Source: Kribbella catacumbae DSM 19601 (GTDB lineage Bacteria > Actinomycetota > Actinomycetes > Propionibacteriales > Kribbellaceae). Taken from it: a stretch of DNA of 64,000 bases. Below are positions 1 through 64,000 of the stretch, piece by piece. Position 1 is the stretch's first letter. Every line of letters starts with the position of its first letter. A model generated the notes under the pieces. The model ran no database searches. It had not been told where the DNA came from and worked only from the letters and a program-made list of their open reading frames with translations. The position numbers were made by a program, and so were the translations under genes. The stretch lies in NCBI RefSeq assembly GCF_000372465.1, contig NZ_AQUZ01000005.1:199742-263741 (forward strand), read 5' to 3'.

Positions 1-532
1 CCAGCCAGTCGGGAGCCTGACTGCCGGATGCGCGCGCAGGGAGTTCCTCGGGCGAGACCTGCGGCAGCAGATCGATCCAGAACCGCATCAGGTCGAAGTG
101 TTCCGGCTCGTCGGAGAACCGCTGGAGAGCGCTCTCGAAGACCTCGGCCACCGCCGCGGCGTCGCGGGTCTGGAAGGCGACGGGATGCTTCGCCGCATCC
201 CAGCTGCCGGTCGGGTTCGTCCTGGTCAGGTTGAGAAAACCCTGCCAGGCGGAACTCGGGAAGGCGACATTGATGAACTCCAGCCCGTCCGGCGCCGCTC
301 CCCGGATCGCATGCCGGTCGCGCGGCCGGACCAGCACGACATCGCCCGCGCCCAGCGGCAGCGTCCCGGTCTCCAGTAGATGTTCACCCTTCCCCGCGAT
401 CACGCCCATGAACTCATGGAAGTCGGCGTGGGTGTGCAACTCGGAATCGCGGGCTCGCGGGGCGAACCGGATCCGCGCCGCGTGGTAGGGCCGGCCCAGC
501 GCGGACCACTCGAACCGCAGTATCTGATTCAC
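1..532 (-). CDS. AraC-type regulator, N-terminal cupin part (partial)
   Basis: The reverse strand reads open from a GTG at 532 to the window edge, about 177 residues. The start of the protein (MNQILRFEW) leads into a cupin-like sensing domain with an HTHADFHEFM segment and a GDVVLVRPRDRHAIRG turn, typical of the ligand-binding half of AraC-family activators that sense sugars. The DNA-binding half lies outside the window. An in-frame TAG nine bases upstream fixes GTG 532 as the first usable start. It is divergent from the PhyH dioxygenase gene 70 bp away, so it probably controls that gene; this is inferred from position only. Confidence 0.7.
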   Translation of the reverse strand, partial: MNQILRFEWSALGRPYHAARIRFAPRARDSELHTHADFHEFMGVIAGKGEHLLETGTLPLGAGDVVLVRPRDRHAIRGAAPDGLEFINVAFPSSAWQGFLNLTRTNPTGSWDAAKHPVAFQTRDAAAVAEVFESALQRFSDEPEHFDLMRFWIDLLPQVSPEELPARASGSQAPDWL

Positions 533-602
533 ATCAACAAGCTACAAGTTTGCGTCTGTGGATTGCTAGTCCACCGGCACCCGTCGCAGTCAGGCTTCAA
601 CC

Positions 603-1394
603 ATGACTTCTGTGGCAGACAACCAGGTCAGCACCGACGCGATGGCGCAGTACCAGCGTGACGGCTACGTCATCTTCCGCAACGTGATCGATCAGCAGTT
701 GATCAAGGAAGTGAACAACCACGTCAACTGGTTGCAGGCCAAGCACCCAGACGTCCGGCCAGAGCAGCTCGGCCATGTGTTCCTGCGCGACGACCCGTTC
801 TGGGTGCGACTGGTGAGCGACCCGCGGTTGCTCGAGATCGCGTCGCTTTTCGTCGGGCCCGACCTCGCGCTGTTCGCCTCGCACTACATCTCCAAGCCGC
901 CGTACTCCGGACAGCCGGTGCTCTGGCACCAGGACGCGGCGTTCTGGCCGCTCGACCCGATGAGCGTGGTGACGTTGTGGCTGGCGGTCGACCACTCGAC
1001 GCCGGCCAACGGCTGCGTCCGGGTGATCCCCGGCAGCCATCTCGGCCCGGTCGCCGAGATGCGCGCCAACGAGACGGTGGAAAGCGTGCTGGGCAAGGAG
1101 ATCGCGGTCGAGGTCGACGAGTCGCAGGCCATCGAGATCGTGCTCGCGCCCGGCGACGTCGAGGTGCACCATCCCAACATCGTCCACGGCAGCACGGCCA
1201 ACACCTCGCCGGACCGCCGCTGCGGACTCACCATCCGCTACATCCCGACCTCTACCCGGATCACCGACCCCGAGGTCCCCTACCCCAGTGCGTTCCATCT
1301 GCAGGGTTCCCCGGGGGTGAACAGCTACCAGCCGCGCCCCCGGTACGTCGAAGGCCGCGACTACCCGTTCACGGGTCGGTCCGAGTGGATCTAG
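603..1394 (+). CDS. Phytanoyl-CoA dioxygenase (PhyH) family protein
   Basis: The 263-residue product is a non-haem Fe(II)/2-oxoglutarate dioxygenase of the PhyH family. The iron-binding triad is visible as H109-x-D111 (in WHQDAAFW) and a distal His near residue 195 (NIVHGS), followed by a conserved Arg in the GLTIRYIP strand that normally binds 2-oxoglutarate. Length fits bacterial PhyH proteins. These enzymes hydroxylate many small molecules, so the substrate cannot be read from sequence. It sits divergently beside an AraC-type sensor gene, a pairing that suggests an inducible catabolic or tailoring step. No strong ribosome binding site is seen. Confidence 0.85.
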   Translation: MTSVADNQVSTDAMAQYQRDGYVIFRNVIDQQLIKEVNNHVNWLQAKHPDVRPEQLGHVFLRDDPFWVRLVSDPRLLEIASLFVGPDLALFASHYISKPPYSGQPVLWHQDAAFWPLDPMSVVTLWLAVDHSTPANGCVRVIPGSHLGPVAEMRANETVESVLGKEIAVEVDESQAIEIVLAPGDVEVHHPNIVHGSTANTSPDRRCGLTIRYIPTSTRITDPEVPYPSAFHLQGSPGVNSYQPRPRYVEGRDYPFTGRSEWI

Positions 1395-1796
1395 CTACTC
1401 CAGGCAGATCCTGAAGGGGTGGCCGGCCGGGTCGGCGTAGACGCGCCAGCCGCGGGCGTTCTCGGCCGGTGGTGCGTCGACCGGGTCGAGGGGTTCGGCG
1501 CCGAGGGCTACGACCGTGGCATGGCCGCTGGCCAGGTCCTCGACGATCAGGTCCAGGTGAAGTTGTTGCGCGTCCGTCCCCGGCCAGGTGGCCGGTACGT
1601 AGTCCTCCGAACGCCGGAAGCCGAGCGTCGAACCGGGGCCGGTCAGGCTCCGCCAGTCGTCGTCACCATGCTCGTCGACCTCCAGGCCGAACAGCGTCGA
1701 GTAGAACCGGGCGAGCTCGAGTGGGTCCGGGCAGTCCAGCACCACCGAGCCGAGCCGCCCGGCACTGGTGCCCGGCTGCTCTGCCACCTGCGTCAT
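1395..1796 (-). CDS. VOC (glyoxalase/bleomycin-resistance fold) family protein
   Basis: This 133-residue protein has the paired beta-alpha-beta-beta-beta layout of a single VOC unit. An N-terminal strand (LGSVVLDCPDPLELARFY) leads to a loop with LHLDLIVEDL, and the C-terminal strand pair reads YADPAGHPFRICLE. The HLDL His and the terminal Glu are the usual metal ligands of the fold. It matches the short actinobacterial glyoxalase-like subgroup of unknown substrate. Its stop abuts the stop of the convergent PhyH gene with no gap. It is cytoplasmic (no signal peptide). Family assignment is firm; function is not. Confidence 0.85.
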   Translation of the reverse strand: MTQVAEQPGTSAGRLGSVVLDCPDPLELARFYSTLFGLEVDEHGDDDWRSLTGPGSTLGFRRSEDYVPATWPGTDAQQLHLDLIVEDLASGHATVVALGAEPLDPVDAPPAENARGWRVYADPAGHPFRICLE

Positions 1797-2032
1797 CTGT
1801 CCTCCAGCTTCCTGTCACATGTTCCGTACCGCGGCCAGGCCCGTCCTGGTCAGAAAGGCCCGGCCGCAAACAATGGCAGGTCCGACCGACAGTTCGCATC
1901 TTTCGACACGCCTTGTTGAGCAGTCACAGAAATCCACGCCTGAGCCGGGGCGGAACGAAGTACGGGCAAGTAACGCAGGGAGTTTGCCGAAAGATCTTGA
2001 CTCAGGCAGTGAGCAGACGAACACTTCCGGTC

Positions 2033-3643
2033 ATGACACGACTTGCCCGCCCCCGCCGTCGGGTCTCGCTGGCCGGCCTCCTCACAGCCGCCCTGCTAGC
2101 GACTCCCCTGATCGCCCTGACCACGCCCGCCGCCGCTCAACCAGCGGATGCCCCGGCGCCCGCCCTGATCCCGAAGCCGGCCTCGCAGCAGGCACTGGCC
2201 GGCGAGGACTACTCGCTGAAGCCCTGGAGCGTCGTCGGCGTCTCCTCCAACTCCAAGGAGCGCCGCGCGGCGCTGAGGATCGCTGAGCAGCTCAGCTCCC
2301 AGCTACGCCGCTCAACGGGCTACCCGCTGCCCGTAGTACTGCTGGCGCCGGGTGTGGCCGACATCAAGCTGTCCACCAACGGCCCGGCCTCGCTGGGAGC
2401 CGAGGGGTACCAGCTACGCGTCGACCGCAAGGGCGTCGGCGTCACTGCTGCGACCCCTGAAGGCCTGTACCGCGGAGTGACCACGCTGCGGCAGCTACTG
2501 CCCGCCAAGGCCGACGCCAAGACCCGCCAGGCAGGCCCGTGGCGATTGGCCGGTACTGCGGTCGCCGACTCACCGCGGTTCGGGTACCGCGGCGCCATGC
2601 TCGACGTGTCTCGGCATTTCTTCTCCGTGGCCGAGGTGAAGCGCTACATCGACCTCATCTCGCTCTACAAGATCAACAAGCTCCATCTGCACCTGGCGGA
2701 CGACCAGGGCTGGCGGATCCAGGTGGACTCCTGGCCCCGGCTCACGACGTACGGGGGCAGCCTGGAGGTCGGCGGCACGCCCGGCGGCTCGTACAGCAAG
2801 GCGGACTTCGCCGAGATCATCCGGTACGCCGCTGACCACTACCTGACGGTCATCCCCGAGATCGACACTCCCGGCCACACCAACGCGGCCCTGGCGTCGT
2901 ATGCCGAGCTGAACTGCAACGGGGTGGCTCCGCCGCTCTACACCGGCACCAACGTCGGCTTCAGCTCGCTCTGCGTGGCGAAGGACATCACATACGAGTT
3001 CCTGGACGACGTGTTCCGTGAGGTGGCCGAGCAGGCGCCTGGTGACGTGCTCCACCTCGGCGGCGACGAGGCGCACTCCACGCAGCACTCGGACTACCTG
3101 ACGTTCGTACCGAAGGCGGCGGCTCTCGTCACCAAGCAGAAGAAGCGGGTGATGGGTTGGCAGGAGATCGCCGAGACACCTCTGCCGGCCGGCAGCATCG
3201 CGCAGTACTGGGGTACTGACGACGCGCGCTCGCAGGAGCTGGCACGCAAGGCCGCGGCTCAGGGCGCCAAGGTCGTGCTCTCGCCGGCCAACCGGGCCTA
3301 CCTGGACATGAAGTACGACGCCAGTACGCCGTACGGGCTCGACTGGGCCGGGCTGGTCAACGTGGAGAAGTCCTACAGCTGGAACCCGTCCACGCTGATC
3401 CCGAACCTGCCCGAAAGCGCAATCGCCGGTGTCGAGGCGCCGATCTGGACCGAGACGCTGGACGACCTGGACAAGCTCGAGTACATGGCGTTCCCGCGCC
3501 TGGCGGGTGTCGCCGAGCTGGGCTGGTCCCAGGCCTCAGCGCTCGACTGGACGGCGTACAAGGACCGTCTGGGCGCCCAGGGGTCGCGGTGGGACGTACT
3601 GAGCGTCAACTTCTTCCGCGCGCCTGAGATCAACTGGCGCTAA
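2033..3643 (+). CDS. Secreted beta-N-acetylhexosaminidase (GH20)
   Basis: The 536-residue protein releases terminal N-acetylhexosamine from chitooligosaccharides or related glycans outside the cell. A signal peptide is clear: RPRRR, then a hydrophobic run, then TPAAAQPADA. A GH20b-like domain (roughly 45-170) precedes the (beta/alpha)8 domain, which has HLHLADDQGWRIQV and the catalytic pair D345-E346 in HLGGDEAHST. The ATG at 2033 is chosen because it directly precedes the signal peptide; the frame is open further upstream but that part is not protein-like. Downstream it converges on the emfourin-like gene, with a hairpin between them. No regulator is adjacent. Confidence 0.92.
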   Translation: MTRLARPRRRVSLAGLLTAALLATPLIALTTPAAAQPADAPAPALIPKPASQQALAGEDYSLKPWSVVGVSSNSKERRAALRIAEQLSSQLRRSTGYPLPVVLLAPGVADIKLSTNGPASLGAEGYQLRVDRKGVGVTAATPEGLYRGVTTLRQLLPAKADAKTRQAGPWRLAGTAVADSPRFGYRGAMLDVSRHFFSVAEVKRYIDLISLYKINKLHLHLADDQGWRIQVDSWPRLTTYGGSLEVGGTPGGSYSKADFAEIIRYAADHYLTVIPEIDTPGHTNAALASYAELNCNGVAPPLYTGTNVGFSSLCVAKDITYEFLDDVFREVAEQAPGDVLHLGGDEAHSTQHSDYLTFVPKAAALVTKQKKRVMGWQEIAETPLPAGSIAQYWGTDDARSQELARKAAAQGAKVVLSPANRAYLDMKYDASTPYGLDWAGLVNVEKSYSWNPSTLIPNLPESAIAGVEAPIWTETLDDLDKLEYMAFPRLAGVAELGWSQASALDWTAYKDRLGAQGSRWDVLSVNFFRAPEINWR

Positions 3644-3653
3644 GCAGTACCTG

Positions 3654-3702
3654 CACCGCCTGGCTTTAGGACTGCAGTACTCGGTCCAGGAGCCAGGCGG
3701 TG
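3654..3702. terminator. Hairpin at the GH20/emfourin convergent junction
   Basis: Perfect 12-bp arms CACCGCCTGGCT (3654-3665) and AGCCAGGCGGTG (3691-3702) enclose a 25-nt loop. The right arm lies inside the 3' end of the opposing gene. It could terminate transcripts from both sides. It has no T-tract, which is common in high-GC actinomycete terminators. Confidence 0.5.
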
Positions 3703-3947
3703 TCTACGTCCAGGTCCTGCTCGGCCAGGGTCAGCTCTGCCGGCTCGGCGTCCGCTGTGTCGCTCACCTGCAGGCGGTAGACGTACCGGTCGGGCTGTGG
3801 GCGGCCAGAGCTCGGCCATGCCCGGTCAAGGCCGCGAGCGACCTGCTCCAGGCGCTCGCTGTCCGGCTCGGCCGAGGTATCCAGCTCGCCGCTCGCCGTC
3901 AGGCCGGCGAAACCACCGCTGCGTACGACTTTGAGGATCACCAGCAC
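3666..3947 (-). CDS. Emfourin-like small protein
   Basis: The 93-residue product begins VLVILKVVRSGGFAGLT, the hallmark first strand of emfourin (protealysin-inhibitor) proteins, and has the YRLQVSDTADAEPAELTLAE segment of the same fold. Emfourins inhibit M4 thermolysin-like peptidases and are usually encoded next to one. No M4 peptidase gene is in this window, so the partner is missing here or elsewhere. The GTG at 3947 is preceded by an AGGA-rich stretch; an in-frame GTG two codons downstream is the alternative. It overlaps the hairpin shared with the GH20 gene. Assignment rests on N-terminal pattern recognition. Confidence 0.6.
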   Translation of the reverse strand: MLVILKVVRSGGFAGLTASGELDTSAEPDSERLEQVARGLDRAWPSSGRPQPDRYVYRLQVSDTADAEPAELTLAEQDLDVDTAWLLDRVLQS

Positions 3948-4388
3948 ACCTTTTCCTGCACAGGCTCCGATGTCCAGAGCCGCACGACACGCCGGAAGAT
4001 TTCAGCACCCGCGAGCAGCGATCACCGGGCGTACAGAAACTCTTGTCCAACCTTGTCTCCCGCCGGGCCCGCTGATCGGCCGCGCCCGGGCACGAATCAG
4101 CAGGTCGGCGGGGGTTTCGTTGTCTTCTCACCCTGTCCCGACGGGTCCCAGCCGTTCCCGCCCCCGATTCACGCTGCGTGGCGACCGGCAACTTTCCGCG
4201 ACACGTGTTCCCGGTCACCCCCCACACGGGGCCCTGGATCGGCTACAGTTATCGCGTTGCAGTTTTGGACTCCCACTGACTTTTGCTGTGCTGTACGGCC
4301 GGTTTCGTCGTCTGGGGCCTTTCGGCGACACGCGGTTCATGAGGTGTGGATCGCGTCTTGTTACAAGCCATCAAGGAGATAGACAACA
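3948..4388 (+). promoter_or_regulatory. Long upstream region and leader of the cold-shock gene
   Basis: This 441-bp gap holds no convincing gene. It separates the emfourin-like gene from the cold-shock gene and ends with AAGGAGATAGACAACA, a strong ribosome binding site before the ATG. Cold-shock mRNAs often have long structured 5' leaders that act as thermosensors, so part of this gap may be transcribed leader. A TACAGTTAT stretch near 4246 is a possible -10 region, but no matching -35 stands out. Confidence 0.35.
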
Positions 4389-4592
4389 ATGGCTGTCGGT
4401 ACTGTCAAGTGGTTCAACGCTGACAAGGGCTTCGGCTTCATCACCCCGGATGACGGTGGCGCGGACGTGTTCGCGCACTACTCGGCCATCCAGACCTCGG
4501 GCTTCCGCTCGCTGGACGAGAACCAGCGCGTCGAGTTCGAGATCACCCAGGGCCAGAAGGGCCTGCAGGCGGAGAACATCCGCCCGATCTGA
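4389..4592 (+). CDS. Cold-shock protein, CspA family
   Basis: The 67-residue single OB-fold protein carries both RNP motifs, KGFGFI (residues 13-18) and VFAHYSAI. It begins [16 protein letters not shown] as in classic actinobacterial Csp proteins. It binds single-stranded RNA and DNA and prevents mRNA secondary structure in the cytoplasm. It has a very strong Shine-Dalgarno (AAGGAG, 10 nt upstream) and is followed by an excellent terminator at 4614-4666, so it is a one-gene unit. Length and sequence match the family throughout. Whether it is cold-induced or constitutive cannot be told from sequence. Confidence 0.97.
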
Positions 4593-4613
4593 TCCTCGGA
4601 TCAGTCCTTCTAA

Positions 4614-4666
4614 GAACTGAATAACGAGAGGGCCGCACACCATCGGTGTGCGGCCCTCTTCAGTTC
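4614..4666 (+). terminator. Strong hairpin terminator after the cold-shock gene
   Basis: A 15-bp perfect stem (4627-4641 with 4645-4659) has a 3-nt loop. It is extended by a second 7-bp stem, GAACTGA (4614-4620) with TCAGTTC (4660-4666), across a 6-nt bulge. It starts 22 nt after the stop codon, the expected place for an intrinsic terminator. Confidence 0.85.
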
Positions 4667-4705
4667 TCCGCTTCCGGGCGTTATCACCGGGGTACCTGGA
4701 CGGTC

Positions 4706-5200
4706 ATGACGGACCAGCAGCCGACCGGTTACACCCGCAACGGCGAAGAAGAGGGCGAGCGCCTCGACCGGCACTGGAACGAACTGCTGCAGGAGCTGCG
4801 GCTGGCTCAGACCGGCACACAGATCCTGTTCGCCTTCCTGCTCAGCATCGCCTTCACCACCCGCTTCCAGGATGCGGACAGGTTCACCCACGACGTCTTC
4901 GCCGGGACCCTGATCGCCTCAGCTCTGGCGATGGGCTTGTTCCTGGCGCCGGTGTCCTTCCACCGGATCGTGTTCCAGCGCCGGCTCCGGGACCGGATGA
5001 TCCCGATCGCCCACCACCTGGCCACCGGCGGTCTGGCGTTCCTCCTGGTGGCCATCGCCGGCGGCGTCCTGCTCGCGATCGACGTGGTGCTGTCAAGGAC
5101 GATCGCGATCGTGACCGTGGCGGTCGTCGTCGCCTGGTTCGTCGCCTTCTGGTACATCCTGCCGGCCTACGTACGCCGTACTAGCGAAGGCGAGGAATGA
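4706..5200 (+). CDS. DUF6328 family membrane protein
   Basis: The 164-residue protein starts with a charged segment (EEEGERLDRHWNELLQELRLAQTGTQI), followed by four hydrophobic stretches at about residues 38-55, 63-85, 103-125 and 130-150. This is the layout of the DUF6328 family of small actinobacterial membrane proteins, whose function is unknown. ATG 4706 is chosen because the conserved part begins right after it and the cold-shock terminator lies upstream. Its last 20 bases overlap, tail to tail, the end of the broken oxidoreductase gene on the other strand. No operon partner. Confidence 0.7.
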   Translation: MTDQQPTGYTRNGEEEGERLDRHWNELLQELRLAQTGTQILFAFLLSIAFTTRFQDADRFTHDVFAGTLIASALAMGLFLAPVSFHRIVFQRRLRDRMIPIAHHLATGGLAFLLVAIAGGVLLAIDVVLSRTIAIVTVAVVVAWFVAFWYILPAYVRRTSEGEE

Positions 5201-6035
5201 CCTCGGCGGCGATCTGCTCGAGGACGTCTTCGGAGCCGGCATAGACGCCCTCGGCGCGAGGCCAGTGGGTGATGACGTCGGTGAAGCCGAGGTCGGCGGC
5301 GCGGCCGACGACGTCCTCGAAGGCGCCGACACTGCTCAGCGAGTAGCGCGCGGAGTCCAGAGCGAGGTACCGGTCGAAGGGCCGGCTCTCCAGGACATCG
5401 TCCAGCCGGTGGCTGAGGTCGCGGACCGAGCCGAACCAGGTCTCGAAGTCGTCCGACTTGAGGCCCGTGGTCACCCAGCCGGCGCCGTACCGCGTCGCCA
5501 AGCGCAATGAGCGTGGGCCGTTCGCGGCCATGATGAACGGGACCCGCGGTTGCTGCACGCAACCAGGCAAGGTCCGGCCGTTGCGCGTTTCGAAGTACTC
5601 GCCCTTGAAGTCGACCCGGTCTGTGGTCAGCAGCTTGTCGAGCAGTTCGACGAACTCCGCCAGCCGGTCGACCTTCTGCCGGGGCGTCAGCTCCTCGCCG
5701 CCGAGAATGGTCGAGTCGATCCCGCCGCCCGAGCCGATGCCGCAGAGGAAGCGGCCGTTCGAGATGTCGTCGAGGGCAAGCACCTCGCGGGTCAGCGTCA
5801 GCGGATGCCGGAAGTTCGGCGAGGTGACGAAGGTGCCGAGCTTGATCGTCTCGGTTGCGACTGCCGCTGCGGTCAGCGTCGGCGTCGTGCCGTACCAGGG
5901 TGAGTCCTGCAGACCGCTCCAGGTCAGGTGGTCATAGGTTCAGGCGTGATCGAAGCCGAGTTCCTCCGCGCGCCGCCACTTCGGCTCCGCCTCGGGCCAG
6001 CGGTACTCCGGCAGGATGGTGATTCCGAATCGCAT
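5181..6035 (-). pseudogene. F420-dependent LLM-class oxidoreductase gene with in-frame stop
   Basis: From ATG 6035 the reading frame begins MRFGITILPEYRWPEAEP and stays in one frame to the TAG at 5181, about 284 codons. It is interrupted only by a TGA at 5942-5940 (codon 32). The context FDHA-stop-TYDHLTWSG shows that the stop stands where relatives have Trp (AWTYDHL), so a single TGG-to-TGA change explains it. Everything downstream is normal luciferase-like monooxygenase sequence, including NGRFLCGIGSGGG. Either the gene is freshly inactivated, the base is a sequencing error, or a shortened protein starts at an internal site such as GTG 5783. An intact relative lies at 10724-11539. Confidence 0.8.
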
Positions 6036-6199
6036 GATCCGCACAGTAACCCGTGCTCCGGCGGCGGACGTCCGGAGGGACTCGCCAGTGTGGCCGGGAC
6101 CACGATAGTTGCATTTTGCCACGATCTTCGGCACGGTCGTCAGGCAGTCCCCCAACAAATCAGAAATGGAGGCGCGCCGAAGCGAGGCGTGTATCAGCT

Positions 6200-7924
6200 G
6201 TGGCGATCGATTTCGACAGCCAGCAAGCCAATCCCGACCACGCAAGCGAGCACCCTGCTCTCGCGGCGCCACCACCACCCGGCAGCCGAAGTACCGGCTC
6301 CGGACTCGACCGAGTCGTGTTCGGCGTCACCGCCGTCATCGCCTTGGCCTTCGTGGCCTGGGGTTTCGCGAGTGCGAGCAGTCTCGGTACGGCGTCGACG
6401 TCCGCGCTGACCTGGGTGGAGACCAACACCGGTTGGCTGTTCGTGCTGCTCGCCTCCGGCTTCGTCGTCTACGTGTTGTGGCTCGCGGCCGGACGGTACG
6501 GCCGGATCCCGCTCGGCGCGGACGACGAGGAGCCCGAGTTCAGGACCGTCTCCTGGGTCGCGATGATGTTCAGCGCGGGGATGGGCATCGGGCTGATGTT
6601 CTACGGCGTGAGCGAGCCACTGTCGCACTTCATGAAACCGCCGCCGGGCACGGTCGAACCCGGCACGGACGCCGCGCTGCAGACGGCGATGGCGACCACC
6701 TTGTTCCACTGGACCTTGCATCCTTGGGCGATCTACGCCGTCGTCGGCCTGGCGATTGCCTATGGCACCTTTCGGCGCGGCCGCTCGCAGCTGATCAGCT
6801 CGGCCTTCGCGCCGCTGATCGGCAAGCGCACCGAGGGACCGATCGGCAAGACGATCGACAGCCTGGCGATCTTCGCGACGCTCTTCGGTTCGGCCGCGTC
6901 CCTCGGGCTCGGCGCGCTGCAGATCGGGTCGGGAGTCCGCATCCTCGGCTGGCTCGACCAGACCGGCAACGCGGTACTGGTCGGCGTGATCGCCGTCCTG
7001 ACCGCCGCCTTCGTCGCGTCGGCGGTGTCGGGTGTTGCCAAGGGCATCCAATGGCTGTCGAACATCAACATGGTGCTGGCCATCGTGCTGGCCGGCTTCG
7101 TTTTCGTCGTCGGCCCGACCGTGCTGATCCTCAACCTGGTACCGACCGCGATCGGTGACTACCTGCGCGACCTGGCCGAGATGGCAGCCAGGACCGAAGC
7201 CAGCGGTGGCGACGCGATGGCCACCTGGCTGGCGGGCTGGACCGTCTTCTACTGGGCCTGGTGGATCTCCTGGACGCCGTTCGTCGGAATGTTCATCGCC
7301 CGGATCAGCCGCGGCCGGACGATCCGGCAGTTCGTCACCGGCGTCCTGCTGGTTCCGTCGATGGTCAGTCTGGTGTGGTTCTGCATCTTCGGCGGTGCCG
7401 CGATCGACACCCAGCGAGATGGCGTCGATATCGCGGGGCAGTCGACTCCCGAGGGGCAACTGTTCGGGTTGCTGGATCACTACCCGCTGGCGGCGGTGAC
7501 CACGGTCCTGGTGGTTGTGCTGGTCGCGATCTTCTTCGTCTCCGGCGCGGACGCGGCGTCGATCGTGATGGGCACGCTGTCCCAGCGCGGCGCGATCAAT
7601 CCCCGCAAGCCGGTGGTCATCTTCTGGGGCGTGCTGACCGGCGCGGTCGCGGCGGTGATGCTGCTGGTCGGCGGCGGTGGTTCGAAAGCATTGCAAGGAC
7701 TGCAGAACCTGACGATCGTGGCGGCACTCCCCTTCGCAGTGGTGATGGTCGGGCTGGCCGTGGCCTTGGCCAAGGACCTCCGTACCGACCCCCTGATGCT
7801 GCGCAAGGCGATCGGCACCGAGGCGGTAGAGGCAGCCGTGATCGAAGGCGTCACCACCCACGGCGACGACTTCTCCCTCGTCGTCACAGGCAACGGCGAC
7901 GAGCCACCACCGAAGAAGAGCTAG
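6200..7924 (+). CDS. BCCT-family betaine/choline/carnitine transporter
   Basis: The roughly 574-residue protein has 12 predicted membrane helices and the BCCT signature region, including GMGIGLMFYGVSEPLSHF in helix 3, HWTLHPWAIY in helix 4, and the Trp-rich WTVFYWAWWISWTPFVGMF stretch of helix 8. These sodium- or proton-coupled carriers import compatible solutes such as glycine betaine for osmoprotection. GTG 6200 is taken as the start because upstream frame is not protein-like; ribosome binding is weak. The C-terminus ends in a short charged tail (DEPPPKKS). No regulatory or biosynthetic partner is adjacent, so the exact substrate is open. Confidence 0.9.
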   Translation: MAIDFDSQQANPDHASEHPALAAPPPPGSRSTGSGLDRVVFGVTAVIALAFVAWGFASASSLGTASTSALTWVETNTGWLFVLLASGFVVYVLWLAAGRYGRIPLGADDEEPEFRTVSWVAMMFSAGMGIGLMFYGVSEPLSHFMKPPPGTVEPGTDAALQTAMATTLFHWTLHPWAIYAVVGLAIAYGTFRRGRSQLISSAFAPLIGKRTEGPIGKTIDSLAIFATLFGSAASLGLGALQIGSGVRILGWLDQTGNAVLVGVIAVLTAAFVASAVSGVAKGIQWLSNINMVLAIVLAGFVFVVGPTVLILNLVPTAIGDYLRDLAEMAARTEASGGDAMATWLAGWTVFYWAWWISWTPFVGMFIARISRGRTIRQFVTGVLLVPSMVSLVWFCIFGGAAIDTQRDGVDIAGQSTPEGQLFGLLDHYPLAAVTTVLVVVLVAIFFVSGADAASIVMGTLSQRGAINPRKPVVIFWGVLTGAVAAVMLLVGGGGSKALQGLQNLTIVAALPFAVVMVGLAVALAKDLRTDPLMLRKAIGTEAVEAAVIEGVTTHGDDFSLVVTGNGDEPPPKKS

Positions 7925-7942
7925 AACGACGGCCGCCCTGCC

Positions 7943-8248
7943 CCTCCTCCGTCGGCGCTCGACCCACCCACCCCGGTACGTCGCTCCTCCGTCGCGACTT
8001 GGTTGGTCCGTGGCTGAGGCACGCAGAGCGAGGCCGACCCCGCGGCTCTCGACCTGGTGAGTGCTGGTTCGACCTTGGGCACCGGCTGGGCAGGCTTGGC
8101 GGGTTGGGACGCCTGGCCGGTGCTCAAGGTGGCGAGTTGGGTGAGTGGGGGCTCGACTTTGGGCATCGGCTGGGCAGGCTTGGCGGGTTGGGACGCCTGG
8201 CCGGTGCTCAAGGTGGGGCTTGGGAGGGTGGAGCGCTGACGGAGGAGG
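7943..8248. repeat. 306-bp element bounded by 18-bp inverted repeats
   Basis: This fills the 404-bp gap between the BCCT and LigB-type genes. CCTCCTCCGTCGGCGCTC (7943-7960) and GAGCGCTGACGGAGGAGG (8231-8248) pair at 17 of 18 positions. Inside lie two direct copies of an 84-bp unit. No ORF in it looks like a protein family; the proline-rich reverse-strand reading (QPAKPAQP repeats) is probably a by-product of composition. The structure resembles a non-autonomous mobile element, but no target-site duplication was identified. Confidence 0.5.
8057..8216. repeat. Two tandem copies of an 84-bp unit
   Basis: Copy one starts at 8057 and copy two at 8141, both with GTGAGTG. The 64-base block 8069-8132 recurs at 8153-8216 with only a few changes. 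The unit is a multiple of three, so the duplication keeps both strands open. It lies inside the inverted-repeat element at 7943-8248. Confidence 0.8.
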
Positions 8249-8286
8249 CGTGGGGCGGGTCGCAGTGCCTGGGAATATGTTGAGGA

Positions 8287-8301
8287 TTCAACTACGTTGA
8301 A
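8287..8301. promoter_or_regulatory. Palindromic operator candidate upstream of the LigB-type gene
   Basis: TTCAACTACGTTGAA has perfect 6-bp arms around a 3-bp centre and lies 28 nt before the start codon of the dioxygenase gene, followed by AGGAGG. Palindromes of this size and position are typical of MarR- or TetR-type operators. No such regulator gene is adjacent, so the regulator is unknown. Confidence 0.5.
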
Positions 8302-8328
8302 GGAGGTAACCACCCGAAAGGACCTTCG

Positions 8329-9108
8329 ATGAGTGACATGCCCGTCTTGTATCTCAGTCACGGTGCTCCGCCGCTTGCGGATGATCGGCTGTGGACTGCG
8401 GAGCTTGCTGCGGTTTCTGCTCGGCTTACCAAGCCGACCGCGATTCTGATCGTGTCCGCGCACTGGGAGGCCGCGCCGCTCACGCTCGCCGCGACCCGGA
8501 CCGTGCCGTTGCTTTACGACTTCTGGGGTTTCCCGGAGCGCTACTACCAGGTCCAGTACGCCGCGCCGGGCGCGCCGGAACTCGCCGACCAGGTCCGCAA
8601 GCTCCTGCACTCCCCCGCGACGCCCGTGTACGACGACCCGGACCGTGGGCTGGATCACGGCGCCTATGTCCCGCTGAAGGAGATGTACCCCGACGCGGAC
8701 ATCCCCGTGCTGCAGGTGTCGATGCCGACGCTCGATCCGAAGGAACTCTTCGGGATCGGCCGGAAGCTGGCGCCGTTGCGCGACCAGGGCGTCCTGATCA
8801 TCGGCAGCGGCTTCACCACCCACAACCTGCGTGCGGTCAACCTCGGCGGTCCCGCCGACGCCGCGGCGCCGGGCTGGTCGGTCGAGTTCGACGACTGGGC
8901 CCAGCGCGCGCTGAGGAAGCAGGACGTCGACTCACTGATCGACTTCCTGCACAAGGCGCCGGCCGCGAGCATCGCGCATCCGCGGACCGAGCACTTCGCG
9001 CCGCTGTTCGTTTCCCTCGGCGCATCAGAGGACTCACTCGGTACTGCGGAAGCCGTGGTCGACGGGTTCTGGTACGGACTGTCCAAGCGTTCCTGGCAGA
9101 TCGGCTGA
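8329..9108 (+). CDS. LigB/DODA-type extradiol dioxygenase
   Basis: The 259-residue protein belongs to the class III extradiol ring-cleavage group (4,5-DOPA dioxygenase/YgiD-like). The metal-binding and catalytic His residues appear as YLSHGAPP near the start, SAHWEAAP, LDHGAYVPL, and the GSGFTTHNLRAV segment. Members open catechol-type rings using Fe(II) or Zn; many bacterial ones have unknown natural substrates. The ATG has an AAAGGA site nearby. A palindromic operator candidate lies 28 nt upstream. It converges directly with the SMP-30-like gene, with one base between stops. No aromatic pathway genes surround it. Confidence 0.9.
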   Translation: MSDMPVLYLSHGAPPLADDRLWTAELAAVSARLTKPTAILIVSAHWEAAPLTLAATRTVPLLYDFWGFPERYYQVQYAAPGAPELADQVRKLLHSPATPVYDDPDRGLDHGAYVPLKEMYPDADIPVLQVSMPTLDPKELFGIGRKLAPLRDQGVLIIGSGFTTHNLRAVNLGGPADAAAPGWSVEFDDWAQRALRKQDVDSLIDFLHKAPAASIAHPRTEHFAPLFVSLGASEDSLGTAEAVVDGFWYGLSKRSWQIG

Positions 9109-9109
9109 A

Positions 9110-10096
9110 CTAGCTGGCCGGCGTGGGGAAGCTAGCCAAGTGGCTTGTCCCGATGCTGCTCAGCCAGACCTTCCCGTCACGCTCGCGCACGCCAGTGGGC
9201 ATCCGGAAGTCCGGGTTCTTCCCACGCAGATCGTGCACGAGGTTGCCGCCATCGTCGTACGCCTGGATCTCGATGATGTCGGCCGGCTTGGGCTTGACGG
9301 CGTCCGGTAGCGCCCAGACGACCTTCCGCAGTACTGGCTGCTTTGGCAGCAGGAGATCCAGCAGGGCGTTGCGTGGTGAGCCGATCGCGACCCAGATCAA
9401 CCCGTCCGAGCCGCGCGCGATGTTGTCGGGCAGGCCCGGGATCATCGCGACCAGTTCCGGTTCGGCGTCGGCATCGGTGAGGTCGAGCTTGAAGAGGCTG
9501 TAGCTCGCGGTCTCCGCGAAGAACAGCGTCTTCTGGTCACCGCTGAGCGCCACCCCGTTCGGGAACGGGCGATTGGCCGTCAGCCGGGTGAGCTCGCCGT
9601 CGGGCGTGAGCCGGTACAGGCTGCCGGTGCTGGAGTGCTCGAGCAGGTCGGCCATCCACTCCTCGACGCCGAAGCGGGTGGACGAGTCGGTGAAGTAGAT
9701 CGTGCCGTCGGCCAGGATGTCCGCGTTGTTGCAGAACCTCATCGGGCGGCCGTCGATCTCCCCCAGCAGGGTCGTGATCCGGCCGTCCTTGTCGAGCGTG
9801 AGCAAGCCGCGATGGGCATCGCAAACCAGCACCTTGCCGTCTGGCAGCCACTCGAGGCCGAGCGGCCGGCCACCGGTATCGGCGAGGACGCCGATCGCCG
9901 TACCGTCGGCACTGACGCGCAGGATCCGCCCGTCCACCAGACCGGTCAGCACGCTGCCGTCCTCGTCGATCAAGGCGTCTTCGGGACCGTGCCCGGGCAC
10001 CGCGACGGTCTGTACTTCGATCGACCGCGGCTCCCTGGCCGGCGGAGCGGGCGGCGGGGTCCACCGAACGGGGGCAATGCTCGATCTCGGACTCAT
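9110..10096 (-). CDS. SMP-30/gluconolactonase/strictosidine synthase-like protein
   Basis: The 328-residue protein is a six-bladed beta-propeller of the SMP-30/strictosidine synthase-like superfamily. Blade motifs are visible as GPEDALIDEDGSVLTG, RPLGLEWLPDGKVLVCDA, the NNADILADGTIYFTDSS segment and PFPNGVALSGDQKTLFFAE, the last being the characteristic PNG(V/I)A step. Such proteins are lactonases or esterases acting on varied substrates. ATG 10096 is chosen because sequence upstream in frame is only a shadow of the neighbouring DinB gene. No signal peptide is evident. The gene is immediately downstream of the DinB gene on the same strand, with a 29-bp gap. Confidence 0.85.
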   Translation of the reverse strand: MSPRSSIAPVRWTPPPAPPAREPRSIEVQTVAVPGHGPEDALIDEDGSVLTGLVDGRILRVSADGTAIGVLADTGGRPLGLEWLPDGKVLVCDAHRGLLTLDKDGRITTLLGEIDGRPMRFCNNADILADGTIYFTDSSTRFGVEEWMADLLEHSSTGSLYRLTPDGELTRLTANRPFPNGVALSGDQKTLFFAETASYSLFKLDLTDADAEPELVAMIPGLPDNIARGSDGLIWVAIGSPRNALLDLLLPKQPVLRKVVWALPDAVKPKPADIIEIQAYDDGGNLVHDLRGKNPDFRMPTGVRERDGKVWLSSIGTSHLASFPTPAS

Positions 10097-10125
10097 GCCC
10101 AGACGATATCGGCAATCACCGATAG

Positions 10126-10629
10126 CTACTCGCCCGTGGAGCCGTCCAGGCGTTCGCGGAGGAAGTCGGCGTGGCCGTTGTGGCGGGCGTATTCCTCGAT
10201 CATGTGGGCCAGCACCCAGCGCAGGGTGAAGCGGCGGCCCTCGTCCTCGCCGACGTGGCCGGGGTCGAGGTCCGCGATGGTGGCCCGGGCTCGCTCGACG
10301 GCTTCGTCGTACCGGTTGAGGTCGGCGTAGAAGTGCCGAGGGTCGAGGCCGGTCCAGTCGCCCTCGGGGTGCTCGGGTGAGGTGTAGGCGTAGACGACGG
10401 GCTCGTCGGTGAAGGTGCCGACGAACCAGCCCAGCTCGTTCTCGGTGAGGTGCCGGATCAGGCCGTGCAGCGTCATCGAGGAGGGCGCGACGACCGCGGT
10501 ACCGAGCTGCTCGGGGGTCAGGCCCTCGCACTTCCAGCGGAGCGTGGCGCGCTGGAAGTCCAGGAAACCGACCAGGGTCTCCTTCTCGCCGGCTTCGGTC
10601 GGCGGGTCAGGTCTGCCGTTGAGGTCCAT
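10126..10629 (-). CDS. DinB-fold (DUF664) mycothiol-type transferase family protein
   Basis: The 167-residue protein has the four-helix DinB layout with three metal-binding His positions: TLHGLIRHLTENE, a middle helix, and LRWVLAHMIEEYARHNGHAD near the end. Actinobacterial members act as, or are related to, mycothiol- or bacillithiol-dependent S-transferases; the substrate is unknown. The start ATG 10629 gives MDLNGRPDPP, the expected short lead before the first helix. It is the upstream gene of a two-gene unit with the SMP-30-like gene and is divergent from the F420 oxidoreductase gene, 94 bp away. A second, diverged DinB protein is encoded at 40488-41057. Confidence 0.85.
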   Translation of the reverse strand: MDLNGRPDPPTEAGEKETLVGFLDFQRATLRWKCEGLTPEQLGTAVVAPSSMTLHGLIRHLTENELGWFVGTFTDEPVVYAYTSPEHPEGDWTGLDPRHFYADLNRYDEAVERARATIADLDPGHVGEDEGRRFTLRWVLAHMIEEYARHNGHADFLRERLDGSTGE

Positions 10630-10723
10630 GTCCGGGAACCTACCGCGCCGCACCGACAGTGGGCTTCTGTTCGGATCCCGGGCCCATCCGGAGGCTCCTC
10701 CGATACCGCGTAGGCTGGCGGCC

Positions 10724-11539
10724 ATGACATCGACTGAGTCCCCCGCACGTCCGTACGGCAAGTATCCGGTCCGGATCGGCGTCCAGGTTCAGCCCCAGCA
10801 CGCGGAGTACGCCGACATCCGGCGGACCGTCGCCGCCGCCGAGGAGATCGGCGTCGACGTGGCGTTCAACTGGGACCATTTCTACCCCCTGTCCGGTGAG
10901 CCCGACGGCCTGCACTTCGAGGCCTGGACGATGCTCGCGGCCTGGGCCGAGGCGACCGAGCGGATCGAGATCGGCTGCCTGGTCACCTGCAACTCCTACC
11001 GCAACGCCAACCTGCTCGCCGATATGGCCCGCACGGTCGACCACATCAGCGGCGGCCGGCTCATCTTCGGCATCGGCTCGGGCTGGTTCGAGCGCGACTA
11101 CGACGAGTACGGCTATCAGTTCGGTACTGCGGGCGGCCGGCTCGACGCGCTCGGCGAGGCGCTGCCGCGGATCGAGCAGCGCTGGGCCAAGCTGAACCCG
11201 AAGCCGACCCGCGACATCCCGGTCCTGATCGGTGGCGGCGGCGAGAAGAAGACGCTGAAGCTGGTCGCCCAGCACGCGACCATCTGGCACGGCTTCGGCG
11301 ACGCCGAGACGATCGCGCACAAGCACGCCGTCCTCGACGCGCACTGCGCGACGATCGGCCGCGACCCGGGCGAGATCGAGCGCTCGACAGCCGTCGGCGA
11401 CAAGCGCCCGGACCAGCTCGGCAAGGCGATGCTCGACGTCGGCACGCGGCTCTTCACCGTCCACACCTCCGGCCCGGACTACGACCTCGGTCTGCTGCGC
11501 GACTGGGTCGCGTGGCGCGACGACGTCAACCAGGGCTGA
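10724..11539 (+). CDS. F420-dependent LLM-class oxidoreductase
   Basis: The 271-residue TIM-barrel protein matches the luciferase-like F420 subgroup. Diagnostic segments are FNWDHFYPL near residue 50, the EIGCLVTCNSYRNANLLADMA strand, GRLIFGIGSGWFERDYDEYG, and PVLIGGGGEKKTLKLVA. It uses reduced deazaflavin F420 to reduce or oxidise an unknown substrate in the cytoplasm. A TAGGCT hexamer at 10711-10716 sits 7 nt before the ATG, so the transcript is probably leaderless. It is the intact counterpart of the broken relative at 5181-6035, though the two are not close copies. Confidence 0.9.
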   Translation: MTSTESPARPYGKYPVRIGVQVQPQHAEYADIRRTVAAAEEIGVDVAFNWDHFYPLSGEPDGLHFEAWTMLAAWAEATERIEIGCLVTCNSYRNANLLADMARTVDHISGGRLIFGIGSGWFERDYDEYGYQFGTAGGRLDALGEALPRIEQRWAKLNPKPTRDIPVLIGGGGEKKTLKLVAQHATIWHGFGDAETIAHKHAVLDAHCATIGRDPGEIERSTAVGDKRPDQLGKAMLDVGTRLFTVHTSGPDYDLGLLRDWVAWRDDVNQG

Positions 11540-11627
11540 CCCGCACTGCGTACCGGAGTACCGGCTGGGGCTGGAACTCCGGGACGCGCGCGTTGGCGTG
11601 ATGCCTGGATTCGCTAGGATTTCGGGC

Positions 11628-12233
11628 ATGTCTACGCTGCCTACTGACGGTTCGGTGCTGCCCATCACCCGGTGGGGTGAGGACGTCATGCACCATCTGA
11701 ACCAGCCGGTCACCGAGTTCGGCGACGAACTGCACAAGCTCGTCGCGGACATGGTCGCGACGATGAACGCCGCCGAAGGTGTCGGGCTGGCCGCGAACCA
11801 GGTCGGCGTCGACCTGCAGCTGTTCGTCTTCAACTGCCCGGACAAGAAGGGCGTTTTCCAGCACGGCGTCGTCTGCAACCCGGTGCTCGAGCTGCCCGAG
11901 GGCAAGGACCGTCAGCTCGACGAGGGCGACGAGGGCTGTCTTTCGCTGCCCGGCGCCTTCACCAAGTGCGCGCGCCCCGACTGGGCCCGCGTCACCGGCG
12001 TCGACGAGAACGGCGAGCCGGTCAGCTACGAGGGCGACGGTCTGCTCGCCCGCTGCCTGCAGCACGAGACCGACCACACCCAGGGCGTGGTCTTCGGCGA
12101 CCGGCTCTCCCGCAAGTACAAGAAGCGCCTGTTCGCCGAGGCGGAGGAGTTCGCTCCCGACTACCCGGCCGACTGGCCCGTGTCGCCGATGCTCAACCAG
12201 GAAGAGCACTCCGACGAACACCTGAACACCTGA
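11628..12233 (+). CDS. def: Peptide deformylase
   Basis: The 201-residue metalloenzyme removes the N-formyl group from nascent proteins at the ribosome exit. All three family motifs are present: GVGLAANQVG (motif 1), EGCLSLPG with the metal ligand C104 (motif 2), and QHETDHTQG with H146, E147 and H150 (motif 3). A TAGGAT hexamer at 11615-11620 lies 7 nt before ATG 11628, indicating a leaderless transcript. Length is typical for the actinobacterial form, with a C-terminal extension. The fmt gene is not adjacent. Immediately downstream, overlapping the stop, lies the wreck of an amidase gene. Confidence 0.96.
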   Translation: MSTLPTDGSVLPITRWGEDVMHHLNQPVTEFGDELHKLVADMVATMNAAEGVGLAANQVGVDLQLFVFNCPDKKGVFQHGVVCNPVLELPEGKDRQLDEGDEGCLSLPGAFTKCARPDWARVTGVDENGEPVSYEGDGLLARCLQHETDHTQGVVFGDRLSRKYKKRLFAEAEEFAPDYPADWPVSPMLNQEEHSDEHLNT

Positions 12234-12683
12234 TCGCTCAGCTCACCGCCGACCTCCGAGCGGGTCGCCGTACTGCGCTCGAGGTCGTCGAGGAAGCTCT
12301 CGCTGCGGCCGCTCGCTGGGATCCGGTGCTGCACTTCATCGATTCGCTGGATGCCGACGGCGCCCGGGCACGCGTCGACCCGTCGCGGCGGGCGTAGTAC
12401 CGATCGCTACTGGTGGGGACAGCGCTGGGTCGCTGCGGATTCCGGCGTCGTTCTGTGGCGTCGTTGGCTTCAAGGGAACGGGTATGACCAGCACGAGGAG
12501 AACATCATCGTGGGTGACCTTTGCTGGGGATTCAACGTCACCGGGCATCCTGCGGTGAGCGTGCCGGTCGGGTTGGTGGACGGCCGGCCAGTGGGTGCAC
12601 AGGTTGTCGCGCCGCATGGGCGGGACGATGTCGCGCTGTCGGTGGCCACGCGGATCATGACGCCGCTTTCCCTACCAGGCTGA
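12230..12683 (+). pseudogene. Decayed amidase-signature gene
   Basis: Three pieces of an amidase-family protein lie in three different frames. An N-terminal helix region (LIAQLTADLRAGRRTALEVV) ends at a stop at 12397. The catalytic signature GGDSAGSLRIPASFCGVVGF is read from 12412 in the next frame. A C-terminal piece, FNVTGHPAVSVPVGLVDGRP, is read in the third frame to 12683. Most of the central domain, some 300 residues, is missing. The serine of DSAGS and RIPASFCGVVGFKGT are unmistakable for the Ser-cisSer-Lys amidases. The original gene probably followed def with an overlapping start. Confidence 0.88.
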
Positions 12684-13238
12684 TGATTTGAGGTCGTCCT
12701 GGAGGATGGCTTCGACCGATTCCTCGGCGGTCTGGCCGGTCGTGTCGAGCCACAGGCCGCGCTTCGGGGTGTCCTGCAGGCCTTCCTGGAGAGCCTCCAC
12801 GGCCTCGGCCAGCGTCATGCCCGGGCCTTGCCAATCGCGGTACGAGTTGGAGCCCCGGCCTTGTTCGCGTTCGACGATCGAGGCGACCGACGGGACCAGT
12901 ACGACGAGGTGCGGCTCGGCGATGCCGTCGAACGAGTCGAGCCAGCGAGTGACGTCGTCGCCCATCATGATGTCGGAGCAGACGAAGTCGAATCCGGCTT
13001 CGAGGTAGTGACGGGCGACCAGTGCACTGGCGTCGTACCGGAGCTGGAGCTGACGCACCGCTTCGGGCTCTGGCTCCGGCGTCATGCCGACCGCGCCGGC
13101 CACAACCGCGCGGAAGTAGACGTCTCCGTCGACCGTCGCCGCCGGTGGACCGAGGCGGCTGGCGAGCAGCGGCGCGATGGTGGACTTGCCTGCCGCCTGC
13201 ATTCCGGTGATCAGCACGACTTTCCGCATGCCTGCCAT
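12672..13238 (-). CDS. P-loop kinase/phosphotransferase-like ATPase
   Basis: The 188-residue protein has a Walker A motif GMQAAGKST (residues 12-20), followed by a DGDVYFRAVV segment and an internal Arg-containing lid (EREQGRGSNSYRDW). The layout resembles small P-loop kinases such as the chloramphenicol phosphotransferase and zeta/AAA-33 groups. It likely phosphorylates a small molecule; the substrate is unknown. The start may be at 13238 or three codons later (MRKVVLITG), which is the conserved first strand. Its 3' end overlaps the end of the decayed amidase by 12 bases. It is divergent from the LacI-family gene 51 bp away. Confidence 0.75.
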   Translation of the reverse strand: MAGMRKVVLITGMQAAGKSTIAPLLASRLGPPAATVDGDVYFRAVVAGAVGMTPEPEPEAVRQLQLRYDASALVARHYLEAGFDFVCSDIMMGDDVTRWLDSFDGIAEPHLVVLVPSVASIVEREQGRGSNSYRDWQGPGMTLAEAVEALQEGLQDTPKRGLWLDTTGQTAEESVEAILQDDLKSSAW

Positions 13239-13289
13239 CCCATCACGCGAGTCCAGCGGATTTCCGGCGATCGCCGATAAACTGCGGCA

Positions 13290-14348
13290 GTGAAAGGGAT
13301 GCCGGGTGACTCGGGGCCTAGGCGGCCCGTCACGCTCGACGATGTCGCGCGTGCTGCGGGAGTCTCCCAGCCGACTGCCTCGCGAGTGCTGAACGGGAGT
13401 TCACGCAAGGTCGCCGAGAGCTATCGCGAGCGGGTTCTGCTCGCGGCGCGCGAGCTCGGGTACACCCCGAACCTGCCCGCCCAAGCGATGGCCCGCGGGA
13501 CCTCACGCACGATCGCGCTGGTGATCAGCCTGATCTCCGACCCGTACTTCTCCGCGATGGCCGCCGAGATCATGAAGCAGGCCGAGGCGATCGAGCTGCA
13601 CGTCTCGATCGCGGTCACCGAACGACAGGCCGACCGCGAACTCGACCTGATCCGCGAGCTCCGCGGTCAGCAGCCCCGAGCGATCATCCTGGCCGGCACC
13701 GGGTACGTCGATCCGCCGTCGTCGCAGCAGCTCGTCGACGAGCTGCAGCGGTATGAGGAGACTGGCGGGCGGGTGGTGCTCATCAGTCGGTCGGACCTGC
13801 CTTTCGAGACGGTGGATTTCGACAACCAAGAAGGGTCCCGGCAGTTGGCGTTGGAGCTGGCGGGTCTTGGCTATCAGCGTTGCCTGGTGCTCGGGAGCGG
13901 CACTCCCCTGTTGTCCATGAGTCAACGCGTCGAAGGTTTCGTCGCTGGGCTGGTCGAGTCGGGTGTGGCTGACGCGGCGACTCGGGTGCACCATCCGGAC
14001 TTCAGCTGGGCGGGTGCGCGGGAATTCGTGCTCGGCCTGACCGACGCCGAAGTACGCGATCTTCAGCTGGTGTTCGCTGTCACCGATGACATGGCCCTCG
14101 GAGCCCTGGCCGCGTTGAGAGAACGCGGCCTCCGAATCCCCGAGGACATCGGAGTAGCCGGCTTCGACGACATCAGCACGCTGCGCGACGTAGTACCGAA
14201 GCTGACCACGGTTCACGTGGCCCTGAACGCCGTCGCCCAAGAAGCCATCTACCGCGCCACCACTACAGACACAGACCTAACCCGCCGTACCGTCCCCGCC
14301 TACCCCGTCATCCGAGCCAGCACCCCACCCGTTTCGCCTCCGAGCTGA
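13290..14348 (+). CDS. LacI-family transcriptional regulator
   Basis: The 352-residue protein has an N-terminal LacI helix-turn-helix (VTLDDVARAAGVSQPTASRV, residues 14-33) with the hinge-helix segment RELGYTPNLPAQAMARG. A periplasmic-binding-protein-like sensor domain follows, including DDMALGALAALRERGLRIPED. It should bind a sugar or sugar-like ligand and repress a catabolic operon. A TAAACT hexamer at 13278-13283 lies 6 nt before GTG 13290, so the message is probably leaderless. No sugar-uptake genes are next to it, so its target is not apparent here; the palindrome at 53084-53099 is a LacI-type site in the window but any link is speculative. Confidence 0.92.
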   Translation: MKGMPGDSGPRRPVTLDDVARAAGVSQPTASRVLNGSSRKVAESYRERVLLAARELGYTPNLPAQAMARGTSRTIALVISLISDPYFSAMAAEIMKQAEAIELHVSIAVTERQADRELDLIRELRGQQPRAIILAGTGYVDPPSSQQLVDELQRYEETGGRVVLISRSDLPFETVDFDNQEGSRQLALELAGLGYQRCLVLGSGTPLLSMSQRVEGFVAGLVESGVADAATRVHHPDFSWAGAREFVLGLTDAEVRDLQLVFAVTDDMALGALAALRERGLRIPEDIGVAGFDDISTLRDVVPKLTTVHVALNAVAQEAIYRATTTDTDLTRRTVPAYPVIRASTPPVSPPS

Positions 14349-14363
14349 GACGCTGGCGCGGAG

Positions 14364-15120
14364 TCAGCTAACTGCTGGTCGGACGGTGAGAGTGCCCGCC
14401 TCGGTATCGAGAACTGCCTCAGGTCCAATCGGTACGGCCAGTGCCTCCGGGCCATGTCCGACCGGGAGCCCACCGAGGACTGGGACGTCGAACTTGCCGA
14501 GGCGGTCCTTCAGGACCTCCACGAGTGTCCACCCACGGTCGGTGTAGCCGGCGAAGCCGGTGAACTGACCGAGCGCGACGCCGCGGAGGCCGCGCAGTAC
14601 GCCCGATCGGAGGAGGTGGGTCAGGGAGCGGTCGACCACGCCGAGGCCGACGGTACGGGTGTCTTCGATGAACAAGATGGCGCCGTCGAGGCTCGGCAGG
14701 CCGACGCCGATGGAGCGCGTGAGTGCGCTGAGGGTGCCGCCGATCAGGACGCCGCTGGCTTGACCGTGGACAACCGCCTGTGCGGAAAGGTCATCCGGGT
14801 TGCTGTGCAGGGTGATCGGGTCGGTGGTCATCAGGGCATGTTGCCTGGATGAGCCGTGGATGCCGGCGAGTCCGCACTCTCTCCACAACGCCAGATGCAG
14901 GGTACGTCGCCTGCGCCCGCCCGATCACCGGTTTGGGGTCGCGCCTGACGGCTTCGAAGTCGAGCCGGTGCGCGATGCGGTGAGCACCGTTGCCACTGGC
15001 GCTGACGACGATGGCTCTGACCGCTGGATCTCGGAAGGCGTCGTTCAGCTCATTCTCGTCAGCCGTCGATGAGATCGACCGCACGACGTCGCCGGGCTCG
15101 AGCTTTGGTGCGCGGAGCAT
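14364..15120 (-). pseudogene. Decayed S66 (LD-carboxypeptidase-like) gene copy
   Basis: This is a damaged tandem copy of the intact S66 gene just upstream. The N-terminal part (LRAPKLEPGDVVRSISS) jumps directly to NELNDAFRDPAVRAIVV, losing about 50 residues. After RRDPKPVIG the frame shifts near 14920, and the rest (HLALWRECG in the shifted frame through LTVRPAVS) continues in another frame to 14364. The conserved GFSDITN segment of the intact copy, carrying the nucleophilic Ser, reads GRAQAT here, so the active site is lost as well. Its ATG at 15120 overlaps the stop of the intact gene (TGATG), so the pair was once translationally coupled. Confidence 0.88.
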
Positions 15121-16043
15121 CAACACACCCCCGGAGCGACCGTGAGAGTTCCTGCGGCGGTATCGATCGCTGCCGTCGTACCGAGTGGAACGGCCAACGG
15201 GTCAGGATCGTGGCCCAGTGGCAGACCGCCCAGGATCGGTACGCCGAGTTGGCCGAGCCTGTCTTGCAGCAACTTGGCAGCCGTCCACTCAGAGGTCAGA
15301 GTGTCCCCCACCGCGTCGCCGTTGGGGGTGAGGTGGCCGATGGCAATACCGCGGACGCCGTCGAGGGCGCCCGAAGCGACCAGCTGGAAGAGCACTTGGT
15401 CGAGTGAGTCCAAGCTGCCGACCAGAGCTTCGAATAACAGGATGCCGCCATCCAGGCTTGGCATCCCGGCGCCGACCATGCCCGCGATCGTGCCGAGGTT
15501 GCCGCCGATCAGGAAGCCGGAAGCCACGCCGTCCACCGACACGTCCGAGGAGCTGGCGCCCGGATCGCGATGCAAGATGATCGGTTCCGTGGTCATCAAC
15601 GCTTGGCGGGCCGCTTCCGCGCTGACGCCGAACACCATGCCGTGCAGGCCGACGACCCGGCTGTGGTCCCACAGGGCCAGATGCAGATTGGTGATGTCGC
15701 TGAAGCCGACGACCGGCTTGGGATCGCGTCGTGCCGCCTCGAAGTCGAGATCGTCGATGATCCGGTACGCGCCGGCACCACCGCGGGTCGTGATGATCGC
15801 GCGGACCCCGGGATCTCGCAAGGCGTCATTCAGGTCCGCGAGCCGATCAGCGTCGGTTCCAGCCATGAGCCCGAACTGGTCCAAGGCGTGCTCGCCGACC
15901 TCTACCCGAAGACCCCAGCTCGTCAACGTCGCCACCGCTGCTTCGATCCCTTCGGGAGTCGGGAAGCTGGCGGGCGATACCAGGCGTACGCGGTTTCCGG
16001 GCTTGAGCCGGGGCGGTAGTAGCGCGGTGTCTTGCCTCGTCAT
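15120..16043 (-). CDS. S66-family LD-carboxypeptidase-like protein
   Basis: The 307-residue protein belongs to the S66 family (LdcA/MccF). It begins with RLKPGNRVRLVSPASFPTPE and carries the nucleophile Ser in VVGFSDITNLHLALWD. The Glu and His of the triad are expected in the GGNLGTIAGMVG region and in GLPLGHDPDPLAVPLG. Family members cleave LD-bonds in cytoplasmic muropeptides or hydrolyse microcin C-like peptide-nucleotides. No signal peptide is present. Its ATG overlaps the stop of the upstream mycothiol-type gene (ATGA), and a decayed copy follows. Muropeptide recycling versus peptide-antibiotic immunity cannot be settled from sequence. Confidence 0.87.
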   Translation of the reverse strand: MTRQDTALLPPRLKPGNRVRLVSPASFPTPEGIEAAVATLTSWGLRVEVGEHALDQFGLMAGTDADRLADLNDALRDPGVRAIITTRGGAGAYRIIDDLDFEAARRDPKPVVGFSDITNLHLALWDHSRVVGLHGMVFGVSAEAARQALMTTEPIILHRDPGASSSDVSVDGVASGFLIGGNLGTIAGMVGAGMPSLDGGILLFEALVGSLDSLDQVLFQLVASGALDGVRGIAIGHLTPNGDAVGDTLTSEWTAAKLLQDRLGQLGVPILGGLPLGHDPDPLAVPLGTTAAIDTAAGTLTVAPGVC

Positions 16044-16594
16044 GGGCGGCGGCCGAAGGCGTCGAGGAGGTGGGTCTGGGGTGACGCGTCGGGTGGGAGG
16101 GTGTCGCTCGCTCCGGTGCCGTAGGTGCCCATGGCGCGCATTTCTTCGAGGTGGGGCTCGACCAACGCCCACAAGCCGTTGGCCACCCGGGCGTCGAGGG
16201 TTGAGTCCAGACCGGCACCGATCGCGATGTCCCAGGCGTGGACGACCAGCTCACCGAGGCGGAAACGCAGGAAGGTGTCGACCGAGATATCGCCGCTGGG
16301 GTGATGAAGTGCCAGGGTCGGCTCCGCGCTGGCGAATGCTGCCCGCTGAGCCGCGCAGGAGTTCGTGAGTGCTGCAAGTGGATCGTCACCGAGTTGGTCC
16401 GTATCCAGGTGAGCTGTAGCCGCTGCCGCTGAGGCACCCGACAGCAGCCGTACTGCGAACTTGTTGCCCGCGACCACATGGTCGACGACCTCGCGGACCG
16501 TGATGTCGCTGGGTGTCAGGTTGTCCCACGAACTCGAAGACGCCGAGCCCACCATCCGGACGAGTTGAGCACCGGCCGCCGCGAGAAGGTCCAC
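16040..16594 (-). CDS. TIGR03086/DinB-fold mycothiol-type metal-binding protein
   Basis: The 184-residue protein starts MDLLAAAGAQLVRMVG and has the features of the TIGR03086 group of the mycothiol maleylpyruvate isomerase N-terminal fold. It has a VREVVDHVVAGNKFAVRLL helix with a metal-binding His, and the second helix pair FRLGELVVHAWDIAIGAG with the typical HxWD. Members are thought to be metal-dependent, mycothiol-linked enzymes of unknown reaction. It is the first gene of a coupled pair, its stop overlapping the ATG of the S66 gene. Upstream lies a 569-bp gene-free, repeat-rich region. Confidence 0.85.
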   Translation of the reverse strand: MDLLAAAGAQLVRMVGSASSSSWDNLTPSDITVREVVDHVVAGNKFAVRLLSGASAAAATAHLDTDQLGDDPLAALTNSCAAQRAAFASAEPTLALHHPSGDISVDTFLRFRLGELVVHAWDIAIGAGLDSTLDARVANGLWALVEPHLEEMRAMGTYGTGASDTLPPDASPQTHLLDAFGRRP

Positions 16595-16736
16595 GATCCC
16601 GGAGGCTACCGCTAGCGGTCGAGTTCCAGAGCAGTTGACAGCCGATCACCCGCCGAGCCGGCCGCACCGCCACGTCGTACCGGCGCTGAACCTGTCACGG
16701 CGCCACCCGGGTTCCAGCAGCCAATCGGTGTGCTCC

Positions 16737-16808
16737 GCTCCTCTTGTGGGGCTTCACCCCCTGGTAGAGCAAGGGGCTAACCCCACGCCGAGGGGCGAAC
16801 CCCTCCAG
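16737..16808. repeat. GGGGC-type palindromic intergenic repeat
   Basis: Within the 569-bp gene-free stretch 16595-17163, this segment holds short nested palindromes such as GAGGGGCGAACCCCTC (16789-16804). It also has CCCCCTGGTAGAGCA, the exact complement of TGCTCTACCAGGGGG at 49040-49054. A related arrangement occurs at 40177-40250. The rest of the gap holds the hairpin at 16881-16971, the iron box, and nothing else I recognise. Confidence 0.6.
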
Positions 16809-16880
16809 GGCACGGGTAACCCCGTTCAGGTGCAGGAACTGAACATGCGGGGCCCGATCGCGCAGGGACGACCGGTCGCG

Positions 16881-16971
16881 CGGACCGCCACCACTACTGA
16901 ACCCGGCTCCAACTCCTCGACACGCCGAGGGGAAGCGCTTGCTCGCGAGGTTCGATAGTGGTGGCGGTCCG
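16881..16971. repeat. Long-hairpin intergenic element (type C)
   Basis: CGGACCGCCACCACTA (16881-16896) is perfectly complementary to TAGTGGTGGCGGTCCG (16956-16971), with a 59-nt loop; an imperfect extension inward (CTGAACC with GGTTCGA) lengthens the stem. The geometry matches elements at 35647-35726, 40333-40420 and 52919-53003, which have different stem sequences but similar GGACCGCCAC-like outer edges. Confidence 0.75.
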
Positions 16972-17144
16972 GGGCAACCGCCGAAATGCTGTGGGGCGGC
17001 GGAGGAGCGCGTAGCTGGGGGTTGGGAGCAGCCGACGCAAGCGGCGCGGGGGCGGACGTCGTACGGGGTGTTAGCGGCCGGGTCTCCTGGGTGAGCGGCG
17101 GTGAAAACCGTCACCAGCGTGAGTTATTGAGCAGTCGGGAAGTC

Positions 17145-17163
17145 TTAGGTTAGCCTCACCTGT
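17145..17163 (+). promoter_or_regulatory. Iron box (IdeR/DmdR-type operator)
   Basis: TTAGGTTAGCCTCACCTGT closely matches the actinobacterial iron-box consensus TWAGGTTAGSCTWACCTWA. It ends immediately before the GTG start of the fusion gene. A TAGCCT hexamer at 17151-17156 lies inside the box and 7 nt before GTG 17164, so bound repressor would cover the -10 region of a leaderless transcript. The ferric-iron importer genes downstream support iron control. Confidence 0.85.
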
Positions 17164-19809
17164 GTGTTCCTGCCCCAAGCCCGGGTGACGGCCGGCGCTG
17201 ACCTGTTGTCCGGCACTGCCGATATCCACCGTGCCGTCCTCGTCGATGCGGCAGGGCCGCTGAGCTATGGAGCGCTGACCGAGCAGGTCGACGCGCTCGC
17301 GGCCAGCCTGCCGGCCGTTCACACTGGGCGGCGGCTGGTGCACGTTTCGCTGACCGCGAAGCGCGAGCGGGTGGTTGGCTACCTGGCCGTTCTCAAGGCT
17401 GGGCATGTCGCTCTGATTACTCCGCCCGAGCATGCGTCCATCACCACCGCCTACCCGCCGGATGTGTGGCTCCGCGACGACGGCTCCTTCGCTGGTGCGA
17501 CCGGAGGCTCGCTGGATCGCGACACCGATCCGCGGCACGAACTTCACCCGGATCTCGCAGTCCTGTTGAGCACCTCCGGGAGCACCGGCTCGCCGAAGCT
17601 GGTGCGACTCAGCGGCACGAATCTCGTCAGCAACGCGGACGCGATCGGAGCGGCGTTGTCGATCAGCCCAGACGACCGGGCAATCACTTCGCTGCCGCTG
17701 CACTACTGCTTCGGCTTGTCGGTCCTACACGCCCAACTCAGGGCCGGCGCGACTGCGGTGCTGTGGCATGGGTCGGTGACCGACCCCGCCTTCGCCGATG
17801 AGTTGCGCGGGAACCGGGTCACTTTGCTGCCTGCAACACCACATGTGGTCGACCTGCTCGACGTACAGGGACTCCTGGACGACTTGCCCTCGCTGCGGCT
17901 GCTCGCCCAGGCCGGTGGCGCGCTACCCGCCGCACGGGTCCGGGAACTGGACGCGCGCGGCAGGGTGGGCGGCTGGGGACTGGCGGTCATGTATGGGCAG
18001 ACCGAGGCGACCGCCCGGATGGCGGTACTGCCACCGGAGCTGGCCGGTCAGTACCCGGACGCCGTGGGCTGGCCGATCGCTGGCTCGGCGTTCCGGCTCG
18101 ACCCAGCGGGCATCGAGCAACCAGTCAATGCAGCGGACGGCCCGGTCGGCGAACTCGTGTTCACCGGTCCCGGCGTGATGCTCGGGTACGCCGAACACCC
18201 CGACGACCTCGCGCTCGGCCGGGTGCAGACCGAATTGCGCACCGGGGATCTGGCCAGGATCAGCGCCGACGGTCTGGTCCGGATCGTCGGCCGGCGCTCC
18301 GACCACGTGAAGATCATGGGCATCCGGATCGACCTCGGCCAGGTCGAGCGTGTGCTCCGCGCCAGCGGCGTCCCGTGCTGTGTCACCGGTACCGACGGGC
18401 AGCTTCAGGTCACCTATCGGCCGTGCGGACAAGAGCCGGCGACCATCCGCGATCAAGCGGCGTCGGCCGCCGGTCTCGGTGCGTCCGTGGTCTCGATCCA
18501 CGAGGTCGCCGACCTCCCGATCCTGCCCAACGGCAAACCGGATCGCCGCGCCTGCGCCGCATTGCACACGACGGATAGCATGCCCACGTTGCACACGACG
18601 GAGGCCACGCCCGCGGAGACCGCGGACGACTCGCTCGCGGCGGTCACCGGCGTCCTCGCACCGCTGGTCGGCGGCGGCGCGATCGACCCCGACCGATCGT
18701 TTGCGGAGCTCGGCGGCGACTCGTTCAACCACGTCATGGCATCTCTCGGGTTGACCCGGCTGATCGGCGACCTGCCGCCCGACTGGCACCATCGGCCGGT
18801 CCGCGATCTCGCCGCACTGGCCGACCGGCGTCAGCAGAGCCGGCCGGTACGCCGTACCGTGACGCAGCGAGTCGAGACCACCGTGGTCCTGCGTGGGGTG
18901 GCAGTTGTCACGATCTGCGGCAGCCATGTCGGACTGTTCCGGCTGGCGGGTGGTGCGCACATCCTGCTCGCGGTCGCCGGATTCCTGTTCGCCAGGTATG
19001 TCCTCACCGCCCAGAAGACGTCCGATCGGGCCCGGCGGACCACGCGAGCCGCGATCGGCATCGCCGTCCCGGCGATGATCGTGGCCGCCGTGATGGTGTT
19101 CGGTTCCCGATCGATCCACTGGTCGAATCTGGCCCTGGTGCATTGGCTCGTACGGCCGCGGGACATCAACATCTTCTGGTTCGTGGAAGCGCTGCTGATG
19201 TTGTCGGTGGCAACGACCACGGTGCTCGCCTTGCCGCGGGTGCGGTCGGCGTACGCCGCAGACCCGTGGCGTACCGCGATGGCCGCGCTGGCCGTTCTGC
19301 TGGTACCGCGTTATCTGGTGCTCGCACTGGTCGAAGGACCGGTGCGGGGTCTGCCGGGTACGGTGGCCTGGCTGTTCGTCGCCGGGATCGCGATGGCGGT
19401 CGCGGACACCCGGCGACGCCGTGTCGTCACGGCCATCGTCGCGGCCGCCGCGACCATCGGATTCTTCCCCGAGTGGGAACGCAACTTGACCATCCTGGTC
19501 GGACTGGTGCTGTTGACGTTGCTGCCCACGGTGCCGGTTCCTGGCTTGCTCGTACGGCCGCTCGGAGTACTGGCCGCTGCCTCGTTGCACGTGTACCTGG
19601 TGCAGTTCCAGGTGTTCGCGTTCTTCGATCTCCCGATCGTCCAGTTCCTAGTCGCAATCGTCGCCGGCCTCGCGTTCTGCGCGGCCAGCACCTACGCGCT
19701 GCGCCGGCTGCCGTTGCCGGATCCGACTGGTGAGACCCTGATCCGTCGTCTCGTGACGGCACTGAATTCTGTGAGAGAGGATCGACGATGCGTCGACGCA
19801 CGTTCCTGA
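17164..19809 (+). CDS. Adenylation-carrier-membrane acyltransferase fusion protein
   Basis: The 881-residue protein joins three modules. An adenylation domain (about 1-465) has LSTSGSTGSPK with K145, YGQTEAT, RTGDL, GRRSDHVKIMG and the catalytic NGKPDR with K458. A carrier domain (about 485-560) has LGGDSF with the phosphopantetheine Ser520. An Acyltransferase-3-type membrane domain (about 565-860) has the R-x10-H motif in LRGVAVVTICGSH and some ten hydrophobic segments. It probably activates an acid, loads it on its own carrier and transfers it to an acceptor at the membrane. The last 22 bases overlap the iron-binding lipoprotein gene, and the iron box sits directly upstream. Substrate is unknown; GTG 17185 is an alternative start. 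Confidence 0.85.
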   Translation: MFLPQARVTAGADLLSGTADIHRAVLVDAAGPLSYGALTEQVDALAASLPAVHTGRRLVHVSLTAKRERVVGYLAVLKAGHVALITPPEHASITTAYPPDVWLRDDGSFAGATGGSLDRDTDPRHELHPDLAVLLSTSGSTGSPKLVRLSGTNLVSNADAIGAALSISPDDRAITSLPLHYCFGLSVLHAQLRAGATAVLWHGSVTDPAFADELRGNRVTLLPATPHVVDLLDVQGLLDDLPSLRLLAQAGGALPAARVRELDARGRVGGWGLAVMYGQTEATARMAVLPPELAGQYPDAVGWPIAGSAFRLDPAGIEQPVNAADGPVGELVFTGPGVMLGYAEHPDDLALGRVQTELRTGDLARISADGLVRIVGRRSDHVKIMGIRIDLGQVERVLRASGVPCCVTGTDGQLQVTYRPCGQEPATIRDQAASAAGLGASVVSIHEVADLPILPNGKPDRRACAALHTTDSMPTLHTTEATPAETADDSLAAVTGVLAPLVGGGAIDPDRSFAELGGDSFNHVMASLGLTRLIGDLPPDWHHRPVRDLAALADRRQQSRPVRRTVTQRVETTVVLRGVAVVTICGSHVGLFRLAGGAHILLAVAGFLFARYVLTAQKTSDRARRTTRAAIGIAVPAMIVAAVMVFGSRSIHWSNLALVHWLVRPRDINIFWFVEALLMLSVATTTVLALPRVRSAYAADPWRTAMAALAVLLVPRYLVLALVEGPVRGLPGTVAWLFVAGIAMAVADTRRRRVVTAIVAAAATIGFFPEWERNLTILVGLVLLTLLPTVPVPGLLVRPLGVLAAASLHVYLVQFQVFAFFDLPIVQFLVAIVAGLAFCAASTYALRRLPLPDPTGETLIRRLVTALNSVREDRRCVDARS

Positions 19810-20813
19810 CCGGCCTGGGAGCCATCGGCACGATGAGCCTGGTGGGGTGCGGGTCGAAGGACAAGGACGAGTACAAGGCCGACCCCGGCTCGCTCCAGGT
19901 CTACTCCTCGCAGCACGAGAACGTCACCAAGGCCTGGGCTGAGGCGTTCACCGTGGCGACCGGTATCAAGGTGCAGATCCGCAAGGGCTCCGACTCCTCG
20001 ATGGGTCACCAGATCGTGGCGGAGGGAGCCTCGTCGCCCGCGGACGTGTTCCTCACCGAGAACAGTCCCGCGATGACCTTGGTCGAGCGGGGCAAGCTGC
20101 TCGCACCGCTCGAGGAGGCGACCCGGCGCCAGGTGCCGGCCAACCTGACCCCGTCGTCGAAGACCTGGACCTCGATCGCCGCCCGGTCCACCGTGCTGGT
20201 CTACAACCCGGCCAAGCTCCCCAAGGCAGAGCTGCCGAAGTCCATGATGGAACTCGCCGGACCGGACTGGAAGGACCGCTGGGGTTGTGCGCCCGGCGGT
20301 GCGGACTTCCAGGCCATCGTCGCCGGAATGCTCGCCGGCCAGGGTGAGCAGAAGACGACCGAGTGGCTGAAAGGCCTGAAGACCAACGCCCGGGCGCTGC
20401 AGAACAACATCGCCACGATGAAATCGGTGAATGCCGGCGAGATCCCGTGCGGCGTGATCTACCACTACTACTGGTACCGCGACCAGGCCGGCACCAAGGA
20501 AGGTAGTGGCAACACCGCGCTGCACTACTTCCGCAACCAGGACCCGGGCGCGTTCGTGTCGCTGTCGGGTGGCGCGGTGCTGGCCGGGTCGAAGAAGCCT
20601 GAGGAGGCGCGCAAGTTCCTCGCCTTCGTCACCAGCCCTGCCGGCCAGAAGGTGCTCGTCGACTCCAAGTCCATGGAGTACGCCGTCGGCACCGGAGTCG
20701 CCTCCGCGCCGGCGCTGCCGCCGTTGAGCACCTTGCAGGCGCCGCCGGTCGACCCGTTCGCGCTGAACTCCGACAAGGTCAGCACGCTGATGACTGATGC
20801 CGGCATTCTCTGA
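19788..20813 (+). CDS. Ferric-iron ABC transporter substrate-binding lipoprotein
   Basis: The 341-residue protein is an FbpA/IdiA-type iron-binding protein. Its signal region combines a twin-arginine motif (RRRTFL) with a lipobox ending LVGC, so it is probably a Tat-exported lipoprotein anchored at C20. The mature part begins with LQVYSSQHENVTKAW and has the Tyr-rich IYHYYWYRD segment, where FbpA proteins place their paired Tyr iron ligands. It captures Fe(III) outside the membrane and feeds the permease encoded next. The gene overlaps the fusion gene upstream by 22 bases and the permease gene downstream by 17, indicating one transcript under the iron box. Confidence 0.92.
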   Translation: MRRRTFLTGLGAIGTMSLVGCGSKDKDEYKADPGSLQVYSSQHENVTKAWAEAFTVATGIKVQIRKGSDSSMGHQIVAEGASSPADVFLTENSPAMTLVERGKLLAPLEEATRRQVPANLTPSSKTWTSIAARSTVLVYNPAKLPKAELPKSMMELAGPDWKDRWGCAPGGADFQAIVAGMLAGQGEQKTTEWLKGLKTNARALQNNIATMKSVNAGEIPCGVIYHYYWYRDQAGTKEGSGNTALHYFRNQDPGAFVSLSGGAVLAGSKKPEEARKFLAFVTSPAGQKVLVDSKSMEYAVGTGVASAPALPPLSTLQAPPVDPFALNSDKVSTLMTDAGIL

Positions 20814-22392
20814 CCCCTCCGGCGCCGTCCTCCCGTACGACGGCCCGGGGGCGCCATCGGTCCGGGCCCGCCGGTCCACGCCGACTCCGTGGCTCGTCGT
20901 GGTGGCCGCGTTGCTGGTCGCAGTACTGATGCTGGCCCCGGTGCTGGTCGTTTTCGGTCAGGCGACTGCGGCCGGTGCCGCTGAGGCGTCCAGGCTGCTG
21001 TTGCGGCCGAGGACTGCCGAACTACTCCGCAACACCTTGGTACTGGTGGTGCTCACTGTCCCCATCACCGTGGTACTCGGGTGTGCCGCGGCCTGGCTTG
21101 TGGAGCGGACGACGCTGGCCGCCGCCGGTGTCTGGCGCACTCTGCTGCTGACCCCGCTCGCCATTCCCGCGTTCGTGAGCAGCTATGCCTGGACCTCGGT
21201 ACTGCCGTCGGTGCAGGGGCTCGGTGGTGCGGTGTTCGTTACTGCTTTGGCCTACTACCCGTTTGTCTTCCTCCCGGCGGCCGCCCTGCTGCGAGCGCTC
21301 GACCAGGGTCACCTCGACGCCGCCCGCTCACTCGGTGCGTCCGGCCTCGGCGCGGTACTCCGGGTGGTCGCGCCGCAGCTGCGCCCTGCCGTCGCCGGCG
21401 GTGCGTTGCTGGTGGCGCTGCACCTCCTCGCCGAGTTCGGTGTGCTGCAGATGATGCGATTCCCGACGTTCACGACGGCGATCCTGCAGCAGTTCGCGGT
21501 CGGGTTCAGCAACAGCGCCGGCAGCCTGCTGGCCGCGACGCTCGTGGTGCTATGCCTCGGCCTGCTGGCCGTCGAGGTACTCCTGCGCGGCCGGGCCCGC
21601 ATCTCCAGACTCGGCCCCGGAACCCGGCAGCAGCCAGTCGCCCACCGCCTCGGTGTGTGGACGGTGCCGGCCATCGGCGCGCTGGCCATCCTGGTCGGAC
21701 TGTCGGTCGTGGTACCCGCGGGAATCGTGCTGCGCTGGCTGTTGCGGGCGATCAGCGCCGGCGCGGTAGACGCCGTACCGTTGCTCTCAGCAACTGGCTC
21801 GACGATTGGCCTGGCAGTACTCGCGGGATTGGCCGCGACCGTCGCCGCACTGCCCGGAGCCTGGCTACTGCACAGGTACCCGTCCCGGCTGGCCGCCGGT
21901 TTGGAGCGAATGACCTACGTCGCGAGCGCCCTGCCTGGCGTGGTGATCGGACTGGCGCTGGTGACTCTGGCCGTGCAGTGGGCCCGGCCGGTGTACCAGA
22001 CCGCAGCGCTGGCGGTGGCGGCGTACACAGTCCTCTTCCTGCCCCGGGCGATGGTGGCCTGGCGGTCCGGTCTGGCCGCGGCACCGACCGAGCTGGTCGA
22101 GGCATCGCGGTCGCTCGGGGTATCCGGGCCGGGTACCTTTGCCCGCGTGGTGCTCCCGCTCGTACTCCCCTCCGCGCTGACCGGATTCGTGCTGGTCTTC
22201 CTCGCGACGGCGACCGAGCTGACCGCGACCCTGCTGCTCGCCCCGACCGGCACCGAGACGCTGGCGACCGCGTTCTGGTCGGCGAGCGACGAGCTGGACT
22301 ACGTGGCGAGCGCGCCGTACGCCGCGGCGATGATCGCCCTGTCGGCCCCACTCACCGTGCTGCTGCGCCGGCAGATCCTGGACCAGCGATGA
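20797..22392 (+). CDS. Ferric-iron ABC transporter permease
   Basis: The 531-residue membrane protein is a duplicated BPD-type permease (FbpB/SfuB type) with two six-helix halves. The EAA-like loops that contact the ATPase are ALDQGHLDAARSLGASGLG (about residue 167-185) and ELVEASRSLGVSGPGTF in the second half. It forms the membrane channel for Fe(III). ATG 20797 overlaps the end of the binding-protein gene by 17 bases, and its stop overlaps the ATPase start (ATGA). A Pro-rich, charged cytoplasmic lead of about 30 residues precedes the first helix. Confidence 0.93.
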   Translation: MPAFSDPSGAVLPYDGPGAPSVRARRSTPTPWLVVVAALLVAVLMLAPVLVVFGQATAAGAAEASRLLLRPRTAELLRNTLVLVVLTVPITVVLGCAAAWLVERTTLAAAGVWRTLLLTPLAIPAFVSSYAWTSVLPSVQGLGGAVFVTALAYYPFVFLPAAALLRALDQGHLDAARSLGASGLGAVLRVVAPQLRPAVAGGALLVALHLLAEFGVLQMMRFPTFTTAILQQFAVGFSNSAGSLLAATLVVLCLGLLAVEVLLRGRARISRLGPGTRQQPVAHRLGVWTVPAIGALAILVGLSVVVPAGIVLRWLLRAISAGAVDAVPLLSATGSTIGLAVLAGLAATVAALPGAWLLHRYPSRLAAGLERMTYVASALPGVVIGLALVTLAVQWARPVYQTAALAVAAYTVLFLPRAMVAWRSGLAAAPTELVEASRSLGVSGPGTFARVVLPLVLPSALTGFVLVFLATATELTATLLLAPTGTETLATAFWSASDELDYVASAPYAAAMIALSAPLTVLLRRQILDQR

Positions 22393-23435
22393 CGAGCGCC
22401 GGCATCACGATCACTGGTCTGACCGTTGGATACGGCGGTCCAGCAGTGCTCGACCAGGTCAGTCTGCAGGTGCGTCCAGGCGGCACCACGGCCGTACTCG
22501 GTCCGTCCGGCAGCGGCAAGACCACGCTCCTGCGGGCACTGGCCGGCTTCGTCCGGCCGGCGCACGGCCAGATCGAGATCGGTGCGAAGGTCCTCACCGA
22601 CGAGAAGGGGATGGTCGCGCCCGAACGCCGCGGGATCGGCTACGTCCGCCAGGACGGCGCGCTGTTCCCGCATCTCGATGTCACCGGCAACATCCTCTTC
22701 GGACTCCCCCGGGCCGAACGCCGCCGAGCGGCCCAGGTCGGCCCGCTGCTCGAACTCGTCGGACTGTCCCCCGACCTGGCCCGGCGCCGGCCAGACCAGT
22801 TGTCCGGCGGTCAGCAACAGCGGGTCGCGCTGGCCCGGGCGCTGGCCCGCGAGCCTGCCGTCGTACTGCTCGACGAGCCGTTCTCGTCCCTGGACACCGC
22901 GTTGCGCGCCGCCACCCGCGAGGCCACCTTGACCGCGCTCAGAGAACGCGGCGCTACGACCGTCCTGGTCACTCACGACCAGGCCGAGGCACTCTCGTTC
23001 GCCGACCAGGTGGCGGTGATGTTCGACGGCCGGTTCGCTCAGATCGGCACCCCTGCTGAGGTGTACGACGCCCCCGCAACACCCGAGGTAGGCGCATTCC
23101 TCGGCGACACGATGCTGCTACCCGGCCTGGCCGACGGCCGCGTCGTCGACTGTGTACTGGGCAAACTCGACCTCACCGAACCGGCCACCGGCGACGTGCT
23201 CGCCATGATCCGGCCAGAGCAGCTCGTGCTGGGTGCTCCGTCGGGTCTGACGGCACGGGTAGTCTCCGTCGCGTACCACGGCCCGGACGCCATGGTCCGA
23301 CTCGACCTCACCGACACCACGACGCGCCTGGTGGCGCGGGTCCCGGGTCACGACGCACCTGAGAACGGCGACCTGGTCGGCGTCGTGGTCCCAGGCGCAG
23401 TCCGCGCATACCCGAAACCAGCTGGGTCGGGCTGA
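22389..23435 (+). CDS. Ferric-iron ABC transporter ATP-binding protein
   Basis: The 348-residue ATPase has Walker A GPSGSGKTT (38-46), the signature LSGGQQQRVALARAL, and Walker B VVLLDEPFSSLD. A TOBE-like C-terminal domain (about 255-345, MIRPEQLVLG) is typical of FbpC-type importers. It powers the iron permease encoded immediately upstream; the ATG at 22389 overlaps that gene's stop. It is the last gene of the iron-box operon, and the next gene is on the other strand. No terminator hairpin was evident in the 75-bp gap after it. Confidence 0.95.
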   Translation: MTSAGITITGLTVGYGGPAVLDQVSLQVRPGGTTAVLGPSGSGKTTLLRALAGFVRPAHGQIEIGAKVLTDEKGMVAPERRGIGYVRQDGALFPHLDVTGNILFGLPRAERRRAAQVGPLLELVGLSPDLARRRPDQLSGGQQQRVALARALAREPAVVLLDEPFSSLDTALRAATREATLTALRERGATTVLVTHDQAEALSFADQVAVMFDGRFAQIGTPAEVYDAPATPEVGAFLGDTMLLPGLADGRVVDCVLGKLDLTEPATGDVLAMIRPEQLVLGAPSGLTARVVSVAYHGPDAMVRLDLTDTTTRLVARVPGHDAPENGDLVGVVVPGAVRAYPKPAGSG

Positions 23436-23510
23436 ACCAGGCATCCCGGGCAGCGGCCGACGGCGAGACCCGTTTGGAGTGGGGCGCCGGAGGGGCCGGC
23501 GTACGCGTTG

Positions 23511-24032
23511 TCAGGCGTGCCAGTTGTCGCGGGTGATGGAGTAGATGACGGCGTCGAAGGGTTCACCGTCGGCTTCCAGCACGGCCTCGTGGTCGAAGGT
23601 CATGCCGATGCGCTTCATCACGGCGATGCTGTTGGTGTTCGGGGCGTCGGTGGATGCCAGGACGCGGGGTAGGTCGAGATCGGTGAAGGCGTAGGCCAGC
23701 CAGGAGGCGGCTGCTTCGGTGGCGTAGCCGTGGCCCCAGTGGGCGCGGGCCAAGCGCCAGCCGATCTCGAAGTCATCCGGGTGCCAGGACTCGTGGGTCA
23801 ACCCGCCCGCACCGAGGAACGCGCCGTCGGACCGCCGCTCAATGGCCAGAAAGCCGGTGCCTTCAGCAACGTACTGCGCGTTCACCCCCGCCGCGATCGC
23901 ATCCGACTCGGCCCGGCTCAGCGGCTTGCCGCCGAGGTAGCGCATCACCTCGGGATCAGTGTTCAGCTCAGCCCACGCCGGCAGATCCTCGTCCTGGAAC
24001 GGTCGCAGCAGCAGTCGCTCTGTTGTACGCAA
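23511..24032 (-). CDS. GNAT-family N-acetyltransferase (RimJ/RimL type)
   Basis: The 173-residue protein has the RimJ-like pattern: TERLLLRPFQDEDLPAWAEL at the start, an acetyl-CoA-binding RLARAHWGHGYATEAAASWL segment (motif A, with the GHGYATEA pyrophosphate loop), and the LASTDAPNTNSIAVMKRIG helix. It transfers acetyl from acetyl-CoA to a protein or small-molecule amine. No ATG is present; a TTG at 24032 has GGAGG five bases upstream and begins exactly where the family starts, so I chose it. It follows the rRNA methyltransferase gene by 26 bases and is probably the last gene of the cobT operon. Confidence 0.85.
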   Translation of the reverse strand: MRTTERLLLRPFQDEDLPAWAELNTDPEVMRYLGGKPLSRAESDAIAAGVNAQYVAEGTGFLAIERRSDGAFLGAGGLTHESWHPDDFEIGWRLARAHWGHGYATEAAASWLAYAFTDLDLPRVLASTDAPNTNSIAVMKRIGMTFDHEAVLEADGEPFDAVIYSITRDNWHA

Positions 24033-24058
24033 GGCAACCTCCGACGGGTCTCCAGCGG

Positions 24059-24862
24059 TTAGGGGCGGGTGGCGTAGAAGGCTACGGCGGCTGAGGAGGC
24101 GACGTTGAGGGAGTCGACTCCGCCGGACATGGGGATTCGGACCGTCAGGTCTGCCTTTTCGAGTACGTGGGGTTTTAGGCCGTGCCCTTCGGTGCCGAAG
24201 ATCAAGGCCAGTTTGTCGTCTCGCCGTGCGGTCAGGTCGTCCAGGGAGATCGAGTCGTCGGACAGTGCCAGCGCGGCGGTGACGAAGCCGTGCTCCTTCA
24301 GCAGGTCCAGCGAGTCCGGCCAGGAAGACAAGCGGGTCCACGGCACCTGGAAGACCGTGCCCATCGAGACCTTGATCGATCGCCGGTACAGCGGGTCCGC
24401 ACACGTCGGCGTCACCAGTACTGCGTCCACGCCCATCGCCGCCGCGGCACGGAAGCCTGCCCCGACGTTCGTGTGGTCGACGATGTCGTCGAAGATCGCG
24501 ATCCGTCGCCCGCCGAGCAATCCGTCCAGCCCGACCGAGGGCCGGCGCCGGTACGACGCCAGCGCGCCCCGGTGGACGTGGAATCCAGTGACCTGCTCAG
24601 CCACATCCTCGGTCACCAGGTAAACAGGTGCCGCCGGCCACCTCTCCAGTACGTCGGCCAGCGACTCGAGCCAGCGCGGAGCCAGCAGGAACGAGCGTGG
24701 CTCGTACCCCGCGTCGGACGCGCGGCGGATCACTTTGTCGCCCTCGGCAATGAAAAGCCCGTGCTCCTCCTCGAGCAGCCGGCGCAGATTCACCTCCCTC
24801 AGCTGGACGTAGTCCGCCAGCCGCTCATCCGCGGCATCGTCCACAGGAACAAGCGGACTCAT
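24059..24862 (-). CDS. TrmH/SpoU-family RNA 2'-O-methyltransferase
   Basis: The 267-residue protein has an N-terminal substrate-binding region (LREVNLRRLLEEEHGLFIAEG) and a SPOUT catalytic domain. The knotted AdoMet-binding motifs are RRIAIFDDIVDHTNVGAGFR, KLALIFGTEGHGL and IPMSGGVDSLNVASSAAV. It methylates a ribose 2'-hydroxyl in rRNA or tRNA using S-adenosylmethionine; the target nucleotide is not evident. Its ATG overlaps the stop of the siroheme synthase-like gene (ATGA). Placement in a cobalamin operon looks like positional coupling rather than pathway membership. Confidence 0.9.
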   Translation of the reverse strand: MSPLVPVDDAADERLADYVQLREVNLRRLLEEEHGLFIAEGDKVIRRASDAGYEPRSFLLAPRWLESLADVLERWPAAPVYLVTEDVAEQVTGFHVHRGALASYRRRPSVGLDGLLGGRRIAIFDDIVDHTNVGAGFRAAAAMGVDAVLVTPTCADPLYRRSIKVSMGTVFQVPWTRLSSWPDSLDLLKEHGFVTAALALSDDSISLDDLTARRDDKLALIFGTEGHGLKPHVLEKADLTVRIPMSGGVDSLNVASSAAVAFYATRP

Positions 24863-26190
24863 GACCCCTCAGCCGCATCGGCGACGCCTGCACCCGCGAC
24901 CTGGTCAGAGGCCACGGCAGGCCTCTCGCCGGAGCCCGACGCGGAGCCCGCGCCGGAAGCCGCACCGGAAGGCGCCCCGCCAGGCAGGCCGGCGGCCACG
25001 TCCACAACGTTGCCGATGACAACGATCGCGGGCGCGCCGACGCCGGCCGCCGACATCGCCTCGGCGATGCCGCCCAGGTCAGACGTGATCTGGTGCTGGC
25101 CCGGAAGCGTGCCATCGGCAATCGCGGCCGCCGGAGTCGACGCGTCACGGCCATGGGAGATCAGCGTCGAAGCGATCACCGGCAGGTTCTCCACCGCCAT
25201 CAGCAACACCAGCGTGCCGCGCAGTTGCGCGAGCGCCTCCCAATTGATCAGCGAATCCGGATGCCCCGGCGGGATGTGCCCCGACACGACAGTGAACTCA
25301 TGCGTCACCCCGCGATGCGTCACCGGAATCCCCGCCACCGCAGGCACCGCGATCGAGCTGGTGATCCCCGGTACGACGGTCCATGTGACCCCCGCCTCCG
25401 CGCACGCGATGGCCTCCTCGAAGCCGCGCCCGAAGACGTACGGATCGCCGCCCTTGAGCCGGACCACGACCTTGCCCTGCAACGCCCGGTCCACCAGGAT
25501 CCGGTTGATCTCCTCCTGCTGCGCCGACCGCCCGCGGGGCAACTTCGCCGCGTCGATCAGCTCCACATCAGGATGCAGCTCCTCCAGCAACGGCTGCGGC
25601 GCGAGCCTGTCCGCGACCACGACGTCCGCCTCGGCCAGCAACCGCCGCCCGCGCACGGTGATCAGATCAGGGTCTCCTGGACCCCCACCGACGAGGTACA
25701 CGCCAGGCTGCTTGGCCAGCGAGTCCCGCGCCCCGAGCGCGCCCTCGCGCAACTCCTCCAGGATCGCGTCCCGCACGGCGGCCGACCGCCGATGATCGCC
25801 GCCACCCAGTACGCCGATGGTCACCTGGTCGTGTTGCCCCGAGGCCGGCGTCCAGGCCGTCGCCCGGGAGCGATCGTCGGAGCGCACGCAGAAGATCCGC
25901 CGCTCCTCCGCCTCGGCCGAGACCTGATCGTTGACCGCGGCATCATCCGTCGCGACCACGACGTACCAGGCGCCGTCGAGGTCACCGGCGGCGTACCCGC
26001 GCTCGACCCAGCGCAGGTCGGGGTTGGTCAGCAGTCCCTCGATCGTCGGTGTGATCGCCGGCGAGATGACGTCGATCTGGGCACCCGTCTCGAGCAACCG
26101 CGGCAACCGGCGTTGCGCGACTCCCCCGCCGCCCACGACCACGACACGGCGGCCGGTGAGCACCAGGCCCGACAGGTACGGCGCGGTCAC
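24859..26190 (-). CDS. cobA: Fused precorrin-2 dehydrogenase / uroporphyrinogen-III C-methyltransferase
   Basis: The 443-residue protein combines a CysG-type N-terminal dehydrogenase/chelatase domain (RRVVVVGGGGVAQRRLPRLL, about 1-150) with a SUMT domain (PGVYLVGGGPGDPDLIT at about 165, VVRLKGGDPYVFGRG, VVPGITSSIAVPA). It methylates uroporphyrinogen III to precorrin-2 and can oxidise it, serving both cobalamin and sirohaem. An Ala/Gly/Ser-rich tail of about 45 residues after VIGNVVDVAAG is unusual and probably disordered. The start is a GTG at 26190 overlapping the stop of cobT. Naming as cobA or cysG depends on which branch it feeds. Confidence 0.92.
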   Translation of the reverse strand: MTAPYLSGLVLTGRRVVVVGGGGVAQRRLPRLLETGAQIDVISPAITPTIEGLLTNPDLRWVERGYAAGDLDGAWYVVVATDDAAVNDQVSAEAEERRIFCVRSDDRSRATAWTPASGQHDQVTIGVLGGGDHRRSAAVRDAILEELREGALGARDSLAKQPGVYLVGGGPGDPDLITVRGRRLLAEADVVVADRLAPQPLLEELHPDVELIDAAKLPRGRSAQQEEINRILVDRALQGKVVVRLKGGDPYVFGRGFEEAIACAEAGVTWTVVPGITSSIAVPAVAGIPVTHRGVTHEFTVVSGHIPPGHPDSLINWEALAQLRGTLVLLMAVENLPVIASTLISHGRDASTPAAAIADGTLPGQHQITSDLGGIAEAMSAAGVGAPAIVVIGNVVDVAAGLPGGAPSGAASGAGSASGSGERPAVASDQVAGAGVADAAEGS

Positions 26191-27227
26191 GCCTCGATCC
26201 CCGCAGACTCGAAGGTCGCCATCTCGGCGAGTGCCCGGACGGCGCAGGTGAGGATCGGATAGGCCAGTACTGCGCCTGTCCCCTCCCCCAGCCGCAGGTC
26301 CAGATCCACCAACGGCTGCAGGCCGAGCGTCTTGAGCGCGACCGCGTGACCAGCCTCGGCCGAGCGATGCCCGGCGACGCAGTAGTCGATCACCGCCGGG
26401 TGGAGTGCCTGCGCGACGAGCGCCGCGGCACCCGCGATCACGCCGTCGAGGATCACGGGCACCTTGTTGGCGGCCGCTCCGAGGATGTATCCGGCCAGCG
26501 CCGCGTGCTCCAGCCCGCCGTACGCCGCCAGTGCCGCCAGCGGCTCAGAAGCCGGTACGTCGTGGAGCGCCAGCGCCGCCCGGATGACGTCGGTCTTGTG
26601 CGCAAGGGTGGCATCGTCGATCCCTGTCCCCCGACCCGTCACCTCTTCGGCCGTCCCACCGCTGAAGGTCGCGATCAGCGCGGCAGATGCCGTCGTGTTG
26701 GCGATGCCCATGTCACCGGTCAGCAGGCACTGGTACCCGTCGAGCACCAACTTGTCGGCCAGCTCGAAGCCGACCGTCACCGCAGCCAGTACTTCGTCCG
26801 CCGTGAGCGCCTTCTCCACCGCGAGGTCCCTCGTCCCCGGACGGACCTTCGCATGCACGATGTCCAGTTCGTCCACAGCGGTGGCCACGCCGACGTCCAC
26901 CACTCGGACATCGACGCGGTTGTTCGCCGCGAAAGCATTGACCGCTGCGCCGCCGGCCGCGAAGTTCGCGAGCATCGCCGCAGTCACCTCCTGCGGCCAG
27001 GGCGAGACGCCCTGCGCGTGCACACCGTGGTCGGCGGCGAAGACCGTCACGACGGCGGCGGTCGGCACCGCGGGCGGGCACGAGCCGGTCATCCCGGCGA
27101 CCCGGACGGACAGTTCCTCCAGTACGCCGAGGGAACCGGCCGGTTTCGTCAGCTTCAGCTGACGCTCCGTGGCCGCCCGCATCGCGGCCGCGTCGGCCGG
27201 GCCGATCCTGGCCAGATACTCCTCCAC
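26187..27227 (-). CDS. cobT: Nicotinate-nucleotide-dimethylbenzimidazole phosphoribosyltransferase
   Basis: The 346-residue enzyme makes alpha-ribazole phosphate for the lower ligand of cobalamin. Family features include LTKPAGSLGVLEELSVRVAG near the start, VFAADHGVHAQGVSPWPQEV, LLTGDMGIANTTASAA, and EGTGAVLAYPI near the end. The C-terminal half carries the catalytic Glu in the RLGEGTGA loop. GTG 27227 is chosen because GGAGGG lies 7 bases upstream and the length then matches the family; an open frame extends further upstream without family similarity. It leads the cobT-cobA-trmH-GNAT unit. I found no B12 riboswitch in the 146 bp upstream. Confidence 0.94.
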   Translation of the reverse strand: MEEYLARIGPADAAAMRAATERQLKLTKPAGSLGVLEELSVRVAGMTGSCPPAVPTAAVVTVFAADHGVHAQGVSPWPQEVTAAMLANFAAGGAAVNAFAANNRVDVRVVDVGVATAVDELDIVHAKVRPGTRDLAVEKALTADEVLAAVTVGFELADKLVLDGYQCLLTGDMGIANTTASAALIATFSGGTAEEVTGRGTGIDDATLAHKTDVIRAALALHDVPASEPLAALAAYGGLEHAALAGYILGAAANKVPVILDGVIAGAAALVAQALHPAVIDYCVAGHRSAEAGHAVALKTLGLQPLVDLDLRLGEGTGAVLAYPILTCAVRALAEMATFESAGIEA

Positions 27228-27373
27228 CGCTGATCCCTCCAGTCCGTTCGGCCGCCTGGACGCAGGCCTCCACCGATCTTCGCACCTTCGGGCAGGTGCC
27301 CCGGCCAGGGTGGGCTGGATCTGAGCAGTAATGTCGGATTCACCACACGTCGCGAGATCCTGGAGGATCACAG

Positions 27374-27910
27374 ATGTCGCTTCATCGGCCAGTCGCGCCG
27401 GACCCGTACCAACTGCTTCCCGAGGTCGGTTCGTTCACGGTCACCAGTACCGACGTCGCCGAAGGCAAGCGACTCGACGACAACCACGCCTTCGCCGGCG
27501 GGAACACGTCACCCCAGCTCAGCTGGAACGGCTTCCCGACCGAGACCAAGGGCTTCGTCGTCACCTGTTTCGACGCGGACGCGCCGACACCGTCGGGCTT
27601 CTGGCACTGGGTCCTGGTCGGCCTGCCGGCCACCGTCACCGAGCTCCCGACCGGGGCGGGCACCACCGAGCGGCTGGAGAACGGCGCGTTCCACATCCGC
27701 AACGACTACGGCACCAAGTCGTACGGCGGCGCTGCCCCGCCCCCCGGCGACCATGTGCACCGCTACTACTTCGTGGTGCACGCGATCGACGTGGAGGCCC
27801 TCGACATCGACGGCGACGTGAGCCCCGCGGTGGTCAGCTTCAACCTCGCCTTCCACACGCTGGCCCGCGCCATCGTCACACCGAGGTACCAGCTGCCGGC
27901 CGACAGCTGA
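27374..27910 (+). CDS. YbhB/YbcL-type PEBP family protein
   Basis: The 178-residue protein is a bacterial phosphatidylethanolamine-binding-like (Raf-kinase-inhibitor-like) protein. It has the anion-pocket motifs FDADAPTPSGFWHWVLVGLP and GDHVHRYYFVVHAIDV, plus NTSPQLSWNGFP at the N-terminal side. The biochemical role of bacterial members is uncertain. A good ribosome binding site (TGGAGG, 9 bases upstream) supports ATG 27374. There is no signal peptide. It is divergent from cobT and is followed by a large inverted repeat that separates it from the convergent beta-oxidation operon. Confidence 0.93.
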   Translation: MSLHRPVAPDPYQLLPEVGSFTVTSTDVAEGKRLDDNHAFAGGNTSPQLSWNGFPTETKGFVVTCFDADAPTPSGFWHWVLVGLPATVTELPTGAGTTERLENGAFHIRNDYGTKSYGGAAPPPGDHVHRYYFVVHAIDVEALDIDGDVSPAVVSFNLAFHTLARAIVTPRYQLPADS

Positions 27911-27920
27911 TCCCCCGCCA

Positions 27921-28016
27921 CTCCTCCGTTCATTCGCCCCCTTTTCACCCGCGGTGCAGGCCGCCCATTGGTGACAGTTTCCTAACGGATGAAAAGCGGG
28001 CGAATGAACGGAGGAG
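27921..28016. repeat. Long-hairpin element between convergent genes (type A, copy 1)
   Basis: CTCCTCCGTTCATTCGCCC (27921-27939) pairs perfectly with 27998-28016. After one mismatch, a further 7 bp pair (CTTTTCA with TGAAAAG), leaving a 42-nt loop. The core CCGTTCATTCGCCCC recurs in the element at 44327-44422, also between convergent genes, and the right flanks are alike (GGTTGGGTCA here, GGTTGGTCA there). It could act as a bidirectional terminator. Confidence 0.8.
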
Positions 28017-28060
28017 GTTGGGTCAGTCCTTGATGCCGGACTGAATGTCCCGGTCAGGGG

Positions 28061-30205
28061 TCAGGCGAACTTCTCGCCTGCCTCCGCCTTGCGGACCAGG
28101 AGCGCGGGGGGTTCGAAGCGGGAGCCGTAGGTTTGAGCTAGCTCGCGGGTGCGGGTGACGAAGGCGGGGAGGCCACCCTGGTAGGCGTTGATGTACTGGA
28201 GGGCGCCGCCGTGGAGGGGTGGGAAGCCGATGCCGAAGATGGAGCCGATGTTGGCGTCGGCGACGGAGCGTAGTACTCCCTCGTCCAGGCACTTCACCGT
28301 TTCGAGTGACATCGCGAACGCCATCCGCTCTTGCAGGTCGATCAGCGGTACGTCGACCCCTTCGCGCACGAAGTGTTCCCACAGCCCCGGCCACAGGTGC
28401 TTCGGACCATCCGCCGGGTACTCGTAGAAGCCCGCGCCGGCCGCTTTACCCTTGCGGTCGAACTCGGTGACCAAGCGATCGGCAACCGCCATGCCCGGGT
28501 GGTCGTCGAAGGCACCCGCGCTGTCCCCGGCCGCGCGAGCCGCGTCACGGATCTTCATCGGCAGCGTCAGGGTGACCTCGTCGAGCATCGCCAGCGGCGG
28601 CGCCGGGAAGCCCAGCTGGGTCGCGGCGCGCTCGATCGTCACCGGGTTGATGCCCTCGGCAATCATCGCGGCACCCTCCATCACCAGCGTGCCGAAGACG
28701 CGCGAGGTGAAGAAGCCGCGGCTGTCGTTCACCACGATCGGCGTCTTCTTGATCTGCCGGACCAGGTCGTACGCCTTCGCCAGCGCGCGATCGGACGTCT
28801 TCTCCCCCACGATCAGCTCGACCAGCGGCATCCGGTCGACCGGTGAGAAGAAGTGCATGCCGACGAAGTCGTCCGGCCGGTCGATGCCCTCGGCAAGCGA
28901 CGTGATCGGCAGGGTCGAGGTGTTCGAGCAGAGCAACGCGTCCGGCTCCACCACAGCGGCGATCTCAGCGAAGACCTTCTGCTTCAGCTCTTCGCTCTCG
29001 AACACCGCCTCGATCACCAGGTCGCACCCGGCCAGGTCGTTCGGGTCGGCAGCCGGCGTGATCAGACTCAGGAACGCCTCCGCCTTCTCCGGCGTACTGC
29101 GGCCCTTCTGCACCTGCTTGGCGAGCAGCTTCTCGGAGTACGCCTTGCCCTTCTCGGCCGCCTCCAGGGAGACGTCCTTGAGCACCACCTCGATGCCCAC
29201 CTTCGCGCAGACGTAGGCGATCCCGGCACCCATCATGCCCGCGCCGAGTACCCCGACCTTCCGGGCCTTGTACGCCGGTACGTCGGCCGGCCGCGATGCC
29301 CCGGCGTTGATCGCCTGGAGCTCGAAGAAGAACGCGTTGGTCATGTTCTTGGCGATCTGGCCGGTCGCCAGCGACACGAAGTACCGGGACTCGATCCTGC
29401 TGGCCGTGGCGAAGTCCACCTGACTGCCCTCGACCGCCGCGCTCATGATGGCTCGCGGGGCCGGGTACGGCGCGCCCTTGAGCTGCTTGCGCAGATTCGC
29501 GGGGAAGGCCGGGAGGAACGCGGCCAGCTTCGGCGAGGACGGAGTACCGCCGGGGATCTTGTAGCCGTCGCGATCCCACGGCTGCTTGGCGTCACCGTCG
29601 TACGCGTCGATCCACCGGTACGCCGCGTCGAGCAGCTCGTCGGCGGGGACGACCTCGTCGACGATGCCGACCGACTTGGCGTGTGCGGGCTTCATCCGCT
29701 GCCCTTGCAACAGGACCTTCATCAACGCGTCTTGCAGGCCGAGCATCCTGACCGTGCGGGTGACGCCGCCACCGCCGGGCAGCAGGCCGAGTGTCACCTC
29801 AGGAACACCGATCTCGATGCGGTTGTCATCGGCAACGATCCGGTGGTGGCAGGCGAGCGCGATCTCCAGCCCGCCACCGAGCGCGGCACCGTTGATCGCG
29901 GCAACGACCGGGACGCCGAGCGTCTCCAGCACGCGGAGCTGCCGCTTGATCTCCTCGACCGTCTCGAACACCTCGGCCGCATTCTCCGGCTGGATCTGGG
30001 ACAGCAGCTGCAGGTTGCCGCCGGCAAAGAACGTGGACTTGGCGCTGGTGATGACGACGCCTTGGAGACTGTCCTTTTCGGCCTGCAGACGCTCCACGGT
30101 CGCGGCCATCGCGCCGACATAGGCGTCGTTCATGGTATTCGCCGAGGCACCCGGCTCGTCCATCGTCAGCGTGACGACACCGTTCGAGTTCTTCCAGTCG
30201 ATCAT
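28061..30205 (-). CDS. fadB: Bifunctional enoyl-CoA hydratase / 3-hydroxyacyl-CoA dehydrogenase
   Basis: The 714-residue multifunctional beta-oxidation protein has an N-terminal crotonase domain (about 1-190; [19 protein letters not shown] for the oxyanion hole and [15 protein letters not shown] with the catalytic Glu). Its NAD-binding dehydrogenase domain begins [19 protein letters not shown] at about 315, and [16 protein letters not shown] carries the catalytic His. It hydrates enoyl-CoA and oxidises the resulting 3-hydroxyacyl-CoA. ATG 30205 overlaps the stop of the thiolase gene (ATGA). The pair is transcribed from the MerR-type promoter at 31465-31495. Confidence 0.95.
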
Positions 30206-31428
30206 GCCGCAAGCCTCTCGATGATGGTCGCGACGCCCATGCCGCCGCCGACGCACAGGGTGGCCAGACCGTAGCGCAGCTCGCGCCGCTCCAGCTCGTC
30301 CAGCAGGGTTCCGATCAGCATCGCGCCAGTGGCGCCGAGCGGGTGGCCGAGCGCGATCGCGCCGCCGTTGACGTTCACCTTCTCGTGCGGGACGCCGAGG
30401 TCGCTCATGAAGTGCAGCACCGCGGCGGCGAACGCCTCGTTCATCTCGAACAGGTCGATGTCGGAGACCTCGAGCCCTGCCTTGGCAAGCGCCTTGCGGG
30501 CCGCGGGCGCCGGCCCGGTCAGCATGATGGTCGGATCGGTTCCGCTGACCGCCGCCGCGACCACCCGGCCGCGCGGCGCCTGGCCGAGCGCCTCGCCGGC
30601 CTTCTCGTTGCCGATGGCAACCAGTGCGGCGCCGTCGACGATGCCAGACGAGTTGCCGGCGTGGTGCACGTGGTTAATCCGCTCGACCGTCACGTACTTC
30701 TCCAGCGCGACCGAGTCGAAGCCACCGTGCTCACCGATCGCGGCGAACGAGGCGGGCAGCCCGGCCAGCGTTTCGACCGTCGTACCGGGCCGCACGAGCT
30801 GGTCGTGGTCCAGGATCTGCAGCCCGTTGCGATCGGTCACCGGGACGACCGAGCGGGCGAAGTACCCGTTGGCCCAGGCCTTCGCGGCCCGCGCGTGCGA
30901 CTCCGCGGCGTACGCGTCGACGTCGGTGCGGGACAAGCCGTCCATGGTGGCGATCAGGTCGGCGCTGATGCCCTGCGGGATGAAGTTGGTCTGGATCGCG
31001 GTCTCCGGATCCATCGCCCAAGCGCCGCCGTCGGAGGCCATCGGCACCCGCGACATCGATTCGACGCCGCCGGCCAGGATGAAGTCCTCCCAGCCCGAGC
31101 GGATCCGCTGGGCCGCCTGGTTCACGGCTTCCAGGCCTGACGCGCAGAAGCGGTTGAGCTGCACGCCGCCCGTGGTTTCCGGGTAGCCCGCCGCGAGGAC
31201 CGCAGTACGGGCGATGTCCATGCCCTGGTCGCCGATCGGGCTGACGACACCGAGTACGACGTCGTCGATGGCGGACTCGTCCAGCTCCGGGTGCCGGACG
31301 CGGAGCTCGGTGAGCAGCCCGGTGATGAGCTGGATCGGCTTGACCTCGTGCAGGGCGCCCGCCGCCTTGCCCTTGCCGCGGGGAGTCCGGATCGCGTCGT
31401 ACAGGAAGGCTTCGCTGGCTGCGGTCAT
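30202..31428 (-). CDS. fadA: Acetyl-CoA C-acyltransferase (thiolase)
   Basis: The 408-residue thiolase carries the nucleophile C95 in [12 protein letters not shown], the HEMNEAF-equivalent [11 protein letters not shown], the His in [15 protein letters not shown], and the second Cys in TLCVGGGMG. It cleaves 3-ketoacyl-CoA to acetyl-CoA and a shortened acyl-CoA. It begins the two-gene unit with fadB; stop and start overlap by four bases. The upstream 40 bp contain a promoter with a 19-bp spacer and an internal palindrome, shared with the racemase operon at 38 kb. Length and motifs indicate the degradative class rather than the biosynthetic one, though the symbol is assigned by context. Confidence 0.93.
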
Positions 31429-31464
31429 GGTGATCCCGTCGTCTGCCTCGGATGGTCTGAGTCG

Positions 31465-31495
31465 ATTGTGACAGTGATGGTGTCACGATGGTCAA
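31465..31495 (-). promoter_or_regulatory. MerR-type promoter of the thiolase-fadB operon
   Basis: Read on the reverse strand, TTGACC (31495-31490) and CACAAT (31470-31465) are separated by exactly 19 bp. An inverted repeat (ATTGTGACA at 31465-31473 and TGTCACGAT at 31481-31489, 8 of 9 pairing) overlaps this spacer. A 19-bp spacer with a central palindrome is the hallmark of MerR-family-controlled promoters, and a merR-type gene begins 25 bp away on the other strand. Confidence 0.75.
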
Positions 31496-31519
31496 GTGGG
31501 GGCCACTATGATCTGCGCC

Positions 31520-32287
31520 ATGCCCCTGTCGTCAGTCCCAGCCGATGCCGAGCCGTCCGGCCAGAACGAGGCGATGCTGACCGTCGACGAGCTCTCCGCG
31601 CGGGTCGGGATGACCGTGCGCACGCTGCGCTTCTACGCCGGCCGCGGCCTGATCCCCCCGCCGGTACGCCGCGGGCGCGTCGGGTACTACGGTCCCGAGC
31701 ACATCGCCCGGTTGGATCTGGTCCGAGAGCTACAGGCGCACGGGTTCACCCTGTCGGCAATCGAGGGCTACCTGGATCGCATCCCGGCCGACGCGACTCC
31801 GCAGGACATCGCGCTGCACCGGACCCTGCTCACCCCCTGGATGCGCGACCTGCCCGAAACGCTCGACCGGACGGCGCTGGTACGGCGTACTGGGCGTGAA
31901 CTGACCGATGACGACATCGAAATGCTCGTCGCGCTGGGCGTGGTCGAGCCGACGCCGGACGAGGACGTCTTCCAGGTCGCGACGGCGCACCTCAGCCTCG
32001 GGGTGGAACTGCTCGACCTCGACCTGCCGGTCGAGGCGGTGCTGGACGCCGGGCGGATCTTCACCGAGCACGGGCGCGCATTGGCCGAGGAGCTGACCGA
32101 GGTGTTCCGGACCAAGGTCTGGCCCCACTACCGCGACTCAGGCGGCCCGCCAGAGCACATCCAGCAACTCGTCGAACGCTTCAAGCCGGTGACGATCCAG
32201 GGCCTGGTGCTGGCCTACGAGCGAGCCGTCGGCGAAACCCAACGCGACACGATCCGCCGCTCCCGCGACAAGCCCCCACGCCGCTGA
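31520..32287 (+). CDS. MerR-family transcriptional regulator
   Basis: The 255-residue protein has a MerR-type winged-helix domain (LTVDELSARVGMTVRTLRFY, then GRGLIPPPVRRGRVGYYGPEH, residues about 19-90) and a long helical C-terminal part of unknown fold, ending in a basic tail (RRSRDKPPRR). It probably senses an acyl-CoA or related ligand, inferred from its neighbours. A TATGAT hexamer at 31507-31512 lies 7 nt before ATG 31520, suggesting a leaderless transcript; ATG 31574 is an alternative start. It is divergent from thiolase-fadB, and the palindrome between them is repeated before the racemase operon. Confidence 0.88.
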   Translation: MPLSSVPADAEPSGQNEAMLTVDELSARVGMTVRTLRFYAGRGLIPPPVRRGRVGYYGPEHIARLDLVRELQAHGFTLSAIEGYLDRIPADATPQDIALHRTLLTPWMRDLPETLDRTALVRRTGRELTDDDIEMLVALGVVEPTPDEDVFQVATAHLSLGVELLDLDLPVEAVLDAGRIFTEHGRALAEELTEVFRTKVWPHYRDSGGPPEHIQQLVERFKPVTIQGLVLAYERAVGETQRDTIRRSRDKPPRR

Positions 32288-32296
32288 CCACCCGCC

Positions 32297-33526
32297 TCAG
32301 CGGCCGTGGCTGGCGCGAGAGCGGCGGGCCAGGGAGTCGACGCCGACGGCCAGCAACAGCACGACGCCGGTGACGAAGAACCGGTACGACGAATCGAGGC
32401 TGAGCAGGGTCAGCCCGCTCGAGATCGACTGGATCACGAGGATGCCGAGCACCGCGGCGAAGGCGGTGCCTCGACCGCCGAACAGGCTGGTACCGCCGAT
32501 CACGGCCGCAGCGATCGCGTTCAGGTTCACGTCGCCACCTCCGCTGCTCTGGTTGGCAGCGGCCAGTCGCGCTGCTCCGAGTACGCCGCCGATTGCCGCG
32601 AGCGTCGTACAGAAGGCGAAGGCCGAGACGTAGACCAAGCGAACGTTGATGCCGGCTCGACGAGCTGCCTCGACGTTGCCGCCGACGGCGTACAGGGACT
32701 TGCCCCATTTGGTCGAGGTCAGGGCGTAGTGGAGGGCCAGGGCGAGCGCCACCAAGAGTACGAACATCCAGCCGACGCCGCGGCTCCGGTTCAGATACCA
32801 GACGGCGAAGCCGAGTCCGATGACGAGGACCGCGCTCCGGATCACCAGGAACCGGAGCGAGCGTGCCGGGAGATCCGCAGTACGGCGTTTGCGCGCGTAC
32901 AGGTATCCGACCAGGAACAGGCCTGCTGCCGCTCCGAGGACGAGGAGATACGACAACCAGGCCGGCACGAAGGAGAGCTGCGCGAACCTGACCAGGGCGG
33001 AGTCGTACGGGAGGTTCACCGAACCGGAAGTGCCCAGCGCCTTCAGTTGCAGGCCCAAGAAGGACAGCAGACCGGCGAGCGTGATCACGAAGCTCGGGAT
33101 GCCGACTCGGTTGTAGATCTGGGCGTAGAGGACGCCGATCGCGCATCCGGCCGCGACGGCCGCGAGTACCGCGGCCCAGACCGGCCACTGCTCGTTGACG
33201 AAGAGGATCGCGGTGATCGCCGCCGCAAGTCCGCTGATCGAGCCGACGGACAGGTCGATCTGGCCGATCAGCAACACACAGACGATGCCTAGCGCAACGA
33301 TCCCGACGGGCACGCACTCCATCGTCAGGTTCACCAGGTTGGTGCTGGACAGGAAGATCGGATTCAGCGCCTGCAGAACCGCCCAGATCACCACCAGCCC
33401 CGCGACCACGGGAACCATCCCGAGTTCGCCGGCCCGGACCCGATCCACCAGCAGACCCACAACCGCCCGCGGCCCCACGCCTTGCCGCAACCGCTCATCG
33501 CTCAGGTCGACAGCCGCCATCACCAT
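32297..33526 (-). CDS. Sugar ABC transporter permease (XylH/FrcC type)
   Basis: The 409-residue membrane protein has about ten hydrophobic helices and the BPD-transp-2 signature regions. These are QIDLSVGSISGLAAAITAIL, GIPSFVITLAGLLSFLGLQ, and the GGNVEAARRAGINVRLVY cytoplasmic loop, ending in GGTSLFGGRGT. This is the ribose/xylose/fructose permease family. It forms the channel for a monosaccharide taken up with the lipoprotein and ATPase encoded upstream. Two close ATGs (33526 and 33520) are possible starts; the second gives an ATGA overlap with the ATPase stop. It is the last gene of the operon. Confidence 0.92.
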   Translation of the reverse strand: MVMAAVDLSDERLRQGVGPRAVVGLLVDRVRAGELGMVPVVAGLVVIWAVLQALNPIFLSSTNLVNLTMECVPVGIVALGIVCVLLIGQIDLSVGSISGLAAAITAILFVNEQWPVWAAVLAAVAAGCAIGVLYAQIYNRVGIPSFVITLAGLLSFLGLQLKALGTSGSVNLPYDSALVRFAQLSFVPAWLSYLLVLGAAAGLFLVGYLYARKRRTADLPARSLRFLVIRSAVLVIGLGFAVWYLNRSRGVGWMFVLLVALALALHYALTSTKWGKSLYAVGGNVEAARRAGINVRLVYVSAFAFCTTLAAIGGVLGAARLAAANQSSGGGDVNLNAIAAAVIGGTSLFGGRGTAFAAVLGILVIQSISSGLTLLSLDSSYRFFVTGVVLLLAVGVDSLARRSRASHGR

Positions 33527-34311
33527 GCACCCCCAGCCATACCGCTTCGGTCAACCGTCTCGGAGCGCGCGGCTCGTTGCGTGACCGCGTTGTCGCCGGC
33601 GCCCGTGATCGCGGCGACGATCTCCTCCGACGATGTGGTCCGGGCATCGAAGACGCCGCTGTTCCGGCCGAGCCGCAGAACCACTACCTGGTCTGCCACC
33701 GCTCGTACGTCGGACATGTTGTGGCTGATCATGACGACCCCGTGACCGTTCTCCCGGAGGCGATCGATCAGGTTGAGCACTTCCGCGGTCTGCGCGACGC
33801 CGAGGGCGGCGGTCGGCTCGTCGAGGATGATGATCTTCGGATCCCCGAGCAACGATCGCGCGATCGCCACGGTCTGCCGCTGCCCACCGGACAGCGCTGC
33901 CACTGGCAACCTGACGGCCGGAAGCTTGGCCGACAACTGCCGGAGCAACTCCCAGGACCGGACCTCCATCGCGACATCGTCGAGCCGGAACGGGCTGAGT
34001 TCCTGACCGAGGAACAGGTTCTCGATCACGTTGAGGTTCTCGCACAGGGCAAGATCCTGGAACACCGTGGCGATGCCGAGCCGGTGAGCCGCCGCCGGTC
34101 CGGGAATGGTCACCTCACGGCCCTCGAACGCGATCCGGCCGCCGTCCGGGCTGTGCACTCCCGAGAGCACCTTCACCAGCGTCGACTTCCCCGCGCCGTT
34201 GTCGCCGACGATCGCGACCACCTGGCCGGCGTCCACCTCGAGGTCGACGTCGGTGAGCGCCGCGACCGCGCCGAAGTTCTTGCTGATGCCCTGAAGGCGA
34301 AGGATCGCCAT
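33520..34311 (-). CDS. Sugar ABC transporter ATP-binding protein, single domain
   Basis: The 263-residue ATPase has Walker A GDNGAGKST (36-44), signature ALSGGQRQTVAIARSL and Walker B IIILDEPTAALG. It is a single nucleotide-binding domain, as in FrcA-type fructose importers, rather than the duplicated XylG/RbsA type. It probably works as a homodimer with the permease encoded next. The ATG at 34311 overlaps the stop of the binding-protein gene (ATGA), so the three genes are translationally coupled. Six-carbon or five-carbon sugar preference cannot be decided. Confidence 0.93.
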   Translation of the reverse strand: MAILRLQGISKNFGAVAALTDVDLEVDAGQVVAIVGDNGAGKSTLVKVLSGVHSPDGGRIAFEGREVTIPGPAAAHRLGIATVFQDLALCENLNVIENLFLGQELSPFRLDDVAMEVRSWELLRQLSAKLPAVRLPVAALSGGQRQTVAIARSLLGDPKIIILDEPTAALGVAQTAEVLNLIDRLRENGHGVVMISHNMSDVRAVADQVVVLRLGRNSGVFDARTTSSEEIVAAITGAGDNAVTQRAARSETVDRSGMAGGAW

Positions 34312-35384
34312 CACCTGATCCCGAGCTTCTCGCACCCGGCCTGGTACTCCGCCGTACAGACGTCAGCGATCTTCAGGGCGAAGTCCGGAGCCTTGAGGAT
34401 CTCGGCGACGTTCTGCTGGGTGACGACGGTCGGCGTGAACAACTCAGACGGGGTGTCGAACAGGGTGGCCTTGCCGGCCGGCTTCTTGCCCTGGGCAAAC
34501 TCGTTGGCGACCACGGCGGCCGCGTCGGCGACGATCTTGATCGGCTTGGAGATGGTGTTGTACTGGTCGCCCGCGATCACCCGCTGGATCGCCGCGAGCT
34601 CGGCGTCGTTGCCGGTGATCGGCGGCACCTTGGTACCGGCCGCCTTGAACGCGGCGATGGCGGCGCCGCCCGTACCGTCGTTGGCTGCGACCACGCCGGC
34701 GATCTGGTTGCCGGGGAAGCGGGTGATCTGACCGCTCACCCATTCCTGCGCCTTCGGCGGCTGCCAGCCCGGGGTGTCGAACTCCGCGAGCAGCTTGAAC
34801 CCGCTGGTGTCGACGGCGTTGTGGATCCCCTTCTTGATCAGGCCGGCAGCGGCGTCGGTGGGTGAGCCGTTGACCTGCAGGATCCCGCCGGTGGCCTTGG
34901 TCTCCTTCAAGTGGTCAACGAGCGACTCGGCGATCAGCTGACCGATCTTCTCGTTGTCGAAGGAGATGTAGTAGTCGGCCTTCTTGTCCGGGATCGGCCG
35001 GTCGTAGGCGATCACCGGCACGCCCTGGCCTTGTGCGGCCTGGACGATCGAGGCGGCCGCGGCGGAGTCGACCGGGTCGATCACGATCGCCTTCACACCT
35101 TGGGCGAGCATCGAGTTCGCCTGCTGCTGTTGCTTGGCGGGGTCTGCCGCCGCGTTCTGGTAAAGCACCTCGCAGTCCGCGCAGAGCTCCTTCATCTTCG
35201 CCTTGAACAGCGGCGCGTCGAACAGTTCGTACCGGGTCGAGGCGATGTCGGGCATCAGGAACGCGATCTTCGCGTTCTTCCCACCGCCGCCAGCCGCCGC
35301 GTCGTTCTCGGCACCACATGCTCCGGCCGCCATGGCGACCACCATCGTCGTGGCGATGGCAACCAGCCCACGCACCTGCCTCAT
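34311..35384 (-). CDS. Sugar ABC transporter substrate-binding lipoprotein
   Basis: The 357-residue protein has a lipoprotein signal (MRQVRGLVAIATTMVVAMAAGAC) with Cys at about residue 23, then the type I periplasmic-binding fold. Recognisable segments are KIAFLMPDIASTRYELFD, PVIAYDRPIPDKKADYYISF and GVVAANDGTGGAAIAAFKA, close to XylF-type xylose-binding proteins. It captures sugar outside the cell. ATG 35384 is preferred over the upstream GTG at 35399 because AGAGGT lies 6 bases before it. A palindrome at 35409-35433 directly upstream is a likely repressor site. No sugar kinase or isomerase gene is adjacent. Confidence 0.92.
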   Translation of the reverse strand: MRQVRGLVAIATTMVVAMAAGACGAENDAAAGGGGKNAKIAFLMPDIASTRYELFDAPLFKAKMKELCADCEVLYQNAAADPAKQQQQANSMLAQGVKAIVIDPVDSAAAASIVQAAQGQGVPVIAYDRPIPDKKADYYISFDNEKIGQLIAESLVDHLKETKATGGILQVNGSPTDAAAGLIKKGIHNAVDTSGFKLLAEFDTPGWQPPKAQEWVSGQITRFPGNQIAGVVAANDGTGGAAIAAFKAAGTKVPPITGNDAELAAIQRVIAGDQYNTISKPIKIVADAAAVVANEFAQGKKPAGKATLFDTPSELFTPTVVTQQNVAEILKAPDFALKIADVCTAEYQAGCEKLGIR

Positions 35385-35408
35385 CCGCTTACCTCTCACT
35401 CGATCATG

Positions 35409-35433
35409 TTAACTTCCCAAACTTGGATGTTAA
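35409..35433. promoter_or_regulatory. Palindromic operator candidate of the sugar ABC operon
   Basis: TTAACTTCC (35409-35417) and GGATGTTAA (35425-35433) pair at 8 of 9 positions around a 7-bp centre, ending 25 bp upstream of the binding-protein start. A/T-rich palindromes of this kind stand out strongly in this high-GC sequence and resemble ROK- or LacI-type operators. No such regulator gene is adjacent. Confidence 0.55.
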
Positions 35434-35646
35434 GAACACAACCGCAGGCGAGATGTCGCTGTCAAGATCACAACGACAATGAAGGACCCGAGCCACGCTC
35501 TGTCGGGCCTCTCGTCATCGTCGTAGCCCTGGACGATGAACTCACACTCGATGCCGCCCAGCACCGCGACGGCGATGGCCTTGCTGCGATAGCCCTCGAA
35601 GGTCCAGGTACGTTCGTGATGTTGGGCGGCAGGCCCGGACCTCCGG

Positions 35647-35726
35647 CACTCACAAACCGCCCGTTTCCACCCGGGAGCACGCCTGCGCACGCCTGACCGG
35701 GTGCGATCAGTTGAGGTTTGTGAGTG
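35647..35726. repeat. Long-hairpin intergenic element (type D)
   Basis: CACTCACAAACC (35647-35658) pairs perfectly with GGTTTGTGAGTG (35715-35726) around a 56-nt loop. Imperfect outer extensions resemble CGGACC...GGTCCGG, as in the element at 16881-16971. It lies in the 371-bp gap 35385-35755. The rest of that gap holds the operator above and a short reverse reading (FEGYRSKAIAVAVLGGIECE, about 35500-35600) that looks protein-like but has no clear start; it may be a gene remnant. Confidence 0.65.
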
Positions 35727-35755
35727 GCGGCGGTCCGGCCGCGCTACCTGCTCAT

Positions 35756-36898
35756 TCAGATGCCCATTGTGCGGCCGATGATTTCCTTCATGATTTCGGT
35801 GGTGCCGCCGTAGATGGTCTGGATCCGGGTGTCGAGGTAGGCCTTGGCGATCGGGTACTCCGTCATGAAGCCGTAGCCGCCGTAGAGCTGGAGGCACTTG
35901 TCGACGACCTTCTTCTGGAGTTCGGTGGTCCACCACTTGGCCATCGCGGCCTCGGAGACGGTGAGGGCGCCGGCGTTGAGTTCCTCGATGCAGCGGTCGA
36001 CGAAGACGCGGGCGATCTGGGTCTCGGTGGCCAGTTCGGCGAGTACGAAGCGGCTGTTCTGGAAGGAGCCGATCGGGCGGCCGAACGCCTTGCGGTCCTT
36101 CACGTACTGCAAGGTCGTCTCGAGCATGCTCTCGCAGGCGGCGGCAGCTACCACGGCGATGGCGAGCCGCTCCTGGGGCAGCTTCTCCATCAGGTAGACG
36201 AAGCCCTTGCCCTCCTCGCCGAGCAGGTTCGTGGCGGGCACCCGGACGTTGTCGAAGAAGAGCTCGGCGGTGTCTTGCGCCTTCAGCCCGATCTTGTCCA
36301 GGTTGCGGCCGCGCTCGAAGCCCTCCATCCCACGCTCGACGACGATCAGCGAGATGCCCTGGTAGCCGGCGTCCGGGTCGGTCTTGGCGACGACGATGAC
36401 GAGGTCGGCGAGGATGCCGTTGGAGATGAAGGTCTTCTGGCCGGTCACGATGTAGTCGTCACCGTCACGCCTGGCCGTCGTCGTGATCCCCTGCAGGTCG
36501 CTGCCGGCTCCCGGCTCGGTCATGGCGATCGCGGTGACGATCTCGCCAGTACAGAACTTCGGCAGCCAGCGCGCCTTCTGCTCCTCGGTCGCGTAGTCCA
36601 GCAGGTACGCCGAAACGATGTCCGCGTGAATCGTGAAGCCAGGGCCGCTCGCGCGCGCCTTGGTCACCTCCTCGATCACCACGGCGTTGAACCGGAAGTC
36701 GCGCACCCCGCCGCCGCCGTACTCCTCGGGCACCATGAAGCCGAGCAGCCCAGCTGCCCCCGCCGCGGTCCAGAGCTCGCGCGGCACGATGCCGGCTTCC
36801 TCCCAGCTGTCGTGATGCGGCGCGATCTCCTTCTCACAGAAGGCTCGCGCGGTCTCCCGGAAGGCATCGTGATCGGCGTCGAAGAGATGACGTTCCAC
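35756..36898 (-). CDS. Acyl-CoA dehydrogenase
   Basis: The 380-residue flavoprotein has the standard three-domain ACAD layout: an N-terminal helical domain with GFMVPEEYGG, the middle domain motif AMTEPGAGSDLQGI that binds FAD, and the C-terminal LYGGYGFMTEYPIAKAYLD and TIYGGTTEIMKEIIGR. The latter has Gly where medium-chain enzymes place their catalytic Glu. The catalytic base is instead expected in LPQERLAIA, as in long-chain and isovaleryl-CoA dehydrogenases. The GTG start at 36898 has GGAGA 7 bases upstream. It follows the racemase gene by 27 bp and shares its MerR-type promoter. Confidence 0.94.
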   Translation of the reverse strand: MERHLFDADHDAFRETARAFCEKEIAPHHDSWEEAGIVPRELWTAAGAAGLLGFMVPEEYGGGGVRDFRFNAVVIEEVTKARASGPGFTIHADIVSAYLLDYATEEQKARWLPKFCTGEIVTAIAMTEPGAGSDLQGITTTARRDGDDYIVTGQKTFISNGILADLVIVVAKTDPDAGYQGISLIVVERGMEGFERGRNLDKIGLKAQDTAELFFDNVRVPATNLLGEEGKGFVYLMEKLPQERLAIAVVAAAACESMLETTLQYVKDRKAFGRPIGSFQNSRFVLAELATETQIARVFVDRCIEELNAGALTVSEAAMAKWWTTELQKKVVDKCLQLYGGYGFMTEYPIAKAYLDTRIQTIYGGTTEIMKEIIGRTMGI

Positions 36899-36925
36899 GG
36901 GCGGTCTCCTGTCGTTGAGCTGGTA

Positions 36926-38050
36926 CTACGGGGCCTGGATGGCGGCGCCGGACTCCAGCAGCGCGTCGACGTTCGCGATTCCCCAATCGGTCAACGCGGC
37001 CCGGGTGTGCCGGCCGGGCGACGGGGGCGGCTCGGTGACGTCGGTCGCAGTACGGGAGAAGCGTGGAGCGGGCGCTGCCTGGCGAACGCCGTGCCGGTCG
37101 ATGAAGGTGCTGCGGGCAACTAAGTGCGGGTGGTCGCCGGCCAGCGGGAGGACGGGCGAGACGCAGGCGTCGGTACCGTCGAAGAGCTCGGTCCATTCGG
37201 CCTGGGTGTGTTGGGCGAAGGTCTCGGTCAGGAGTTTGTGCAGGGCCGGCCAGTTCGCCACGTCGTACCGGTCGGGGGCGTCGATGCCGAGCAGGCGGAC
37301 CAGCTCTTCGTAGAACTGCGGCTCGATGGCACCCACGGCCATGTACTCGCCGTCCGAGGTTTCGTAGACGTCGTAGAACGGGGCGCCGGTGTCGAGGAGG
37401 TTGCTGCCGCGCTCCTGCTTCCAGCTGCCGCCGGCGAGGGCGCCGAGCAGCATGGTGGTGAGGTGCGCGGAGCCGTCGACGATCGCGGCGTCGACCACCT
37501 GCCCGCGCCCGCTCCCCCGCGCCTCGAACAAGGCGGCCAAGACGCCGATGACGAGATAGAGCGAACCGCCGGCGAAGTCGCCTAGCAGATTGGCGGGCAC
37601 CTGCGGAGGCCCGCCGGCCCGACCGATCAAGTGCAGAGCACCGGACAATGCGAGGTAGTCGATGTCGTGTCCGGCCGATTGCGAGAGCGGGCCGTCTTGT
37701 CCCCAGCCCGTCATCCGGCCGTAGACCAGCTTCGGGTTGACCTCGTGACAGGCCTCCGGACCAAGCCCGAGCCGCTCGGCGACGCCCGGCCGGAAGCCTT
37801 CGACGAGCACGTCGGCCTTGGCGACCAGCTCGAGGACGGTCGCAACGGCGGCCGGGTCCTTCAGGTTGAGGGCGACGCTTCGGCGGCCGCGATTCACCAG
37901 CTCCAGCTCCGGCGGACCCAGCGCGAGACCGCCGCCGGGGCGCTCGATCCGCAGTACGTCGGCGCCCAGCTCCGCCAGCATCATGCAGCCAAACGGCGCC
38001 GGCCCGATCCCGGCCAGCTCGACAACCTTCACACCATCCAGTGGCCCCAT
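36926..38050 (-). CDS. Alpha-methylacyl-CoA racemase (family III CoA-transferase fold)
   Basis: The 374-residue protein is of the CaiB/BaiF family. The racemase catalytic pair is visible: H128 in SAGHDIDYLALSG and D158 in NLLGDFAGGS, positions matching the His and Asp bases of AMACR/MCR enzymes. It inverts the 2-methyl stereocentre of branched acyl-CoAs so that they can enter beta-oxidation, fitting the dehydrogenase gene downstream. ATG 38050 lies 7 nt after the -10 CACAAT of the MerR-type promoter, so the message is leaderless. A CoA-transferase role is less likely given these residues. Confidence 0.9.
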   Translation of the reverse strand: MGPLDGVKVVELAGIGPAPFGCMMLAELGADVLRIERPGGGLALGPPELELVNRGRRSVALNLKDPAAVATVLELVAKADVLVEGFRPGVAERLGLGPEACHEVNPKLVYGRMTGWGQDGPLSQSAGHDIDYLALSGALHLIGRAGGPPQVPANLLGDFAGGSLYLVIGVLAALFEARGSGRGQVVDAAIVDGSAHLTTMLLGALAGGSWKQERGSNLLDTGAPFYDVYETSDGEYMAVGAIEPQFYEELVRLLGIDAPDRYDVANWPALHKLLTETFAQHTQAEWTELFDGTDACVSPVLPLAGDHPHLVARSTFIDRHGVRQAAPAPRFSRTATDVTEPPPSPGRHTRAALTDWGIANVDALLESGAAIQAP

Positions 38051-38057
38051 GAGGCCT

Positions 38058-38088
38058 ATTGTGACAGTAGTACTGTCACAGTAGTCAA
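38058..38088 (-). promoter_or_regulatory. MerR-type promoter of the racemase-dehydrogenase operon
   Basis: On the reverse strand, TTGACT (38088-38083) and CACAAT (38063-38058) flank a 19-bp spacer. The spacer overlaps a perfect palindrome with arms TGTGACAGT (38060-38068) and ACTGTCACA (38072-38080). The layout is the same as at 31465-31495, including the 19-bp distance and CACAAT box. The -35 box touches the stop of the sigma-operon's last gene. Confidence 0.8.
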
Positions 38089-38089
38089 G

Positions 38090-38485
38090 TCAGTGTCCGG
38101 TGCGGGGTCGGCTGAGCGCTGCTGGGAGCAGTGCGAGCGGGATCAGGACCCACAGGATCGTGAAGGCCAGGAGCAAGGTCGACAGCGTTGGCGAATCGCC
38201 CTCCAGATGGTGCGCGTGGAACGCCAGATGTGGGACGGAATAGGCGAGGTAGGCGAGCAGGGCGACGAGCACCAGGCGCCGTTCGAGCCAGATCGCGGCG
38301 GCGATCAGCACGATGCCGATGCCAAGGGTGGTGCTGCCGAAGTCCCTGAAGAGGTGTTCGCTGTACGGCGGGGTCCAGTCGACCGTGGGGACGTCGTTGT
38401 AGAAGCTCGACGGGAAGAACAGCGTCCAGCTGCCTACCAGCATTTGGAGGGCTGCGAGGAAGATCAGGCCGGCTCGTAGCTTCAT
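38090..38485 (-). CDS. Small four-helix membrane protein
   Basis: The 131-residue protein has four hydrophobic segments (about 5-20, 50-68, 72-92, 104-124) and a conserved-looking outer loop (FYNDVPTVDWTPPYSEH). It resembles small DUF-type membrane proteins of actinomycetes, but I cannot name the family with certainty. Its ATG overlaps the stop of the NAD(P)-binding protein gene (ATGA), so it belongs to the ECF41 sigma operon. An electron-transfer or redox-linked membrane role is possible but unproven. The next gene downstream has its own promoter starting at its stop codon. Confidence 0.7.
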   Translation of the reverse strand: MKLRAGLIFLAALQMLVGSWTLFFPSSFYNDVPTVDWTPPYSEHLFRDFGSTTLGIGIVLIAAAIWLERRLVLVALLAYLAYSVPHLAFHAHHLEGDSPTLSTLLLAFTILWVLIPLALLPAALSRPRTGH

Positions 38486-39225
38486 CGGTCGAATCGCTTG
38501 GTGAGGTAGTCGTCGAAGGTTTGGTGGCCGTACGGCGTACCGGTGGTCATGGCTGATCCACTCGCATAGGAGCGGAAAATCTTGCCTGGCAGGCGTAGTG
38601 GGAGCACTGGTCGGCTCGCGTTGGCGGCGTGCTTCCAGGCTCGGGCGAGGTCGGGGACGGATCGTTGCTCAGGGCCCCCGATGTCGGGGACGCGGCCGGC
38701 CGGTTGGGCGGTGACGAGTTCGGCCAGGCGGTCGGCGATGTCTTCGACGGCGATGGGTTGCAGCTTGATCGACGGGGCCAGGAGGAGCGGCAGGAAGCGC
38801 TGGGCGGTGAAGACCTGGTCGATGAGGTCGTGAAACTGGGTTGCGCGCAGTACGGAGTACGGGATCGATGACTGGGTGATCAGTCGCTCGGATTCCAGCT
38901 TGTAGCGGTAGTACGAGAGCGGGATCTCGTCGATGCCGACGATCGACATCGCGATCAGGTGCTCGACGCCGGACGGGCGCACGCTTTCGATCAGGTTCTG
39001 GGTCTGTGCGACGTCACGGCGGCCGAGGCTGGTGGCGAGGTGCACGACGGTGTCTACGCCGTTCACGGCTTCCTTGATGCCCTGGCCGGTGGTGAGATCG
39101 CCGGTCACCAGGCCGGGTCCGTGTTTGCGGCTCAGGACGCGGATGTCGTGTCCGGCGGCGCGCAGTCGCTGGACGGTCGGGCGGCCGAGGGTTCCTGTTC
39201 CGCCGGTGACGAGGATGGTTCGCAT
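38482..39225 (-). CDS. Atypical SDR-family NAD(P)-binding protein
   Basis: The 247-residue protein starts with the dinucleotide-binding motif TILVTGGTGTLGRPTVQRL (residues 3-21) and has the NmrA/atypical-SDR pattern. There is no Tyr-x3-Lys of classical SDRs in the expected place; instead YYRYKLESERLI provides a partial match. It likely acts as an epimerase- or reductase-like enzyme on an unknown substrate. ECF41 sigma factors are typically linked to a carboxymuconolactone decarboxylase, oxidoreductase or epimerase gene, and this gene fits that role, 19 bp after the sigma gene. Confidence 0.88.
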   Translation of the reverse strand: MRTILVTGGTGTLGRPTVQRLRAAGHDIRVLSRKHGPGLVTGDLTTGQGIKEAVNGVDTVVHLATSLGRRDVAQTQNLIESVRPSGVEHLIAMSIVGIDEIPLSYYRYKLESERLITQSSIPYSVLRATQFHDLIDQVFTAQRFLPLLLAPSIKLQPIAVEDIADRLAELVTAQPAGRVPDIGGPEQRSVPDLARAWKHAANASRPVLPLRLPGKIFRSYASGSAMTTGTPYGHQTFDDYLTKRFDR

Positions 39226-39244
39226 GGAGTGGTTTCCTTTCGGT

Positions 39245-40117
39245 TCACCAGTCCAGACCGGGCAGCCCTTCGATTCGTGACAACTTGTCGGGATTCAGCA
39301 CCATCTCGAGGCTCGCGATCAGGTCACCCTCGAAGTGGATGAAGATCACCCCGCGCATGCCATCGGGGGCGGCGGCGATGATCGCTGGCTCGCCGTTGAC
39401 CTCACCGAGGTACGGCGTGATGCCGGCGCCGAACTTGGTCAGCGTGCCGATCAGGTAGCGCGCCACCCGGTCGCGACCGTGGATCGGGTTGCGGGCCGCC
39501 ATGACCTTGCCGCCGCCGTCCGCGCGGGAGACGACATCGGCGGCGAGCAGCTTTTCCAGACCGGCGATGTCGCCGTGCTGGGCCGCGGCGAGGAACCGCT
39601 CGACGAGCAGGCGCCATTTGCCGGGGTCCACGCGAGCGGTTCGCTGGTCGGCGGCGACGTGCTTGCGCGCTCGTGAATGGAGTTGGCGCGCGTTGGCTTC
39701 CGTCGTACCGATCAGGTCGGCGACTTCACGGTGGGAGTAGGCGAAGGCTTCCCGCAGTACGTACGCCGCCCGCTCGGCTGGGGTCAGCTTCTCGAGCACG
39801 AGTAGCAGGGCGTAGGAGACGGACTCCTGCTGGGCTAGCTGGTCGAGTGGGCCTTGGTGGTTGGTCGGCTCTGGTAGCCACTCGCCGACGTAGGTCTCGC
39901 GACGGGCACGGGCGCTCGTGAACTGATTGAGGCAGAGGTTGGTGACGACCTTCGCCAGAAACGCGGCCGGCTCCTTGACCGTCTGGTGATCAACGGACTG
40001 CCACCGCAGCCAGGCTTCTTGAAGCACCTCATCAGCGTCTGTCGCCGAGCCGAGCATCTGGTAGGCGATCCCAAACATCCGCCCACGATGCTGCTGGAAC
40101 AGCTCCAGTCGATCCAC
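39245..40117 (-). CDS. ECF41-type RNA polymerase sigma factor (SigJ-like)
   Basis: The 290-residue protein has sigma-2 (DADEVLQEAWLRWQ) and sigma-4 regions (SHREVADLIGTTEANARQLH), followed by a SnoaL-like C-terminal domain. ECF41 hallmarks are present: WLPEP at residues 80-84 in the linker, DGGGK at about 206 and NPDKL near the end. In this class the fused SnoaL-like domain controls sigma activity in place of a separate anti-sigma factor. GTG 40117 starts the protein at the conserved MDRLELFQQHR. It leads the operon with an SDR-type gene and a membrane-protein gene. Confidence 0.94.
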   Translation of the reverse strand: MDRLELFQQHRGRMFGIAYQMLGSATDADEVLQEAWLRWQSVDHQTVKEPAAFLAKVVTNLCLNQFTSARARRETYVGEWLPEPTNHQGPLDQLAQQESVSYALLLVLEKLTPAERAAYVLREAFAYSHREVADLIGTTEANARQLHSRARKHVAADQRTARVDPGKWRLLVERFLAAAQHGDIAGLEKLLAADVVSRADGGGKVMAARNPIHGRDRVARYLIGTLTKFGAGITPYLGEVNGEPAIIAAAPDGMRGVIFIHFEGDLIASLEMVLNPDKLSRIEGLPGLDW

Positions 40118-40176
40118 CCCGCCATCTTCGCAGGCAGCACTACGCCCCGCTTCGCGGCTCCTGCGTCGCGGTTGGT

Positions 40177-40250
40177 GTGCTTAGCCCCTTGCGGGAGGGT
40201 TCGCCTATTGGTCTGCCAGGGGGCGATCCCCGCGAAGCGGGGTTAAGCAC
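40177..40250. repeat. GGGG-type palindromic intergenic repeat
   Basis: GTGCTTAGCCCC (40177-40188) pairs at 11 of 12 positions with GGGGTTAAGCAC (40239-40250). The 50-nt loop contains CTGCCAGGGGGCGATCCCC, akin to the elements at 16737-16808 and 49027-49062. It lies in the 370-bp gap between the sigma gene and the DinB gene; no gene is seen in that gap. Confidence 0.6.
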
Positions 40251-40332
40251 ATCGTTGGCGGCATCTGACCAAGAGAGAGCCGCCTTCGGTGGCTTGTCCG
40301 TGCGCTGGTGGAGTTCCTCGTGGGCCGGACGG

Positions 40333-40420
40333 CCACCACACGCCAAGTCGCGTGGTGGCGCCGGTCGCACGCTCAAGCGAGGGGTTCCGGTGGCATGCCA
40401 CCGGGGTTGGCATGTGGTGG
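40333..40420. repeat. Long-hairpin intergenic element (type E, copy 1)
   Basis: CCACCACACGCCAA (40333-40346) pairs at 13 of 14 positions with TTGGCATGTGGTGG (40407-40420) around a 60-nt loop that contains GGTGGCATGCCACC. The stem is nearly identical to that at 52919-53003, and flanking bases resemble the GGACCG edges of the type C element. Confidence 0.7.
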
Positions 40421-40487
40421 AGGACCGGCACCCAAGCCGCGACGCAGGAGCGGCGCACCCGGAGTGGGCGGGGCGATGGGAGCCCTT

Positions 40488-41057
40488 CTACTTGAAAGTC
40501 GCTGCGGCCTGCTCGAGGTTCGTGTAGTACTCCGTCCAGCCGGCCTCGTCGAGTACGTCGGCGTCGGGGCCGCCGGTGCCGTCGATCAGCTCTCGGACTA
40601 TGTCGGCGTGGCCCGCGTGGTGGGCGGTTTCGTCGACCATGCGGATCAGGAGGACGCCTAGGGTGGTTGCTCGGCTGCCCTCGGCCCAGTGGGCTACTGA
40701 GCCGGGAGCGTCCAGGTCCAGCGTGGTGATCGTTTCGTCGGCGAAGGCGCAGGCGCGTTCGTACAGACCTGTCAGGTACTCCGTCGACTCGGTCGGGAGG
40801 GCCCACATGTCGGCGCCGTCCCAGACTGAGCCGTCCTCGTACCAGGCGAGTTTCTCCGGAGGTACCCGGCCGAAGCATTCGCCCAGGTAGCCATACTCCA
40901 GCCCGGCCAGGTGCTTGACCAGGCCAAGCAGGTTGGTGCCGGACGGTACGAGCGGGCGGCGCCGGTCGTACTCCGTGAGGCCGTCGAGCTTCGACAGCAG
41001 GATGGCGCGGGATGCCTTGAGTTTGAGGTGTAGCTCTGTCTTGAGGTCCACGGACAA
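40488..41057 (-). CDS. DinB-fold (DUF664) family protein
   Basis: The 189-residue protein has the four-helix DinB pattern with metal-binding His residues in LLGLVKHLAGLEYGYLGE and VDETAHHAGHADIVRELIDG. As with the protein at 10126-10629, actinobacterial members are related to mycothiol-dependent transferases. The two share fold and motifs but little overall identity. It sits 10 bp downstream of cobQ on the same strand and may be co-transcribed with it; a functional link to cobalamin synthesis is not evident. Upstream start MSVDLKTELHLKL is a GTG or ATG-type start at 41057. Confidence 0.86.
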   Translation of the reverse strand: MSVDLKTELHLKLKASRAILLSKLDGLTEYDRRRPLVPSGTNLLGLVKHLAGLEYGYLGECFGRVPPEKLAWYEDGSVWDGADMWALPTESTEYLTGLYERACAFADETITTLDLDAPGSVAHWAEGSRATTLGVLLIRMVDETAHHAGHADIVRELIDGTGGPDADVLDEAGWTEYYTNLEQAAATFK

Positions 41058-41066
41058 GACGCTAGA

Positions 41067-42539
41067 TCAGCCCACCGACAAAGTCGGCGCACCAGGCGGC
41101 ACGAAGGGCAGGCCGCCGGGCGCTCCGGATTCGATCAGGCTCAGCAGGGCCGAGGTGTCGAGGTGTTCGTCGATGGCGTCGGCGAGCAGATCCAGCCGGG
41201 CTTCGCGGAGAGCGGCGAACGACGTCGTACCGTCCGGCGCAGGTTTGCCGGTCAGCGCGGCGACCTCGGTCAAGAACGCGTGCCGCGCGACGTCGTCATC
41301 CAGCAACCCGTGCCAAATAGTCCCCCACACCACCCCCGACCGGCAGCCGCCAGGGAACTCTTCAGCCGACCCACTCACCGTCACGACACCATGATGGATC
41401 TCGTACGCCGTCCGCGCCGGCCGGGCAAGCACCTTCTCCGCAGCGAAGACAGTTGCCACCGGCAACAACCCCAGCCCGTGATGGGACCCGCCACCCTCGA
41501 CCCCCAGCGGATCCGAGATCTCCCCGCCCAGCAACTGATACCCACCACAAATCCCCAGCACCGGCCGTCCAGCCGCCACCCGAGCCGTCACCGCGTCAGC
41601 CAGACCCGTCGACCGCAGCCAGGCGAGGTCGGCGGTCGTCGCGCGCGAACCGGGCAGGACGACGAGATCGGCGTCGCGGACCTCAGCGGGACTCGCCGTG
41701 AAGAAGACGCTGGTGGTCGGCTCGACGGCGAGCGCATCGAGATCCGTGAAGTTGCTGATCCGCGGGAAGCGCACCACCGCGATCGTGAGCACATCCGACT
41801 CCCCTGCCACCCGCCGAGCCGGTACGTCGAGCGCGTCCTCCGAGTCGAGCCAAAGGCCCGGCAACCACGGCAGTACGCCGTACGTCGGCCGTCCGGTCAC
41901 GGCGCCGAGCATGTCGATCCCGGGCTGCAGCAACGAGACGTCGCCGCGGAACTTGTTCACGACGAACCCGCTGATCAACTGCTGATCCGCCGCATCGAGC
42001 AACGCCACCGTGCCGAACATCGACGCGAAGACCCCGCCGCGATCGATGTCGCCGACAACGACCACCGGCGCCCGCGTGTGCTGAGCGAGCCCCATGTTCA
42101 CGTAGTCCGACTGGCGCAGGTTGATCTCGGTGGGGCTGCCGGCACCCTCGCTGATCACGACGTCGTACCGCGAGGCCAGGTCTTCGTACGCCGCGAACGC
42201 CGCCTTCGCCAGCTCGGCACGTTCGGTGAGGAACCCGCGAGCGGTCAGTTCACCCCACGGCTCCCCCATCAGCACCACATGGCTGCGGCGATCGCTCCCC
42301 GGTTTGAGCAGCACCGGATTCATAGCCGCCTCAGGCTCGGCCCCAGCCGCGACAGCCTGGATCCACTGCGCGCGGCCGATCTCGGCTCCGTCGGCGCAGA
42401 CCATGGAGTTGTTCGACATGTTCTGCGCCTTGTACGGCGCGACGCGAACCCCCTGGCGCGCCAACCACCGGCAAAGCCCGGTCACGACAGTCGTCTTACC
42501 CGCATCGGACGTAGTACCGGCTACCAGGAGAGAACCCAC
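41067..42539 (-). CDS. cobQ: Cobyric acid synthase
   Basis: The 490-residue enzyme amidates four carboxyl side chains of adenosylcobyrinic diamide using glutamine and ATP. The N-terminal synthetase domain has the P-loop-like VAGTTSDAGKTTVVTGLCRW and MNPVLLKPGSD. The glutamine amidotransferase domain has the Cys nucleophile in VLGICGGYQLLGG and the partner His in GTIWHGLLDDD. Length is typical. It is separate from the cobT-cobA cluster by 14 kb, so the cobalamin genes in this window are split. No cobalamin riboswitch was recognised upstream; the region 42540-42601 is too short for one. Confidence 0.96.
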   Translation of the reverse strand: MGSLLVAGTTSDAGKTTVVTGLCRWLARQGVRVAPYKAQNMSNNSMVCADGAEIGRAQWIQAVAAGAEPEAAMNPVLLKPGSDRRSHVVLMGEPWGELTARGFLTERAELAKAAFAAYEDLASRYDVVISEGAGSPTEINLRQSDYVNMGLAQHTRAPVVVVGDIDRGGVFASMFGTVALLDAADQQLISGFVVNKFRGDVSLLQPGIDMLGAVTGRPTYGVLPWLPGLWLDSEDALDVPARRVAGESDVLTIAVVRFPRISNFTDLDALAVEPTTSVFFTASPAEVRDADLVVLPGSRATTADLAWLRSTGLADAVTARVAAGRPVLGICGGYQLLGGEISDPLGVEGGGSHHGLGLLPVATVFAAEKVLARPARTAYEIHHGVVTVSGSAEEFPGGCRSGVVWGTIWHGLLDDDVARHAFLTEVAALTGKPAPDGTTSFAALREARLDLLADAIDEHLDTSALLSLIESGAPGGLPFVPPGAPTLSVG

Positions 42540-42601
42540 GGGGTGATCCTAGGTTGTGGCTAGCTGTCGAGTGTCGTAGGAGGCTGGATACAGTGGCTGG
42601 C

Positions 42602-42898
42602 ATGGAGAACGAGATCGCAATCGCGGATGCCAAGGACGCCAGCCGGTACGAGGCCCGAGATGCCGATGGCAACCTGATGGGCTTCGTCGATTACAAGCTG
42701 CACGACTCGGTGATTTCCTTCCTGCATGCCGAGACGCTGCCGGAGTACCGGGGCCGTGGGGTGGCGGGCAAGATCGCGACCAGGTCGCTTGACGACGCCC
42801 GGGATGCAGGGCTGCGGGTCCGGCCGGCATGCCCTTATTACCAAGACTTTCTGAAGGAACACACCGAGTACGCCGACCTCGTGGACGCCCCGCTGTGA
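42602..42898 (+). CDS. Short GNAT-like N-acetyltransferase (YidJ type)
   Basis: The 98-residue protein is of the minimal GCN5-related type. It has RYEARDADGNLMGFVDYKLH, the acetyl-CoA loop PEYRGRGVAGKIATRSLDDA, and a C-terminal RVRPACPYYQDFLKEHTEY motif with the Cys-Pro-Tyr typical of these small proteins. Its acceptor is unknown. The ATG at 42602 is chosen because the family begins there. Its stop overlaps the GTG of the following YbaK-type gene (GTGA), so the two are coupled. It is divergent from cobQ. Confidence 0.9.
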   Translation: MENEIAIADAKDASRYEARDADGNLMGFVDYKLHDSVISFLHAETLPEYRGRGVAGKIATRSLDDARDAGLRVRPACPYYQDFLKEHTEYADLVDAPL

Positions 42899-43428
42899 CG
42901 GCGCCGGTGCTGGGCAATCTCGGCTGGCGACCCGCTGCCGACGTCCCCGAACTCCTGGCCGAGCCGGTCCGTACGGCGCTCGACGACCTGCCGGCGTGGG
43001 CGGTGGCGATCGACCCGACCCTGGCCGACACGGCAGCATTCTGCGCGGAGTACGACGTACCGATGGCCGCGTCGGCCAACTGCGTGATCGTGCATGGCAA
43101 GCGGGCCGGCGAGTCGACGTACGCGGCGGTGATGGTGCTCGCCACTCATCGGGCGGACGTGAACGGCGTCGTCCGCAAGCACCTCGGCGTCCGGAAGATC
43201 TCGTTCGCGGCGCAGGACGACGCGGTCGGCTCGACCGGGATGGAGTACGGCGGCATCACGCCGATCGGCGTACCGGCGGCCTGGCCGGTGCTGGTGGACG
43301 ACGCGGTGGCCCAGGCCGGGCTGGTCGTGATCGGCAGCGGGATCCGCGGCTCGAAGTTGCTCGTCGAGGGCGCGGATCTCGCCAAGCTTCCCGGCGCCAC
43401 GGTGCTCGGACTCGCCTCCGCAGTCTGA
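42895..43428 (+). CDS. YbaK/EbsC-family aminoacyl-tRNA deacylase-like protein
   Basis: The 177-residue protein carries the YbaK fold signature: SANCVIVHGKRAGE, VRKHLGVRKISFAAQDDAVG and the TGMEYGGITPIGVP loop that holds the substrate in ProX/YbaK proteins. Members hydrolyse mischarged aminoacyl-tRNAs to keep translation accurate. GTG 42895 overlaps the stop of the small acetyltransferase gene. The specificity (Cys-tRNA-Pro, Ala-tRNA-Pro or other) is not readable. It is followed 20 bp later by the XRE regulator gene, which has its own promoter. Confidence 0.9.
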   Translation: MTAPVLGNLGWRPAADVPELLAEPVRTALDDLPAWAVAIDPTLADTAAFCAEYDVPMAASANCVIVHGKRAGESTYAAVMVLATHRADVNGVVRKHLGVRKISFAAQDDAVGSTGMEYGGITPIGVPAAWPVLVDDAVAQAGLVVIGSGIRGSKLLVEGADLAKLPGATVLGLASAV

Positions 43429-43448
43429 ACGTTCGATAACATGCTGGG

Positions 43449-44318
43449 GTGACGGTTGCGGGAGGGGATGGTGGGCCGACCGCGCTGCGCATCATGCTGG
43501 GTGGTCACCTGCGCCGGATGCGTGAGGCCGCGGGGATCAGCCGCGCCGACGCGGGCTGGCAGATCAGGGCCTCGGAGTCCAAGGTCAGCCGGATGGAACT
43601 CGGCCGCGTCGGGTTCAAAGAACGCGATGTGAACGACCTGCTCGACCTGTACGAGATGAAGGACAGCCAGGAACGCGAGCGGCTGATGGAGCTCGCCCGG
43701 GCGGCGAACAACCCCGGCTGGTGGTCGCGGTACGGCGACGTGATGCCGAGCTGGTTCGCCAACTACGTCGGGCTCGAGGTCGCGGCCAAGCTGATCCGTA
43801 CCTACGAGGTGCTCTTCGTTCCCGGCCTGCTGCAGACCGAGGACTATGCCCGGGCCGTCGTCCAGCTCGGCAAGGCCTACCTGCCGGCCGACGAGGTCAA
43901 CCAGCGGGTGTCGCTGCGAGTGACCCGGCAGCAGATCCTGACCCGGCCCGATCCGGCCCGGTTGTGGGTGGTGATCGACGAGGCCGTGCTGCATCGGCCG
44001 GTCGGCGGGCGGGCGACCATGCGGGAGCAGATCGAGTACCTGATCACGGTCTCGCAGCTGCCGAACATCACGCTGCAGATCATGCCGTTCAGCAATGTCG
44101 GCTATCCGGGTGCGGGTGGCGCGTTCAGCATCCTGCGATTCCCGGAAGGGGATCTGCCGGATGTCGTCTACATCGAGCACGCGGCCAGCGCGCTCTACCT
44201 CGACAAGCTCGAGGACCTGGACGAGTACGCCGCGATCATGGAAGCCCTGACCATCGCAGCAGCACCGGTCAACGCCACCCAGTCCCTCCTCGCCGAAGCC
44301 CTCCAGCGAATGACCTGA
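43449..44318 (+). CDS. XRE-family regulator with DUF5753 domain
   Basis: The 289-residue protein has an N-terminal helix-turn-helix (LRRMREAAGISRADAGWQIR, about 21-40, then SKVSRMELGR). The DUF5753 domain follows (EVLFVPGLLQTEDYARAV at about 120, and ITLQIMPFSNVGYPGAGGAF). This family is very abundant in morphologically complex actinomycetes and usually pairs with a small DUF397 protein; no DUF397 gene is adjacent here. A TAACAT hexamer at 43437-43442 lies 6 nt before GTG 43449, so the message is likely leaderless. It ends at a long inverted repeat shared with the convergent gene. Confidence 0.93.
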   Translation: MTVAGGDGGPTALRIMLGGHLRRMREAAGISRADAGWQIRASESKVSRMELGRVGFKERDVNDLLDLYEMKDSQERERLMELARAANNPGWWSRYGDVMPSWFANYVGLEVAAKLIRTYEVLFVPGLLQTEDYARAVVQLGKAYLPADEVNQRVSLRVTRQQILTRPDPARLWVVIDEAVLHRPVGGRATMREQIEYLITVSQLPNITLQIMPFSNVGYPGAGGAFSILRFPEGDLPDVVYIEHAASALYLDKLEDLDEYAAIMEALTIAAAPVNATQSLLAEALQRMT

Positions 44319-44326
44319 CCACCCGA

Positions 44327-44422
44327 CACACCGTTCATTCGCCCCTTTTTGACGCTCTGTGGATAAAGCCCGGCGTTGGGGCGTTGGTCGGGAGCGTCAA
44401 AAAGGGGCGAATGAACGGTGTG
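44327..44422. repeat. Perfect 31-bp inverted repeat between convergent genes (type A, copy 2)
   Basis: Bases 44327-44357 are perfectly complementary to 44392-44422 (31 bp) around a 34-nt loop. The arm contains CCGTTCATTCGCCCC followed by five T, and the same core is in the element at 27921-28016. The imperfect complementarity continues outward. It sits between the XRE gene (+) and the Ohr gene (-) and overlaps neither. Confidence 0.85.
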
Positions 44423-44427
44423 GTTGG

Positions 44428-44859
44428 TCAGGCGACGGTGAGGGTGGCCTTGATGTTGCCGCGGGTGGCGTTGGAGTACGGGCAGACCTGGTGGGCCTTG
44501 GCGACGAGTTCCTCGGCGGCCTCCCGCTCGAGGGTCGGCAGGCTCACGACCAGCTCGACCTCGAGGCCGTAGCCGGCGCCGCCGTTGATCGGGCCGATGC
44601 CGACGGCCGCGCTGACGGTCGAGCCCGTGACGTCCTGCTTGGTGACCCGGGCGACGGTCTTCATCGCGCTGTGGAAACAGGCCGCGTAGCCGGCGGCGAA
44701 CAACTGCTCGGGGTTGGTGCCTTGGCCGTTGCCACCGAGCTCCTTCGGCGGCGCGACGGTGACGTCGAGCTTGCCGTCGTCGGACGCGGCGCGGCCGTCG
44801 CGGCCGCCCTCGGCGGTGGCGCGGGCGGTGTAAAGAACCTTTTCGACTGCGATGGTCAT
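44428..44859 (-). CDS. ohr: Organic hydroperoxide resistance protein (Ohr)
   Basis: The 143-residue peroxidase has both catalytic Cys residues, C61 in GYAACFHSA and C126 in HQVCPYSNATRGN. It also has the Arg-Glu features expected at the active site and the Ohr N-terminal pattern VLYTARATAEGGRDGR. It reduces organic and lipid hydroperoxides using lipoylated proteins as reductant. Ribosome binding is clear (AGGAG, 8 bases before the ATG at 44859). No OhrR-type MarR gene is adjacent. It is downstream of the quinone reductase gene by 27 bp on the same strand and may be co-transcribed with it. Confidence 0.95.
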   Translation of the reverse strand: MTIAVEKVLYTARATAEGGRDGRAASDDGKLDVTVAPPKELGGNGQGTNPEQLFAAGYAACFHSAMKTVARVTKQDVTGSTVSAAVGIGPINGGAGYGLEVELVVSLPTLEREAAEELVAKAHQVCPYSNATRGNIKATLTVA

Positions 44860-44886
44860 TGCTTGAACTCCTAGTGGGGGCGGGGT

Positions 44887-45840
44887 TTAGCGAGTGGGGT
44901 CAAGAACGAGCTTGCCGACGGTCCGGCGGGCTCGCATGTCTTCGTGGGCGGTGGCGATCTCGGACAGGCCGTACTCGCCGCCGATGACCGCATGCAGCTT
45001 GCCGTCCTGGACCAGCGCGAACAGCTCGGCCAGCGGCAGGCTCAGCATCGCCGGGTCCTTGAAGCAGTCGGCCAGCCAGAAGCCGGCGATCGTCTTCGAC
45101 CCCTTCATCAGCCGCGCGGGCTGGATGGCGGCCGCGGCCTCACGCGAGGCGGCACCGAAGGTGACCATGCGGCCGAACTTGGCGAGCGCGTCGAACGACT
45201 CGTCGAAGGTCTTGCCGCCGACCATCTCGAGCACAACATCGACGGGCTTGCCGTTGTTGGCCTCGATGATCCGGTCCTTCAGGCCCTCGGGGTTGCCGTC
45301 GATGGCGGCGTCCGCACCGAGCTCGAGGATCTGCTTGCGCTTCTCCTCGGTGGACGCGGTCGCGATCACGCGGCCGGCGCCCGACAGCTTCGCGAGCTGG
45401 ATGGCGAGCGAACCGACCCCGCCGGCACCGGCGTGGATCAGCACGGACTCCCCCGGCTGCAGGTGGGTCGACGTCTTCAGCAGGTGCCAAGCACTCGTAC
45501 CCTGCACGACCAAAGCCAGCGCATCGGCGTCACTGACACCCTCCGGTACGTCGAACGCGGCCTGGGCGTAACCGACGGCCTTCTCCGCATACCCGCCCGT
45601 GCCGACCAGTGCGACGACGCGACGGCCGTCCGCGGTGTGGCCGACGACCTCGCCACCCGGGATCAGCGGCAGCTCCGCCTTCGACAGGTAGCTGTTCTCG
45701 ACCTGGTGGGTGTCGGCGTAGTTCACACCGGCCCGGTCCACGGTGATCAGGACCTGACCCTCGCCCGGCACCGGCTCCTCGATCTCGCTGACCTTCAGCA
45801 CCTCGGGGCCACCGAACTCGGTGATCTGTACGGCTCGCAC
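44887..45840 (-). CDS. Zinc-independent MDR-family quinone oxidoreductase
   Basis: The 317-residue protein is a QOR-like medium-chain reductase. It begins MRAVQITEFGGPEVLKV and has the NADPH-binding SVLIHAGAGGVGSLAIQLAK (about 139-158). No structural zinc Cys cluster is present. It likely reduces quinones or other enones with NADPH. The start is GTG 45840. A perfect 21-bp palindrome at 45871-45891 lies between it and the divergent TetR gene, so it is very probably repressed by that regulator. Together with ohr downstream this looks like an oxidative or electrophile stress unit. Confidence 0.93.
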   Translation of the reverse strand: MRAVQITEFGGPEVLKVSEIEEPVPGEGQVLITVDRAGVNYADTHQVENSYLSKAELPLIPGGEVVGHTADGRRVVALVGTGGYAEKAVGYAQAAFDVPEGVSDADALALVVQGTSAWHLLKTSTHLQPGESVLIHAGAGGVGSLAIQLAKLSGAGRVIATASTEEKRKQILELGADAAIDGNPEGLKDRIIEANNGKPVDVVLEMVGGKTFDESFDALAKFGRMVTFGAASREAAAAIQPARLMKGSKTIAGFWLADCFKDPAMLSLPLAELFALVQDGKLHAVIGGEYGLSEIATAHEDMRARRTVGKLVLDPTR

Positions 45841-45870
45841 GGTTACGTTCCTCTCGTCTTCGGTCTGCTC

Positions 45871-45891
45871 TACGGTGTACTATACACCGTA
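45871..45891. promoter_or_regulatory. Palindromic TetR operator between quinone reductase and tetR genes
   Basis: Arms TACGGTGTA and TACACCGTA pair perfectly around CTA, a 21-bp site centred between two divergent genes. Its size and place are typical of TetR-family operators, and the tetR-type gene starts 37 bp away. Confidence 0.8.
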
Positions 45892-45927
45892 CGTTATAGC
45901 TTTCGATGTGACTTGGGAGACAGCCAG

Positions 45928-46590
45928 ATGCCAGCCAGCCGAGCCAGGACGCCGCGCAACACGCTCAGCTCCGAGCTGATCGTGCAGACCGCGCTCGACC
46001 TGATGGAGGCCAAGGGCACCGACGCCTTCAGCCTGCGCGGTCTCGCGGCCGAGCTGGGCGTCGGCCCGATGGCCCTCTACACCTACTTCCGCAACAAGGA
46101 CGACCTGTACGACGCGGTGCGCGACCACCTGATGGCGCTCGTGCCCGCCGTACCGCAGGAGCTGGCCTGGCCGGACCAGGTCAGGTCCGTCTGCCGTGGG
46201 ATGCGCGCGCTGATGCTGCAGCATCCTTGCCTCGCGCAACTACTCGGGAGCCGCCCGTTGAGCGGCCACGAGACCGCCCGCGTGGCCGAAGGCCTGCTCG
46301 GCGTACTGCGGTCCGCCGGGCTCGACGCCGAGACCGCGGCCCGGACGCACACCACCTTGTTCACCTATGTGCTCGGAGCGACGTCCTGGGAGATCCAGAT
46401 GGCGGCCGAGCGGCGTGACCCCGACTCCTGGCGCCGATTGCGTACGACGATGGAGTCGCTGTCGTCGCATCAGTACCCGACCGTCGTCGAGCTGGCTGCG
46501 GAATTGGCCCGTACTACGGGTGGCGACGAGCAGTTCGACTACGGGCTGGACCTTCTGCTGGCCGGGCTCGAGGTCAGAAGACCATCGTGA
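45928..46590 (+). CDS. TetR-family transcriptional regulator
   Basis: The 220-residue protein has an N-terminal TetR helix-turn-helix (SSELIVQTALDLMEAKGTDA, then FSLRGLAAELGVGPMALYTYFRNKDDL) and an all-helical C-terminal domain similar to the TetR-C group that responds to hydrophobic ligands. It probably represses the divergent quinone reductase gene and itself through the palindrome at 45871-45891. GGGAG lies 9 bases before ATG 45928. Its last 17 bases overlap the end of the TauE-type gene on the other strand. Ligand identity is unknown. Confidence 0.93.
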   Translation: MPASRARTPRNTLSSELIVQTALDLMEAKGTDAFSLRGLAAELGVGPMALYTYFRNKDDLYDAVRDHLMALVPAVPQELAWPDQVRSVCRGMRALMLQHPCLAQLLGSRPLSGHETARVAEGLLGVLRSAGLDAETAARTHTTLFTYVLGATSWEIQMAAERRDPDSWRRLRTTMESLSSHQYPTVVELAAELARTTGGDEQFDYGLDLLLAGLEVRRPS

Positions 46591-47320
46591 CGATGGCGAC
46601 GATGCCGATCACGACGATGAGCGCGCGCAGACCCGTCGGCGGCAGCTTGCGTCCGTAACGGGCACCGACGAAACCGCCGATCGTCGAGCCGACCGCGATC
46701 AGCGCCGCCGCCAGCCAGTCCACGTCCGCGACGATGATGAACAAGATCGCGGCCACGCCGTTGACGACCGTGGCGAGCACGTTCTTCAGGCCGTTCATCC
46801 GCTGCAGGTTGGTGTCCATGCCGATGCCGAGGATCGCCATCAGCAGTACGCCCTGGGCGGCACCGAAGTACCCGCCGTACACGCCGGTCAGGAAGACGGC
46901 CGGGATCACCCACCAGGCGCCGCGATGGACGTGGTTAGGGCGGTTGATGCGTTTGGACAACCAGGGCTGCAGGGCGACCAGCACGCAGCCGAGCAGGATC
47001 AACCCCGGTACGACGGCCTTGAAGGCCGAGCCGGGAAGCGTGAGCAGCAGGACGGCTCCGGCGATGCCACCGATCAGCGAGGCCGGGATCAGCCGGAACA
47101 TCCGGCCGCGCTGGCCTTCGAGTTCGCGCCGATAGCCGATCGCGCCGGCCGCAGTACCGGGTGCCAGGCCGACGCTGTTGCTGACGTTCGCCAGGACCGG
47201 TGGGATGCCGACGGCAAGCAACGCGGGGAAGGTCAGCAAGGTGCCTGAACCCACCACCGCGTTGATTGTGCCCGCGCCCATTCCTGCCACCAGGACGAAC
47301 AGCGCCTCGAACCATGTCAT
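46574..47320 (-). CDS. TauE/SafE-family sulfite exporter-like permease
   Basis: The 248-residue membrane protein has about eight helices in the TauE/SafE pattern, with two homologous halves: GTINAVVGSGTLLTFPALLA, and later GVYGGYFGAAQGVLLMAIL near the start of half two. The family transports sulfite, sulfoacetate or related anions outward; its substrate here is unknown. It overlaps the end of tetR by 17 bases. No sulfur-metabolism gene is adjacent, so its placement gives no clue. Confidence 0.9.
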   Translation of the reverse strand: MTWFEALFVLVAGMGAGTINAVVGSGTLLTFPALLAVGIPPVLANVSNSVGLAPGTAAGAIGYRRELEGQRGRMFRLIPASLIGGIAGAVLLLTLPGSAFKAVVPGLILLGCVLVALQPWLSKRINRPNHVHRGAWWVIPAVFLTGVYGGYFGAAQGVLLMAILGIGMDTNLQRMNGLKNVLATVVNGVAAILFIIVADVDWLAAALIAVGSTIGGFVGARYGRKLPPTGLRALIVVIGIVAIVTMVF

Positions 47321-47401
47321 CGCTGCCAGACTCTACGCATCTGACGGTCGTTCCTGCGTATCAGTCCGGCAAGTGAACGCAAAACTGCATTGCACATCAC
47401 A

Positions 47402-47436
47402 CGGCCCGGCTCCCCCGTGATGGGTGAGCCGGGCCG
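47402..47436 (-). terminator. Hairpin terminator after the SPFH gene
   Basis: CGGCCCGGCTC (47402-47412) pairs perfectly with GAGCCGGGCCG (47426-47436), with a 13-nt loop, 24 bp past the stop codon of the SPFH gene. It is a GC-rich stem without a T-tract, as is usual in actinomycetes. Confidence 0.7.
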
Positions 47437-47460
47437 GGTGCCAGTACGTCGTACCGGGTG

Positions 47461-48624
47461 TCAGCGTTCCTGTGCCGGGCCGTCCTGCACCGGGGGCGCC
47501 GGCTCGGGAGCCGAGGTGACCGCCGGGGCCGCCGCCTGCTGGCTGCGCGAGCTGACCGCGGCGTTCTGCGCGGCCGCGATAGCTTCCTGTACTGCGTTGT
47601 CGGCCTCGGCCACCGCGGCATCCGGGGTCGCCGCCGTGCCCATCCCGCTGTCGACCTGGACGGCGGCGGAGTCACCCAGCTCGGGCTCCGGGAACGGGCC
47701 CTCGGCCTTCTGGGTGATGCCGGCGATCTGGCCGACGGCGCTGCCGAGGCCTTCCATCGCCTTGCCGATCTCGCTCGGGATGATCCACAGCTTGTTCGAG
47801 TCGCCCTGAGCGATCGACGGCAGCATCTGCAGGTACTGGTAGGCGAGCAGACCCTGGTCGGGCTTGCCGGCGTGGATCGCGTTGAAGACGGTGGTGATGG
47901 CCTGCGCCTCACCCTGTGCCTTCAGGATCCGCGCCTCCCGCTCGGCCTGCGCCCGCAGGATGCGGGACTCGCGATCACCTTGCGCGGTGAGGATCGCGGA
48001 CTGCTTCTGGCCCTCGGCCGACAGGACGGCCGACTGGCGCATACCTTCGGCGGTCAGGATCGCGGCGCGCTTGTCGCGGTCCGCGCGCATCTGCTTCTCC
48101 ATCGAGTCCTGGATCGACGGCGGCGGGTCGATCGAGCGCAGCTCCACCCGGTTGACCCGGATGCCCCACTTGCCGGTCGCCTCGTCGAGCACGTACCGCA
48201 GCTTCTCGTTGATCTCCTCGCGGCTGGTCAACGTCTGCTCGAGGTCCATGCCACCGATGATGTTGCGCAGCGTCGTCATGGTGAGCTGCTCGATCGCCTG
48301 GATGTAGTTGGAGATCTCGTACGTCGCCCGGACCGGGTCGTTCACCTGGAAGTAGATGACGGAGTCGATCGACACCATCAGGTTGTCCTCGGTGATGACG
48401 CCCTGCGGCGGGAACGCGACGACCTGCTCGCGCATGTCGATCGTGTAGCGGACCTTGTCGACGAACGGGGTCAGCAGGTTCAGGCCGGGCTGCAAGCCGA
48501 CCTTGAACTTCCCGAACCGTTCCACGATGCCGACGGTCTGCTGCTGCACGACCCGGACGGACTTGATCAGTGTGACGACCACCAGTAAGGCGACCAATGC
48601 CAGCACTATGAGGAACGCGGTCAC
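47461..48624 (-). CDS. SPFH/Band 7 (paraslipin/QmcA-type) membrane protein
   Basis: The 387-residue protein has an N-terminal membrane anchor (FLIVLALVALLVVVTLI, about 4-20) and an SPFH domain (VQQQTVGIVERFGKFK to about 200). A long coiled region rich in Ala, Glu, Arg and Gln follows (RQSAVLSAEGQKQSAILTA and repeats), then a Pro/Ala-rich acidic tail. SPFH proteins form large membrane-associated oligomers organising microdomains. The GTG start at 48624 follows a GGGAGGGT site. The usual NfeD partner gene lies upstream at 49258-49782, separated by a 633-bp repeat-rich gap, which is atypical for this pair. Confidence 0.92.
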   Translation of the reverse strand: MTAFLIVLALVALLVVVTLIKSVRVVQQQTVGIVERFGKFKVGLQPGLNLLTPFVDKVRYTIDMREQVVAFPPQGVITEDNLMVSIDSVIYFQVNDPVRATYEISNYIQAIEQLTMTTLRNIIGGMDLEQTLTSREEINEKLRYVLDEATGKWGIRVNRVELRSIDPPPSIQDSMEKQMRADRDKRAAILTAEGMRQSAVLSAEGQKQSAILTAQGDRESRILRAQAEREARILKAQGEAQAITTVFNAIHAGKPDQGLLAYQYLQMLPSIAQGDSNKLWIIPSEIGKAMEGLGSAVGQIAGITQKAEGPFPEPELGDSAAVQVDSGMGTAATPDAAVAEADNAVQEAIAAAQNAAVSSRSQQAAAPAVTSAPEPAPPVQDGPAQER

Positions 48625-48912
48625 GTGACCCTCCCACTCGAAGAACCCTCAGGACGGACAGTCTTTCCTATCGACGGGCCACTGTGGGCAACGGTTCCCT
48701 CACGATCCGGAAACTGCCCTTTGAGGCGTCGATGGCAACGATGTCCGTGGACCCGACAGTACTTCGACCGCCCGCCGGCGCAACCGCGCCACACCACGCG
48801 CAGGCAACCGATCCCTCCCCGAGTGGCGGGCACGGCCAAGGTCGCCGCATCTGCCCCGATCGACAGCTGCGCGGGCCGATCGACGGCTGCGCGGGGTTCG
48901 CCGTACTCCGCA

Positions 48913-49062
48913 GGGGTTCGCCCTTTGTCTGGGGGTTCGCCCTTTGTCTGGGGGTTCGCCCTTTGTCTGGGGGTTCGCCCTTTGTCTGGGGGTTCGCCCT
49001 TTGTCTGGGGGTTCGCCCCTCGTCTGGGGGTTCGCCCACTGCTCTACCAGGGGGCGAACCCC
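48913..49062. repeat. 19-bp tandem repeat array with closing palindrome
   Basis: Five identical head-to-tail copies of GGGGTTCGCCCTTTGTCTG run from 48913 to 49007, followed by two degenerate copies (49008-49026 and 49027-49045). The last copy's GGGGTTCGCCC (49027-49037) pairs with GGGCGAACCCC (49052-49062) to form a hairpin. The unit is not a multiple of three, so coding use is unlikely. The bases TGCTCTACCAGGGGG at 49040-49054 recur as their complement near 16757. Confidence 0.9.
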
Positions 49063-49168
49063 GACAGGGAGGGTTGAGCCCACTGATCGGTCGCCATGGC
49101 GCCAGACGACTGGCCGAGGTGTCGCCTCGGGTCTGGGGCGACGAGCCTTTCGTCAGCGGATCCTCGTG

Positions 49169-49248
49169 CGAGGTGACGCGAAGCGTCACGAGCCGGGGGC
49201 GTGTGCCCGCGCACTTTGTTCCTTCGAGGTGACGCGAAGCGTCACGAG
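49169..49248. repeat. Two identical 24-bp palindrome-containing blocks
   Basis: The same 24 bases occur at 49169-49192 and 49225-49248; each contains the palindrome GTGACGCGAAGCGTCAC. Spacing between starts is 56 bp. The blocks lie just upstream of the NfeD stop codon, so they are downstream of that gene. A protein-binding role or a structured transcript are both possible. Confidence 0.75.
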
Positions 49249-49257
49249 GCGGGGAGG

Positions 49258-49782
49258 TCAGTGGGGTGGTTCGGCGTTCTTCTGTTCCGGGTCGGTGCCG
49301 AGTTCGGGGAGGGTGTGGTCGATGGGTTGGCCGATCGGGTAGACGACCGCGGTGGCGCCGTCGATCGACATCACCTCGACGCGGGTGCCGGGCGCGATGG
49401 TGGAGACCTCGTCGTACGGGCGGGCCGTCCACAGCTCACCGTTCAGCTTGATCGAGCCGCCGCCGTCGGGGTGGATCTCCTTGACCACGACGCCGCTGCG
49501 GCCGATCACATGGGCCGAACCGGTCTTCAGCTCGATGCCGTGGTGGATCTTGCGAACCAGCAGCGGCCGGATCGCGGCCAGCATCGCCGCGGCGGTGATC
49601 AGGCCGACGACGATCTGCAGCCAGAGCAGATGCGGGAACAGGGCGCCTACGCCGGCCGCGGTGATCGCCCCCGCGGCAAGCATCAGCAAGGTGAAGTCGA
49701 GCGAAGCCAACTCCGCCAGGCCCAGTACGGCGGCGAGCCCGAGCCACGCCGCCCACACGTTCTCCCGCAGCCAATCCATCAT
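49258..49782 (-). CDS. NfeD-family membrane protein
   Basis: The 174-residue protein has an N-terminal membrane part with three hydrophobic stretches (about 8-30, 32-50 and 54-75) and a C-terminal OB-fold domain (RSGVVVKEIHPDGGGSIKL, about 98-150). It ends in an acidic tail. NfeD proteins partner with SPFH/Band 7 proteins, and the corresponding SPFH gene lies downstream on the same strand. The start is the first of two adjacent ATGs, at 49782 or 49779. The unusual distance to the SPFH gene suggests the repeat array was inserted or expanded between them. Confidence 0.9.
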   Translation of the reverse strand: MMDWLRENVWAAWLGLAAVLGLAELASLDFTLLMLAAGAITAAGVGALFPHLLWLQIVVGLITAAAMLAAIRPLLVRKIHHGIELKTGSAHVIGRSGVVVKEIHPDGGGSIKLNGELWTARPYDEVSTIAPGTRVEVMSIDGATAVVYPIGQPIDHTLPELGTDPEQKNAEPPH

Positions 49783-49909
49783 CTGCCAAGCCTATCCGCG
49801 TTCGGGACCTCAGGCAGGCCCACCACCAGTGTGACGCGCGGAATCCACCGCCGGATTCCGCCGACGTCCGGTGAAGTGGGCATCACATCGGCGGGGAAGG
49901 GAAGCTGGG

Positions 49910-50692
49910 TCAGAGGGCGCGGGCGAAGTACCGGCCGTCCTGGTGGTCGAGGCTGAGGGCGAGGTCGAAGGTCTCGCTCAGGGTCTCAGCGGTGAGCGCC
50001 TGGTCGATCGGGCCGGCCGAAACGACCCGGCCCTGCTTGAGCAGCAGACCGTGGGTGAAGCCCGGCGGGATCTCCTCGACGTGATGGGTGACGAGCACCA
50101 TCGCTGGCGAGCCCTCGGCGGTCGCGATCGAGCTGAGCGACCGGACCAGCTGCTCGCGCCCGGTCAGGTCGAGACCCGCGGCCGGCTCGTCCAGCAGCAT
50201 CAGCTCGGGATCCGTCATCAGCGCGCGGGCGATCTGGACCCGCTTGCGCTCCCCCTCGGACAGCGTCCCGAAGGTGCGCTCGCTCAAGTGGCCGATGCCG
50301 AGCTCGGTCAGCAGCTCCTTGGCCCGCTGGTGGTCCAGCTCGTCGTACTCCTCACGCCAGCGACCCAGTACGGCGTACGACGCGGAGACGACGACATCCG
50401 CGACGCGCTCGGACCTCGGCAGCCGGTCCGCGAGCGCGGCGCTGGTCAGCCCGATCCGCGGCCGCAGCTCGAACACGTCGATCGCGCCGAGCACCTCGCC
50501 GAGCAGTCCGACCACGCCGGTCGTCGGGTGCATCTGGGCCGCAAGGATCTGCAGCATCGTCGTCTTGCCGGCCCCGTTCGGCCCGATCACGACCCAGCGG
50601 TCGGTCTCCTCGATGGACCAGTCGACGGCGTCGAGCAGAAGCGCGCCACCGCGCACGATCGAGACACCGGCCAGCTCCGCCACTGCAGTCAT
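49910..50692 (-). CDS. ABC transporter ATP-binding protein (ModF/PhrA-like)
   Basis: The 260-residue ATPase has Walker A GPNGAGKTT (37-45), signature LSEGERKRVQIARAL and Walker B LMLLDEPAAGLD. The signature is a non-canonical SEGERKR rather than SGGQ, as in the ModF/PhrA-like group that lacks an obvious permease partner. No permease gene is adjacent. ATG 50692 is chosen because it begins the conserved MTAVAELAGVSIVRGG strand; sequence upstream is a shadow of the divergent gene. It is separated from the NfeD gene by 127 bp. Confidence 0.88.
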   Translation of the reverse strand: MTAVAELAGVSIVRGGALLLDAVDWSIEETDRWVVIGPNGAGKTTMLQILAAQMHPTTGVVGLLGEVLGAIDVFELRPRIGLTSAALADRLPRSERVADVVVSASYAVLGRWREEYDELDHQRAKELLTELGIGHLSERTFGTLSEGERKRVQIARALMTDPELMLLDEPAAGLDLTGREQLVRSLSSIATAEGSPAMVLVTHHVEEIPPGFTHGLLLKQGRVVSAGPIDQALTAETLSETFDLALSLDHQDGRYFARAL

Positions 50693-50792
50693 GGGCCAAA
50701 ACCTACGGGGTCGCACCGACCCTGCTGTCGCCGGGTCACGACCGTCCGGATGAGAGAACGGCGAGTGTGGTGGGTGGGGGTCGCTCGCGCCG

Positions 50793-50825
50793 ACCCTGCT
50801 GGTGTCGAGGCGCGGCCAGCAGGGT
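50793..50825. repeat. 10-bp inverted repeat before the hypothetical gene
   Basis: ACCCTGCTGG (50793-50802) pairs perfectly with CCAGCAGGGT (50816-50825) around a 13-nt loop, 15 bp before GTG 50841. CCGACCCTGCTG also occurs at 50718-50729, making a direct repeat. It could be an operator or a leader hairpin. Confidence 0.5.
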
Positions 50826-50840
50826 GGGACACTGGTGGGT

Positions 50841-51575
50841 GTGCTGACCACTGCCGCCTCGGTGCGTTTCACCGTGTGGACGAACGCGATGCTGACCGGC
50901 GCCTGCGATCCGGACACCGCAGCGCACAAGATTCTCGGCGAGGACGTCGGGCACCACGTGTCCGGCCTCGCGGCGCATCCCACCCCGGCGACGTTGCCCG
51001 TGGCCCTCAACCTCTTGCGCGCGGCCGGCGCCACCCAGGCGCATCTCGCACTGCCGATCCCGGGCGACCCGATCGGGCTGGCCGGGCCGCCTCCCTTCAA
51101 TGAGGCCGCGCTGGAGACGGGTGAGGCCGTAGTACTGAGTGGTGCCGAGATCGGGCTAATACCGGCGTACGTCGGTCCGGCGGTGCAGTGGACCGTGCTG
51201 CGGGCAACCAGTCCCCTGCCGGCCGACCTGGGTGAAGCCGATCGTGGGCTGCGGGCGGCGCTGATCGAGGCGGCCGAATCGCTGGCCGCGCTCGACGTCG
51301 CCCGGTGGAAGCCGGAGGTCGCGGACGCGCTGATCGACATCCGCCGGATCGGTTCGGGCAAGGGCGACGACCTTGCCCCCGGCTACGAGGCGCGAGCCGT
51401 GAAGGCCGCCGCGACCGCGCGCCGCTGCCTGGCCATCGCCGACGCCGCTCTGGAGGACGACGGCGCCGCCGTCACCGGCGCGGAAGCCGACGCCCGCCGC
51501 CGGACCTTGCTGGATCTGGCCGCCGCTGCCCGGCGTGCTCTCGTCGCGGCATGTGGACCGCCCACCTCCCGTTAA
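50841..51575 (+). CDS. Conserved actinobacterial protein of unknown function
   Basis: The 244-residue product is cytoplasmic, with no signal peptide or membrane helix. It contains a compact N-terminal region (SVRFTVWTNAMLTGACDPDT), a strand-rich middle (ALPIPGDPIGLAGPPPFNEA), and an Ala/Arg-rich helical C-terminal half (ALIDIRRIGSGKGDDLAPGY onward). I recognise the sequence style as a conserved hypothetical seen next to serB in actinomycetes, but no function. GTG 50841 is the chosen start; an in-frame GTG two codons upstream is possible. It is divergent from the ABC ATPase gene and 28 bp upstream of serB, so probably shares serB's neighbourhood. Confidence 0.75.
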   Translation: MLTTAASVRFTVWTNAMLTGACDPDTAAHKILGEDVGHHVSGLAAHPTPATLPVALNLLRAAGATQAHLALPIPGDPIGLAGPPPFNEAALETGEAVVLSGAEIGLIPAYVGPAVQWTVLRATSPLPADLGEADRGLRAALIEAAESLAALDVARWKPEVADALIDIRRIGSGKGDDLAPGYEARAVKAAATARRCLAIADAALEDDGAAVTGAEADARRRTLLDLAAAARRALVAACGPPTSR

Positions 51576-51603
51576 CAATTCATCGGTAGCCTGAGGCCTT
51601 GAG

Positions 51604-52824
51604 ATGACAGGACAGGCTGAGCACGAGACGCAGATGGCAGACCGCCCCACCCTGCTGGTCACCTTGACCGGTACGGATCGGCCGGGCCTCACCTCCGCAG
51701 TACTGTCGATGCTCGCGCTCCGCGGCCTCGACGTGATCGACGCCGAGCAGGTCGTACTCCGCGGCCGGCTGGTGCTCGGCGTGCTGCTCACGGCGCCGCG
51801 GGACCACAAAGAGCTGAAGCGGGAACTCAAGGCGCTCGCCGAGAACCTCGAAGTCGACATCAGCCTGAAGAAGGGGTTCGGCGACAACGAGCCGCGCCGC
51901 AAGGGCCGGACCCAGGTCACGGTGATCGGTAGTCCGTTGACCGCGCACGGCTTCGCCGCGATCGCCGGGCGGATCGCCGACACCGGCGCCAACATCGACC
52001 GGATCAGCCGGATGGCGCGCTACCCGGTCACCGCGATGGAGATCGCCGTGTCGGGCGCCGACCCCGACTCGCTGCGGACGGTGCTCGCGCTCGAAGGGGT
52101 CAGGCAGGGACTGGACGTCGCAGTACAGCCTGGTGGTCTGTACCGGCGGGCCAAGCGGCTGATCGTGATGGATGTCGACTCGACCCTGATCCAGGGCGAG
52201 GTGATCGAGATGCTCGCGGCGCACGCCGGGCGGCTCGAGGAAGTTGCCGCGGTCACCGAGCAGGCGATGCGCGGTGAGCTGGACTTCGCCGAGTCGCTGC
52301 GCAGCCGGGTGGCGGCGCTCGAGGGGTTGCCGGAGTCGGCGCTGGACGAGGTCTACCGGGAGATCGAGCTGGCGCCGGGTGCGCGCACGCTGGTCCGGAC
52401 GCTGAAGCGGCTCGGGTACCAGTTCGCCATCGTCAGCGGCGGCTTCAGCCAGATCACCGACAAGCTCGCGGCCGACCTCGGGATCGACTTCGCCGCCGCG
52501 AACGTGCTGGAGATCGTCGACGGCAAACTCACCGGCCGGGTGCTCGGCGAAATCGTCGACCGGGCCGGCAAGGCCACCACTCTGCGCCGCTTCGCCGAGA
52601 CGTCCGGTACGCCGCTGTCCCAGACGGTCGCGATCGGCGACGGCGCCAACGACCTGGACATGCTCGCCGCAGCCGGCCTCGGCATCGCCTTCAACGCCAA
52701 GCCCGTCGTCCGAGCGGCAGCCGACACCCACGTCAGCGTCCCCTACCTCGACACGATCCTCTACCTCCTCGGCATCAGCCGCGAAGAAGTAGAAGCCGCC
52801 GACGCCGACGCCACCGTCGACTGA
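51604..52824 (+). CDS. serB: Phosphoserine phosphatase with N-terminal ACT domains
   Basis: The 406-residue enzyme makes L-serine from phosphoserine, the last step of serine synthesis. The HAD catalytic motif DVDSTL is at D190-D192, and the later motifs are AIVSGGFSQITDKLA and VAIGDGANDLDM, where the Asp pair binds Mg. Two ACT-like domains (TLLVTLTGTDRPGLTSAVLS, about 15-90, and a second to about 175) occupy the N-terminal half and are expected to bind serine for feedback control. It follows the hypothetical gene by 28 bp. A TAGCCT hexamer at 51587-51592 may be its own -10. Confidence 0.95.
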   Translation: MTGQAEHETQMADRPTLLVTLTGTDRPGLTSAVLSMLALRGLDVIDAEQVVLRGRLVLGVLLTAPRDHKELKRELKALAENLEVDISLKKGFGDNEPRRKGRTQVTVIGSPLTAHGFAAIAGRIADTGANIDRISRMARYPVTAMEIAVSGADPDSLRTVLALEGVRQGLDVAVQPGGLYRRAKRLIVMDVDSTLIQGEVIEMLAAHAGRLEEVAAVTEQAMRGELDFAESLRSRVAALEGLPESALDEVYREIELAPGARTLVRTLKRLGYQFAIVSGGFSQITDKLAADLGIDFAAANVLEIVDGKLTGRVLGEIVDRAGKATTLRRFAETSGTPLSQTVAIGDGANDLDMLAAAGLGIAFNAKPVVRAAADTHVSVPYLDTILYLLGISREEVEAADADATVD

Positions 52825-52918
52825 AACCGCGCGCGCTCCGGCCCGCCAGCTCTAGCCGCCGCCGGGCGTCTTCCTGGCCGGTCGGCTCGCGGTGCTGTGG
52901 TCGGGCACTGCGGACCGC

Positions 52919-53003
52919 CACCACATGCCAACGCCGCCGGGTACCACGGTCCCCGCGTGCGGGGGCGGGTCGGGAGGGCGCTGGGCGAGGTTGGCATGTG
53001 GTG
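52919..53003. repeat. Long-hairpin intergenic element (type E, copy 2)
   Basis: CACCACATGCCAAC (52919-52932) pairs perfectly with GTTGGCATGTGGTG (52990-53003) around a 57-nt loop. The left flank is GCGGACCGCC, as in the type C element at 16881. It lies in the 339-bp gap between serB and the GH16 gene, which also holds the operator at 53084-53099. Nearly the same stem is at 40333-40420. Confidence 0.75.
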
Positions 53004-53083
53004 CAGCCCCGGGCTCCCGCGTTCTTGTAGCGCCGGGAACGTTCCCTGGGGTGGATCTGGTGATGAGGCGTTGACACACGGAT

Positions 53084-53099
53084 ATGAGAGCGCTCTCAT
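53084..53099. promoter_or_regulatory. LacI-type operator upstream of the GH16 glucanase gene
   Basis: ATGAGAGCGCTCTCAT is a perfect 16-bp palindrome with a CG centre, 65 bp upstream of the start codon and just after TTGACA (53071-53076). It strongly resembles LacI-family operators of glycoside-utilisation genes in actinomycetes, such as CebR sites (TGGGAGCGCTCCCA). A LacI gene is present at 13290-14348, but a link is unproven. Confidence 0.75.
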
Positions 53100-53163
53100 G
53101 GTGCGTAATCACCCGTCCGGGGCCTGTCTGGGGAAGGTGCCTGGTCTGACCGTGGAGGTCGTT

Positions 53164-54576
53164 ATGCGTTTCCGCCCCGACAAACCATCCACACGTCGCC
53201 GAACGCTTCTGAGTGCCCTGCTCGTCCCCGTCCTGGTTGCGACCGCTCTGACCGTCGCCGCGCAGGCCAGTGTGCCGCCGCCCCCGGCCGGCTGGACGAC
53301 GATCTGGAGTGACGACTTCAACGGCGCGAGCGGCAGCCTGCCGTCCAGCGCCAACTGGATTATCGATACCGGCCACTCCTATCCAGGCGGTCCGGGCAAC
53401 TGGGGTACCGGCGAGGTGCAGAACTACACCAACAGCACGAACAACCTGGCCCTCGACGGCACCGGCAACCTGCGCATCACGCCCCGGCGCGACGGGGCCG
53501 GCAACTGGACGTCGGCCCGGATCGAGACCCAGCGCAGCAACTTCAAGCCCCCGGCCGGCGGTGTCGTCGCGATGGAGGGCCGGATCCAGATGCCCAACGT
53601 CACCGGCAACGCGGCGCTCGGCTACTGGCCCGCGTTCTGGGCACTCGGTTCGCCGTACCGCGGGAATTACTGGAACTGGCCGGGCATCGGCGAGTTTGAC
53701 ATCATGGAGAACGTCAACGGGATCAACTCGGTCTGGGGCGTGCTGCACTGCGGCGTGAACCCGGGCGGTCCGTGCAACGAGACCAGCGGCATCGCCAACA
53801 GCCGCGCCTGCCCGGGCAGCACTTGCCAGAGCGGCTTCCACACCTACAGGTTCGAGTGGGACACCAGCATCTCGCCGAACCAGTTCCGCTGGTATGTCGA
53901 CGGCCAGCAGTTCCACTCGGTCAGCCAAGGGCAACTGCCGGCCGACACCTGGAACAACATGACCTCGCACGCGGGCTACTTCATCTTGCTGAACCTCGCC
54001 ATCGGCGGCGCCTTCCCCGACGCCCTCAACGGACCCACTCCTCGCGCTGAGACAGTGCCGGACCGCCCGATGATCGTCGACTACGTGGCCGTCTCCACTC
54101 GCGGCGGCGGTGGCGATCCGACCACTCCCCCGACAACCCCGCCCACGACCCCGCCCGGCGGTGGCGGCAGCGCGTACAGCACCATCCAGGCCGAGTCGTA
54201 CAGCCAGCAAGGCGGTGTCGGCGTCGAGACAACCGTCGACTCCGGCGGCGGCCAAAACCTCATGCAGGTCGGCAACGGCGACTGGGCGCTCTACCCCAAT
54301 GTCGACTTCGGCAGCTCGGCCGCCCGTCAGTTCGTCGCCCGAGTGGCATCAGGAGCCGCCGGCGGGGTCAGCGGCCTCGTGGAGGTTCGCCTGGACAGCA
54401 GAACCAACGCACCGATCGGAAGCTTCGCCATCGCCAACACCGGCGGCTGGCAGAGTTGGCGCAGCGTCCCGGCCAACATCAGCGCAGTGACGGGCGTACA
54501 CAACGTCTATCTGACCTTCACCAGCGGCCAGCCGGCCGACTTCGTGAACGTCAACTGGTTCACCTTCGGCCACTGA
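53164..54576 (+). CDS. Secreted GH16 beta-glucanase with C-terminal CBM6-type module
   Basis: The 470-residue protein has a Sec- or Tat-type signal (STRRRTLLSALLVPVLVATAL to AQASVPPPP), then a GH16 domain (about 40-310) with the catalytic E177-x-D179-xx-E182 in GEFDIMENVNG. The motif is of the beta-1,3-glucanase (laminarinase) subtype. A Gly/Pro/Thr linker (TPPTTPPTTPPGGGG) leads to a CBM6-like carbohydrate-binding module (about 340-470; IQAESYSQQGGVGVET, NGDWALYPNVDFG). It degrades glucans outside the cell. GGAGG precedes ATG 53164 by 6 bases. A LacI-type palindrome lies upstream and a 12-bp hairpin downstream. Confidence 0.94.
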   Translation: MRFRPDKPSTRRRTLLSALLVPVLVATALTVAAQASVPPPPAGWTTIWSDDFNGASGSLPSSANWIIDTGHSYPGGPGNWGTGEVQNYTNSTNNLALDGTGNLRITPRRDGAGNWTSARIETQRSNFKPPAGGVVAMEGRIQMPNVTGNAALGYWPAFWALGSPYRGNYWNWPGIGEFDIMENVNGINSVWGVLHCGVNPGGPCNETSGIANSRACPGSTCQSGFHTYRFEWDTSISPNQFRWYVDGQQFHSVSQGQLPADTWNNMTSHAGYFILLNLAIGGAFPDALNGPTPRAETVPDRPMIVDYVAVSTRGGGGDPTTPPTTPPTTPPGGGGSAYSTIQAESYSQQGGVGVETTVDSGGGQNLMQVGNGDWALYPNVDFGSSAARQFVARVASGAAGGVSGLVEVRLDSRTNAPIGSFAIANTGGWQSWRSVPANISAVTGVHNVYLTFTSGQPADFVNVNWFTFGH

Positions 54577-54581
54577 GCCAG

Positions 54582-54611
54582 GTGGTGCCGGGCTGTCCCG
54601 CCCGGCACCAC
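54582..54611 (+). terminator. Hairpin terminator after the GH16 gene
   Basis: GTGGTGCCGGGC (54582-54593) pairs perfectly with GCCCGGCACCAC (54600-54611), with a 6-nt loop, directly after the stop codon at 54574-54576. A compact GC stem of 12 bp is a typical actinomycete terminator. Confidence 0.8.
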
Positions 54612-54649
54612 TGAGCGCTGTTTGGGGGCGGAGCACCTATTCTTCGGCT

Positions 54650-55801
54650 ATGTCAGAACAGCAGGGTGGGGTGACGACGAGCGGGCCTGGCGCCCTGTTC
54701 GCCATCGGTGGGGCCGAGGACAAGCTGAAGAAGCGGCTCGTTCTGCAGGAGTTCGTCGAGGCGGCCGGCGGGCCGAAGGCGCGGATCGTGGTGGTTCCGA
54801 CCGCCTCCGCGCTGGGACCGGACGTGATCGACGTGTACTCGGCGCTGTTCGCCGCGCTTGGCGCCGCCAGCGTGGTCGGCGTACGGCCGGAGAACCGCGA
54901 GGACGCCGACGACCCAGCCTTCATCGAGCCGCTGACCGAGGCCACCGGCATCTTTATGACCGGTGGCAACCAGCTCAAACTGAGCGGCGTCGTCACCGGT
55001 ACTGCGTTCGGCCGAGCCGTCACCGAAGCCCATGCCCGGGGAGCGGCCGTCGGCGGTACGTCGGCCGGCGCGAGCATCCTCGCCGAGCACATGATCGCCT
55101 TCGGTCGATCCGGCGCGACGCCGAGGCAGCGGATGAGCCAGCTGGCCGGTGGGCTCGGCCTGGTCCAGGGCGCGATCGTGGACCAGCATTTCGCCCAGCG
55201 CAACCGGTACGGCCGGCTGCTGTCGCTCGTCGCGCAGTCCCCCGGGCTGCTCGGGATCGGCGTCGACGAAGACACCGCGGCCGTCGTCCGGGGCACCCAT
55301 CTGGAGGTCGTCGGGCGTGGTGCCGTGACGATCTTCGACGGCAGCCGGATCACCTCCAACGCGCACTACGCCAGTCGTTCCGAGGCGATCCTCGCGTCCG
55401 GCGTCGTACTGCACGTGCTGCCCGCGACCGCGACCTTCGACCTGAAGGCACGGGTGCTGTTGTCCTACGGTCCGCAGCCGCCGGCCGAGGAGATCGCCTC
55501 GATCGAGGCCGCCGAGGCGGATCTGCGCAAACTGGCCAAGGAGATCGCCGCCGAGGGCGTCTCCCCGGCGTACTACGCCGAGCGCAGGCGGCGGGCCGGC
55601 CGGCGTACGGCGAAGGCTGCCGACCCGACCGCTCCGAAGAAGAAGGCAACCGCGAAGAAGGTCGCGCCGAAGAAGGCCAGATCGTCGGCCGCGAGTCAGT
55701 CCAGACCGGAGGCGACCGAGCCTCTGAGCGCGGGCGCCGAACCCAGCCGACCTGACACCGAGTCGCCTTCCAGGCCACGACCAGACAGTGGGACCGCATG
55801 A
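54650..55801 (+). CDS. cphB: Cyanophycinase with basic C-terminal tail
   Basis: The 383-residue protein is an S51-family peptidase that cuts cyanophycin (Asp backbone with Arg side chains) to beta-Asp-Arg. The serine nucleophile S138 is in VGGTSAGASILAEHM, with the GIFMTGGNQLKLSG loop and LVQGAIVDQHFAQRNRYGR containing the His. The catalytic part ends near residue 295. Beyond it is an extra tail of about 80 residues, first a helix, then a Lys/Ala/Pro-rich stretch (APKKKATAKKVAPKKARS, about 325-342) like histone H1 tails, then a Ser/Pro acidic end. The stop overlaps the cyanophycin synthetase start (ATGA). Confidence 0.92.
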   Translation: MSEQQGGVTTSGPGALFAIGGAEDKLKKRLVLQEFVEAAGGPKARIVVVPTASALGPDVIDVYSALFAALGAASVVGVRPENREDADDPAFIEPLTEATGIFMTGGNQLKLSGVVTGTAFGRAVTEAHARGAAVGGTSAGASILAEHMIAFGRSGATPRQRMSQLAGGLGLVQGAIVDQHFAQRNRYGRLLSLVAQSPGLLGIGVDEDTAAVVRGTHLEVVGRGAVTIFDGSRITSNAHYASRSEAILASGVVLHVLPATATFDLKARVLLSYGPQPPAEEIASIEAAEADLRKLAKEIAAEGVSPAYYAERRRRAGRRTAKAADPTAPKKKATAKKVAPKKARSSAASQSRPEATEPLSAGAEPSRPDTESPSRPRPDSGTA

Positions 55802-58605
55802 CCGATACCGCCCCTGAGCCGACCCACGGGACCCCGAGCCCGGACCTGAAGATCATCGAGACACGCGTCTACCGCGGTCCGAACATCTGGAGTTACGAGC
55901 CGGCGATCCATCTGGTGGTCGACCTGGGATCGCTGGAGGACTTCCCGTCGAACACCATCGACGGGTTCACCGAGGGGCTGCTGGAGTATCTCCCCCGCCT
56001 CGACCAGCACCACTGCTCGCGCGGCCGCCGCGGCGGCTTCATCGAGCGGCTGCACGAGGGCACCTGGCTCGGGCACATCGCCGAGCACGTGTCGCTGCAG
56101 CTCCAGCAGGAGGCCGGCCACGACATGCGGCGCGGCAAGACCCGCCAGGTCAAAGGTGTCCCCGGCCGGTACAACATCGTCTACTCGTACGCCGACGAGG
56201 GTGTCGGCCTGGCCGCGGGTGAGCTCGCCATCCGGTTCGTGAACTACCTGGTCCAGCCGACGCCGGACTTCGACTTCACCACCGAGCTGGAGAAGTTCAT
56301 CAGGCAGGCCGAGCGGAGCGCCTTCGGGCCGTCGACGCAGGCGATCGTGGACGAGGCGGTGTCGCGCGACATCCCCTGGATCCGGCTGAACAAGGCCAGC
56401 CTGGTGCAGCTCGGCCAGGGTGTGCACGCGAAGCGGATCCGGGCCACGATGACGTCCGAGACCGGCTCGATCGCGGTGGACGTGGCCAGCGACAAGGATC
56501 TGACCACCCGGCTGCTCGCCTCGGCGGGCCTGCCGGTGCCGAGGTCGGACTCGGTTCGCTCGGTCGAGGACGCCGTCATCGTCGCGACCAGGATCGGCTA
56601 CCCGGTCGTGTGCAAGCCGCTCGACGGCAACCACGGCCGCGGTGTCTGCCTGAACCTGCAGGACGCGGACGCCGTACGGGCGGCTTTCCCGATCGCGGCT
56701 GAGCAGTCGCGGCGTGGTTCGGTGATCGTCGAGAACTTCGTCACCGGCAAGGACTACCGCTGCCTGATCATCAACGGGCGGATGGAGGCCATCGCCGAGC
56801 GAGTGCCCGCGCACGTGGTCGGCGACGGCGTGCACACCGTGGCCGAGCTGGTCGACATCACCAACGCGGACCCGCGCCGTGGTGTCGGGCACGAGAAGAT
56901 CCTGACCCGGATCACGATGAACCAGGCCGCGCGCGAGCTGGTCCGGTCGCAGGGCTTCGAGCTGGACGACGTACCGCCCGAGGACACCACGGTGAAGCTG
57001 ACGCTCACCGGCAACATGTCCACCGGTGGGATCTCGATCGACCGGACCTTCGAGGCACACCCGGAGAACGTCGAGATCGCCGAGGAGGCGGCCCGGATGA
57101 TCGGGCTGGACATCGCCGGCATCGACTTCATCTGCCCCGACATCACCCAGCCGGTCCGCGAGACCGGTGGCGCTATCTGCGAGGTGAACGCGGCGCCGGG
57201 CTTCCGGATGCACACCAACCCGACGATCGGCGATCCGCAGTACATCGCCAAGCCGGTGGTGGACATGCTGTTCCCGCCCGGGGCGACGAGCCGGATCCCG
57301 ATCGTCGCGGTGACCGGGACGAACGGCAAGACCACCACCTCGCGGATGATCAGCCATGTTTTCAAGGGGATGGGACGCAAGGTCGGGATGACGTCGACCG
57401 ACGGCATCGTGATCGACGAGCGGCTGGTGATCCGGTCGGACGCGTCCGGGCCGAAGTCCGCGCGGATGGTGCTGCAGAACCCGCGGGTCGACTTCGCCGT
57501 CTTCGAGGTGGCGCGCGGCGGGATCCTGCGCGAGGGACTCGGGTACGAGCGCAACGACGTCGCCGTCGTCCTGAACATCCAGCCCGACCACCTCGGCATG
57601 CGGGGTGTGGACACGCTGGAGCAGTTGGCCGATGTGAAGGCCGTGCTGGTCGAGGCCGTGCCGCGCAACGGGTTCGCGGTACTGAATGCCGATGATCCGC
57701 TGGTCCGGAAGATGCGGCGGAAGTGCTCGGGCGAGGTGGTGTGGTTCAGCGTCGCGGAGGCGGGCACCGAGGTTCGCGAGTACATCGAGGGGCACTGCCG
57801 GCGAGGCGGCCGCGCGGTCGTGCTGGAGCGGTCCGACCTGGGCGACATGATCATCATGAAGCACGGCCGGCGCTCGATGCAGCTGGCCTGGACGCACTTG
57901 CTGCCGGCAACTTTCGGCGGCCGGGCGATGATGAACGTGCAGAACGCGATGGCCGCCGCGGCTGCCGCCTTCGCCGCGGGTGCACCGCTGCACGACATCC
58001 GGCAAGGCCTGCGCACGTTCAACACGTCGTACTATCTGTCGCCTGGTCGGCTGAACGAGATCGACGTCGACGGGCGGACGGTGATCGTCGACTACTGCCA
58101 CAACGCGCCCGCGATGCGGATGCTCGGCGACTTCGTCGACAAGCTCGGTGAGAGCCTCAACGCGTCCTCCGAGCTTGGCCGGTCGTCGCGGATCGGCGTG
58201 ATCGCGACGGCGGGCGACCGGCGCGACGACGACATGCGCGAGCTGGGTGAGGTCGCCGCGCAGCACTTTGACGTCGTGATCGTCCGTGAGGACGCGCGGT
58301 TGCGTGGTCGCAAGCGCGGCACCACCGCCGAACTGGTCACCGAGGGCGTCCGTGCGGCGATGGACAACGGTGCTCGCTGCCGCCAGGTCGAGACGGTGCT
58401 CGAGGAGCTGACCGCGGTCCAGCATGCACTGTCGCGGTCCAACCGCAGCGACTTGGTGGTGCTCTGTGTCGACCAGCACCAGCAGGTGCTTTCGCATCTC
58501 GAGTCCGTTTCTCACCTCGCTCAGGCCGGCGCCCGTTCCGGCGACGAGGGCGGCGATCCGGACTACGTGAAGTCGGAGCCGGAAGCTGAGGAGTCAGACG
58601 AATAG
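55798..58605 (+). CDS. cphA: Cyanophycin synthetase
   Basis: The 935-residue enzyme builds cyanophycin from Asp and Arg with ATP. It has an N-terminal domain (about 1-165), an ATP-grasp domain (about 220-480; PVVCKPLDGNHGRGVCLNLQ, then ICEVNAAPGFRMHTNP), and a Mur-ligase-like domain with P-loop VTGTNGKTTTSRM and K511. The tail after residue 890 is short, acidic and variable. Arg- and Asp-specific ligation by the two ATP sites is known for this family. The ATG overlaps the stop of the cyanophycinase gene, so synthesis and breakdown of the storage polymer are encoded as one unit. Confidence 0.96.
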   Translation: MTDTAPEPTHGTPSPDLKIIETRVYRGPNIWSYEPAIHLVVDLGSLEDFPSNTIDGFTEGLLEYLPRLDQHHCSRGRRGGFIERLHEGTWLGHIAEHVSLQLQQEAGHDMRRGKTRQVKGVPGRYNIVYSYADEGVGLAAGELAIRFVNYLVQPTPDFDFTTELEKFIRQAERSAFGPSTQAIVDEAVSRDIPWIRLNKASLVQLGQGVHAKRIRATMTSETGSIAVDVASDKDLTTRLLASAGLPVPRSDSVRSVEDAVIVATRIGYPVVCKPLDGNHGRGVCLNLQDADAVRAAFPIAAEQSRRGSVIVENFVTGKDYRCLIINGRMEAIAERVPAHVVGDGVHTVAELVDITNADPRRGVGHEKILTRITMNQAARELVRSQGFELDDVPPEDTTVKLTLTGNMSTGGISIDRTFEAHPENVEIAEEAARMIGLDIAGIDFICPDITQPVRETGGAICEVNAAPGFRMHTNPTIGDPQYIAKPVVDMLFPPGATSRIPIVAVTGTNGKTTTSRMISHVFKGMGRKVGMTSTDGIVIDERLVIRSDASGPKSARMVLQNPRVDFAVFEVARGGILREGLGYERNDVAVVLNIQPDHLGMRGVDTLEQLADVKAVLVEAVPRNGFAVLNADDPLVRKMRRKCSGEVVWFSVAEAGTEVREYIEGHCRRGGRAVVLERSDLGDMIIMKHGRRSMQLAWTHLLPATFGGRAMMNVQNAMAAAAAAFAAGAPLHDIRQGLRTFNTSYYLSPGRLNEIDVDGRTVIVDYCHNAPAMRMLGDFVDKLGESLNASSELGRSSRIGVIATAGDRRDDDMRELGEVAAQHFDVVIVREDARLRGRKRGTTAELVTEGVRAAMDNGARCRQVETVLEELTAVQHALSRSNRSDLVVLCVDQHQQVLSHLESVSHLAQAGARSGDEGGDPDYVKSEPEAEESDE

Positions 58606-58612
58606 ACGGTTC

Positions 58613-59008
58613 GTGCGCGCGACCGTCGGGGCCGAGGACACCACGATGACGGCGGCCTTCATGTCGCTGACCAACCCGGGCAAGACCGACATCTCGTTGA
58701 CCTCGGCAACGTCCCCGGTGGCCGGCATCATGCAGCTCCACGAGATGGCGATGAAGGACGGCAAGATGGTGATGCAGGAGAAGGCCGGCGGGGTCAAGGT
58801 GCCTGCCGGGTCGCACGCGCATCTGGCGCCCAGCCGTGACCACGTCATGCTGATGGGACTCAAGCAGGCGCTCAAGCCAGGCGACGAAGTACCGATCACC
58901 CTGAGGTTCTCCGACGGGTCCTCGCACGATCTGACCGTGCCGGTGAAGGCGTTCACCGAAGAGGAAGAGCACTACCAGCCGTCGGCCACACCGAGCACGA
59001 CACCGTGA
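58613..59008 (+). CDS. PCu(A)C copper chaperone family protein, N-terminally truncated
   Basis: The 131-residue frame is clearly PCuAC-like: AAFMSLTNPGKTDISL, the copper-binding LHEMAMKDGKMVMQEKA and SRDHVMLMGLKQALKPGD, giving the H/M ligand set, and the terminal VPVKAF strand. It starts at GTG 58613, eight bases after the cphA stop, in the middle of the family's usual first strand (relatives read WVRAT). The signal peptide and about the first 20 mature residues are missing; an in-frame TGA at 58575-58577 excludes an upstream start. It cannot be exported as it stands. Its stop overlaps the start of the DyP gene (GTGA). Confidence 0.8.
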   Translation: MRATVGAEDTTMTAAFMSLTNPGKTDISLTSATSPVAGIMQLHEMAMKDGKMVMQEKAGGVKVPAGSHAHLAPSRDHVMLMGLKQALKPGDEVPITLRFSDGSSHDLTVPVKAFTEEEEHYQPSATPSTTP

Positions 59009-60168
59009 CCGGACGCCCGTCCCGGCGGCAGCTCTTCGGGTACGCCGGTGCCGCCGCCGCGGGTGCCGCTGTCACTGGCGGAGTTGTTGCTCTGGGCAAT
59101 GATACGCCCGAGACGGTGGTCGTTGCCCGGGACATCGACCCGTACGGCGACCACCAGCCGGCCATTGCAGCCGCCTCGCCGAAGCATGCCGAATTGGTCG
59201 CGCTCACCCTGCTACCCAGCACCGACAAGGCGGCACTCGGTCGGCTGATGCGTCTTTGGACCAACGACATCGTTGCCCTGAGCGCCGGTCGTCCCGCACC
59301 CGGTGACACGGCACCCGAGTTGGCCGTTCCTGGAGTCGCGCTGACCGTGACGGTCGGCTTCGGACCGAAGGTGTTCACGTTGCCGGATCTCGTCAAGCCG
59401 CGTGGGTTCAGCGAAGTACCGGTGATGTCGCATGATCGCCTGCAGCCAGCGTGGTCCGGTGGCGATCTGCTCGTGCTGGTGGGTGCGGATGACGCGGTGT
59501 CGGTTGTCCACGCCGTACGGCGGCTGGTGGCTGATGCGGCGCCTTTCGCGAAGCCGCTGTGGCGGCAGACCGGGTTCTGGAACGGGACTGGAGCTGATGG
59601 CCAGCCAGTGACGGGTCGGAATCTCTTCAACCAGGTCGACGGCACCGGCAACCCCGCGCCCGGTACGCCGGAGTTCGACAGCACGGTCTGGTCCACCGAC
59701 GGCTGGACAACCCTGGTGGTCCGGCGGATCAAGCTGAACCTCGACGCCTGGGATGAACTGACGCGTTCCGAGCAGGAGCGCGCGGTCGGGCGAAAGCTGT
59801 CGAACGGCGCGCCGACGACCGGGACGGCCGAGCACGACGAACTCGATCTCGAGAAGCGGGACGCCGATGGCCGGCTGGTGATCGCGGAGAACGCGCACTC
59901 GCGACTGTCCCATCACTCCGTCAACGACGGCCGGCGAATCTTCCGCAAGGGCCTCAACTACGTGCAGGACGACGGAGCCACCCGCGAGTCCGGCCTCATC
60001 TTCCTCAGCTACCAGGCCGACCTGGTCGGGCAGTTCCTCCCGCTCCTGGCCCGCCTCGACGCCGCAGACGCGCTCAACGAATGGACCACCACGATCGGCT
60101 CAGCCGTCTTCGCGATCCCACCCGGCTTCCGCTCCGGCACCTGGCTCGGCCAGAGTCTCCTGGCCTAG
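59005..60168 (+). CDS. Tat-exported DyP-type peroxidase
   Basis: The 387-residue protein has a twin-arginine signal (RPSRRQLFGYAGAAAAGAAV, about 4-23) and the DyP fold. The GxxDG-type motif is NQVDGTGNP near residue 215, with the haem ligand His in AENAHSRLSHH and the distal Arg in LSYQAD-like C-terminal strands. It oxidises dyes or phenolic substrates with peroxide, or handles haem-iron (EfeB-like). GTG 59005 overlaps the stop of the truncated PCuAC gene, the usual partner in actinobacterial PCuAC-DyP operons. The promoter must lie upstream of the truncated gene or within cphA. Confidence 0.93.
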   Translation: MTGRPSRRQLFGYAGAAAAGAAVTGGVVALGNDTPETVVVARDIDPYGDHQPAIAAASPKHAELVALTLLPSTDKAALGRLMRLWTNDIVALSAGRPAPGDTAPELAVPGVALTVTVGFGPKVFTLPDLVKPRGFSEVPVMSHDRLQPAWSGGDLLVLVGADDAVSVVHAVRRLVADAAPFAKPLWRQTGFWNGTGADGQPVTGRNLFNQVDGTGNPAPGTPEFDSTVWSTDGWTTLVVRRIKLNLDAWDELTRSEQERAVGRKLSNGAPTTGTAEHDELDLEKRDADGRLVIAENAHSRLSHHSVNDGRRIFRKGLNYVQDDGATRESGLIFLSYQADLVGQFLPLLARLDAADALNEWTTTIGSAVFAIPPGFRSGTWLGQSLLA

Positions 60169-60824
60169 CGCTCGCGGTCTGCTCGATAGCGCCCTATCCG
60201 ACCAATAGCCTGCTACAGCGCGCCATCGGCAACAGGACAAGCCATCGGCCACCCGCAACTCGGCGTACCCGGCATGGCTGGATAGCCCGGCCGCCCGGCC
60301 TGGCTTGGCCGATACGCCGGTACGCCACGCTCGGGCCCGAGTCATCCACCACACCACCGGCTGCGACCGGGCCGGCTCTTTCGTCGGCAAGGCGGCCAAG
60401 CCCACCAGTGGTGGGCATGAACATCGTCTGGTGACCCTGAACAGGGTGCACCTTGTTCAAGGTCGCCGCTAGAGGTCCGAGCCCACCTCTGGCGGGCTCG
60501 GACAGGCCGGCGAAAAGGGGCGGCGGCGACGTGACCCCCGTAGGGCGCAGGGCCGGGCGGGGATCGGACGGCTGCGCATACCCGTCTCCGCCCGGCAAAC
60601 GCTTCCCTCGGCGTGTCGGGGCATCGGGGAGGGGGCGTGCGTGCGCGGCCGTCCGCGCCTGCTTGACGTGAGGCTACTGGCGGGGCTGATTCGCTCAGGT
60701 CGGGTACGAGGTGATTGATCGGAAGTCGGAGGGTGACCAGATCATCACTGTGGGTGGTTTCAGCGGCGGAAGTAAGGCAAGCTTGCTGTCGAATGAGGGG
60801 GGACTCGACAGTGAGGACCTGAGT
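60169..60824. other. 656-bp gene-free region with small palindromes
   Basis: No convincing gene is seen. The stretch holds a perfect palindrome GCCCACCAGTGGTGGGC (60400-60416) and a 10-bp hairpin GTCCGAGCCC (60475-60484) with GGGCTCGGAC (60494-60503). It also has the imperfect repeat ACAGGGTGCACCTTGT near 60440. The last 110 bp act as leader and promoter region for the sugar dehydrogenase gene, with GAGGA 6 bases before its ATG. The reverse-strand readings here are not protein-like. Confidence 0.55.
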
Positions 60825-61847
60825 ATGCGCAAACAACTCTCCGCCCTGGCCTCAGTAACCGCCCTGCTGATGGTGACGACCGCCCTGCCTGCGGCCGCCG
60901 CCGTACCGCCGACGCCCCGGATCACCGGGACGGTGGCGAGCGGGTTCCAGTCTCCGTGGGGTCTAGCGATCCTGCCGGACGGTTCCGCATTGGTCTCGGA
61001 GCGAGACACCGCCCGGATCAAACACGTCACCGCGGCCGGCGTGGTCCGCCAGATCGGCACCGTGCCGGGCGTTCGGCACGGCGGCGAAGGCGGCCTGCTC
61101 GGTATCGCGGTGGCGCCCACCTTCGGCACCGACCGGCTGCTCTACGCGTACCACACCGCCTCGGGCGACAACCGGGTCGTCCGGATGACCTACAACGGCA
61201 CCAGTCTCGGTACGCCGCAGACCGTGGTCACCGGGATCCCACGGGCCAACATCCACAACGGGGGCCGGCTCGCCTTCGGGCCCGACGGCTTCCTCTACAT
61301 CAGTACCGGCGACGCCGGGACCACCAGCAACGCACAGAACCCGAACTCGCTCGGCGGCAAGATCCTGCGGGTCACACCGACCGGCAGCCCCGCGCCCGGC
61401 AACCCGAGCGGCACCAGGGTGTACAGCCTCGGCCACCGCAACGTCCAGGGCCTGGCCTGGGACGAGGGCAAACGACTCTGGGCCAGCGAGCTCGGTCAGA
61501 ACACCTTCGACGAACTGAACCAGATCAGGCCGGGCGGCAACTACGGCTGGCCGACTTGTGAGGGCACCTGCACCGACACGCGGTTCATCAACCCGCAGGC
61601 GACCTGGTCGACCGCCCAGGCGTCACCGTCCGGCCTCGCCTTCGCCAGCAACACGCTGTGGATGGCGGCGTTGCGCGGTCAGCGGCTCTGGGCGATCCCG
61701 ATCAAGGACGGCGCCCGCGACGGCTCCCCCGTCGCCTCCTTCACCAACCAGCAGGGCCGGCTGCGGACCATCACCCCGGCCGCGGACGGCTCCCTGTGGC
61801 TGATCAGCGAAACCAACGGCACCATCCTGCGAGTCGTGCTCGGCTAG
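60825..61847 (+). CDS. Secreted PQQ-dependent sugar dehydrogenase-like protein
   Basis: The 340-residue protein has a Sec signal peptide (MRKQLSALASVTALLMVTTA to LPAAAAVPP) and a six-bladed propeller of the soluble glucose/sorbosone dehydrogenase type. Diagnostic segments are SPWGLAILPDGSALVSERDT, HGGEGGLLGIAVAPTF with the catalytic-region His, and NIHNGGRLAFGPDGFLYIST. The quinone-contacting NLGGK-like SLGGKILRVTP follows, and the C-terminal part has GHRNVQGLAWDE. It probably oxidises sugars outside the cell with PQQ. A GAGGA site supports ATG 60825; the upstream open frame is not conserved. Its stop codon lies in the left arm of a 21-bp inverted repeat. Confidence 0.9.
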   Translation: MRKQLSALASVTALLMVTTALPAAAAVPPTPRITGTVASGFQSPWGLAILPDGSALVSERDTARIKHVTAAGVVRQIGTVPGVRHGGEGGLLGIAVAPTFGTDRLLYAYHTASGDNRVVRMTYNGTSLGTPQTVVTGIPRANIHNGGRLAFGPDGFLYISTGDAGTTSNAQNPNSLGGKILRVTPTGSPAPGNPSGTRVYSLGHRNVQGLAWDEGKRLWASELGQNTFDELNQIRPGGNYGWPTCEGTCTDTRFINPQATWSTAQASPSGLAFASNTLWMAALRGQRLWAIPIKDGARDGSPVASFTNQQGRLRTITPAADGSLWLISETNGTILRVVLG

Positions 61848-61932
61848 TGGTGTGTCGCGTCAAAAACTCGAGTGCTGGCGGTGTCCAGGTGGGTGCATCG
61901 CAAGGCGGAGGTTTTGACGCGACACACCACTA
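61845..61932. repeat. 21-bp inverted repeat starting at a stop codon (type B)
   Basis: Bases 61845-61865 pair perfectly with 61912-61932, 21 bp, around a 46-nt loop; the left arm begins with the TAG stop codon of the sugar dehydrogenase gene and contains GTGTGTCGCGTCAAAA. It lies between convergent genes, as do the type A elements, but its stem sequence differs. Confidence 0.85.
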
Positions 61933-61983
61933 GGTCCGCGGACTCGATGAGAGCGCTGGGTCAGTAGTCGGGGCCCGGCGCTC

Positions 61984-62826
61984 TTAACGGCGTGCTGGGA
62001 GCAGTCGGCGCTTGGGGTCCTCGCGGTCGATCCAGTCGAGGTCGTCGGACAGCACTGCGTCGTTGCCACGGCCGTCGTCGACGGTGAGGGCCCGGGGTGG
62101 TGGTGGGAGCGCGCGGACCTTGAGCGCGACCATCGGGATCGCCAGCAGCACGGCCAGGATGAGCCAGGGCCAGTACTCGCGCACGAGCGGCTCGAAAGCG
62201 TTGAAGAACGCGTCGGTGCCCGCGTTGGCGACGTCGTCCGTCGACCGGCCCTTCGCTGCTGCCACGGCTTGGACGCCGTCGACGATCGCGAACGACGCCA
62301 CATAGACGGCGATCAACGGCACCCACGAGTACGCCGATGGCCAGCCGCGCCGCCAGCAGGCGACGTACAGGACGATGGTGAGGCCGATCGCGACGAGCAG
62401 GCCGTTCAACTGCCACAGCCAGCGCCAGTTCTCCAGTTCGCCGGCGGGGCGCAACGCGTACCACGCGATCGGCACCGACAGCGCGAAAGCCGCGAGTACT
62501 GAACTTCGGGTGCCCAAGGCACCGAGGCTCGCGCCGACGACACTTGCCACCAGCAACGTCGCCAGCAAACCCTTGCCCGACAGGGAGTACCCGCTCAGCC
62601 ACCAGGCGCCCCCGGCAACGACCAGGACCAGCGGCACGGCGTACCGGAGGCGCCCGATGATCAGTCCGGCCAGCACTCCCCCGGTGAACCCGCCCAGAAC
62701 CAGCAGATCCACCCGGTCGACGACGAACATGGTCGAGCCCGCCGGCAGCCCGTGCAGGTAGGTCAGCGCGAAGCCGGCCACGAACCAGGCGATCACCGCC
62801 GCCGGTACCGACCACAAGTAGCGCAT
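61984..62826 (-). CDS. Actinobacterial multi-pass membrane protein of unknown function
   Basis: The 280-residue protein has about seven to eight hydrophobic helices starting right at the N-terminus (YLWSVPAAVIAWFVAGFALT), then GGFTGGVLAGLIIGRL, and a final helix LILAVLLAIPMVAL near residue 240. A charged C-terminal tail follows (DDLDWIDREDPKRRLLPARR). I do not recognise its family. It is convergent with the sugar dehydrogenase gene, with a long hairpin between. Upstream 40 bp away on the same strand is the partial Mur-ligase gene, so the two may be in one operon. No signal peptide beyond the first helix. Confidence 0.75.
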   Translation of the reverse strand: MRYLWSVPAAVIAWFVAGFALTYLHGLPAGSTMFVVDRVDLLVLGGFTGGVLAGLIIGRLRYAVPLVLVVAGGAWWLSGYSLSGKGLLATLLVASVVGASLGALGTRSSVLAAFALSVPIAWYALRPAGELENWRWLWQLNGLLVAIGLTIVLYVACWRRGWPSAYSWVPLIAVYVASFAIVDGVQAVAAAKGRSTDDVANAGTDAFFNAFEPLVREYWPWLILAVLLAIPMVALKVRALPPPPRALTVDDGRGNDAVLSDDLDWIDREDPKRRLLPARR

Positions 62827-62866
62827 GGGAACCCCGATCCGCCCCCGGGCGGTGGGGTCCCGGGGA

Positions 62867-64000
62867 TCAGTGCTGTGCTCGTTCGACCTTCGCCTTCAAG
62901 GTCTCCGGGTTATCGACGGTAGCTCCCTCGGACCGCAACCAGGCGTCAAGACTCGCCCGATCCTGCAGAGACATCACCGCGACCACGTCACCGGCCTGCG
63001 CCTCGCCGACCAGCGCTTGCGCCGCCTCGAGCTCGGTCGGGAAGGCCGGTACGTCGTCGACGCCGACCGAGCTGGTGCCTTCGCGGAAGACCGCTTCCAG
63101 CTCCTCCGGCGGTCGGCCGCGCAGGTACTCGCCCTTATGCCCGATCACCACGCGGTCAGCGCCGCGGGCACCGATCGCGCCCATCGCGGTGACCATGTCG
63201 TCGGCCCGGTCCCCCGGCGAGCCCAGCGCCAGCAACAGCCGCCCACCCGGCCTGCGGACACCGTTCATGATCTCGAGCAGCGCTTCCAGGCCGGCCTCGT
63301 TGTGCGCGAGGTCGATCACCACGGTGAAGTCGCGGACGGAGTACATGTTCATCCGGCCCGGGTTGTTCTCGGCCGGCGAGAACGTGCTCAGCCCTTCGAT
63401 CACCGCGGCGCGCGGCAGCCCGAGGCCGAGTGCGGCCGAGGCCGCGGCGAGCGCGTTCTCGACGTTGTAGTGCGACAGGCCGGACAGCGTCATCGGGACG
63501 TCGACGACCTTCAGCAGCGGCTCGGCGTCGCTGGACTGGTCGAGCACGGTGATGAATCCGTCCAGCACGGTGGTCGCCCGGCCGCCCTCGTCGAGCACGC
63601 TCCGGATCGACGGCGAGTCGGGATCGCGGGAGAACACCCAGCACTTGGCCGGCGAGTCGAGCCGCATCGCGAACGTCCGCGGGTCGTCGCCGTTCACTAC
63701 GCACCAGCCGCGCGGCCGGGTGATCTTGGTGATCACGGCCTTCACCTCGGCGAGCTGGTCGACGGTGTCGATCCCGCCCAGGCCGAGATGGTCGGCGGTG
63801 ACGTTGGTGACGACGGAGACGTCGTTGTAGGCCACCCCGACGCCGCGTCGCAGGATGCCGCCGCGGGCCGTCTCGGTGACGGCCAGCTGGACGCCCGGCT
63901 GGGAGAGCACCTGGCCGGCGCCGCTCGGGCCGGAGAAGTCGCCGTACTTGACCAGCTCGCCGTCGAAGTACACGCCGTCGGTGCTGGACCAGCCGGTGTG
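62867..64000 (-). CDS. Mur-ligase-family protein, partial (cyanophycin-synthetase-like C-terminal region)
   Basis: The reverse strand reads open to the window edge, about 377 residues. It starts outside, and the visible part begins HTGWSSTDGVYFDGELVKYG. It has the Mur-ligase features TETARGGILRRGVGVAYNDV, VTNVTADHLGLGGIDTVDQL, MTLSGLSHYNVENALAAASA and the C-terminal VIDLAHNEAGLEALLEIMNG. These closely parallel the Mur-like half of cyanophycin synthetase encoded at 55798-58605 (RGGILREGLGYERNDVAVVL, DHLGMRGVDTLEQL). The P-loop and any ATP-grasp domain lie beyond the edge. Whether it makes a poly-amino-acid or a peptide is unknown. Confidence 0.8.
   Translation of the reverse strand, partial: HTGWSSTDGVYFDGELVKYGDFSGPSGAGQVLSQPGVQLAVTETARGGILRRGVGVAYNDVSVVTNVTADHLGLGGIDTVDQLAEVKAVITKITRPRGWCVVNGDDPRTFAMRLDSPAKCWVFSRDPDSPSIRSVLDEGGRATTVLDGFITVLDQSSDAEPLLKVVDVPMTLSGLSHYNVENALAAASAALGLGLPRAAVIEGLSTFSPAENNPGRMNMYSVRDFTVVIDLAHNEAGLEALLEIMNGVRRPGGRLLLALGSPGDRADDMVTAMGAIGARGADRVVIGHKGEYLRGRPPEELEAVFREGTSSVGVDDVPAFPTELEAAQALVGEAQAGDVVAVMSLQDRASLDAWLRSEGATVDNPETLKAKVERAQH

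What the first reader, a model, noticed from the sequence alone, without database searches (positions are those of the whole stretch)
17145..23435. Iron-box operon led by an adenylation-carrier-acyltransferase fusion and ending in FbpABC
A perfect-position iron box precedes a single 881-residue protein that carries all parts for acid activation (K458), carrier loading (Ser520) and membrane acyl transfer (R-x10-H acyltransferase-3). It is followed by a complete Fe(III) importer in overlapping frames. Functionally it resembles a one-piece version of the DltA-DltC-DltB logic. Together with FbpABC it suggests an iron-limitation response in which a surface or metallophore-like molecule is acylated and iron then imported. 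The motifs and operon are seen directly; the chemical role is inference.
Basis: partly seen in the sequence, partly recalled or inferred. Interest (0 to 1): 0.75.

Follow-up and report, generated by a model that had tools for sequence, protein, structure and literature searches.

The report
One-protein acyl-transfer partner of iron importer
In some actinobacteria a single membrane protein that joins an acid-activating domain, a carrier domain and a transmembrane acyltransferase domain is inherited together with a predicted ferric-iron importer behind an iron-box sequence, and it likely decorates something outside the cell so that iron can be captured and handed to the importer.

Summary
Window 17145-23435 carries an IdeR/DmdR-type iron box, an 881-aa adenylation-carrier-acyltransferase-3 (A-T-AT3) protein with every named residue in place, and overlapping fbpABC genes. 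Comparison strengthens the iron link. A box lies just upstream in 29 of 42 loci, against 5 sites in 0.82 Mb of flanking DNA. Of 38 Kribbella genomes the same 7 have the enzyme and FbpA; one of them has a distant version of both, divergent, with two boxes between. In 396 actinobacterial genomes the six closest FbpA relatives all sit in A-T-AT3 genomes, two unlinked; yet only 6 of 15 such genomes have the genes side by side. A phosphopantetheinyl-transferase-like gene is the divergent neighbour in 22 of 43 loci. The C-terminal model resembles the TmAT fold (HGSNAT, GWT1). It is not DltB-like by descent, the pocket lacks the amino-acid aspartate, and acid and acceptor are unknown. I think the enzyme acylates an envelope molecule into a ferric ligand for the importer (inference). 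My paper searches returned no description of the fusion. New variant of a known kind.

The parts
17145..17163 (+). IdeR/DmdR-type iron box, 3 mismatches to TTAGGTTAGSCTAACCTAA
   Evidence: conserved upstream of relatives
17164..19809 (+). A-T-AT3 protein, 881 aa, GTG start
   Evidence: family of full-length homologues
17164..18573 (+). adenylation (A) domain, about residues 1-470; R285 codon 18016-18018, K458 codon 18535-18537
   Evidence: PF00501 E 5.7e-42; closest PDB sequence VinN; model matches A domains
18613..18843 (+). carrier (T) domain, about residues 484-560; GGDS520 codon 18721-18723
   Evidence: S520 invariant in 34; PF00550 in 24 of 34 family members, not in the window copy; PPTase-like neighbour in relatives
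18874..19713 (+). transmembrane acyltransferase-3 domain, about residues 571-850; R577 codon 18892-18894, H588 codon 18925-18927
19788..20813 (+). fbpA/sfuA-like ferric-binding lipoprotein, 341 aa (lipobox-like LVGC; H43, E91, Y227, Y228)
   Evidence: residues read
20797..22392 (+). fbpB, two-unit permease, 531 aa
   Evidence: PF00528, two stretches
22389..23435 (+). fbpC, ATPase with TOBE domain, 348 aa
   Evidence: PF00005 and PF08402

Best explanation
An operon behind an iron-box sequence joins the genes of a predicted Sfu/Fbp-type ferric importer to one membrane enzyme that likely activates a small carboxylic acid, would hold it on its own carrier arm and is predicted to pass it through the membrane onto an envelope molecule, and the acylated molecule probably binds ferric iron at the cell surface for the importer. 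Shown here: the adenylation domain and the invariant residues of all three domains, the conserved box, the repeated linkage and co-inheritance with fbpABC, and the divergent carrier-priming (PPTase-like) gene in relatives. Inferred: repression by an IdeR/DmdR regulator when iron is plentiful; [quoted passage not shown] an acceptor outside the membrane, as for known AT3 proteins; the product as iron ligand. I favour an envelope-held ligand over a secreted siderophore because SfuABC/FbpABC importers are described as taking free ferric ion, not whole chelates.
Against: In the wider draw 8 of 15 A-T-AT3 genomes show no fbp gene beside the fusion (one of them, G143, with a short flank on one side; a ninth, G218, undecidable), and two of the 15 have no FbpA hit at E<=1e-30. 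13 of 42 loci have no box at 5 mismatches or better near the gene (in L060 and L061 one lies upstream of fbpA instead). No enzyme that would plainly make an acceptor recurs beside the gene among the recurring neighbours I named; neighbours in L049-L062 were listed, not annotated. Studied AT3 proteins use acyl-CoA, and the review argues against ACP as donor (PMC9558356, passage). Substrate, acceptor and iron binding are all untested.
Confidence: 0.42

Rival explanations
1. The enzyme makes a small secreted metallophore in one step: it acylates a soluble acceptor and the product leaves the cell, binds Fe(III) and returns it to FbpA.
For: Same iron box, co-inheritance and PPTase evidence; the single carrier module resembles a minimal NRPS; AT3 proteins also acylate secreted small molecules such as macrolides (PMC9558356, passages).
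Against: No exporter was found among the recurring neighbours that I named (not an exhaustive annotation); SfuABC/FbpABC are described as carriers of free ferric ion (PMC3534580); the own genome already has IucA/IucC and NRPS-linked siderophore genes.
Confidence: 0.27
2. The enzyme remodels the envelope in iron starvation (charge or permeability of a wall glycan or lipid) without making an iron ligand; fbpABC is merely in the same regulon.
For: AT3 proteins mostly modify surface glycans (PMC9558356, passages); the gene keeps its box when alone: 5 of the 8 solo loci of the wider draw, L049, L050, L051, L053, L055, and also L014 and L016.
Against: Exact co-presence with FbpA in 38 Kribbella genomes and repeated linkage in different orders point to a tie closer than a shared regulator.
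Confidence: 0.17
3. The enzyme alters an imported or foreign siderophore (xenosiderophore) so that its iron is released to FbpA.
For: Linkage to the ferric importer.
Against: I know of no case in which acylation is the release step (recall), and no siderophore-type binding protein was seen among the recurring neighbours I named.
Confidence: 0.06
4. The linkage is a chance or hitch-hiking effect and the fusion has no role in iron.
For: 8 of 15 genomes in the wider draw show no linkage; 13 of 42 loci lack a good box.
Against: Iron box retained in 7 of 11 loci without fbp beside the gene; several arrangements; same 7 of 38 Kribbella genomes.
Confidence: 0.03

Closest known systems
AT3 / TmAT superfamily transmembrane acyltransferases (OafB, OatA, OpgC, IcaC, HGSNAT)
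   Same: R-x10-H, RxxR region, TmAT-like fold in the model; predicted acyl transfer across the membrane
   Different: Carries its own adenylation and carrier domains at the N-terminus. The fusions named in the passages read are SGNH, racemase and NRF (PMC9833829, PMC12423673, PMC9558356).
Dlt D-alanylation pathway (DltA, DltC, DltB)
   Same: Same logic: ligase loads carrier, carrier feeds a membrane acyltransferase
   Different: One protein; the membrane part is AT3/TmAT-like, not MBOAT; the pocket lacks the amino-group aspartate (C182)
NRPS-like single modules (A-T-R carboxylate reductases and kin)
   Same: A and T domains, and a PPTase-like neighbour in relatives
   Different: Terminal domain is a transmembrane acyltransferase
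SfuABC / YfuABC / FbpABC ferric importers
   Same: FbpA closest to YfuA and SfuA; same three genes
   Different: Genes overlap, and are co-inherited with, an acyltransferase fusion
VinN-type beta-amino-acid ligases
   Same: Closest PDB sequence for the window's A domain; F183 and R285 align with F231 and R331
   Different: D230 is C182, S299 is A250, loop one residue longer

Membership tests
AT3 / TmAT acyltransferase | R-x10-H in the first helix | tested here: met
   R577, H588 invariant in 34 of 34
AT3 / TmAT acyltransferase | RxxR at the cytoplasmic face of helix 3 | tested here: met
   R622, R625, R628 in the window; 33, 20 and 30 of 34 in the family, so the motif is looser here
AT3 / TmAT acyltransferase | Pfam PF01757 | tested here: inconclusive
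   not reported for the window protein; 25 of 34 family members match at E up to 0.1
AT3 / TmAT acyltransferase | TmAT fold | tested here: met
AT3 / TmAT acyltransferase | acyl transfer activity | not testable with these tools
   needs enzyme assay
NRPS-like A-T module | AMP-binding core and catalytic lysine | tested here: met
   PF00501; K458 invariant
NRPS-like A-T module | carrier serine with PPTase | tested here: met
   GGDS520, S invariant; PF00550 in 24 of 34; divergent PPTase-like gene in 22 of 43 loci, not in the window
amino-acid-activating NRPS A domain | aspartate that binds the amino group (D235 GrsA, D230 VinN) | tested here: not met
   C182; C, S or T in 34 of 34 (role from PMC11253843, passage)
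Dlt system | MBOAT membrane acyltransferase | tested here: not met
   R-x10-H and TmAT-like model; MBOAT is structurally distinct (PMC12423673, passages)
FbpABC/SfuABC ferric importer | ferric-binding SBP with His, Glu, Tyr, Tyr ligands | tested here: met
   YfuA and SfuA among the three best by sequence; H43, E91, Y227, Y228 read from the sequence by spacing, not by structure
FbpABC/SfuABC ferric importer | two-unit permease and ATPase with TOBE | tested here: met
   no NCBIfam equivalog cut-off is reached among the rows shown
IdeR/DmdR regulon | iron box upstream | tested here: met
   consensus recalled
IdeR/DmdR regulon | binding by the regulator and iron response | not testable with these tools
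   three DtxR-type regulators exist in the genome; no binding data

The most novel reading that the evidence does not exclude
A new route of iron acquisition in Gram-positive bacteria: one polypeptide activates an acid, loads it on its own carrier and pushes it through the membrane onto an envelope or secreted acceptor, making a ferric ligand in a single enzyme, and a dedicated Sfu/Fbp importer draws iron from it. It would also be the first carrier-fed member of the AT3/TmAT superfamily.
Probability: 0.45. Interest if true: 0.85.

Novelty: new variant of a known kind. Interest (0 to 1): 0.66.

Why it matters
FbpABC-type importers are best known from Gram-negatives, behind an outer membrane that delivers iron to the periplasm; how Gram-positives feed such an importer is less clear (my own reading of the field). 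A dedicated, co-inherited enzyme would be an answer that can be tested by one deletion and one metabolite comparison. It would also show that AT3 proteins, so far thought to draw on acyl-CoA, can be fed by a carrier arm, which would open their acyl range to anything an A domain can activate.

Tried and rejected
P0069, listed as one 1132-aa protein with both A-T-AT3 and SBP domains, looked like a gene fusion; by eye its stretch before the SBP part does not read like its relatives, so I take it for a frameshift product of overlapping genes and did not use it as evidence.

Dicarboxylate substrate from R285 (aligned with VinN R331): first favoured, then weakened, because the same MYGQTEATAR motif occurs in stand-alone ligases of Lachnospiraceae, Bacteroidia and Bdellovibrionia, one of them (L047) beside a sugar aminotransferase gene. 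That VinN R331 binds a carboxylate is my recall; the review passage only calls it key. I leave the acid unnamed. A citrate synthase gene within about 7 kb in L016 and in Janibacter L020, L023, L024 and L028 tempted me to name citrate, but it sits among what look like housekeeping genes.

Foldseek alone found no match in the PDB at E up to 0.001 for the AT3 model and one unnamed viral protein at E 3.4e-4; the second look by VIA-align found HGSNAT and GWT1. The scan is biased (patterns from the window protein), hence the wider draw. The Fisher values ignore kinship. Of the 40 loci, the 29 full-length ones (L009-L036, L038) were counted; L037 and L039 (cut by contig ends) and L040-L048 (A domain only) were dropped. 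The 15 genomes are those of the 19 whose match reaches the AT3 part (G218 in two pieces); G165, G189, G204 and G338 were dropped. The 42 loci leave out L057 (A domain only) and the window. L063-L065 repeat L009-L011. fbpC was not separately confirmed in L058, L060 and L062, and lies beyond the contig in L036. Promoter and terminator scans gave nothing useful. Literature: by title and abstract start, none of the papers shown describes the fusion; some searches showed 20 of 94, 20 of 69 and 20 of 39, and one search found none. I read passages only of PMC11253843, PMC9558356, PMC9833829, PMC12423673, PMC3534580 and PMC13238742. The library holds open-licence papers only.
Full report
What is there. 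A GTG-started ORF of 881 codons (17164-19809) begins at the base that follows an iron box (17145-17163). The box is the only match with up to three mismatches in the window, with 0.00 expected by shuffling. fbpA, fbpB and fbpC follow with overlaps of 22, 17 and 4 bases.

The adenylation pocket. The closest PDB sequence to the window protein is VinN; the family profile scores two-module NRPS chains such as LgrA highest. The aspartate that binds an amino group (VinN D230, PMC11253843, passage) is C182 here and C, S or T in all 34, so an ordinary amino acid is unlikely. R285 is invariant in the 34, but it is shared with stand-alone ligases from other phyla, so it does not tell the acid.

The importer. 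FbpA is closest to YfuA (E 3.2e-115), with SfuA third, and H43, E91, Y227 and Y228 stand at about the spacing of the known iron ligands (read; ligands as named in PMC3534580). FbpB has two permease stretches and FbpC a TOBE domain.

Is the box real? In the own genome the same pattern with up to three mismatches occurs at 11 places (22 strand hits, 0 for the reversed control). Besides the window's, six lie beside a lysine/ornithine monooxygenase, a heme oxygenase, two Peripla_BP_2 proteins and two siderophore-interacting proteins, and one beside a generic ABC ATPase; the two near C9:144800 were not identified and the one on C84 was not looked at. The genome has three DtxR-type regulators. Across 42 relatives' loci a box with up to five mismatches lies within -250..+60 of the gene in 29, against 5 in 824,545 other bases. 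One of those five precedes a second A-T-AT3 gene in L015, and two lie upstream of fbpA in L060 and L061.

Is the link to fbpABC real? In the scan, 26 of 29 full-length loci have fbp genes next to the fusion. That scan is biased, so I drew 396 actinobacterial genomes: 15 hold a match reaching the AT3 part. In 6 of these the fusion adjoins fbp genes, in 8 it was not seen to, and in one the contig breaks. FbpA at E up to 1e-30 is in 13 of the 15 and in 96 of the 381 others. The six genomes with the closest FbpA (E up to 1e-100, 53-100% identical, the window's own genome included) are all among the 15, and in two of them, G085 and G008, the genes are unlinked. In G008 both the lone fusion and the distant fbpABC have their own box. 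In the genus, 7 of 38 genomes have the fusion and the same 7 have FbpA beside it. One of them, G430, has a version 43% identical in the fusion and 35% in FbpA, with complete fbpABC in divergent order and two boxes between. The tree of 44 sequences shows one large clade with fbpABC downstream in 23 of 25 rows and separate linkages elsewhere.

The carrier primer. A phosphopantetheinyl-transferase-like gene is the divergent neighbour in 22 of 43 loci, including L014 and L016, the two of that clade without fbpABC beside the gene. Of five tested, four match PF22624, two of these slightly under Pfam's cut-off. The window has none beside it.

Other neighbours. Outside the operon, the neighbours that recur in three or more loci are mostly shared by Janibacter genomes only: aminotransferase, VanW-like, SBP_bac_5, BipA, PIG-L, GNAT, flavin reductase, and a citrate synthase also found in L016. 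I read these as local synteny.

How it likely works. Under iron shortage the regulator would leave the box and the operon be made. The A domain likely charges the carrier, the carrier arm would enter the cytoplasmic mouth of the AT3 pore, and the acyl group would be moved to an acceptor outside, as modelled for acyl-CoA in OafB (PMC9833829, passages). Since Sfu/Fbp importers take free ferric ion (PMC3534580), I favour an envelope-held ligand that hands iron to FbpA. Everything in this paragraph is inference.

Against. Linkage was not seen in 8 of 15 genomes of the wider draw, 13 of 42 loci lack a good box, and two of 15 lack FbpA. The AT3 review holds that acyl-CoA rather than ACP is the donor for studied members (PMC9558356, passage); a built-in carrier would be an exception.

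Novelty. Each part is of a known kind; the combination, its regulation and its co-inheritance were not described in what my searches showed (listings, in part capped). I file it as a new variant of a known kind.

Noticed in passing
window 14364-16172 (minus strand): An intact S66 LD-carboxypeptidase (15120-16172) next to a second copy whose two halves lie in different ORFs (14791-15126 and 14364-14888), so probably broken.
   Followed up: partly
L015:9935-18859: Micromonospora fulviviridis has two A-T-AT3 genes flanking one fbpABC set, the second with its own iron box 29 bases upstream.
   Followed up: partly
L047:9039-10850: Stand-alone ligase with the same MYGQTEATAR motif beside a DegT-type sugar aminotransferase, likely a polysaccharide cluster; similar lone ligases occur in Lachnospiraceae and Bdellovibrionia.
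   Followed up: partly
L038:9926-14066: A Gemmobacter (Pseudomonadota) A-T-AT3 gene beside an amino-acid-type (SBP_bac_3) ABC transporter, no iron box.
   Followed up: partly
L016:1907-3040; also L020, L023, L024, L028: A citrate synthase gene lies within about 7 kb of the A-T-AT3 gene in four Janibacter loci and in L016; probably housekeeping synteny, but a weak lead to citrate as the acid.
   Followed up: partly
window 17145-17166: The box ends against the start codon, here and in other Kribbella, so the transcript may be leaderless.
   Followed up: partly
L080-L089: The genome's other iron boxes mark an NRPS-linked siderophore region on contig C9, a heme oxygenase and siderophore-interacting proteins.
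   Followed up: partly
P0069: A database protein that seems to fuse A-T-AT3 to FbpA reads like a frameshift product.
   Followed up: partly
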